Below are positions 1 to 29,467 of a stretch of DNA of 29,467 nucleotides, piece after piece. The notes beneath the pieces are model-generated. The model saw only the letters and a list, made by a program, of their open reading frames with translations, made no database searches and was not told the origin of the DNA. A program made the translations under genes and the position numbers. This DNA is from Pantoea sp. CCBC3-3-1 (GTDB taxonomy: Bacteria > Pseudomonadota > Gammaproteobacteria > Enterobacterales > Enterobacteriaceae), in contig NZ_CP034365.1 of the NCBI RefSeq assembly GCF_007981265.1, positions 1 to 29,467 of the forward strand. Reading direction: 5' to 3'. Within the stretch, counting starts at the first letter, position 1. Each line of letters begins with the position of its first letter.

Positions 1-360
1 GCTTATGATGCACTTCGACAAAAATCAGCCAGGTTAGCTCTGATGTAGAGAACAGTGCTTACAACTACGGTGAAGAACTTGAAAGAGTATTGACGGAGCT
101 AAACGGCCTGGATGGAATTGTCTTTGAGGTGATAGGAAACTGGGTGTGGATAGATGGCGAAACGAAAAAAGCATAAAGAAGAACTAAAAACTTTAGGTTG
201 CAAATGGGCATCTAAAAAAACAGAAGTGGTTTTATCGTCTGAGGAACACAAATCAACAGGGAACCGCGCCGAACGCTCGATAGAAGAAATCCGCGAAATG
301 TACGGAACGGATGGAACCAGAAAGGCGAAAGGGCGTTACAGAGTTGAAAGCCACGCATAA
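1..360 (+). pseudogene. C-terminal part of plasmid J-domain (DnaJ-like) protein, broken by indels
   Basis: Three reading-frame segments together spell the conserved C-terminal domain of the small plasmid J-domain proteins: ELERVLTELNGLDGIVFEV and GNWVWIDGETKK (frame ending at 176), then HKEELKTLGCKWASKK and EEHKSTGNRAERSIEEIREM (frame 154-360). Joining needs one base removed at 34-35 (TT), one at 165-170 (A6), one at 214-220 (A7), and one added near 239. The corrected text then includes KQKWFYR followed by EEHKS, as the family expects. The N-terminal J domain is at the opposite edge of the window (29307-29467), and the two edges join in frame as NAAFD-L-LMMHFDKNQPG. The stretch 154-360 could be expressed alone as 68 residues, but its ATG lies inside the conserved domain and has no good ribosome site. 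It is either a decayed gene or sequence error. The family assignment is from memory of the motif. Confidence 0.7.
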
Positions 361-362
361 CT

Positions 363-387
363 AAAAAGGGGGCGAAAGCCCCCTTTA
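363..387 (+). terminator. Hairpin terminator after the J-domain gene
   Basis: A 9-bp stem AAAGGGGGC / GCCCCCTTT closes a GAAA tetraloop, three bases after the TAA at 358-360. The T-tract is short (TTTAAT), so termination may be partial. Confidence 0.65.
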
Positions 388-435
388 ATGGAGGATTGAT
401 GAATAACTTTAAAAAAAAATCATGAAGCCTTTTTT

Positions 436-795
436 ATGCGTGTTTGCGCCTTTTTGGGTGATAACTGGCGGATTGATAAAAGAGATACGGCTTGCGATGA
501 CAGGATCGTCATGTTAAATCCTGAATTAAGAGGTTATCAGATTGTCGCTCGCCTTGAAAAAAATAGGTTTAGCTTAGTAGGGTTTTGCAGGCGGGGAAAC
601 GTAACCAGTAGCAGTAGCTGCTGCACCGCATCACCCAGGAGAACGCCTTTTGATTTGGCTGAGTTCATCAAGCGAAGATTGATTTGTACGGCAGAGAAAC
701 AGTGTGATGAAATCTTAGCAACTGTAGAAAAGGCTGCATCTGATAAACAAGAAAGACTATTGCTATTGCATTTATTGTCTAAACCGTGGATGTAA
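436..795 (+). CDS. Hypothetical leading-region protein, probably starting at 399
   Basis: Unrecognised 119-residue protein (MRVCAFLGDNWRID...) with a Ser/Cys-rich stretch (SSSSCC) near the middle and a Lys/Glu-rich C-terminus. The ATG at 436 has no ribosome site. A strong GGAGG at 390-394 precedes an ATG at 399 (MNNFKK) whose frame stops at 425 after a run of nine A (411-419). Removing one A fuses the two into a protein of about 131 residues (MNNFKKNHEAFF, then MRVCAF). The true gene is therefore probably 399-795, with either an indel error or A-run slippage. It lies in the leading region, downstream of the J-gene terminator. No function can be given. Confidence 0.55.
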   Translation: MRVCAFLGDNWRIDKRDTACDDRIVMLNPELRGYQIVARLEKNRFSLVGFCRRGNVTSSSSCCTASPRRTPFDLAEFIKRRLICTAEKQCDEILATVEKAASDKQERLLLLHLLSKPWM

Positions 796-878
796 CGCCT
801 TACCAAAGCTATTACAACGTTATTTGCGGCATTAAGGCAAAAAAATTAACAGCAGACATAAAGGAACGGAGTAAAGGT

Positions 879-956
879 ATGTATGAGCTTAAAATAAATG
901 ATCTATCATTTGAGCAAATACTTAGGCTTGCAGGTTTATTAGCCACTTTTGATTAA
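879..956 (+). CDS. Possible 25-residue small protein
   Basis: A short open frame (MYELKINDLSFEQILRLAGL, then LATFD) follows a purine-rich GGAGTAAAGG at 868-877. It ends just before the inverted repeat at 963-989. The composition is amphipathic with no motif. Support is only the ribosome site and the tight position between neighbours, so it may be a leader peptide or not a gene. Confidence 0.35.
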   Translation: MYELKINDLSFEQILRLAGLLATFD

Positions 957-962
957 CATAAA

Positions 963-989
963 GGATAGTAACGCCTAGCGTTGCTATCC
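963..989. repeat. Inverted repeat before the 1002 gene
   Basis: GGATAGTAACGC and GCGTTGCTATCC are separated by CTA and pair at 11 of 12 positions. There is no T-tract. It sits 12 bases upstream of the ATG at 1002, so it could be an operator, or an RNA hairpin limiting access to the AGGA ribosome site at 992-995. Confidence 0.5.
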
Positions 990-1001
990 ATAGGAAATCA
1001 G

Positions 1002-1268
1002 ATGAAAGAAAATTTATCGGTCAGAAGAAACAGAGGAAACGTAACTTTTCGCATAACCCTATCTGAAGAGCCAGATGGGGTTTTTATGCATATTGAAAAG
1101 CTTATGAAAGTCAGATCTAACGAGCCTGGCAAAAAAACCACAAAACGTATTGTATATCAACATACGTTTGATGCTGCAAAAGTAGAAACGATGAAGCCAA
1201 TAATTGCTGATGATGAGATGTATGATTTTTGCTTAGAAACTCTGGAGAAAATCAAAGATGATCACTAA
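1002..1268 (+). CDS. Hypothetical protein, partner of the downstream XRE regulator
   Basis: 88-residue protein starting MKENLSVRRNRGNVTFRITL. A TTG at 981 would extend it, but the ATG at 1002 has AGGA seven bases upstream and is preferred. Its 3' end overlaps the next start by 11 bases (ATGATCAC at 1258), so translation of the pair is probably coupled. The pairing of a small protein with a small HTH protein resembles toxin-antitoxin or repressor/modulator layouts, but the sequence is not recognisable as a HigB/RelE-type toxin. Beta-strand-like N-terminus, acidic helical C-terminus. Function unknown. Confidence 0.7.
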   Translation: MKENLSVRRNRGNVTFRITLSEEPDGVFMHIEKLMKVRSNEPGKKTTKRIVYQHTFDAAKVETMKPIIADDEMYDFCLETLEKIKDDH

Positions 1269-1476
1269 ACCTACACCGGAGCAGGTCAAGAACGCCCGCA
1301 TAAAAGCTGGCCTCTCAATACAAGAAGCTGCCGATCGATTTGGTTTTACTTACACAGCTTGGCAAGCTAAAGAAACAACTGGTAAAACCTCGCGTGGCCT
1401 GGCTGCGGGTTCATATGAGTTATTACTTCTACTAGCCGGAGATCACCCGGATTATGAGTTAGTAAAAAGGAAATAA
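1258..1476 (+). CDS. Small XRE-like helix-turn-helix regulator
   Basis: 72 residues. The core VKNARIKAGLSIQEAADRFG followed by YTAWQAKE has the spacing of an XRE/Cro helix-turn-helix (helix 2 around SIQEAADRFG, recognition helix around YTAWQAKE). The C-terminus SYELLLLLAGDHPDYELV is typical of short phage- or plasmid-derived XRE proteins. It overlaps the preceding gene, and only five bases after its stop begins a promoter whose spacer contains a 16-bp palindrome (1489-1504). It is therefore the obvious candidate to bind that operator and the matching one at 29223, but this is inference from position. Confidence 0.75.
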   Translation: MITKPTPEQVKNARIKAGLSIQEAADRFGFTYTAWQAKETTGKTSRGLAAGSYELLLLLAGDHPDYELVKRK

Positions 1477-1481
1477 ATCTT

Positions 1482-1572
1482 TTGAATTACCATCAAATGA
1501 TGGTATACTAAAATCACTGGTTAGGAATGGTTCCTCTCCAGATTCCAGATGCCCAAACGGGCGGGAGTTAAT
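1482..1572 (+). promoter_or_regulatory. Promoter with palindromic operator and conserved leader (copy A)
   Basis: TTGAAT (1482-1487) and TATACT (1504-1509) are spaced by 16 bases. The spacer is nearly filled by the palindrome ACCATCA-AA-TGATGGT (1489-1504). The transcribed leader holds a GGAA/TTCC hairpin, ATTCCAGA, then GCCC-AAAC-GGGC followed by GGGAG as ribosome site, which sets the start of the next gene at 1573. Almost the same arrangement is found at 29216-29306. Confidence 0.75.
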
Positions 1573-1917
1573 ATGAACGTTTACGCTATTGAATTCAAAT
1601 CTGTTAATGCTCTGAAAGAAGTTATTACCTGCACCACTCACATCAACGCCGAAACTCTTTTCTTGGCTATCCACTCTTTTGAAGAACAAAACCGCGGCCT
1701 GGGCTATATCGTAACTTCTGTACGTGAAGAAAAAAAAGAAGAATTAAGTGCGCTTAAGTCACTTAAGGCAAACGTGCGCTTTTGGTTTAACGATTGTGGG
1801 TTAAGCACTGAAAAGGTAATCAATGAAGTTAATGCATGGTTTAACTTTGCATTTACCACGAAAGAACAAGAAGAAGCTAAAAGGGAGGTGATCGAGGAAC
1901 TTAAAAAACGCTGCTAG
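1573..1917 (+). CDS. Hypothetical leading-region protein under the repeated operator
   Basis: 114-residue protein (MNVYAIEFKSVNALKEVITC...). A GTG/ATG-like start further upstream would fall in the conserved leader; the ATG at 1573 follows GGGAG with correct spacing and matches the start position of the J gene behind the same leader. The N-terminal half reads as a small alpha/beta fold (FKSVNALKE, HINAETLFLAIHSF). The C-terminus is Lys/Glu-rich and helical (KEQEEAKREVIEELKKR). No family recognised. Its position in the leading region, with a regulated promoter, fits an establishment-phase protein, but that is only inference. Confidence 0.75.
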   Translation: MNVYAIEFKSVNALKEVITCTTHINAETLFLAIHSFEEQNRGLGYIVTSVREEKKEELSALKSLKANVRFWFNDCGLSTEKVINEVNAWFNFAFTTKEQEEAKREVIEELKKRC

Positions 1918-1930
1918 TTAATATTTAGGA

Positions 1931-1962
1931 GGGTATCAGGCTGTTGGAGCAGCCTGATACCC
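1931..1962. repeat. Strong 13-bp hairpin between two small genes
   Basis: GGGTATCAGGCTG and CAGCCTGATACCC form a perfect 13-bp stem around TTGGAG. It follows the stop at 1917 by 13 bases. The bases after it (GGACACTAATTTTCG) give only a poor T-tract, so it may be a weak terminator, an mRNA-stabilising hairpin or a protein site. Confidence 0.65.
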
Positions 1963-1992
1963 GGACACTAATTTTCGTTGGAGGAAAATTTC

Positions 1993-2142
1993 ATGTCGGA
2001 ACGTATGCTATCAGCTATAGCGGCAGTTGAAAAGGGAGCAAGCCCTGTCTTCCCTGTCATGCCGTTCGCGATGTTCCCTGAGTTTATGACGCTGTTAAGA
2101 CTGGCTCTGGAAAAGAGAAAAACGGAATCGTTTGAAAATTAA
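1993..2142 (+). CDS. Small hypothetical protein, 49 residues
   Basis: Open frame starting MSERMLSAIAAVEKGASPVF behind a strong GGAGG at 1980-1984. The centre is rich in Pro, Phe and Met (FPVMPFAMFPEFM), followed by a basic tail (EKRKTESFEN). It lies between the hairpin at 1931-1962 and the next gene, 15 bases from its start, which suggests a shared transcript. No family recognised. Confidence 0.6.
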   Translation: MSERMLSAIAAVEKGASPVFPVMPFAMFPEFMTLLRLALEKRKTESFEN

Positions 2143-2157
2143 AACAGCGGAGGTTTT

Positions 2158-2415
2158 ATGACCAAGAAGGAATTTTTATCTTTCATCAGCCAGCAAAAAA
2201 GTACAGGAGCAGTAAGGTTTTCTTTAGGTTTCGGAACTAGTGGAGAAATCATTCTTTACTGGACTAACGAAGAGGGGTTCAGAGTATGGCGGGTTTTATC
2301 CGGTAATAGAGGCAGTAAACCTAGCCAAGCTAATAAAGGCCGGATGTCTAAATTACGGCGCTGGTTGCAGGATGCCCGTGAGGGCATGGAAGGCGACAAT
2401 CAGCCCGGCAAGTAG
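2158..2415 (+). CDS. Hypothetical protein preceding oriT
   Basis: 85-residue protein (MTKKEFLSFISQQKSTGAVR...) with CGGAGG seven bases before the ATG. The N-terminal half looks like a small beta-rich domain (VRFSLGFGTSGEIILYWTNE); the C-terminal half is basic (KGRMSKLRRWLQDARE), which could bind nucleic acid. It is the last gene of the leading region and is followed by a terminator at 2441. Another frame is open over 2240-2425 but lacks a ribosome site. Function unknown. Confidence 0.6.
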   Translation: MTKKEFLSFISQQKSTGAVRFSLGFGTSGEIILYWTNEEGFRVWRVLSGNRGSKPSQANKGRMSKLRRWLQDAREGMEGDNQPGK

Positions 2416-2440
2416 ATCACTGTAGTCAATTCGCCGAAGC

Positions 2441-2466
2441 CCTCCCGTTTTACGGGAGGTGCTTTT
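2441..2466 (+). terminator. Terminator between the leading region and oriT
   Basis: Stem CCTCCCGT / ACGGGAGG with a TTT loop, followed by TGCTTTT. It would end leading-region transcripts before oriT. Confidence 0.65.
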
Positions 2467-2652
2467 CCTCATGTAGCACAGCACAGCGCTTGCGCCCCCT
2501 GCCAGACCCGTTCGCGAAGCGAACACCCCCGCACAGGTTCTATAGCAACTCATATGCTAACGGTCGAAGACTAGCAATCTTTCAGCTACAAATTCCCTCA
2601 GCTTTTGCATTTCCCTCCATCCTGAAGCACAATTTCAGTAGCGGTGGATTGC

Positions 2653-2745
2653 ACTGCGATGCAGGATAGGGCAAACGCCGCAAAATGACGTCATTCGACG
2701 TTATTTTGCGGCGTTTGCCCGGTGACCTACAGTCGGTTCTTGTTG
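2653..2745. other. oriT: Origin of transfer (oriT, copy 1) with predicted nic site
   Basis: A perfect 17-bp inverted repeat (2669-2685 and 2704-2720, GGGCAAACGCCGCAAAA type) lies next to GCAGGATA (2661-2668), whose complement TATCCTGC matches the nic consensus of MOBP relaxases such as RP4 (YATCCTG/Y). The nick is predicted on the minus strand between 2662 and 2661, so bases below 2661 would enter the recipient first. A near-copy in reverse orientation lies at 26810-26901. The upstream stretch 2467-2652 holds no gene; it contains a GTTCGC-GAA-GCGAAC hairpin (2509-2523). A GTG at 2722 inside oriT opens the taxA frame but is not the likely start. Confidence 0.85.
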
Positions 2746-2754
2746 GGAGTTTTT

Positions 2755-3300
2755 ATGAAAAAAGTTCAGTTTAGAATTGAAGATGAAGATCATGATTATT
2801 TGTTAGTTTGCCTTAAAAGCATTTACCCTGACGAACCAAGTTTGACAGTTGCAAAAGGCATGAAGTTATTGGCTAGTGCTTTATTAAAGAGCAAGGATAA
2901 AAATATAGAAGAAAACAATAATATTCATAATGAAGATTTTATCAAAACTACGCTTTATTTAACAGCGAGGCAAAGAGATAAAATAGAAAAAGCTGCGATG
3001 CGTCATGGCTGGACATTATCTAGAGAGTGTCGATTTAGAATACAAACGACACTTGATAACAACCTTGATTTTTATGATCAAGAGTTATTGATGTTGAACA
3101 GGTGTCGGAACACTATTGATAAGATAGGAAGGAATTTTCACTACATTATTGTAAGTAATCAATCAATGTTGATTGAAAAAGATGACTTCTATCAGGACGC
3201 ACAACGGCTCACGTTTGAAATGAGAAATCTAAAAGAGCAGTTTGAAAACTATATTGCATTATGTAAAGGCCGAACAGTTTCAAATAAAGTTGAGGTTTAG
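2755..3300 (+). CDS. taxA: TaxA-like relaxosome accessory protein
   Basis: 181 residues from the ATG at 2755, chosen because TTGGGAG lies six bases upstream and the possible GTG at 2722 is inside oriT. The N-terminus KKVQFRIEDEDHDYLLVCL and a second segment TLYLTARQRDKIEKAAMRHG followed by SRECRFRIQTTL read like ribbon-helix-helix or MobC-type oriT-binding segments. The remainder is helical. By position (directly after oriT, two bases before the relaxase gene) and by R6K gene order this is TaxA, which helps TaxC recognise and nick oriT. It may also repress its own transcription, since the promoter must overlap oriT. Confidence 0.8.
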   Translation: MKKVQFRIEDEDHDYLLVCLKSIYPDEPSLTVAKGMKLLASALLKSKDKNIEENNNIHNEDFIKTTLYLTARQRDKIEKAAMRHGWTLSRECRFRIQTTLDNNLDFYDQELLMLNRCRNTIDKIGRNFHYIIVSNQSMLIEKDDFYQDAQRLTFEMRNLKEQFENYIALCKGRTVSNKVEV

Positions 3301-3302
3301 TT

Positions 3303-4460
3303 ATGGGCGTTTTTGTAGAAAAAGAATATAGAGTAAAACGCAAGTCTTCGGAAAACGGTCGAAAGTCTGCTTTTGCTCATAAAGTTAAAAATGGCGGTGA
3401 GAACTATACAAAAAATGTAAAGGAAAGAATTAACCGAAAAGGAGCAAGCAAAGAAGTCGTTGTGAAAATTTCTGGCGGCGCAGTGACACGGCAGGGCATT
3501 AAAAATAGCATCGATTACATGAGCAGAGATTCACAACTTTCTGTAATGAACGAGAGCGGGCAGGTTTGGCAGGGAGAAGAGATAAAAGAAGCTAAAGAAC
3601 ATATGGTAGACGCTGCAAACGACGCACAGCACGTACACGACGACAAAGGGAAGGAAAACAAAAAGATTACTCAGAACATCGTTTTTTCTCCACCTGTTTC
3701 AGCGAAAGTTAAGCCGGAAGATTTGCTTGATTCTGTAAGAAAAACTCTCAATAAAAAGTATCCTAACAATCGCTTTGTCTTAGGCTATCACGAAGACAAA
3801 AAAGACCATCCGCATGTGCATGTTGTTTTTCGTATCAAAGATACGGATGGTAAAAGAACCGACATTAAGAAGAAAGACCTGAGAGAGATAAGGACGGGAT
3901 TTTGCAATGAACTCCGCCTGAAGGGTTATGATGTAAAAGCTACACATAAACAAACGCAAGGCTTAAATCAGTCGATTAAAGATGCTCATGCCTCAGCTCC
4001 CAAGCGACAAAAAGGCGTTTATGAAGTTGTTGATGTTGGCTATGACCATTATCAGCATGATAAGAGCAAGCCAAAACAACATTATTTAAAGCTCAGAACG
4101 CTTAACAAAGGTGTAGAAAAAACCTATTGGGGCGCTGATTTTGGAGACTTAGTGCAGCGCGAAAACGTTAAGAACGGAGATCTGGTAAAGCTAAAAAAAC
4201 TAGGTCAAAAGGAAGTCATGATACCCGCCCTGGACAAGAACGGCGTTCAGCAAGGTTGGAAAACCGCTCATCGTAATGAGTGGCAGTTACAGAATTTAGG
4301 AGTCAAAGGTATTGACAGAAATTTATCTGGAGATAAGCGCGTTAAGCTTGATGGGGCTTCCATGCTTCAAAAGCAGCAACAGCAAATGAAGCACTTCAAC
4401 AAGGTCAAAACCGCTATGTTGCAGAACCAGCAAAAAATCAAAGTAGGCATTAAGTTTTAA
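3303..4460 (+). CDS. taxC: TaxC relaxase (MOBP family)
   Basis: 385 residues. Motif I is IKNSIDYMSRD with candidate nucleophile Tyr72. Motif III is HEDKKDHPHVHVVF (residues 163-176), giving the HExDxxxHxHxH metal site with His169, His171 and His173. This is the classic arrangement of the MOBP relaxases that cut TATCCTG-type nic sites, matching oriT next door. The protein would nick the minus strand at 2661/2662, stay bound to the 5' end, and be piloted by TaxB into the PilX channel. The C-terminal third (after about residue 215) is basic and Gln-rich, without a recognised helicase or primase domain, as is usual for small MOBP relaxases. The gene starts two bases after the taxA stop. Confidence 0.9.
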   Translation: MGVFVEKEYRVKRKSSENGRKSAFAHKVKNGGENYTKNVKERINRKGASKEVVVKISGGAVTRQGIKNSIDYMSRDSQLSVMNESGQVWQGEEIKEAKEHMVDAANDAQHVHDDKGKENKKITQNIVFSPPVSAKVKPEDLLDSVRKTLNKKYPNNRFVLGYHEDKKDHPHVHVVFRIKDTDGKRTDIKKKDLREIRTGFCNELRLKGYDVKATHKQTQGLNQSIKDAHASAPKRQKGVYEVVDVGYDHYQHDKSKPKQHYLKLRTLNKGVEKTYWGADFGDLVQRENVKNGDLVKLKKLGQKEVMIPALDKNGVQQGWKTAHRNEWQLQNLGVKGIDRNLSGDKRVKLDGASMLQKQQQQMKHFNKVKTAMLQNQQKIKVGIKF

Positions 4461-4818
4461 TGCATGGCATTAACTTTCTAAGCGACTGATTGTAAGTGTT
4501 TTGTAAGTTTTCACTGGTCTTAATGTTGCAAAAAACATGAAGACCATAAAATTTTGGATAAGTTATCTACACAAGCAATCCTTATCGATCTATTGATCTA
4601 CCTTAAGTCTATTTTAAAGTGATACATGCTAGTTTTGGTGTAATTACTAGCACAAATGAATCGTTGTATGAAGGTATTGCGATCTAAAGATCTGGTCTAA
4701 CATTTGAAAACAGCACATGTAGCTGTTAAAGTTTCCCGCAGACGAAAACTTGTTCTCTTTAGATTTTTAAATACTTCGGGGTTATCCGAGTCGAGAGAGC
4801 GTCTGAAAGGAAAAATCT
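4461..4818. promoter_or_regulatory. Regulatory gap between taxC and actX; possible distal origin
   Basis: No gene in 358 bases. Visible elements are TTATCTACA (4563-4571, one base from the DnaA-box consensus), an inverted repeat TGCTAGT/ACTAGCA (4628-4634 and 4646-4652), the palindrome GATCT-AA-AGATC (4681-4692, identical to one beside the iterons at 28521-28532), and TGTAGCTGTTAAAG (4719-4732, resembling part of the JUMPstart leader element used by RfaH). The promoter of the actX-pilX operon must be here. R6K has a second, distal origin (alpha) away from gamma; this gap could hold its counterpart, with low confidence. Confidence 0.4.
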
Positions 4819-5310
4819 ATGAAATGGTATGTTTTGCAGTTCACCACGACAAGATTTGCAGCCGTTTTTAAACATCTCGAACGGCTTAACTTCTCCTACT
4901 ATTGCCCTATGGCTACTGAAAAGTATCGCCGTCCTGATAAGCAACTGTCATATCGTGAAAGATTAACTCCGCTTTTTCCTGGCTACCTCTTTATCCAGGC
5001 TGATTTTGATGAAGTGCATACAACTTCTATCACTGGTCTTCCACATATACAGCGCTTTATCGCATTTGGTGGCGAACCCTTAGCGGTTCCCGATGATGAG
5101 ATCTGCAACGTACAGAAAGGAGAGCGTAACCAACTCGCTTCTGATGAAAATCCTCGTTTAGTGGAAATTATGCTGATGAGCGAGCCACGTATGCGCAGCA
5201 TTGCAATGCTCAACTACATCACGGAAAAAAGCCTATCCCACAAAATGAAACGGAAGAAAAATGACTGTCACAAAGAGAAAATCTGCAACAAAGCGCAAGC
5301 CGCAACGTAA
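4819..5310 (+). CDS. actX: ActX, RfaH/NusG-type transcription elongation factor
   Basis: 163 residues, RBS GAAAGGA. The N-terminus MKWYVLQFTTTRFAAVFKHL, the segment LTPLFPGYLFIQADFD (about 49-64) and IQRFIAFGGEPLAVPDDEI form a NusG N-terminal domain close to RfaH, including the PLFPxYLF signature. At 120-142, MSEPRMRSIAMLNYITEKSL lines up with the last strands of the RfaH KOW domain, but the preceding GDKV-ITEG-F-G part of KOW is missing: only about ten residues (NPRLVEIMLM) link the domains. A basic tail (KMKRKKNDCHKEK) follows. ActX is known from R6K-type plasmids and should act on RNA polymerase at the start of the tra operon. The 3' end overlaps the next gene by 50 bases. Confidence 0.85.
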   Translation: MKWYVLQFTTTRFAAVFKHLERLNFSYYCPMATEKYRRPDKQLSYRERLTPLFPGYLFIQADFDEVHTTSITGLPHIQRFIAFGGEPLAVPDDEICNVQKGERNQLASDENPRLVEIMLMSEPRMRSIAMLNYITEKSLSHKMKRKKNDCHKEKICNKAQAAT

Positions 5311-5488
5311 TACACTTTACCTTCCAACCGAAGTAAGAGATGAAGTTGAAAAAATATCTGTTGAGGTGAGTTATCGAAGGGGAAAGCGGATTTCTGATTC
5401 TGGTTTCGTGCAGTATCTCATCAAGACATATTCTCAACAGGCAATACAAGAACTCATTCAGGGAGCCGACACAGGCGACGACGAATGA
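5261..5488 (+). CDS. Small RHH-like protein between actX and pilX1
   Basis: 75 residues. The basic N-terminus (TKRKSATKRKPQR) is followed by NTLYLPTEVRDEVEKISVEV and ISDSGFVQYLIKTYSQQAI, which has the strand-helix-helix pattern of a ribbon-helix-helix DNA-binding domain. The acidic tail (GADTGDDE) is unlike the rest. The gene begins inside actX (50-base overlap, GGAAG five bases before the ATG), so the two are probably translated together. A role as autoregulator of the tra operon is plausible but is inferred only from fold and position. Confidence 0.65.
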   Translation: MTVTKRKSATKRKPQRNTLYLPTEVRDEVEKISVEVSYRRGKRISDSGFVQYLIKTYSQQAIQELIQGADTGDDE

Positions 5489-5533
5489 GTTTTTTCTTTT
5501 CTCATAACCGGGCTGATCCTGCCGGGAGATAAA

Positions 5534-6175
5534 ATGCTATCCACATCAGCTTTTATTGCGCTTGCTATGCAATGTGCGGCCAGCGTTCACCCTGATACGG
5601 CGTATGAGGTTGCTAGGGTTGAATCTGGTTTTAACCCATATGCTATTGCTGAAATCATTCCAAAAAATAAACGGAAGAAAGGCGATAGCGGTGTTATTTC
5701 ATATTTCCCTAAAACAATGAAGGAGGCGTTGAGTACTGTAGAGAAAATTGAATCAAAAAATAGAAGATATTCAGTAGGCTTAATGCAGATAACCAGTACT
5801 AACTTTTCTCAATACGGTATGACGGCTGAGAAGCTATTCAACCCATGCAACAATTTATCAGTTTTCGAGAAAATAATAACGGATTGCTATACGAGGGGAG
5901 GGAATCTAGTTAATGGCTTGAGTTGCTATTATTCCGGCAGTTTTTCCACTGGAAAGAAACCTGAATCAAGCTTTGGTAATACCAGCTATAACCAACGCAT
6001 TGGATATAACCAGCCAGCCGCTAAAAAAGTATGGGCTGTGCCATCTGTAAAAGAAGATATAAAGAAGGAAAAAGCATCACAGAAAATCTATACAAGCGAA
6101 AAAACAATTTATCCTCAATACGCCATGCGTGGCACTGTCCTAGATGAAAAGGAAACTATCAATGCTGAAAATTAA
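5534..6175 (+). CDS. pilX1: PilX1, VirB1-like lytic transglycosylase
   Basis: 213 residues. The SLT fold is shown by the catalytic motif ARVESGFNPYAI (candidate Glu30), the GLMQIT motif (82-87), and SCYYSG (130-135) matching the usual ALxxYNxG-type motif. It would open peptidoglycan locally for channel assembly. A hydrophobic N-terminus (STSAFIALAMQCAAS) may act as an export signal. The ribosome site is GGGAGA. Residues after about 165 are Lys-rich and not part of the enzyme domain. First gene of the pilX set; its end overlaps pilX2. Confidence 0.9.
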   Translation: MLSTSAFIALAMQCAASVHPDTAYEVARVESGFNPYAIAEIIPKNKRKKGDSGVISYFPKTMKEALSTVEKIESKNRRYSVGLMQITSTNFSQYGMTAEKLFNPCNNLSVFEKIITDCYTRGGNLVNGLSCYYSGSFSTGKKPESSFGNTSYNQRIGYNQPAAKKVWAVPSVKEDIKKEKASQKIYTSEKTIYPQYAMRGTVLDEKETINAEN

Positions 6176-6452
6176 TAAGCGCTATCTTACTCTATCCCTC
6201 TTTACTGCTGCTTTGCTGCTCTGCGTAGCTGAGCCTGCGTTAGCCGACGATGTATCAACTAAGACAGGGGGATTCTTTCAGAAAATTATTGATTTTCTTA
6301 CTGACCAGCGTAAGCCAGCAATCACAATCATCTGTCTGATGATTGGTTACATCGCGCTCTTCTCACGCCAGCACATGGCATGGATCATTCCTCTCGTTAT
6401 CGGGATGATTATCTTTATTATTGCGCCTTACATCCCGTCCTGGCTTCCGTAA
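6162..6452 (+). CDS. pilX2: PilX2, VirB2-like major pilin
   Basis: 96 residues from the ATG at 6162, chosen for the AAGGAA seven bases upstream; the in-frame ATG at 6144 lacks one. The signal peptide (LTLSLFTAALLLCVAEPALA) is predicted to be cleaved after Ala28. The mature part has two hydrophobic helices (AITIICLMIGYIALF and IIPLVIGMIIFIIAPYI) joined by SRQHMAW, the normal layout of VirB2 pilins. The start overlaps the pilX1 end by 14 bases, so the two are translationally coupled. Confidence 0.85.
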   Translation: MLKINKRYLTLSLFTAALLLCVAEPALADDVSTKTGGFFQKIIDFLTDQRKPAITIICLMIGYIALFSRQHMAWIIPLVIGMIIFIIAPYIPSWLP

Positions 6453-6479
6453 TAACAATACTTAAGAGGGGGCGTATTC

Positions 6480-9239
6480 ATGAGTACCGTATTTAAAGGG
6501 CTGACACGCCCCGCTTTAGTTAGAGGGTTAGGTGTTCCACTTTACCCTTTTCTTGGAATGTGCATGGTTTGCGTTCTTCTTGGCGTCTGGATACACGATC
6601 TGTTGTATTTCCTTATCCTGCCAGGCTGGTTTGCTATAAAGCGGGTTACACAAATTGATGAGCGCTTCTTCGATTTGTTGTACCTGCGAACGGTTGTCAA
6701 AGGGCATCCGTTGGCAAACAAACGCTTCAGCGCCGTCCATTATGCGGGGAGCCAGTACGATGAAGTCGATATATCTAAAGTGGACAATTTTATGAAGCTG
6801 AAAGATCAAACGTCTATTGAAGCTCTAATCCCTTACTCCTCACACATCACTGATGACCTGGTTGTCACCAAAAATCGCGATCTGGTTGCCACATGGCAAG
6901 TTGATGGCGCTTATTTTGAATGTGTCGATGATGAAGATTTAACGCTGCTCACTGACCAGTTAAATACGCTTATTCGCAGCTTTGAAGGTAAGTCGGTAAC
7001 GTTTTACACGCACCGAGTAAGGGTAAGAAAGGAAGTTAAGGTTGATTTTAACAGTAAAATTCCTTTTGTTAACCGGGTGATGAATGATTACTATTCTTCT
7101 CTTTCAAAACCTGAATACTTTGAGAATAAACTTTACCTGACGATATGTTATAAGCCATTCAATATTGAAGATAAGGTTTCACATCTTCTTTCAAAGAAAA
7201 AAGGTAATAAGAAAATATTTGATGAGCCTATCAATGATATGAATGAAATATGTGGAAGGCTTGATACATATCTTTCTCGTTTTCATGCTCATCGTCTTGG
7301 CCTGGTTGAAGAGAACGGGCGCGTCTTTTCAGATCAGCTTTCGCTTTTCCAGTATCTGCTGTCTGGCAAGTGGCAAAAGGTTAGGGTGACGAACAGTCCT
7401 TTCTATACCTACCTGGGAGGGAAAGATTTATTCTTTGGTAATGATGCCGGGCAGATTACAGCGTCTGAAAATGCAAGGTATTTTCGCTCTATTGAGATTA
7501 AAGACTACTTTCAGGAAACCGATGCGGGCATCTTCGATGCGCTGATGTATCTTCCTGTTGAATACGTCTTTACATCGTCTTTCACGTCTATGGATAAACA
7601 GGCCGCAATCAAGGCGCTTGACGATCAGATAGAAAAACTTGAAATGACGGATGATGCTGCAAAATCACAGCTTGCTGATTTGCATGTTGGGTTAGACATG
7701 GTGTCGAGCGGGTACAACTCGTTTGGTAAGTGTCACCTGACACTTGTTATCTTTGCTGACTCTCCAGAACGCCTGGTTAAAGATACGACTATCGTTACCA
7801 CTACCTTAGAAGATTTGGGGCTTGTTGTTACGTACTCTACCTTAAGCCTGGGCGCTGCATTTTTTTCGCAGTTGCCAGGCAACTATAACCTGCGTCCGCG
7901 CCTCAGTATTCTTAGTAGTCTCAACTTTGCTGAGATGGAGAGTTTCCATAATTTCTTCCACGGTAAGGCAGACGGAAACACCTGGGGAAAAAGCTTAATG
8001 GCTCTTCGCGGCTCTGGTAATGACGTTTACCACCTCAATTATCACATGACGACAGAGAACATTAACTTTTTCGGCAAAAACCCTACGCTGGGGCATTGTG
8101 AAATCCTGGGAACCTCCAACGTAGGTAAAACCGTTCTAATGATGACCATGTCTTATGCGGCACAGCAATTCGGTACCCCTGAATCATTTCCGGCGAACCG
8201 CAAAGTCAGAAAACTTACTACTGTTTTCTTTGATAAGGACAGAGCCGGTGAAGTGGGTATTCGTGCTATGGGAGGGGCTTATTTCCGCGTGAAAGGTGGA
8301 GAGCCTACCGGGTGGAATCCGGCAGCTCTGCCGCCAACTAAGCGAAACATAGCTTTTGTCAAAGACATCATAAGGCTGATATGCAAGCTGAATGGTAACA
8401 CCGTTGACGATTACCAGAACACGCTCATCTCGTCAGCCGTAGAGAGGCTCATGGAGAGGGAGGATCGTTCTTACCCAATCAGTAAGCTTATCCCGCTCAT
8501 CATGGAGCCGGACGATGTTGAGACAAAGCGACATGGGATTAAAGCTCGCCTCAGAGCATGGAAGCAGGGCGGCGAATATGGATGGTTACTCGACAATGCC
8601 TCCGATTCCTTTGACGTCACTAATCTGGATGTTTTCGGCATCGATGGAACAGAGTTTCTTGATGATAAGGTTGTCGCTCCGGTTGCGTCTTTTTACCTCA
8701 TTTATCGGGTAACAATGCTGGCAGACGGTCGCCGATTGCTGATCTACATGGATGAGTTTTGGCAATGGATAAACAACGATGCTTTCAAGGATTTTGTTTA
8801 TAACAAGCTCAAAACCGGACGTAAGCTCGATATGGTTCTTGTGCCTGCAACGCAGTCACCGGATGAGCTAATCAAGTCACCCATTGCCGCAGCAGTCAGG
8901 GAGCAATGCGCAACACATATCTATCTCGCTAACCCTAAAGCAAAGCGCAGTGAGTATGTTGACGAGCTTCAGGTAAGAGATCTCTATTTCGACAAAATCA
9001 AAGCTATTGACCCTTTGTCTCGACAATTCCTGGTCGTTAAAAACCCGCAACGGCAGGGCGAACGGGATGACTTTGCAGCCTTTGCAAAATTAGACCTGGG
9101 TAAAGCGGCTTACTACCTTCCTATCCTCAGTGCTTCAGCAGAACAACTGGAGTTGTTCGACGAGATTTGGTCTGAAGGTATGGCACCGGAAGACTGGATT
9201 GATACCTATCTTGAACGCGCTAACCGTGGAGTAAGATAA
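6480..9239 (+). CDS. pilX3-4: PilX3-4, VirB3-VirB4 fusion ATPase
   Basis: 919 residues. The first ~90 residues are VirB3-like, with a hydrophobic hairpin (FLGMCMVCVLLGVWI, LLYFLILPGWFAI). The rest is VirB4, with Walker A GTSNVGKT (544-551) and Walker B LLIYMDEFWQW (Asp758/Glu759), plus the VirB4 C-terminal TQSPDEL and DFAAFAKLDL regions. It powers pilus assembly and substrate transfer at the inner membrane. The VirB3-VirB4 fusion is normal for the R6K/IncX type of system. RBS GAGGGGG. The gene is immediately followed by pilX5 with one spare base, so coupling is likely. Confidence 0.93.
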   Translation: MSTVFKGLTRPALVRGLGVPLYPFLGMCMVCVLLGVWIHDLLYFLILPGWFAIKRVTQIDERFFDLLYLRTVVKGHPLANKRFSAVHYAGSQYDEVDISKVDNFMKLKDQTSIEALIPYSSHITDDLVVTKNRDLVATWQVDGAYFECVDDEDLTLLTDQLNTLIRSFEGKSVTFYTHRVRVRKEVKVDFNSKIPFVNRVMNDYYSSLSKPEYFENKLYLTICYKPFNIEDKVSHLLSKKKGNKKIFDEPINDMNEICGRLDTYLSRFHAHRLGLVEENGRVFSDQLSLFQYLLSGKWQKVRVTNSPFYTYLGGKDLFFGNDAGQITASENARYFRSIEIKDYFQETDAGIFDALMYLPVEYVFTSSFTSMDKQAAIKALDDQIEKLEMTDDAAKSQLADLHVGLDMVSSGYNSFGKCHLTLVIFADSPERLVKDTTIVTTTLEDLGLVVTYSTLSLGAAFFSQLPGNYNLRPRLSILSSLNFAEMESFHNFFHGKADGNTWGKSLMALRGSGNDVYHLNYHMTTENINFFGKNPTLGHCEILGTSNVGKTVLMMTMSYAAQQFGTPESFPANRKVRKLTTVFFDKDRAGEVGIRAMGGAYFRVKGGEPTGWNPAALPPTKRNIAFVKDIIRLICKLNGNTVDDYQNTLISSAVERLMEREDRSYPISKLIPLIMEPDDVETKRHGIKARLRAWKQGGEYGWLLDNASDSFDVTNLDVFGIDGTEFLDDKVVAPVASFYLIYRVTMLADGRRLLIYMDEFWQWINNDAFKDFVYNKLKTGRKLDMVLVPATQSPDELIKSPIAAAVREQCATHIYLANPKAKRSEYVDELQVRDLYFDKIKAIDPLSRQFLVVKNPQRQGERDDFAAFAKLDLGKAAYYLPILSASAEQLELFDEIWSEGMAPEDWIDTYLERANRGVR

Positions 9240-9240
9240 A

Positions 9241-9978
9241 ATGAAGAAACTATATCTGGCAGTAGCATTAAGCTGTTTCTCAGTAAACGCTCTAGCCCTG
9301 GCCGAGGGCGTGATCGTCCATGATGCAAAATCAGCCATCGATACGGCTTCGCAATGGGGGAAAGAAGCGAAGCAGTGGCAGAAAGAACTCACCGCCTATA
9401 AAGATGAACTGTTAACTAAAACCGGTATTCGTGACGTTCAGGGGCTTGTGCAGGATGCTCAGTCTGTTAGTAAGGAACTGACTGACATCTACGAACAGGG
9501 CAACTCCTTTATTGATAGTTACATACAAAACCCTAACGGCACGCTATCAGAGAAAGCTAAATCGCTTCTTACTGATTATCGCGTTACTGATACGTGCAAA
9601 GGGCTGGGCTATACAGGTAACCTCGTTCGCGGTTGTGAAGCCTCTTTCCTCTCTCAACTCGCCGGGGTTGAGTACGGCAACCAGCTCGAAAGTAAGCTTC
9701 GCAAAGACAACGCATCGATGAAAGACCTTATCGATCAGGTTAAAAATGCGAAGGACACCAAAGCCACGCAGGACGCGACGAACGCCATTTCGCTGGAAAA
9801 TCTGAAGTTTGAGAAGCTTAAATTTCAGTATGAAATGTATCGCGATAAGCAGCGCGATCTAGCACAATACAAAGAGAAAATGGCTCAGGCTACTTACCAG
9901 AAACAACAGTTAGACGCCGTAAATGAGCCACTTTCTTATAAGGAACAATTTACGAAACAGAGTTTTGACCTTAACTAA
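9241..9978 (+). CDS. pilX5: PilX5, VirB5-like minor pilin
   Basis: 245 residues with a signal peptide (KKLYLAVALSCFSVNALA). The mature protein is almost entirely helical and polar, with heptad-like stretches (LKFEKLKFQYEMYRDKQRDL), as in VirB5/TraC pilus-tip adhesins. Three Cys residues are in or after the signal, two of them (TCKGLG, RGCEAS) positioned for a disulfide. Begins one base after the pilX3-4 stop. Confidence 0.88.
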   Translation: MKKLYLAVALSCFSVNALALAEGVIVHDAKSAIDTASQWGKEAKQWQKELTAYKDELLTKTGIRDVQGLVQDAQSVSKELTDIYEQGNSFIDSYIQNPNGTLSEKAKSLLTDYRVTDTCKGLGYTGNLVRGCEASFLSQLAGVEYGNQLESKLRKDNASMKDLIDQVKNAKDTKATQDATNAISLENLKFEKLKFQYEMYRDKQRDLAQYKEKMAQATYQKQQLDAVNEPLSYKEQFTKQSFDLN

Positions 9979-9984
9979 GGAGTC

Positions 9985-10248
9985 ATGATGAGAAAGCTAA
10001 ATTTAATTCTGGTTGCAACAGGGTTGTCGTTCTTTTTAGCCGGATGTGAGGACGTTAAATCTGTTGATTGGTGGCAATCTCATCCTGATGAAGCGGGTAA
10101 AAAAGTGTCCGAGTGCAAGCAATCCGGCGATGACAGTGAAAATTGTCGTAATGCTAAAGATGGTTTGTTTCGTTATCAGCAGCTACACGCAAAATCACCG
10201 TCTTATAAGGACGCTTTTAAAAGCCCTACGAGTAAAGGTGAAAAATAA
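9985..10248 (+). CDS. eex: Eex, entry-exclusion lipoprotein (EexN-like)
   Basis: 87 residues with a lipobox LAGC (Cys21) after a hydrophobic signal, giving a mature lipoprotein of about 67 residues. The mature part carries VKSVDWWQSHPDEAGKK and CKQSGDDSENCRNAKDG, the conserved EexN motif with a probable Cys pair. In related plasmids the protein at this position, between virB5 and virB6, blocks entry of a second copy of the same plasmid. An ATG at 9988 is an equally good start. RBS AAGGAG. Confidence 0.82.
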   Translation: MMRKLNLILVATGLSFFLAGCEDVKSVDWWQSHPDEAGKKVSECKQSGDDSENCRNAKDGLFRYQQLHAKSPSYKDAFKSPTSKGEK

Positions 10249-10260
10249 AAAGGAGCCTTT

Positions 10261-11316
10261 ATGGCAACTTCTGATTTTTTCCAAACCGCTCGCGATGTAA
10301 TACTTAATACTCTTGACCAGTCAAGTACTGGTCAATTAGAACGTATTTCGTCAATTGCATCCTCGCTGGGAAAGTTTGGAATATCAATATATATACTCTG
10401 GTATGCATATACCGTAATAATTGGGAAACAAAAGTCAGCCGTCCAGGATTTTTTATGGAATTTATGCAGGTTCTGGATGATATTGATTTTCGTAACTAAT
10501 ATGGGAGGCTGGTTAGATAGTGCAACTCAAGCTATAGATGGTCTGAAAGATTCATTTGCTGGCGGTGATCCGTGGTTATGGCTTGACCAGCTTTGGACTA
10601 AAACCCAACAGGTTGCAGCCTTCCTCATGTCTAAAGACCCTTCTACCTACGTTAAAACCGATGGCGCAATAGCTGCAATATTTACTTACGCAGGTGGCGT
10701 AGTTGCCCTTTTACTATGTTCCATCGTTTATTTTTCGGCAGAAGTCACGCTCAAGGTTCTTACCGTAACAGCGCCTTTATTCATTGTGTGTTTGTCTTTC
10801 GGGTTTTTAAGGCAAATGTTTAATAGCTGGCTTCAGCTTATATTTAGCTCCTTACTGATTTTCCTTTTTGGTGCTTTGGCTTTGAAAGCAGGTACGACTT
10901 TCTTTAACGGTATTCTTTCCGTATCAGTGCAGGATGCCGAACCGCTCAACCTGATAGCTACAGGTGCAACAGCAATGGTCGCGGGTGCATTTATGGCCTG
11001 GATTATCTGGCAGGCAAAAACCTATGCGTCACAGCTTGCCGGAGTTGGTGTTGAAGGAGCTTTACAGGGGGCGGCTGCTATGGGGCTAGGTGCGGCAGCA
11101 TTCGGAGCCGGGCGCATGGCAGGTAAAGTGCTTGGCATGGGGAAAAATGCCGGGGCGGGTATGTTTAAGGGCTTACGGCGTGATAAAGGCGGTCTGAGTG
11201 AGTCCAACGGTGTTTCAGGAAAACTTGGTAATCTGGCAGGGCAAGGTATAAATATCGGAGCCAAGAAACTACGTAACGCAGCCGTTGAAATGGCAAAGAA
11301 AAAATATGGAGGCTAA
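10261..11316 (+). CDS. pilX6: PilX6, VirB6-like polytopic channel protein
   Basis: 351 residues with several membrane segments (ISIYILWYAYTVIIG, FWMILIFVTNMGG, GVVALLLCSIVYF, VTAPLFIVCLSFGF, LIFSSLLIFLFGALAL, AMVAGAFMAWIIW) and an extracytoplasmic loop between the second and third. The C-terminus after about residue 265 is Gly/Ala-rich and basic (GAAAMGLGAAAFGAGRMAGK), typical of VirB6. It forms the inner-membrane part of the channel. RBS AAGGAG; stop followed directly by the small open frame at 11317. Confidence 0.88.
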   Translation: MATSDFFQTARDVILNTLDQSSTGQLERISSIASSLGKFGISIYILWYAYTVIIGKQKSAVQDFLWNLCRFWMILIFVTNMGGWLDSATQAIDGLKDSFAGGDPWLWLDQLWTKTQQVAAFLMSKDPSTYVKTDGAIAAIFTYAGGVVALLLCSIVYFSAEVTLKVLTVTAPLFIVCLSFGFLRQMFNSWLQLIFSSLLIFLFGALALKAGTTFFNGILSVSVQDAEPLNLIATGATAMVAGAFMAWIIWQAKTYASQLAGVGVEGALQGAAAMGLGAAAFGAGRMAGKVLGMGKNAGAGMFKGLRRDKGGLSESNGVSGKLGNLAGQGINIGAKKLRNAAVEMAKKKYGG

Positions 11317-11409
11317 ATGAAACCTGAAATGTTTTTTTATTTAATGCTTATTTATGTAATGCTTATCCTTGTTGCGTGTACAATGGCTTTTATTTACGCC
11401 TTCATGTAA
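11317..11409 (+). CDS. Possible 30-residue membrane peptide between pilX6 and pilX7
   Basis: Open frame MKPEMFFYLMLIYVMLILVA, then CTMAFIYAFM, one continuous hydrophobic helix. The start overlaps the pilX6 stop region (TATGGAGGCTAAATG), where GGAGG supplies a strong ribosome site eight bases upstream. No family recognised. The good ribosome site makes translation likely; 71 bases without a gene separate it from pilX7. Confidence 0.5.
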   Translation: MKPEMFFYLMLIYVMLILVACTMAFIYAFM

Positions 11410-11480
11410 TTGATTTCCTCAATCTGGTTTTTGCCGCTGCATAAAGCAGTGGCTCTCTTATTTTAAAATTTAGGTGGAAT

Positions 11481-11609
11481 ATGAAGAAATTAATCACTGT
11501 TATTGTGATGCTTTGCCTTGTCGGTTGTCAGGCAAAACATGAACTACCGCCAGTGTCAGGTAAAAGCGAACCTGTTAACTCAGCCGAGGTGATGAAAAAT
11601 GGAATTTAA
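11481..11609 (+). CDS. pilX7: PilX7, VirB7-like lipoprotein
   Basis: 42 residues: MKKLITVIVMLCLVGCQAKH then a short Pro-rich tail (ELPPVSGKSEPVNSAEV). The lipobox LVGC gives a lipid-modified Cys at residue 16. It is small, just before virB8, and overlaps pilX8 by 11 bases, as VirB7 genes do. It would help VirB9 (PilX9) stabilise the outer-membrane core. RBS AGGTGG. Confidence 0.8.
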   Translation: MKKLITVIVMLCLVGCQAKHELPPVSGKSEPVNSAEVMKNGI

Positions 11610-12327
11610 AATTCCGCAGTTAAAAAACTTCTCCTTCAAAAAGAAAAAAGAGGTGACTGATTCATCTACTTCTTTTGAAGAAAAAAACCAAAGGCTTCAG
11701 GAAAAGATGAACCGTGTTTATAAATACGGTGGCATGTCAGGAATAGCAGTAGGGCTATTATCTCTTCTGGCGTTAAATGCAGCTTTGCCGCTTAAAGAAA
11801 CGGTTGTAGAGGCATATCTGATTAACGGCGTAACTGGAGTGGCTGAAAGATTAACTTCTGTCAAAAAAGAACATCTATCAGAAGATGAAGCTTTAGCAAA
11901 ATACTTTATTGCTCAGTATATAAAGCGCAGGGAAGGATATAATTATTTCAGCCTTCAGCATGACTATGATTATGTGCTGCTTTACAGTGCTGAAAATGTT
12001 GCCACTAATTACAATGCCCTAATCAATGGAAAAGACTCGCCTAAGATTGTTTATAAAAAGGCCGAGCAAACAGCGACAGTGCAGGATGACCCATCCATTA
12101 TTTTAAGTTCTTCATCACGTCCTGATGATAAAGATAAAGGTGCTTATATCCGTTTCCGGTTAAAAATCCGTGATGTGGCAAGTGGCGCAGAAAAAGATGA
12201 GTACTGGAATGTAAGGCTGACATATCGCATCGAGCCAGAAGTAGAAATGGCATCGGGTGAAAGGAATAACAATCCGCTTAAGTTTGTAGTGACTAGCTAT
12301 GCTCGCGACAAAGAAGATAAAGGGTAA
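11599..12327 (+). CDS. pilX8: PilX8, VirB8-like inner-membrane scaffold
   Basis: 242 residues. A basic cytoplasmic N-terminus (FSFKKKKEV) and a short helix are followed by one membrane segment (about 44-63, GGMSGIAVGLLSLLALNAAL) and a periplasmic NTF2-like VirB8 domain (AKYFIAQYIKRREGYNYFSL, IRFRLKIRDVASGAEKDEYW, PLKFVVTSY). The conserved YIxxREGY motif of VirB8 is present. It bridges the core complex and inner-membrane parts. Confidence 0.9.
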   Translation: MEFKIPQLKNFSFKKKKEVTDSSTSFEEKNQRLQEKMNRVYKYGGMSGIAVGLLSLLALNAALPLKETVVEAYLINGVTGVAERLTSVKKEHLSEDEALAKYFIAQYIKRREGYNYFSLQHDYDYVLLYSAENVATNYNALINGKDSPKIVYKKAEQTATVQDDPSIILSSSSRPDDKDKGAYIRFRLKIRDVASGAEKDEYWNVRLTYRIEPEVEMASGERNNNPLKFVVTSYARDKEDKG

Positions 12328-12332
12328 AGCAC

Positions 12333-13262
12333 ATGAAATTAAAAATGAATGCGTTACTTATCGCTGTTCTTATGGCTTCCAATATATGTAGCGCTGCCGT
12401 TATGCCAACTGGAAGTCGATATGATCCTAGAAACCAGCTTGTCACCTACAATCCGCAAAACACTACTGTCATAAACAGCGCGGTCGGATATACAACGACA
12501 CTGGTTTTTGATGACGATGAAACTGTTATCAGTGCCAGAACGGGTTTTCCGCAAGGTTGGTCGGTGAATAAAGAGGACAACATTGTTTATCTGGAAGTTC
12601 AGCCCGTCAAACAGACGGTACAAAATAACAACACTGATGAGGATGGAAAACAATCATCTGAAGTGGTCAATGTTGCCCTCGACCCTGAAAACGATTTAGA
12701 GCGCTGGAGAACAAACCTCTTTGTTCGTACAACCAAACGTAATTACAGCATGGAGCTTAATGCCAAGACGTTCAAGCAACCGGACAAAATTGCATTCGTC
12801 ATAAACTACCAGTACCCGCAGGAACGGCGCAAAGAGCAGGCAGAGATCGAGAAAAAGCGTATTGCGGCTTACAACAAGCAGAAGGAAGAGATGGCTATAA
12901 ACCGTGAGCTGGAAAACGCCAAATCACCTCGCAACTGGCAATACACAAAGCGCGTTGCTGATGGTAGTCAGGATATAAGCCCGGATTTTGCTTTTGATGA
13001 TGGACGCTATACCTGGTTTGGATTCAGCCCCATGAAAAAGATACCAAGTGTCTCTGTTATGAGCGGTGATGAAGAAACGCTCACCAACCCTGTAATAGTC
13101 ACTCGCGGTCAAAATACATTGCTTGGCGTTCCCGTAGACAAGCGGTTTGTTTTACGCATGGGTAAACAGGTTGTCGGTATTGAAAACCGTGGATTCGGTA
13201 AAGTCCAGCTTCCAGCCGGAGACACCGTATCCCCGACAGTAGAAAAAGAGGTGATCCAGTGA
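12333..13262 (+). CDS. pilX9: PilX9, VirB9-like outer-membrane core protein
   Basis: 309 residues with a signal peptide ending near NICSA (residue 21). The N-terminal domain starts GSRYDPRNQLVTYNPQNT, the usual VirB9 opening (DxRxxxVxYxP). The C-terminal domain carries DDGRYTWFGFSPMKKIPSVS and LRMGKQVVGIENRGFG, the conserved VirB9 C-terminal pattern that binds VirB7. A charged linker (KRIAAYNKQKEEMAINRELE) lies between. The stop overlaps the pilX10 start (GTGA). Confidence 0.9.
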   Translation: MKLKMNALLIAVLMASNICSAAVMPTGSRYDPRNQLVTYNPQNTTVINSAVGYTTTLVFDDDETVISARTGFPQGWSVNKEDNIVYLEVQPVKQTVQNNNTDEDGKQSSEVVNVALDPENDLERWRTNLFVRTTKRNYSMELNAKTFKQPDKIAFVINYQYPQERRKEQAEIEKKRIAAYNKQKEEMAINRELENAKSPRNWQYTKRVADGSQDISPDFAFDDGRYTWFGFSPMKKIPSVSVMSGDEETLTNPVIVTRGQNTLLGVPVDKRFVLRMGKQVVGIENRGFGKVQLPAGDTVSPTVEKEVIQ

Positions 13263-14476
13263 GCGAACAGGAAAACAAAATCCCGACTGCTGTAGAAATA
13301 GAGCGCGAGCTACGTGAGCGCCGGCAGAAGGAACTAGAGGAAGCCAATAAAGAAGGTGAACAGGAAGAATCTACAGGAACAGCACAACGACTCGGCATCG
13401 AGAAACTTAAAAAATCCCGTAAGGGTATGATAGTGCTGCTTGCCGCCTTCCTTCTCTTAGCTGTTGGGGTAAGTTTTTATTTTGTACCGTCGATTATTCG
13501 TTCAATGTCCAGTTCTGATGACAAGCCAGCAAACCAGACCGTTCCAACAGGCACAGTAAAGCGCCAGACAGGATTAAGTGATGATGTTGATCCATTTAAT
13601 CAGACCACGCAGGGGCAGAAAGAGGACGATAAAGGCACCACAAAGGACGACTCAGGCAAACATGAGCAGTCAGAGACTAAGCCAGAGAATATGCAACAGA
13701 GGTACAGCCGAGCGCTTGACGTTGCTTATGGGGGTAGTAGTGGTTCTGGAAGCAGCAATAGCTCTGCACCGACCTCACAGGAACATAAAGATGACCCTAG
13801 AGAGGGTTCAGGAAGTTCTGAGGGAACTGTAGAACCGGTTAAAAACGGGGCAGTCTCATTGTCTGATATAAAACGTGTTCCATATGACCCTAATCTGTTT
13901 ATTCCTGAAAATACCGCTATCAAATGCTCCCTCGACAGGCGATTTATATCGGATCTTGCCGGAAAGCTTACATGCACCATTAATGAGGACGTTTACAGCG
14001 CTAACCGCAACGTAAAACTCATTAAAAAAGGAACGGCAGCTTATCTCATGTATAAATCTGGCATGTTACGACACGGTCAGGGTGCCGTGTTTATCGCTGC
14101 CACTAAACTCCGAACGAGGGAAGAGCCATTCATTGATATTCCTCTTATAGATACCCAGGCAGCAGGGGCTATGGGTGAAGCTGGGGCGACTGGCTGGATT
14201 GACACTCATTTTAGCGACCGTTTCCTCGGAGCTATGATGATAGGTATGATCCCCGACTTTGCTCAGGCTGCAAGCGGGGCAGCAAAAAACAATAAAGATA
14301 ATCAGACCGATTACACAGCAAACAGCCGCCAGGCATTTGCTGATATTGCGAGAGAGTCTTTCTCCAATAGCGTAAACATCCCTCCTACGCTCTATAAAAA
14401 TCAGGGCGAAATTATTACGCTTATCGTTGGTCAAGATCTGGATTTCTCAAAAATCTACAAGCTGAAATTGAAATAA
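13259..14476 (+). CDS. pilX10: PilX10, VirB10-like core protein
   Basis: 405 residues, GTG start overlapping the pilX9 stop. A charged cytoplasmic N-terminus (ELRERRQKELEEANKEGEQ) is followed by one membrane helix (about 56-78), then a disordered Ser/Gly/Pro- and Lys-rich periplasmic stretch with GGSSGSGSSNSS, then the TrbI/VirB10 domain from about residue 215 (LFIPENTAIKCSLDRRFISD, LIKKGTAAYLMYKSG, LTCTINEDVYSANR, TGWIDTHFSDRFLGAMMIGM). The conserved antenna region and GQDLDFSKIY end match the family. It spans both membranes and senses ATPase action. Confidence 0.92.
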   Translation: MSEQENKIPTAVEIERELRERRQKELEEANKEGEQEESTGTAQRLGIEKLKKSRKGMIVLLAAFLLLAVGVSFYFVPSIIRSMSSSDDKPANQTVPTGTVKRQTGLSDDVDPFNQTTQGQKEDDKGTTKDDSGKHEQSETKPENMQQRYSRALDVAYGGSSGSGSSNSSAPTSQEHKDDPREGSGSSEGTVEPVKNGAVSLSDIKRVPYDPNLFIPENTAIKCSLDRRFISDLAGKLTCTINEDVYSANRNVKLIKKGTAAYLMYKSGMLRHGQGAVFIAATKLRTREEPFIDIPLIDTQAAGAMGEAGATGWIDTHFSDRFLGAMMIGMIPDFAQAASGAAKNNKDNQTDYTANSRQAFADIARESFSNSVNIPPTLYKNQGEIITLIVGQDLDFSKIYKLKLK

Positions 14477-14493
14477 GAGGCCAGTTAACGGTT

Positions 14494-15531
14494 ATGACAG
14501 TAAATAATGAAAATCGTCATATTGTTTATGACATAGTTAATGATTACTTTAGCAAGTGGCTAAACAATTCAGATGGGCTTACTGAAATAGCCGTTAACAG
14601 ACCTGATGAGTTGTTCACTAAAATAAAGGGGAGGTGGAAAAAAGAAGAAACAAGCATGAGTTTTCAAGATTGTCTGTCCTTTGCTTCATCGATTGCCGAT
14701 TACCATGATGAGGGTTCTGTCACTCCCGAATATCCATTGCGCTCAGCTACCTTACCCGACGGCGAACGTGTCCAGATAGTTATCCCTCCGGCAACTGAAA
14801 AAGAAACCGTGTCAATAACGATAAGGAAGCCATCAAGCGTTTTTCTCAATCATGAGCATTTTGTTAAGCAAGGTTTTTATTCGAAGTTGAATGAAGGTAT
14901 CGACTTTGGAAGTAATCAGGATGATCTTAGCGAACTTTATCGAAAGAAACGGTTTGAAGAGTTTATCCCGGAATGTTTAAGACACGGTAAGACTATGGTT
15001 TTTTGCGCTGGCACAGGCGCAGGGAAAACCACCTTTGCTAATGCTTGTCTTGAATTTATTCCTCATCATTTACGCTGTATTTCCATTGAAGATACTGATG
15101 AGGCGAAGTTTAAATTCCATGAAAATCACGTAAAACTTTTCTACCCCGCCGAGGGTGAAAACAAAATTGTTACCTCCGCTACTTTGCTACGTTCGGGTTT
15201 CCGTATGAATCCTGACAGGATTTTAAGTACTGAGATTCGAGGTGCTGAAGCATGGGATTTTCTAAAAGGCGCAAGCTCTGGTCATGCGGGAAATCTAACG
15301 ACAGTACATGAAGACAATCCCATAGATGCCGTTTTAGGTATTGTACAGCGATGCTATATGAATCCAGAATGTCAAAACCTTCCTTACAATATCATCCTGA
15401 GACGTGTTTTAAGTAATATCGATGTGATAATGAGCATTAAGTATATGGGTGAAGAAGATACTCGTTTTGCTTCAGGTATCTACTACCGTCCGGTTGATTT
15501 TGAAAAATACTTTTCAATGCTTAAGGAGTAA
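14494..15531 (+). CDS. pilX11: PilX11, VirB11-like secretion ATPase
   Basis: 345 residues. Walker A is AGTGAGKTT (about 172-180); downstream are the Asp box (CISIEDTDE), the Walker B-like RILSTEIRGAEAWDFL, and the His box SGHAGNLTTVHEDNP, which place it in the VirB11/PulE-type hexameric ATPases. The N-terminal domain (EIAVNRPDELFTKIKGRWKK) is the usual VirB11 N-terminal fold. It switches the machine between pilus assembly and DNA transfer. Followed closely by taxB. Confidence 0.93.
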   Translation: MTVNNENRHIVYDIVNDYFSKWLNNSDGLTEIAVNRPDELFTKIKGRWKKEETSMSFQDCLSFASSIADYHDEGSVTPEYPLRSATLPDGERVQIVIPPATEKETVSITIRKPSSVFLNHEHFVKQGFYSKLNEGIDFGSNQDDLSELYRKKRFEEFIPECLRHGKTMVFCAGTGAGKTTFANACLEFIPHHLRCISIEDTDEAKFKFHENHVKLFYPAEGENKIVTSATLLRSGFRMNPDRILSTEIRGAEAWDFLKGASSGHAGNLTTVHEDNPIDAVLGIVQRCYMNPECQNLPYNIILRRVLSNIDVIMSIKYMGEEDTRFASGIYYRPVDFEKYFSMLKE

Positions 15532-15535
15532 AGTA

Positions 15536-17371
15536 ATGTCTTTAAAACTCCCCGATAAGGCACAGTGGGCTTTTATAATACTGATAATGTGTTTAGTGGC
15601 TTACTATGCAGGTTCGGTAGCAATATACTTTTTTAATCATAAGACGCCTCTTTATATATGGAAGCATTACGCTTCTATGCTTTTGTGGCGGGTGATGATT
15701 GACAGTAGCGTTAAAAGCGAAATCAGGCTGACATCAGTTTATTCTTTATTGTCGGGGTTACTGGCATCGTTAGCTGCTCCTGTTTTTATAATCTGGAAAA
15801 TCAACCAAGACGATGCTCCTTTGTTTGGTGATGCTAAGTTTGCCAGCGATGCAGATTTAAAAAAATCAAAGTTATTAAAATGGGAAAGGGAAAATGATAC
15901 TGATATTCTCGTTGGGCGTTATAAAGGAAAATATCTTTGGTATACGGCTCCCGATTTTGTTTCTCTGGGCGCGGGAACGCGAGCAGGTAAAGGGGCTGCA
16001 ATCGGCATCCCTAACATGCTTGTCAAAAAACACTCAATAATTGCTCTAGATCCTAAGCAAGAGCTATGGAAAATCACCAGTAAAGTCAGGGAAATCGTAC
16101 TAAGAAATAAAGTTTATCTTCTCGACCCGTTCAATACCAAAACACATCAGTGTAATCCACTTTTCTATGTGGATTTGAAGGCCGAAAGTGGAGCAAAAGA
16201 CTTACTCAAACTGGTTGAAATCCTTTTCCCTTCTTTTGGTTTGACAGGGGCAGAGGCTCACTTTAACAACTTAGCCGGACAGTACTGGACAGGCCTGGCT
16301 AAACTCCTCCACTTTTTTATAAATTTTGCGCCTGAGTGGATTGATGAGTTTAGAATCAAGCCTGTCTTTTCAATTGGTACTGTTGTTGATTTATACGGCA
16401 ATATTGACCGTGAGCAGGTATTGAGCAACCGTGAGACTTTTGAAGAACTTGTGCAGGGAAACGAAACAGCCCGGTATCATTTACAGGATGCTCTTACCAA
16501 AATCAGGGAGTATCACGAAACCGAGGATGAACAACGGTCAAGCGTAGACGGTTCTTTCAGGAAAAAAATGAGCCTCTTTTATCTGCCTACCGTTCGTAAA
16601 TGTACGGATGGTAATGACTTTGATTTACGCCAGATGAGAAGAGAAGACATTACTGTCTATGTAGGGGTTAACGCGGAAGATATGATACTAGCGTATGACT
16701 TTCTAAACCTGTTCTTTAACTTAGTGGTAGAGGTTACGCTAAGAGAAAATCCTGATTTCGACCCTACATTAAAACATGACTGTTTATTGTTTCTCGATGA
16801 GTTCCCTTCAATTGGCTACATGCCGATAATCAAAAAAGGTTCCGGCTATATAGCTGGCTACAAACTGAAGTTATTAACCATCTATCAAAACATCAGCCAG
16901 CTAAATGAGATATACGGAACGGAGGGGGCTAAAACTCTCATGAGCGCGCATCCATGCCGTGTTATCTACGCAGTAAGTGAAGAAGATGACGCTAAAAAAA
17001 TATCAGAAAAGCTGGGGTACATAACTACAAAATCCAAAGGCTCAAGTAAAACTAGCGGTAAAGCCACATCACGAAGTAACTCAGAAAGTGAGGCTCAGCG
17101 TGCATTAGTTCTGCCACAGGAACTAGGTACTCTCGCTTTTTCAGAGGAAATGATAATCCTCAAGGGTGAGAATCCTGTAAAAGCAGAAAAAGCACTCTAC
17201 TATCTCGATCCATATTTTATGGACAGATTGATGTTAGTTAGCCCGAAGCTGACAGCGCTTACAGCAAGCATCAATAAAACTAATAACATCTTTGGTGTTA
17301 AAGGAATCAAATACCCATCGAAAGAAAAAATGCTTTCAGTCGGTGAACTTGAATCAGAGGTTTTACTATGA
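15536..17371 (+). CDS. taxB: TaxB, VirD4-type coupling protein
   Basis: 611 residues from the ATG at 15536, selected for AAGGAG at 15523-15528; an open frame further upstream (15449) runs inside pilX11. Two N-terminal membrane helices (AFIILIMCLVAYYAGSVAIY, YSLLSGLLASLAAPVFIIW) precede the T4CP nucleotide domain: Walker A GAGTRAGKG (145-153), Walker B LLFLDEFPSIG (near 420), and the ATYQ-like LLTIYQNISQL. It receives the TaxC-DNA complex and delivers it to the PilX channel. The Ser/Thr/Lys-rich segment KSKGSSKTSGKATSRSNSES is a likely flexible linker. The stop overlaps the next start (ATGA). Confidence 0.93.
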   Translation: MSLKLPDKAQWAFIILIMCLVAYYAGSVAIYFFNHKTPLYIWKHYASMLLWRVMIDSSVKSEIRLTSVYSLLSGLLASLAAPVFIIWKINQDDAPLFGDAKFASDADLKKSKLLKWERENDTDILVGRYKGKYLWYTAPDFVSLGAGTRAGKGAAIGIPNMLVKKHSIIALDPKQELWKITSKVREIVLRNKVYLLDPFNTKTHQCNPLFYVDLKAESGAKDLLKLVEILFPSFGLTGAEAHFNNLAGQYWTGLAKLLHFFINFAPEWIDEFRIKPVFSIGTVVDLYGNIDREQVLSNRETFEELVQGNETARYHLQDALTKIREYHETEDEQRSSVDGSFRKKMSLFYLPTVRKCTDGNDFDLRQMRREDITVYVGVNAEDMILAYDFLNLFFNLVVEVTLRENPDFDPTLKHDCLLFLDEFPSIGYMPIIKKGSGYIAGYKLKLLTIYQNISQLNEIYGTEGAKTLMSAHPCRVIYAVSEEDDAKKISEKLGYITTKSKGSSKTSGKATSRSNSESEAQRALVLPQELGTLAFSEEMIILKGENPVKAEKALYYLDPYFMDRLMLVSPKLTALTASINKTNNIFGVKGIKYPSKEKMLSVGELESEVLL

Positions 17372-17763
17372 AGAAAATAATTTTGTTGGCTGCTGTCATA
17401 ATGTCAGGTTGCTCTTCTCCGCCCGAACCCCCGCAGGTTGACTGGGGTAACAAGCCCGAATCGATGAACTCTCAACTACCAAGTTGGCAACCTACCAATC
17501 GGGTTATTAAATCAGAAAAAGTCACTTCAACGTGGATGAAGGTGGTGCGCAATTTCTTACCTGAAAATCGCCTGTATGATGACTCAGTTTTCTATGCTGT
17601 AGCCCACTCACCAGAAATTATTGTTGAAGCAAGTAATGGCAGCGATTTTTTCACCGCAAAAAAATGGCTTCGAAATAATGGCGCGTATGGGGTTATTCAG
17701 TACAGGTATAAATCTAATGGCTTTGGTGTTCGTTCAACCAATATATATTTTGAAAGAGGGTGA
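17368..17763 (+). CDS. Cag12-family-like lipoprotein
   Basis: 131 residues with a lipobox MSGC (signal KKIILLAAVIMSGC), a Pro-rich start (SSPPEPPQVDWGNKPES) and LPSWQPTNR, then AHSPEIIVEASNGSDFFTAK and KWLRNNGAYGVIQY. The VDWG...LPxW...AHSPEI...FTAKxWLR pattern is that of the plasmid proteins annotated as Cag12-family near TrbM/KikA genes; this is from memory. Probably an outer-membrane accessory of the transfer machine. Overlaps taxB and the next gene by four bases each. Confidence 0.72.
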   Translation: MKKIILLAAVIMSGCSSPPEPPQVDWGNKPESMNSQLPSWQPTNRVIKSEKVTSTWMKVVRNFLPENRLYDDSVFYAVAHSPEIIVEASNGSDFFTAKKWLRNNGAYGVIQYRYKSNGFGVRSTNIYFERG

Positions 17764-17765
17764 AA

Positions 17766-18098
17766 ATGAAAATCATGCTCATAGCGGCTATTGTCGGCTC
17801 ATTAATTTCTTGCCCTGCTTTAGCAAGAAAACACAATCATACCGACGGACTAAATCAGGTAGGCGATCCCTGCCTTCTGATGACGTGCATGATTGGGAAA
17901 CTACAGGGCGATATGCAGCCAGCTTGCCAGCCTGTTAACCAGCGATTCTTTAACGTGCGTGTATTCACACCCTACTATAACCCTGAAGCCACGGCGCGAC
18001 TCAGACAAAGTATCCTGACCAGATGTGAAGGCTCTGTTGAGAACAGAGATAACCTTGAGGCCGTTATAGAGAGATATGGTCGCTCATTCCAGGAATAA
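17766..18098 (+). CDS. TrbM/KikA-type conjugal transfer protein
   Basis: 110 residues from the ATG at 17766, with AGAGGG at 17755-17760; a GTG at 17760 overlapping the previous stop is the alternative. The signal peptide (MLIAAIVGSLISCPALA) precedes a small Cys-rich periplasmic domain: GDPCLLMTCMIGKL, PACQPVNQRFFNVRVF, TPYYNPEATARLRQ, LTRCEG. The DPC..xxC..G..C spacing is the TrbM pattern, also called KikA/MpfK. Last gene of the tra operon before the inverted repeat at 18106. Confidence 0.78.
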   Translation: MKIMLIAAIVGSLISCPALARKHNHTDGLNQVGDPCLLMTCMIGKLQGDMQPACQPVNQRFFNVRVFTPYYNPEATARLRQSILTRCEGSVENRDNLEAVIERYGRSFQE

Positions 18099-18105
18099 GA
18101 GAACG

Positions 18106-18140
18106 CCTTACATCGCAGATTTTTAATCTGCGATGTAAGG
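18106..18140. repeat. Perfect 16-bp inverted repeat at the tra operon end
   Basis: Arms CCTTACATCGCAGATT (18106-18121) and AATCTGCGATGTAAGG (18125-18140) around TTT. It is far more regular than a usual terminator stem, and no U-tract follows (GGTTGAAC). It may end the tra transcript, protect its 3' end, or be a protein-binding palindrome. Confidence 0.8.
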
Positions 18141-18181
18141 GGTTGAACAACCGAAGGGCGTTAGAAACGTATCAGCAAGCT

Positions 18182-18652
18182 ATGAAAATATTCACCTTAT
18201 TAACATTCACAATCGCCATATCGTCACCCTCTTTTCTGATCGCAGCGGAATTAAGCGGCAAAGTAACGCGCGTTCTCGACGGCGACACCATTGAGGTATT
18301 ACAGGATAAAACACCTGTTAGAGTTCGCCTTGCTAACATCGATGCGCCGGAAAAGAGACAGCCCTTTGGGAGCTGGGCCAGTAAACAACTTAAAAGCCTG
18401 ATAGCTGGGCAGCCTGTTACCGTGACATATACGCAAAAAGACCGCTACGGACGTGTGATCGGGCGCGTATTCACGACGAACGGCACGGAGTCAAACCGCT
18501 TTATGGTGCAATCCGGGGCTGCATGGGTGTATGACCACTTCAACACAGATACTTCCTTGCCTTCTCTGCAACGGGATGCTCAGAAGCAAAAGCGTGGCCT
18601 GTGGGCTGACAGTCAACCAGTGCCCCCGTGGGAGTGGCGTCACAGTCATTAA
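18182..18652 (+). CDS. Secreted thermonuclease-like (SNase) endonuclease
   Basis: 156 residues from the ATG at 18182, which gives a signal peptide (KIFTLLTFTIAISSPSFLIA); a TTG at 18143 would push the signal inward. The SNase fold shows GDTIEV (Asp35), VRVRLANIDAPEK (Arg49, Asp54, Glu57) and DRYGRVIGRVF (Arg91), which match the Ca-binding and catalytic residues of staphylococcal nuclease. The C-terminus ends in KQKRGLWADSQPVPPWEWR, the conserved 'GLW...PPWEWR' tail. It would act in the periplasm. Nucleases of this type are common beside tra operons; the role in transfer is unknown. Confidence 0.88.
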   Translation: MKIFTLLTFTIAISSPSFLIAAELSGKVTRVLDGDTIEVLQDKTPVRVRLANIDAPEKRQPFGSWASKQLKSLIAGQPVTVTYTQKDRYGRVIGRVFTTNGTESNRFMVQSGAAWVYDHFNTDTSLPSLQRDAQKQKRGLWADSQPVPPWEWRHSH

Positions 18653-18668
18653 ATTTGGGAGATAAATT

Positions 18669-19445
18669 ATGAATGAGTCTGAAAAAAAACGTTTCAATGA
18701 CCGGGTTTGTGTAGGTCAGGTTCGTATCAGCGCAGACGTTTATATCACTTCTGGCATGTCAGAAAGTGCGGCAGAGGTCGAAATAAAAGTTCCTAATGAA
18801 GATTATCAAAAAGAACTGGAGTTATATGAACGTATTTGCGATTTTGCTTTACTTCACGGAGAGGATTTACAAGGATTATTTCAGACGCGAAGTTATTACT
18901 ATATGTCGTGTTTCATCCGAAACACTGACGCATTTAAGCAGGTGTTTGGAGAGTATGACGCTTTAAAACCTTTATTCAATCACGCTAAAGGCGATGCGGC
19001 TGAGTTTCTTATTAGCTTTCCAGAGAGAAGCAATTATGAAGCTCAGGAACCAGTTAAAGACGCTTTTCTAAAGCTGATAAAAAACCATGTTAAAACGCTT
19101 GACGAAATTACATGGCATAGTTTTGAAAACAGAGCATTAACAGGCGAAACAGAGGGAGGGGGAATCGACTTAATTACAAAAGAGAGTTTTGATTTTGAGG
19201 ACGAGCGCGACAAGATTACAACCTTATCTCGTGAAGATTTTGTCCAGTATACATTATCTTCTGCTTTTGAAGTTGATTACTATACCACCCCTTTGTTCAA
19301 AGGTGCCGAGGCTATCGGTGAGATTGATGGCTTTCGGGTATTCTATAATTCCAGGGGGTTTTACTTTTACTGGAATGAAGACACTGAATTTCTTCTTGAA
19401 AGTTGGCTGACCTATCCGTCTTATCCATACGGCTGGCTATCCTGA
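18669..19445 (+). CDS. Hypothetical protein, 258 residues
   Basis: Acidic, soluble protein (MNESEKKRFNDRVCVGQVRI...) with no recognised domain. RBS is GGGAG at 18657-18661. Visible features are a beta-rich N-terminus (RVCVGQVRISADVYITSG), aromatic clusters (SYYYMSCF), and a C-terminus rich in Phe, Tyr and Trp (IDGFRVFYNSRGFYFYWNED, LTYPSYPYGW). Two further unknown genes follow before topB. The signal-less sequence suggests a cytoplasmic protein. Function unknown. Confidence 0.75.
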   Translation: MNESEKKRFNDRVCVGQVRISADVYITSGMSESAAEVEIKVPNEDYQKELELYERICDFALLHGEDLQGLFQTRSYYYMSCFIRNTDAFKQVFGEYDALKPLFNHAKGDAAEFLISFPERSNYEAQEPVKDAFLKLIKNHVKTLDEITWHSFENRALTGETEGGGIDLITKESFDFEDERDKITTLSREDFVQYTLSSAFEVDYYTTPLFKGAEAIGEIDGFRVFYNSRGFYFYWNEDTEFLLESWLTYPSYPYGWLS

Positions 19446-19536
19446 AAATCTGACGCGCTACGCTTGTCCAACCCTTCATCCGAAAAAAATAAATTTTTTC
19501 GTCTTCACGGTTTTGAAATTTAAATAGCAGGTTTTT
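19446..19536. other. Gap with A/T hairpin CGAAAAAA/TTTTTTCG
   Basis: CGAAAAAA (19481-19488) and TTTTTTCG (19494-19501) can pair around a short A/T loop, which may act as a weak bidirectional terminator. The next gene begins at 19537. Confidence 0.4.
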
Positions 19537-19782
19537 ATGAGAAATGGTTTTGTCAGCGATGAACAATATCAGCACTCATTGGCTGTTTTTAAAGAGCTTC
19601 TCGATGCCGATGTTTATGAAAGCGGTAATAAAAAAATTATCGATAAGTTCGAATCGGCTTTAGATATATGTCTGGCTTATGAAAGTCAATGCTTTAGTCA
19701 GGATTTACATAAGTCTCTCATAAGTTCTTATTCAGTCTTGCAACCCAAGCGGGCTGCTTATCCGATTATATCCATATACTGA
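19537..19782 (+). CDS. Hypothetical protein, 81 residues
   Basis: MRNGFVSDEQYQHSLAVFKE... reads as a mostly helical, acidic protein (ADVYESGNKKIIDKFESALD) with a C-terminus of Ser/Tyr and Pro (SSYSVLQPKRAAYPI). The ribosome site is only AGCAGG, ten bases upstream. No family recognised. Weakly supported by position between two unknown genes with similar bias. Confidence 0.55.
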   Translation: MRNGFVSDEQYQHSLAVFKELLDADVYESGNKKIIDKFESALDICLAYESQCFSQDLHKSLISSYSVLQPKRAAYPIISIY

Positions 19783-19797
19783 AAAGTAAGGTCTTGT

Positions 19798-20496
19798 ATG
19801 AGTTCATATATTGAAGCAGTCAAAGTAATTTACTCATTAGTTAAAGAAGCTAAGGGTGCTGATGAAAAAAAACTACAAAAAGCAGAAGGCATTATTAAAC
19901 GAATTGATGGTTTGGCTGAAGAGGCATATCTTCTGATCGCTGAAGCATATCAGACAACTAATAATGCAGATTTAGAGCTTGAAGATAACATTCATTCTCA
20001 ATTTGTTTTTATTAACAATTTTGATGATTATGAAGATGAAGAAACAGAAAAAGAAGAAAATAGACAAAAGGAAGCACTAAAAATGAGCCGTTTAGATCCT
20101 TCTGGTTTTACTGAAACTAATAAAGATCTACACGTTTGCGCAGGAAAGATAGTGAAAAGGGCTAAAGATATATTTAAGGCAGAGCCTGTAATGGCTCATG
20201 TATGGTCTTATCGCTGGGGTGGGTACAATATGATTTCATGTGACCTTTCCTCACTAGACCAAAAGATAAGTATGCCTATAACTATATCTGCTGTTGAAAG
20301 GCAAATGCTTGAATATTTCGACGAGCCGGATGTTTTTGATATGGCTGAAGCACTTCACATCGTCGGTATAGTAACTCAGGCGCTTGATGCAAAAATTAAA
20401 ATTGGCTTAGGCCGCAATGAGGTTAATCCTGCCGTGTTGAGTTCCCCTCTTAAAGAAGGGGAAACAAATGGAAAGATTTATCTTTGGAAAAATTAG
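19798..20496 (+). CDS. Hypothetical acidic protein, 232 residues
   Basis: Starts MSSYIEAVKVIYSLVKEAKG; the N-terminal third is helical, then a strongly acidic stretch (DDYEDEETEKEENRQKEAL), then a mixed domain with MAHVWSYRWGGYNMISCDLS and DMAEALHIVGIVTQALDAKI. RBS AAGG at 19787-19790. No family recognised; it precedes topB by 30 bases and may be co-transcribed. Function unknown. Confidence 0.7.
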   Translation: MSSYIEAVKVIYSLVKEAKGADEKKLQKAEGIIKRIDGLAEEAYLLIAEAYQTTNNADLELEDNIHSQFVFINNFDDYEDEETEKEENRQKEALKMSRLDPSGFTETNKDLHVCAGKIVKRAKDIFKAEPVMAHVWSYRWGGYNMISCDLSSLDQKISMPITISAVERQMLEYFDEPDVFDMAEALHIVGIVTQALDAKIKIGLGRNEVNPAVLSSPLKEGETNGKIYLWKN

Positions 20497-20526
20497 AATT
20501 TAGTGCCAATAAATAAGGTGAATATT

Positions 20527-22851
20527 ATGAGACTCTTTATTGCTGAAAAACCCTCTTTAGCTAAAGCCATTTTAGAAGGATTAGGCGGCAACCCTGCTAC
20601 TGAAAAGAAAAATGGTTATTTTGAACATGGAACTGATGTTGTCACCTGGTGTTTTGGTCATATGCTTGAGCTTTATGATCCTCAAGATTATGACGAGAAA
20701 TACGCCACCTGGCGTTTTGATGACCTGCCAATCAAAACGCCCTGGCCGCCAAAGTACAAAATCAGAGCCGATGCACAACAGCAAACTAACATCATCTTTT
20801 CTCTCATCGAGAAAGCGACCAGTATCGTTCATGCCGGAGACCCGGACGATGAAGGCTGTTTGTTGGTTGATGAAATTTTAGATTACGCTAAAAATACAAA
20901 GCCCGTTCAGCGCCTTCTCGTTGCAGATCTCAACCTCGCTCCCGTTCAGAAGGCTCTCGCCAATATGCAGCCGAACGAGAAATTCAGGGGTATGACAAAT
21001 AGCGCTCTGGCACGCTCTCTATGCGATCAGGGATTCGGCTACAACCTCACGCGCGGCTGTACCCTTAAAGGGCAGGAGAAAGGCTTTCATGGCGTCCTGA
21101 ATGTCGGTCGAGTGCAAAGTGCTGTTCTTGGGCTGGTTAACCAGAGAACTCTGGCTAACCAGAACCACACAGAAAGCTTCTATTATGATGTTCAAGCGGC
21201 ATTGTTGTTGAACGGGCATCCCTTAAAGGCCAAATATCAAGTCGCTGAAGGTGATGAAAAGGATGAAAAAAATCGTCTGATCTCTGAGGCTCAGGCGAAG
21301 GCGGTTGTTGAGCATGTCACAGGTAAAAAAGCTGTTATTTCTGAAACGGCCACCAAACCCGAAAACACTAAGCCGCCTATGCCGCTGAACCTTTCGACAC
21401 TGCAACAAATCTGCGCAAGACGTTTCGGTTATAAGGCAAAAGAAACGCTCGATATCATGCAAAGCCTTTACGAAACTCATAAGCTTTTGACCTATCCGCG
21501 TACAGATAACCGCTACCTGTCTGACGAGCATTTCAGCCAGGCTGGCGATATTGCCGACGCTATCGGCGCGACGTTACCAGAGCTGGAGACAGCGACCGCT
21601 GGCATGGATAAGACGCAGAAACATAAAGCTTTTAACGCAAGCAAAATTGAGGCTCACCACGCTATTATCCCGACCACTAAAAGCGGGAAAGGCGTTCAGC
21701 TTAATGAGAAAGAGCGCAATGTATACAGCATTGTTGCTACTCACTTCATCGGTCTCTTCTATCCAGACGCCATTCGCAACAAAACCAAGACCTACTTCAG
21801 TATTGAAGAGCATGTGTTCACTGCAACTCAAAGTGTCCTTGTGCAGAAGGGTTGGGAAGTCCTGGGTAAAGATAACGAAGAAGACAATGCGCAGGATGAG
21901 GAACTACAAACCGGCTTTGATTTGTCCACGCTAAAGGTCAATGATGAAGGTGTGTGTGAGTCTGCAAGCATCGATAAGAAAGCAACGACCCCTCCTCGCT
22001 ACTTCACGGATTCAACGTTACTTGCTGCAATGACCAGAGCAGCAAAGTTTATTGATGACCCGGACTTAAGAAAGGCTCTGGAAGCCAAAGATGAAGGGAG
22101 CAGCGATCAGGGCAGCATCGGAACTGAAGCGACCCGCGCTGGCATCCTTGAAAAGCTTGCAGCTAATACAGGGTTAGTTTCTATCGAGAAAGAGAAAGGC
22201 TATACAGAACTGGTCTGGAAAACGACAAAACAAGGTCAGGAGTTTTGTGCCGCCTTACCTCCTGAAGTCATTAAACCGAATATTTCAGCATTATGGGCTG
22301 AAAAGCAGGCGCAGATAAAATCGGGCGAAATGACTATTCATGATTTTCTCAAGGAAAACGATGATTACATTCATGCACTGATCAGCGATCTCCAACAGAA
22401 CGGGCTTAATATCTCTTCTAATGCTACGCCCTGCCCTGTATGTGGTAGTGGGGTACTACGCAGGATTAAAGGCGCTAACGGCTTTTTCTGGGGCTGTTCA
22501 GGTTATCCCGGATGTAAAACCTCTTTCCCTGATAAAGATGGAAAACCCGTAACGGAAAAACAACCAGCGGAAGGAGCAATTGACCGCCTCGATGTTCCCT
22601 GCCCTTCCTGTAATAAGGAAATACTGGTTAGACCCAAAGGTTTTTTCTGTACCGGGTGCGGTTTCAAACTTTGGTCAGAAATTGCTGGTAAAAAAATAAC
22701 CAGCACTCAGGCTGAAACATTGATCAAAAAAGGTAAAACAGGTTCGCTCAAAGGGTTTACTAGCACTAAAACCGGAAAAAAATTTGACGCTGCCTTAGTT
22801 TTACAGGATAAAAACACAGGAAAAGTTGGTTTTGAGTTTGCTAAAAAATAA
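20527..22851 (+). CDS. topB: DNA topoisomerase III (TopB/TraE type)
   Basis: 774 residues from the ATG at 20527 (AAGGTG upstream; the GTG at 20503 would add eight residues before the conserved MRLFIAEKPSLAKAI start). Toprim motifs are IAEKPSLA, VHAGDPDDEGCLLVDE. The active-site segment LLTYPRTDNRYLS places the nucleophile at Tyr323. The C-terminus carries two zinc-finger groups: CPVCGSG...GCSGYPGC (from 636) and CPSCNKE...CTGCGF (from 692). The enzyme relaxes or decatenates DNA and probably helps resolve replication and transfer intermediates. IncX backbones regularly carry topB. Confidence 0.93.
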   Translation: MRLFIAEKPSLAKAILEGLGGNPATEKKNGYFEHGTDVVTWCFGHMLELYDPQDYDEKYATWRFDDLPIKTPWPPKYKIRADAQQQTNIIFSLIEKATSIVHAGDPDDEGCLLVDEILDYAKNTKPVQRLLVADLNLAPVQKALANMQPNEKFRGMTNSALARSLCDQGFGYNLTRGCTLKGQEKGFHGVLNVGRVQSAVLGLVNQRTLANQNHTESFYYDVQAALLLNGHPLKAKYQVAEGDEKDEKNRLISEAQAKAVVEHVTGKKAVISETATKPENTKPPMPLNLSTLQQICARRFGYKAKETLDIMQSLYETHKLLTYPRTDNRYLSDEHFSQAGDIADAIGATLPELETATAGMDKTQKHKAFNASKIEAHHAIIPTTKSGKGVQLNEKERNVYSIVATHFIGLFYPDAIRNKTKTYFSIEEHVFTATQSVLVQKGWEVLGKDNEEDNAQDEELQTGFDLSTLKVNDEGVCESASIDKKATTPPRYFTDSTLLAAMTRAAKFIDDPDLRKALEAKDEGSSDQGSIGTEATRAGILEKLAANTGLVSIEKEKGYTELVWKTTKQGQEFCAALPPEVIKPNISALWAEKQAQIKSGEMTIHDFLKENDDYIHALISDLQQNGLNISSNATPCPVCGSGVLRRIKGANGFFWGCSGYPGCKTSFPDKDGKPVTEKQPAEGAIDRLDVPCPSCNKEILVRPKGFFCTGCGFKLWSEIAGKKITSTQAETLIKKGKTGSLKGFTSTKTGKKFDAALVLQDKNTGKVGFEFAKK

Positions 22852-22862
22852 GGGTGTTAACT

Positions 22863-23312
22863 ATGAGTGATAATGAAAACTTTGAATCAGTTCGTAAGAT
22901 TCTTTCAAATATCCGGTCGGTACGTGTTTTTGCGCGTGATACTCAGTTTGAGCAACTTTTAGAGATGCAGGAAAAGCTCAATACTGCTATTGAAGAGCGC
23001 CGTGAAGAAGCTGAGCAGGAAGCCAAAGAGCGCGAAGAGCGTGAAAGAAAACGTCAGGAACTGCTTCAGTTAATTGCAGGAGAAGGTTTCTCCGCTGAAG
23101 AACTGCTAGGAGTTAGCGAGGACGCACCGAAGAAACGCAAAAACAAACTTCCGAAAGCACCTCCAAAATATCAGTTTGAAGAAGATGGTGAAGTTAAGTA
23201 TTGGTCTGGTCGCGGTCGTGCGCCTAAACCAATCGACACCGCTTTAAAAGCAGGTCAAAAGCTTGAGGACTTTCTTATCAAGAAAGACCATGCTGGCACA
23301 GAACAAGCGTAA
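22863..23312 (+). CDS. H-NS-like nucleoid protein
   Basis: 149 residues from the ATG at 22863 (AGGGTG upstream). The N-terminal oligomerisation region has SVRKILSNIRSVRVFARDTQ and a long charged coiled coil (about 35-70, EERREEAEQEAKEREERERK). The C-terminal DNA-binding domain holds YWSGRGRAPKPI (114-124), the family's AT-hook-like loop. Plasmid H-NS homologues silence A+T-rich genes and lower the fitness cost to the host. Starts shortly after topB and may share its transcript. Confidence 0.9.
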   Translation: MSDNENFESVRKILSNIRSVRVFARDTQFEQLLEMQEKLNTAIEERREEAEQEAKEREERERKRQELLQLIAGEGFSAEELLGVSEDAPKKRKNKLPKAPPKYQFEEDGEVKYWSGRGRAPKPIDTALKAGQKLEDFLIKKDHAGTEQA

Positions 23313-23321
23313 CAAAGATTT

Positions 23322-23353
23322 TAAAGCCCCATGCTTAAGCTTGGGGCTTTTTC
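23322..23353 (+). terminator. Rho-independent terminator after the H-NS-like gene
   Basis: AAAGCCCCA and TGGGGCTTTTT flank a short loop containing AGCTTAAGCT, followed by a T5 tract. Standard terminator shape. Confidence 0.9.
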
Positions 23354-23374
23354 ATTTACGATACAGGAGGAGTT

Positions 23375-23779
23375 ATGAGCCTTACCCTACCACTTATGTA
23401 CTTTAAAACAGGCGGTGATCTTAGCCAAATAACGCACTTTGAGGTTAACTACCCGGATAATTTTGTAAAGCAAGCGTGGGAAAGACCGGAAATAAATCTC
23501 TTCGTTGTTTGTGTGGCTACCAAGAAGGGGGCTGTTAGAGAGATAAAAGGCGGCATGGCCGTTCTTACCAGCATTCCCGCCAGTGACGGAATCGAGCTAT
23601 CCAGGGCTCTTGATGAGATTCTCAGAAAATCGGATGAACTGCGCTCGCTGTCAGGGCAGAAAAATAACGTCTTCCTTCCGGCAAAGATCGGTGTTGCTGG
23701 CGATCCCCCCACAGAGCAAGAGCTACTAAGCGTGTTTTATCAGCAATGCCTGAAGCATGGTTCATGGGGCAATGCCTGA
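23375..23779 (+). CDS. Hypothetical protein, 134 residues
   Basis: MSLTLPLMYFKTGGDLSQIT... begins behind a strong GGAGGAG at 23364-23370. Predicted alpha/beta, with FVVCVATKKGAVREIKGGMA and a Pro-containing end (GDPPTEQELLSVF). A terminator lies on either side (23322 and 23845), so it is a single-gene unit. No family recognised. Confidence 0.7.
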   Translation: MSLTLPLMYFKTGGDLSQITHFEVNYPDNFVKQAWERPEINLFVVCVATKKGAVREIKGGMAVLTSIPASDGIELSRALDEILRKSDELRSLSGQKNNVFLPAKIGVAGDPPTEQELLSVFYQQCLKHGSWGNA

Positions 23780-23795
23780 AATAGAGGCAACGCTA

Positions 23796-23842
23796 CGTAA
23801 AATCTGAAGCACTCGCGTAGGGTAATAGCCTCAGATTTTACG
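23796..23842. repeat. 12-bp inverted repeat CGTAAAATCTGA
   Basis: CGTAAAATCTGA (23796-23807) and TCAGATTTTACG (23831-23842) are perfect inverted copies with 23 bases between. It directly precedes the terminator. Possibly part of a larger RNA structure or a recombinase or regulator site. Confidence 0.55.
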
Positions 23843-23844
23843 AG

Positions 23845-23870
23845 AAGAGCCGGGGCTACCGGCTCTTTTT
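23845..23870. terminator. Terminator between convergent genes
   Basis: AAGAGCCGG and CCGGCTCTT around GGCTA, followed by TTT. The reverse direction also ends in a T-rich tract. The stop codon of the minus-strand small protein (23856-23858) lies inside the stem-loop. Confidence 0.85.
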
Positions 23871-23990
23871 GTCGGTAGAGTGGTTAGGTTTGTAAAAAAC
23901 CCGGAAATATAGGGCGATTAACAACACGGCTCCAAGCGAGCAAAGCGAAACTACCAGGATGATATGATCGAATTTTTCTGCTGCTGTCAT
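23856..23990 (-). CDS. Small membrane protein, 44 residues
   Basis: Open frame MTAAEKFDHIILVVSLCSLG, then AVLLIALYFRVFYKPNHSTDKKSR: one membrane helix followed by a basic tail. A strong GGAGGAG precedes the ATG. It lies on the same strand as the recombinase gene, 158 bases downstream of it. Its stop codon is embedded in the terminator. No known family. Confidence 0.65.
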   Translation of the reverse strand: MTAAEKFDHIILVVSLCSLGAVLLIALYFRVFYKPNHSTDKKSR

Positions 23991-24148
23991 GGTTTCTCCT
24001 CCAAAAGCATTGATGACTCTAAGAGAGTTTAGTTACAACAGTCAAAGGCTTACTCTTAACCTTTGCTCTAGCCTCAGCACCGAATTTATCACGCTCGCAA
24101 GCCAAACAGCATTTGGCATAGCTTACAGTGAGTGTTGTAACTACAATC

Positions 24149-24790
24149 TCAAATGGCGTTCAACTTCCTCGATTTTACAGCACTACTAATAGTCCCTCGA
24201 CTACAAGCCATAATCTCCTGCACCTGGCTCCAGGAACTACCGCTCTCTAAGAGCCTGTTGATTGCATCATACCGCGCCTGGTTAGCTTGCCTCCCTTTGT
24301 ATTTACCTTCCCTCTTCGCTTTACTAATCCCCTGTCGTTGACGTTCCCGGCGTTGTTCATAATCACGACGAGCCACCGCAGCGAGCATATCAAGCAACAT
24401 ATCGTTTATTGCTGCAAACATGCGGCTGTCAAAATCATGGCTCCCTGCAGAAGCTATCCAGGTTGTTGGGACGTTGATGGCCACAACACGAATATCCTTC
24501 TGCCTAATCAATTTTTTCAGGCTGTTCCAGTCTTCCCCTGTCAGACGAGAAAGCCGATCCACGTCTTCTATGAGAAGAATATCGTTGTGCCGGCAGTCTT
24601 TAAGGAGCCTAAATAATTCAGGACGGTCGAGCCGCGAACCGGATTCGTTCTCGATGTAGTAATTGCAAATATTCAGGCCATGCTCATGCGCAAAGCTATC
24701 GATCGCAGCAAGGGCGCGTGAGGCATCTTGTTCAGATGTGGATGCGCGTAAATAAGCCCGGACAAAGCCTTGCGGTACGGTTTGAGTCAC
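24149..24790 (-). CDS. Serine recombinase/resolvase
   Basis: 213 residues. The N-terminal catalytic domain begins RAYLRASTSEQDA with candidate nucleophile Ser17, and contains IEDVDRLSRLTGEDW (Asp-Arg-Leu-Ser-Arg at 78-82), the signature of small serine recombinases. The C-terminal segment (GISKAKREGKYKGRQANQAR, LESGSSWSQVQEIMACSRGT) is an HTH of Hin/resolvase type. It most likely resolves plasmid multimers, with its site in the divergent 24791-25066 interval (palindrome TCGAAC-CA-GTTCGA at 24795-24808). Divergent from parA. Confidence 0.9.
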   Translation of the reverse strand: MTQTVPQGFVRAYLRASTSEQDASRALAAIDSFAHEHGLNICNYYIENESGSRLDRPELFRLLKDCRHNDILLIEDVDRLSRLTGEDWNSLKKLIRQKDIRVVAINVPTTWIASAGSHDFDSRMFAAINDMLLDMLAAVARRDYEQRRERQRQGISKAKREGKYKGRQANQARYDAINRLLESGSSWSQVQEIMACSRGTISSAVKSRKLNAI

Positions 24791-24916
24791 AATGTCGAAC
24801 CAGTTCGATTTAGGTAGTTAAAGCATAAACAAATAGTACCTGTTTTGCATGGTTTTTGAAAGGCATACTCAAAACGAACCGCAAATCCCTCTCATTTGTG
24901 ACGATGTAACGTCAAC

Positions 24917-25047
24917 TAAAGACACCATAAACACAATGTAAAGACAACATAAAGACAATTTCCCCCAACACTGTCTTTACACCTTAAGAGCTTTACGATA
25001 TAACTACACTGTAAAGACAGCTAACCCTTTACAGTGTAAAGACACTA
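24917..25047. promoter_or_regulatory. parS: Repeat-rich parA leader; probable partition site and operator
   Basis: The decamer TGTAAAGACA, or a close match, occurs at 24938-24947, 24949-24958 (CATAAAGACA), 24973-24982 (inverted), 25011-25020 and 25036-25045. AGCTTTACG lies at 24990-24998. A further inverted copy and AGCTTTACG follow parA at 25739-25758, and a related cluster lies at 29184-29214. The 25028-25042 part is palindromic (CTTTACA-GTGTAAAG). The arrangement matches a centromere and operator bound by an RHH-type partner of ParA. Confidence 0.7.
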
Positions 25048-25066
25048 TAAATACACAGGAGGCTTT

Positions 25067-25729
25067 ATGGGTATCACATTGTTGGTTTCATCAGATAAAG
25101 GCGGTGTAGGTAAAAGCACAACAACAGCAAACCTGGCTGCAATGTTAGTGAACAAAGGGAAATCGGCCATTGTCCTGAAAACAGACAAAAACAACGACAT
25201 GATGAGCTGGAATGAGAAGCGCAAGGAGAATGGCTTATTGCCTGTAAGCGTCCAAGAAGCTTACGGCAACGTAAGCAAAGAGATCAGCCGCCTCAGTAAG
25301 CTTTGCGATGTATTGATTGTGGATTGCCCCGGACACGATAGCCAAGAGTTCCGTAGCGCACTGACTGTAGCAGATATAATGATCACCCTGACTAAACCGT
25401 CTTCCGATTTTGAGAGTGAAACACTCACCACTGTTACAGAAAAAGTCCGTATCGCACAAAAGACAAACCCGAAACTTCAGCCGTGGGTATTGCTGACAAG
25501 AATCAATTCCAGTAAGCCCCGTCACCGCCAGGCAGCCGTAAAACTGGATAAGTATTTGCGCTCAGACAGCATATGGATTCAGCCTCTTAAAACGCGTCTA
25601 TCAGATCTGGACGTATTTGAAAGCGCCTGTAATGAAGGGGCAGGGGTACATGATGTAAGCCGTGCAACTAACCTGACGCCCGCAAAAGCGCAACTTGAAT
25701 TACTGGCGCAAGAATTAGGGATTATATAA
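25067..25729 (+). CDS. parA: ParA-type partition ATPase
   Basis: 220 residues. The deviant Walker A KGGVGKST (11-18) and LIVDCPGHDSQEFRSAL (Walker A' region) define a small type Ib ParA of the ParF kind, with no N-terminal DNA-binding domain. RBS is AGGAGG. It forms the partition locus with the leader repeats and the RHH gene that follows at 25807. The operon is probably autoregulated by that RHH protein. No anomaly in the sequence. Confidence 0.9.
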   Translation: MGITLLVSSDKGGVGKSTTTANLAAMLVNKGKSAIVLKTDKNNDMMSWNEKRKENGLLPVSVQEAYGNVSKEISRLSKLCDVLIVDCPGHDSQEFRSALTVADIMITLTKPSSDFESETLTTVTEKVRIAQKTNPKLQPWVLLTRINSSKPRHRQAAVKLDKYLRSDSIWIQPLKTRLSDLDVFESACNEGAGVHDVSRATNLTPAKAQLELLAQELGII

Positions 25730-25738
25730 AAACAAAAT

Positions 25739-25767
25739 AGCTTTACGTTGTCTTTACAGTGTAAAGC
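25739..25767. promoter_or_regulatory. Par box between parA and the RHH gene
   Basis: AGCTTTACG (25739-25747) is followed by TGTCTTTACA (25749-25758) and GTGTAAAG, repeating the motif of the parA leader. This may be a second operator controlling the downstream gene separately. Confidence 0.6.
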
Positions 25768-25806
25768 TATTACACTTATTAAAAATAGCCAGCCCGGAGA
25801 AATGAA

Positions 25807-26091
25807 ATGACACTGAAACTCAATCGCCCAAAGTTGCCAGAGACCGAAGGCGCAGCTACGAACGCTGATACCGCACGTTTTATTTCCGGCGCGAACAGAA
25901 GACCATCATCAGGTAAGGGAAGATTGGTGAATTTCCGCTTATCTGACGGCTTTGAGTCCATTCTTGAAGCCGAAGCTGTCAGAACTGGACAGAACAAAAC
26001 AACAGTTCTCAAAGCGGCTCTGGCAGCATTCGATAACATGGATGAAGCTGAGAAAAACCGATGGATCTTAGAATCCGCAAAAATAAGCTAG
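25807..26091 (+). CDS. ParG/CopG-like RHH partition partner
   Basis: 94 residues. A flexible N-terminus (LNRPKLPETEGAATNADTAR, RRPSSGKG) is followed by RLVNFRLSDGFESILEAEAV and TGQNKTTVLKAALAAFDNMD, which has the beta-helix-helix order of ribbon-helix-helix proteins such as ParG. A mobile tail plus RHH fold is the layout of centromere-binding partners of small ParA proteins. It would bind the decamer repeats. RBS GGAG. Confidence 0.8.
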   Translation: MTLKLNRPKLPETEGAATNADTARFISGANRRPSSGKGRLVNFRLSDGFESILEAEAVRTGQNKTTVLKAALAAFDNMDEAEKNRWILESAKIS

Positions 26092-26107
26092 TGACACAGG
26101 AGGTAAC

Positions 26108-26392
26108 ATGAAATCCACTAAGCATCTGGTTTTTGATGTAACGCTTCACAGAGCCTTAAGCCACGTTGCTTTAGTTACAGGAATGGCAGTATTGATGCTC
26201 TTTGTGACAATCTATACGGAATTCCCACCAGGACTACTATCATATACCGTTTACTTATTTGCAGGTCTATCTGCTTTTCTCTTTGGACAGGCGGTAAAAG
26301 AGAGTTTAGAAATCGTATGCTATCAAATGGCGATATGTTCAGAGTATTGGAAGAAAAACCATCCATCATGGAATAACACTGAAGAGAAATAA
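26108..26392 (+). CDS. Small membrane protein downstream of the par locus
   Basis: 94 residues with two membrane helices (LVTGMAVLMLFVTIY and TVYLFAGLSAFLFGQ), cytoplasmic ends probably outside both. A strong AGGAGG lies before the ATG. Ends at a bidirectional terminator. It has no known family and is probably co-transcribed with parA and the RHH gene. Confidence 0.65.
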   Translation: MKSTKHLVFDVTLHRALSHVALVTGMAVLMLFVTIYTEFPPGLLSYTVYLFAGLSAFLFGQAVKESLEIVCYQMAICSEYWKKNHPSWNNTEEK

Positions 26393-26423
26393 AATTTTAT
26401 CCTTATAGAACTGAAATCGAATA

Positions 26424-26452
26424 ATGCCCCGCCAATACGGGGCTATTTTATT
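26424..26452. terminator. Bidirectional terminator between convergent genes
   Basis: GCCCCG (26426-26431) and CGGGGC (26438-26443) with a 6-base loop, then TATTTTATTT. The reverse direction also runs into A-rich sequence, so it can serve the minus-strand gene ending at 26448 too. Confidence 0.85.
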
Positions 26453-26798
26453 TGTAAAGACAAACAATTCTTTCATCGATAAGTAAATCTTTCAGTTGTT
26501 CAATAACCACCCCATCAATCCCTGCGCATTTAAAAAAATCGACTCCTTCAAGTGTACCAAACCCGATAACCATTACTGGTTTACGCTCTAACAAATCATA
26601 AACTAAAAGTGGCGCGACAATACCATTAATCATTTCAAATGCTTTAAAAAACTCGTCAGAACCATACTCACTTGCAGGAAATACAATTTCACTTAATCTC
26701 ATTCCGTAAAAAACATGATATTTATCTTTTAAGTTTTCTGTTAAAATATTTAGTGCCTTCAGGTAATCATCATTTAAAATACTTTTTGTGATAAACAT
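26448..26798 (-). CDS. Hypothetical protein at the taxA position of oriT copy 2
   Basis: 116 residues (MFITKSILNDDYLKALNILT...). The pattern YHVFYGMRLSEIVFPASEYG, LLVYDLLERKPVMVIGFGTL and DFFKCAGIDGVVIEQL resembles a DUF2726-type nuclease-like fold, but the usual acidic residues are not obvious, so any nuclease activity is unlikely. It starts 11 bases from the end of the duplicated oriT, exactly where taxA starts at the other copy, with GAGGGA as ribosome site. Unrelated to TaxA in sequence. Confidence 0.65.
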   Translation of the reverse strand: MFITKSILNDDYLKALNILTENLKDKYHVFYGMRLSEIVFPASEYGSDEFFKAFEMINGIVAPLLVYDLLERKPVMVIGFGTLEGVDFFKCAGIDGVVIEQLKDLLIDERIVCLYK

Positions 26799-26809
26799 TT
26801 AAGATCCCT

Positions 26810-26901
26810 CAACAAGAACCGACTGTAGGTCACCGGGCAAACGTTGCTGAATGACGCTAGAGGCGTCATTTTGCGGCGTTTGCCCTATCCTGCATCGCAG
26901 T
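26810..26901. other. oriT: Second oriT copy, inverted
   Basis: The reverse complement of this block matches 2653-2745: 34 bases on the taxA side (26810-26843) are identical, and the nic side (ACTGCGATGCAGGATAGGG type) is also identical. The central hairpin is altered (GGGCAAACGTTGCTGAATGA against the perfect arm at copy 1), so it is imperfect. The nic TATCCTG (26886-26892) is here on the plus strand, with predicted cleavage between 26892 and 26893. R6K is known to carry two functional oriTs. Confidence 0.85.
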
Positions 26902-26973
26902 ACATAGATACTACATTCTCGACATTGGTTGCGCCACTGCTGGAAAAGTGCCGGAGAAGTACGGGATAAAGCT

Positions 26974-27426
26974 TTAAGTATTTGTTTCGCTACTCTGTTC
27001 TTGCCTTGTATCAGGCACAAGAAAACGATAGAAGGGCAGTTTTGCATTTAAATATTCGATGAGTGGCGCAGCTACCAGGCTCAAGACCCAAAAACCGACA
27101 ACCACCGGGATTGTGAAATTGTTGGCGCTCCAAATTTGATGATTATTTGTGAACCAGGTGACAACGCATATCAGGCCACCAATCCAGAATATCGCGCCGC
27201 TGAATGCCGAGATCACAGCTAACCCGCATACAGTAACGATATGGAAAATTGCAGCCAATGAGAGACGAAAGTAATACCAGCCAGCAGAAAGATAGCTCAA
27301 TGCTGATTTTTGCTTTGTTGCCTTGCTCCAGCCGTTCTTGGATAAACTTACCGCTCTATCCCACTGAATTTTTCGTTGCAGTCTGCGCCGTTCGGCTCCT
27401 TGCGGGAAGCTGTATATTTTAGCCAT
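26974..27426 (-). CDS. bis: Bis, accessory protein for the R6K beta origin
   Basis: 150 residues (MAKIYSFPQGAERRRLQRKI...), with a basic N-terminus and three hydrophobic segments (FRLSLAAIFHIVTVCGLAVI, IFWIGGLICVVTWF, IPVVVGFWVLSLVAAPLI). It follows pir by three bases and ribosome site AGAGGTG. Size, position behind pir and hydrophobic character agree with Bis of R6K, which is needed with pi for use of the beta origin. Identification is from memory of gene order and size. Confidence 0.75.
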   Translation of the reverse strand: MAKIYSFPQGAERRRLQRKIQWDRAVSLSKNGWSKATKQKSALSYLSAGWYYFRLSLAAIFHIVTVCGLAVISAFSGAIFWIGGLICVVTWFTNNHQIWSANNFTIPVVVGFWVLSLVAAPLIEYLNAKLPFYRFLVPDTRQEQSSETNT

Positions 27427-27429
27427 ACA

Positions 27430-27735
27430 TCACCTCTTGTTTTTTTTGGGTGGTAGGGTTTCATCAAATTCTTTAAGAAATGCAGCGTCAGCATCACTTA
27501 AACTCGATATAACCTCTTCATCACCAGAAAACTCTTCTTCATCAACTACAAATTCAAACTTTAGCTTACTTACCTTTCTTCCTTCTTTCTCATGGACAGT
27601 AAAGCCAACAAATGAGATCTCCGTTTTCTTTTTAATTTCCGCTATGGCCTTGTTTAACACGTCTCGCTTAAAAATAGGAAAATCAGGATACTTGTATTCT
27701 ATATTGCCATCCTTATCAAAAGATATGCAATTAAT
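27430..27735 (-). pseudogene. pir: C-terminal part of pi, out of frame with the start
   Basis: Open without interruption from 27735 to the stop at 27430. Reading DKDGNIEYKYPDFPIFKRDV, then LNKAIAEIKKKTEISFVGFT, it is the C-terminal third of R6K pi, including part of the second winged-helix domain and the acidic tail (EEEFSGDEEVISSLSDADAA). It has no start of its own except a GTG at 27660 inside the conserved region. It overlaps the N-terminal part by 37 bases in the -1 frame. Confidence 0.85.
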
Positions 27736-28337
27736 TCATCCTTTAACTCTTCAACTGAAATAACGAAAGAGTTTTTCTTCTTGAAATTAGAATAATGCTT
27801 CCTGATGAGTTGATAGAGAGATGATGAATATTGACTACTGAGACGTAAACTCGCAGTTAATAACTGAGTTGTAAATTTATTCTTTTTCCCAATGAGGCTT
27901 GAAATATATGGCTCAATAGTCCTAGTAAATTTTAATGACAAATATCCTTCATCACTCGAATAAGCGATCCATTCTGTAATATTGAGATCCAACTCTTCAG
28001 GGGAGTTTTTAGCAGTAAACGGAAGATTAAGTTCTTTAGCCAGAGCAATTATATCATCACCCCTTAGTGAAATTTTACTAGCGCCAAGCATTTTGCCGCC
28101 TTCTTTTAACTGTCGATAGGCAAGAGAAGGGGTTATTTTTGCAAGCGAGGCGAGATCTTCAGCCCTGATTTTGAACACTCGCCCCCGTTCGAGAGGTTCT
28201 TTGCTATCGATAGGAGCAAGCGCCATATACATCACTCGCTTTGCAGGCAAAGGAAGCTGAGCCAGAGTGTGATTTAACTCGTTCCGGTGGCGAATTTTCG
28301 TTTTTTTGTTCACGTCCATCATGACCTTGAGTCTCAT
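27699..28337 (-). CDS. pir: Pi replication initiator, truncated by frameshift
   Basis: 212 residues starting MRLKVMMDVNKKTKIRHRNE, near-identical to R6K pi as I remember it (305 residues). WH1 and the start of WH2 are intact (TQLLTASLRLSSQYSSSLYQ). At about residue 209, GCATAT-CTTTTG replaces an expected GCATAT-ACTTTTG, so AY is followed by LLIRMAI and stop instead of AYTFDKDGN. The missing base maps near 27722/27723. Pi needs WH2 for iteron binding, so the truncated product should not start replication. The ribosome site is TGAGG; expression is controlled by the half-iteron operator upstream. Confidence 0.88.
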   Translation of the reverse strand: MRLKVMMDVNKKTKIRHRNELNHTLAQLPLPAKRVMYMALAPIDSKEPLERGRVFKIRAEDLASLAKITPSLAYRQLKEGGKMLGASKISLRGDDIIALAKELNLPFTAKNSPEELDLNITEWIAYSSDEGYLSLKFTRTIEPYISSLIGKKNKFTTQLLTASLRLSSQYSSSLYQLIRKHYSNFKKKNSFVISVEELKDELIAYLLIRMAI

Positions 28338-28359
28338 AAAAACCTCATCATTCTGTATA

Positions 28360-28432
28360 TCTTAACGCCTCAAACATGAGAGTCAAATTTAATTACTCAT
28401 GTTTTAATGACGTACTATCCACTCATGTTTAA
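28360..28432 (-). promoter_or_regulatory. pir promoter with autoregulatory operator and lone iteron
   Basis: On the minus strand TTGACT (28388-28383) is followed after 17 bases by AAGATA. Inverted half-iterons (AAACATGAG and CTCATGTTT) flank the -35 in a head-to-head pair, the known operator for repression by pi dimers. Another single iteron-like copy (AAACATGAGTGGATAGTACG on the minus strand) lies at 28411-28430. The layout agrees with R6K. Confidence 0.8.
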
Positions 28433-28555
28433 GGGATGAACGGGCTTAAATATGCCCTCAAAGCCGCGCCACTCCTAGCAAGAGTGATTAAAAAGCCGCC
28501 TGTTTTAAACAAGATACGAAGATCTAAAGATCGACAGTTCAACCTGTTGATAGTA

Positions 28556-28687
28556 CGTACTAAGCTCTCATGTTTCACGTACTAAGCTCTCATGTTTCAC
28601 GTACTAAGCTCTCATGCCTAGCGTACTAAGCTCTCATGCCTAGCGTACTAAGTTCTCATGTTTCACGTACTAAGCTCTCATGTTTCG
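28556..28687. repeat. Six tandem 22-bp iterons (gamma origin)
   Basis: Six units begin CGTACTAAG at 28556, 28578, 28600, 28622, 28644 and 28666, each continuing CTCTCATG and ending TTTCA, CCTAG or TTTCG. Unit 5 has TTCTCATG. Exact 22-bp periodicity and the ACATGAGAGCTTAGTACG type (reverse) are those of R6K gamma, which carries seven. They bind pi monomers. GATCTAAAGATC lies just outside at 28521-28532. Confidence 0.93.
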
Positions 28688-28797
28688 CACTATATGCTTT
28701 TTAAAATCAGAAGCTTATGCTGTCTTTAAGTTTTTAAGTCTTTAAAGAAAAGAAAGAAAATATAAGTCTTTTAAGGTTTACCCCATGTGGACAAAGT
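28688..28797. other. oriV: A+T-rich segment and DnaA-type boxes of the gamma origin
   Basis: The strongly A+T-rich region (AAGTTTTTAAGTCTTTAAAG and neighbours) follows the iterons and matches the melted region of R6K gamma. A DnaA-like box (TTGTCCACA on the minus strand) lies at about 28785-28793, and a second, TTTTCCACA, lies at about 28954-28962. Confidence 0.75.
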
Positions 28798-29182
28798 GAC
28801 AGCCTTATCATGCTCAGAAACGCTCTGAGAGCTTTCCAAAGCGATTTTTGAGTAGTCAGCACGCTAAAGCGTGCTTATGCGCTTAGAATGCGTTTCATAA
28901 GCCCTCACGAGAGAACGCAAACATCTTGGCGGCGAGTTCTGCGCAGTGCCTCATGTGGAAAAACCATTGGCAGAAAAAAACCTGCCAACAGTTTTACCAC
29001 AATCGCCATTAGACCCACTGTTTCGCTTCAGCTTTTGCTCACGCTCAATAAGTTATTTTTATTTTTTTTTTTTTAAAAGCAGGGCGCTTAGAGCCGGTGC
29101 CACTGATTGATCAGTGTTCTGGCTGATAGGACGCAGTAAAAACGGTCTGTCAGTACGACGAGCTGGAGCGCTGCTAAAAGCT
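28798..29182. other. Origin-flanking region without a gene
   Basis: No convincing gene in 385 bases. Small palindromes: GCACGC-TAAA-GCGTGC (28859-28874), TTGGCAG/CTGCCAA (28967-28988), and CACTGAT-TG-ATCAGTG (29101-29116). A T13 run lies at 29062-29074. A short open frame at 28888-29076 has no ribosome site. Confidence 0.55.
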
Positions 29183-29183
29183 A

Positions 29184-29306
29184 AGCTTTACGCTGTAAAT
29201 ACGGTGTAAAGATACTTGATAAACCATCATATGATGGTATACTGTCTTTGTTGGTCGGGAGGGGTTCCCGGCCTCATTCCAGAAGCCCAAACGGGCGGGA
29301 GTAAAT
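29184..29306 (+). promoter_or_regulatory. Promoter with palindromic operator and conserved leader (copy B)
   Basis: AGCTTTACG (29184-29192) and TGTAAAGATA (29205-29214) are par-type boxes. TTGATA (29216-29221) and TATACT (29238-29243) have a 16-base spacer holding ACCATCA-TA-TGATGGT (29223-29238). The leader has GGGA/TCCC elements, ATTCCAGA, GCCC-AAAC-GGGC and GGGAG before the ATG at 29307. The same layout occurs at 1482-1572. Confidence 0.75.
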
Positions 29307-29467
29307 ATGAATATCCAAGAAGCATTAAATGTATTCGGCATTAAAGGCACTGACCTGTCAAAAGACGATCTCAAGAATGCGTATAAAAAATTAGCGCTTA
29401 AGTACCATCCAGACCGCAACCCGCTTGGTGTTGAACTTATGAAGGCAGTTAACGCAGCCTTTGACCT
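29307..29467 (+). CDS. J-domain (DnaJ-like) protein, N-terminal part
   Basis: 53 codons to the window edge (MNIQEALNVFGIKGTDLSKD...) with KNAYKKLALKYHPDRNP, containing the invariant HPD tripeptide that makes DnaK hydrolyse ATP. RBS GGGAG is in the conserved leader. The gene runs off the right edge; joining to the left edge (1-360) continues the same protein family, although with indels. Such small J proteins are common in conjugative plasmid leading regions, with unknown specific client. Confidence 0.85.
   Translation, partial: MNIQEALNVFGIKGTDLSKDDLKNAYKKLALKYHPDRNPLGVELMKAVNAAFD

Follow-up and report, generated by a model that had tools for sequence, protein, structure and literature searches.

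The gene for the replication initiator pi (pir) on a plasmid contig of Pantoea sp. CCBC3-3-1 lies in two reading frames in the deposited sequence, and this split is very probably an uncorrected consensus error in an assembly that behaves like one made from long reads. The window analysed is the whole of this contig (C3, 29,467 bp), one of four in the assembly, the others being C1 (5,008,525 bp), C2 (25,471 bp) and C4 (96,304 bp). C3 is an R6K-like plasmid of the IncX2 type and carries homologues of conjugation genes. When positions 5000-29467 were used as the query, five records had one place covering at least 80% of it, and four of these covered 91-92% at 84.4% DNA identity. Among the best 80 of 591 loci, the one nearest to the host GyrB came from Erwinia sp. 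198 (97% at the protein and 87% at the DNA level). No drug-resistance gene was recognised in the ORF list or, with NCBIfam, among ten of the less familiar ORFs, a search that was not exhaustive.

An initiator of the R6K pi type (Rep_3 family) is expected to be encoded by a single frame of about 305 aa. Such a frame is absent from the window, where pir consists of two frames on the reverse strand. The first (27699-28337) is an ORF of 212 aa plus a stop, the final 6 residues of which lie outside the pi frame; it contains the WH1 domain (PF01051, E 1.1e-21, 78.1 bits for a Pfam cut-off of 22.4). The WH2 domain is also present, but in the second frame (27430-27735; PF21205, E 2.8e-12, 47.1 bits, cut-off 21.1), which is open and overlaps the first by about 34 bases (27702-27735). 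The first-pass annotation had proposed a comparison with R6K pi. When this was made with PDB 2NRA, residues 1-206 were matched by the same residues of the first frame (E 4.5e-120) and residues 205-275 by the second frame (E 6.2e-39), and alignment with intact relatives revealed an offset of one base in register at the seam. The domain and 2NRA matches of both frames are far above chance. The claim of that annotation that pi is split over two frames was thus borne out by the ORFs, the Pfam domains, the 2NRA matches and the alignment with relatives. The break adjoins a run of four T and is located 1.7 kb inside the right-hand end of the contig.

At 80-90% DNA identity, the pi region matched 14 records of a plasmid collection and 6 of an E. 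coli collection, with one accession common to both. Frame continuity was checked in the 14 plasmid records: in all of them pi is one continuous frame of 305 aa, these genes representing only 2 distinct DNA sequences, and none carries the break seen in the window. The window gene shares about 84% DNA identity with known IncX2 pi genes. Compared with the IncX2 relative L003, the first part of pi displays 78.5 synonymous and 8.5 non-synonymous differences over 205 codons, and the second part 29 synonymous and 3 non-synonymous differences over its first 68 codons. As synonymous sites are near saturation (dS was 1.13 in the first part and not calculable in the second), these counts weigh more than the ratios. 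Both parts were thus under equal constraint in the past; had the break been old, the second part would have drifted, so the break is either very recent or not real. Searches for further relatives gave little: a scan of genome contigs with the N-terminal part of pi yielded nothing that was confirmed, and no relative was found in viral contigs with the exact seam pattern or the C-terminal part of pi. Among 392 genomes of the same family, the N-terminal part had 27 matches, including its own genome; the best of the others, 45% and 42% identical, were too distant for a comparison of frames and were not used.

The surroundings of pir are those of an R6K-type replicon. Six 22-bp iterons with a 22-base spacing, belonging to the gamma-type origin, lie upstream of the gene (28555-28686, forward strand, strict cores counted), and a lone iteron-like unit, 86% identical to some of the iterons, is found between them and pir (28410-28430, forward strand). 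Directly 3' of pir, a gene of 150 aa in one frame (26974-27426, reverse strand) occupies the place of bis in R6K. It is followed by a homologue of DNA distortion polypeptide 3, also in one frame and 51% identical to its counterpart in a relative (26448-26798, reverse strand). On the other side, a gene with a DnaJ domain runs on the forward strand across the joint of the contig: its portion ahead of the joint (29307-29467) is followed by a portion in two frames past it (1-357), where the gene is broken. Next to it, a hypothetical gene at about 400-953 (forward strand) is in more than one frame.

These two genes, which the first-pass annotation had not picked up, are, with pi, the only frame-broken ones in the backbone that was compared. 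This set comprised 29 of the 33 features annotated in L003, its four load genes (an IS5 transposase, an isochorismatase-family hydrolase, an EamA transporter and tet(A)) being left out. For 26 of the 29, which in the relative add up to about 17.9 kb of coding sequence, the encoded protein matches the window without a change of frame, and the three broken genes are those nearest to the contig ends. In nucleotide alignments, we counted five uncompensated frame changes in C3: two in the DnaJ-domain gene, two in the hypothetical gene and one in pi. Two additional changes in the DnaJ-domain gene cancel each other within about five codons, and small gaps in other genes do so within about ten codons. 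Three of the five uncompensated changes are beside runs of 5-6 A and one is beside AAA, the fifth being that in pi beside its four T. No break other than that in pi was found towards the right-hand end of C3, on which side 205 codons of pi and 53 codons of the DnaJ-domain gene are unbroken. The topoisomerase gene, located beyond the part of the window covered by L003, is intact (an ORF of 782 aa with topoisomerase domains).

Contigs C1, C2 and C4 served as controls. C2 (1-25471) is made up of three copies of about 8.49 kb arranged head to tail (8,484, 8,497 and 8,490 bp). They differ from each other by indels in 47 alignment columns (14, 27 and 6 in copies 1, 2 and 3) and by substitutions in 17, the latter all in copy 2. 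Twenty-six of the 47 indel columns fall in runs of at least 3 identical bases. In copy 1, 9 of the 14 indels lie less than 2 kb from the contig start (binomial P 0.0014, with the 2-kb cut picked after the positions were known). Small plasmids do form true multimers; we took the differences between copies as sequencing error, although a true multimer is also possible. The fact that the copies differ mostly by short indels indicates that the true plasmid is probably one circle.

C4 is related to NZ_CP145667, a plasmid of Citrobacter freundii that carries phage genes, 74 ORFs of which were matched in 90,000 of the 96,304 bases of C4: 71 in one frame and 3 split. Two of the three splits were discounted, being at the borders of the analysed stretches, and the remaining one is at the start of the contig. 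The first 1.3 kb of C4 contains three frame changes in two genes, though these may be explained by natural divergence, as the relative used is distant (46-72% amino acid identity in these genes). A baseplate gene that had been counted as being in one frame turned out, when the joint was inspected more closely, to be split. In the chromosome, 176 of 177 matched ORFs were in one frame over 57.7 kb, in five stretches compared with genomes of the same genus (five of eight 20-kb stretches fetched were used, one having been dropped for poor synteny); these 177 ORFs correspond to fewer than 177 genes, since as many as four relatives contributed at each place and antisense ORFs were counted too. The lone split ORF, at the end of a stretch, is antisense and has matches of just 29 and 13 residues. 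In a smaller run on the two ends of C1, 29 of 30 matched ORFs were of full length and the thirtieth was cut by the edge of the stretch; C1 starts with what by eye is an apparent dnaA, as does its relative G119, and its ends may therefore not be raw ends of assembly.

In what was tested, small-indel trouble was thus found in the plasmid contigs, where it was crowded at the ends, though not exclusively. Frame breaks near contig ends, as predicted by consensus error, were seen in C3, in copy 1 of C2 and in C4; in copy 2 of C2, however, the indel cluster is internal, away from the contig end, and proximity to an end cannot by itself account for it. The clustering of breaks at the ends of plasmid contigs and their rarity in the five chromosomal stretches support sequencing error well. 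The first-pass annotation had given a single-base deletion as a fact in its title, which is not sustained. The circle would have been opened near the origin when written as a linear contig, and small length errors, including the one in pir at a distance of 1.7 kb from the right-hand end, would have stayed in the sequence flanking the cut. We infer, as we do for the sequencing method itself, that pir is uninterrupted in the cell and that the reads would display a continuous frame; pi is very probably continuous in vivo and would initiate at the iterons in the usual way. Apart from this probable artefact, C3 is an ordinary IncX2 replicon with some divergence. PMC4699355 and PMC10326302 deal with the low quality of contig ends, with small circles assembled as tandem copies and with indels left in the consensus. 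The Plassembler paper (PMC10326302) describes that assembly from long reads frequently yields a small plasmid two or three times over, and that errors of this kind are hard to tell from true multimers. Both the tripled C2 and the joint of C3 fit such errors of long-read assembly.

The first-pass annotation had left four options side by side (a sequencing error, dependence on frameshifting, dependence on a helper, or an inability to replicate) and chosen none. The clustered breaks speak for the first. A rival reading is a real and very recent mutation of pir: the plasmids of the sequenced culture, in part or throughout, would be without full-length pi, the mutant copies being diluted out or being maintained by intact ones that share their cells. 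We regard this as unlikely, but it has to be considered because the pi break is alone near the right-hand end, 1.7 kb inside the contig, and is devoid of the A-run context that is typical of most of the other breaks; a very recent event would also be consistent with the equal conservation of the two parts of pi. It would nonetheless leave the broken neighbouring genes and the indels of C2 and C4 in need of a separate cause, and it is established for R6K-type replicons that a plasmid should not persist once functional pi is missing.

That full-length pi is made from the two frames by programmed or leaky frameshifting is extremely improbable. The overlap of about 34 bases is such that a shift within it would give the complete protein, but no X_XXY_YYZ heptamer is present in the whole of the first frame, the longest run in the overlap is of four bases, and the two-frame arrangement is found in none of the 14 relatives, all of which are continuous. 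Nor did we find a start for a restart in the second frame, the first 25 codons of which contain no ATG, GTG or TTG, its first codon being the rare start ATT. We give equally little credence to replication of C3 in trans by another initiator. The earlier statement that no other initiator is visible holds for the plasmid, and a search of the genome for Rep3_N added, besides the window gene, only one Rep3-family initiator, encoded by C4, and no other pi. This C4 initiator could in principle serve as such a helper, but it is distant (28.1 bits to Rep3_N, and no match to the N-terminal part of pi at E 0.001), and the genome contains neither a second C-terminal part of pi nor a second copy of the iteron region. 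Finally, it is very doubtful that the two-frame pir is real and lived with, either through a rare, non-canonical frameshift giving a little full-length pi or because a pi reduced to WH1 suffices at this origin. According to PMC4980987, DNA is contacted by both WH1 and WH2 of R6K pi, so that a protein with WH1 alone should be impaired. If the plasmid did live with a two-frame pir and a WH1-only pi, the requirements for an iteron initiator would have to be reconsidered and, more generally, a real break would cast doubt on whether pi needs WH2.

Leaving the consensus error as the preferred reading, the replicon may be compared with known systems. Like R6K pi (pir, IncX2, Rep_3 family, PDB 2NRA, NZ_LT827129), the window gene has WH1 and WH2 parts and the same neighbours; unlike it, it is in two frames, and it has the divergence from known IncX2 pi genes noted above. 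Six strict iteron cores are present upstream of pir, as in each of the three relatives in which they were counted, while seven iterons are stated for R6K in PMC4980987. With the artefacts described in PMC4699355 and PMC10326302, C3 and C2 share length changes near the ends of plasmid contigs and a tripled small plasmid; the pi site differs from them by its position inside the contig and by the lack of an adjoining A-run. A striking defect in an essential plasmid gene thus loses biological weight when the remaining contigs from that assembly act as controls. The check is reusable on deposited plasmids, by comparing the copies within a tandem contig and by mapping breaks against distance from contig ends.

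Some other features of C3 were observed. Two adjacent ORFs in 18669-20496 (258 and 232 aa) had no Pfam, NCBIfam or PADLOC match, and an H-NS-like gene (22854-23312) adjoins the plasmid topoisomerase gene. A direct repeat of 89 bases (1489-1577 and 29223-29311, 79% alike) covers the starts of two different genes and the sequence just upstream of them, as if both had a common leader or promoter. An inverted pair of about 95 bases (2650-2745 and 26810-26904, 89% alike), each member of which is beside a DNA distortion polypeptide gene, is reminiscent of the two transfer origins described for R6K.
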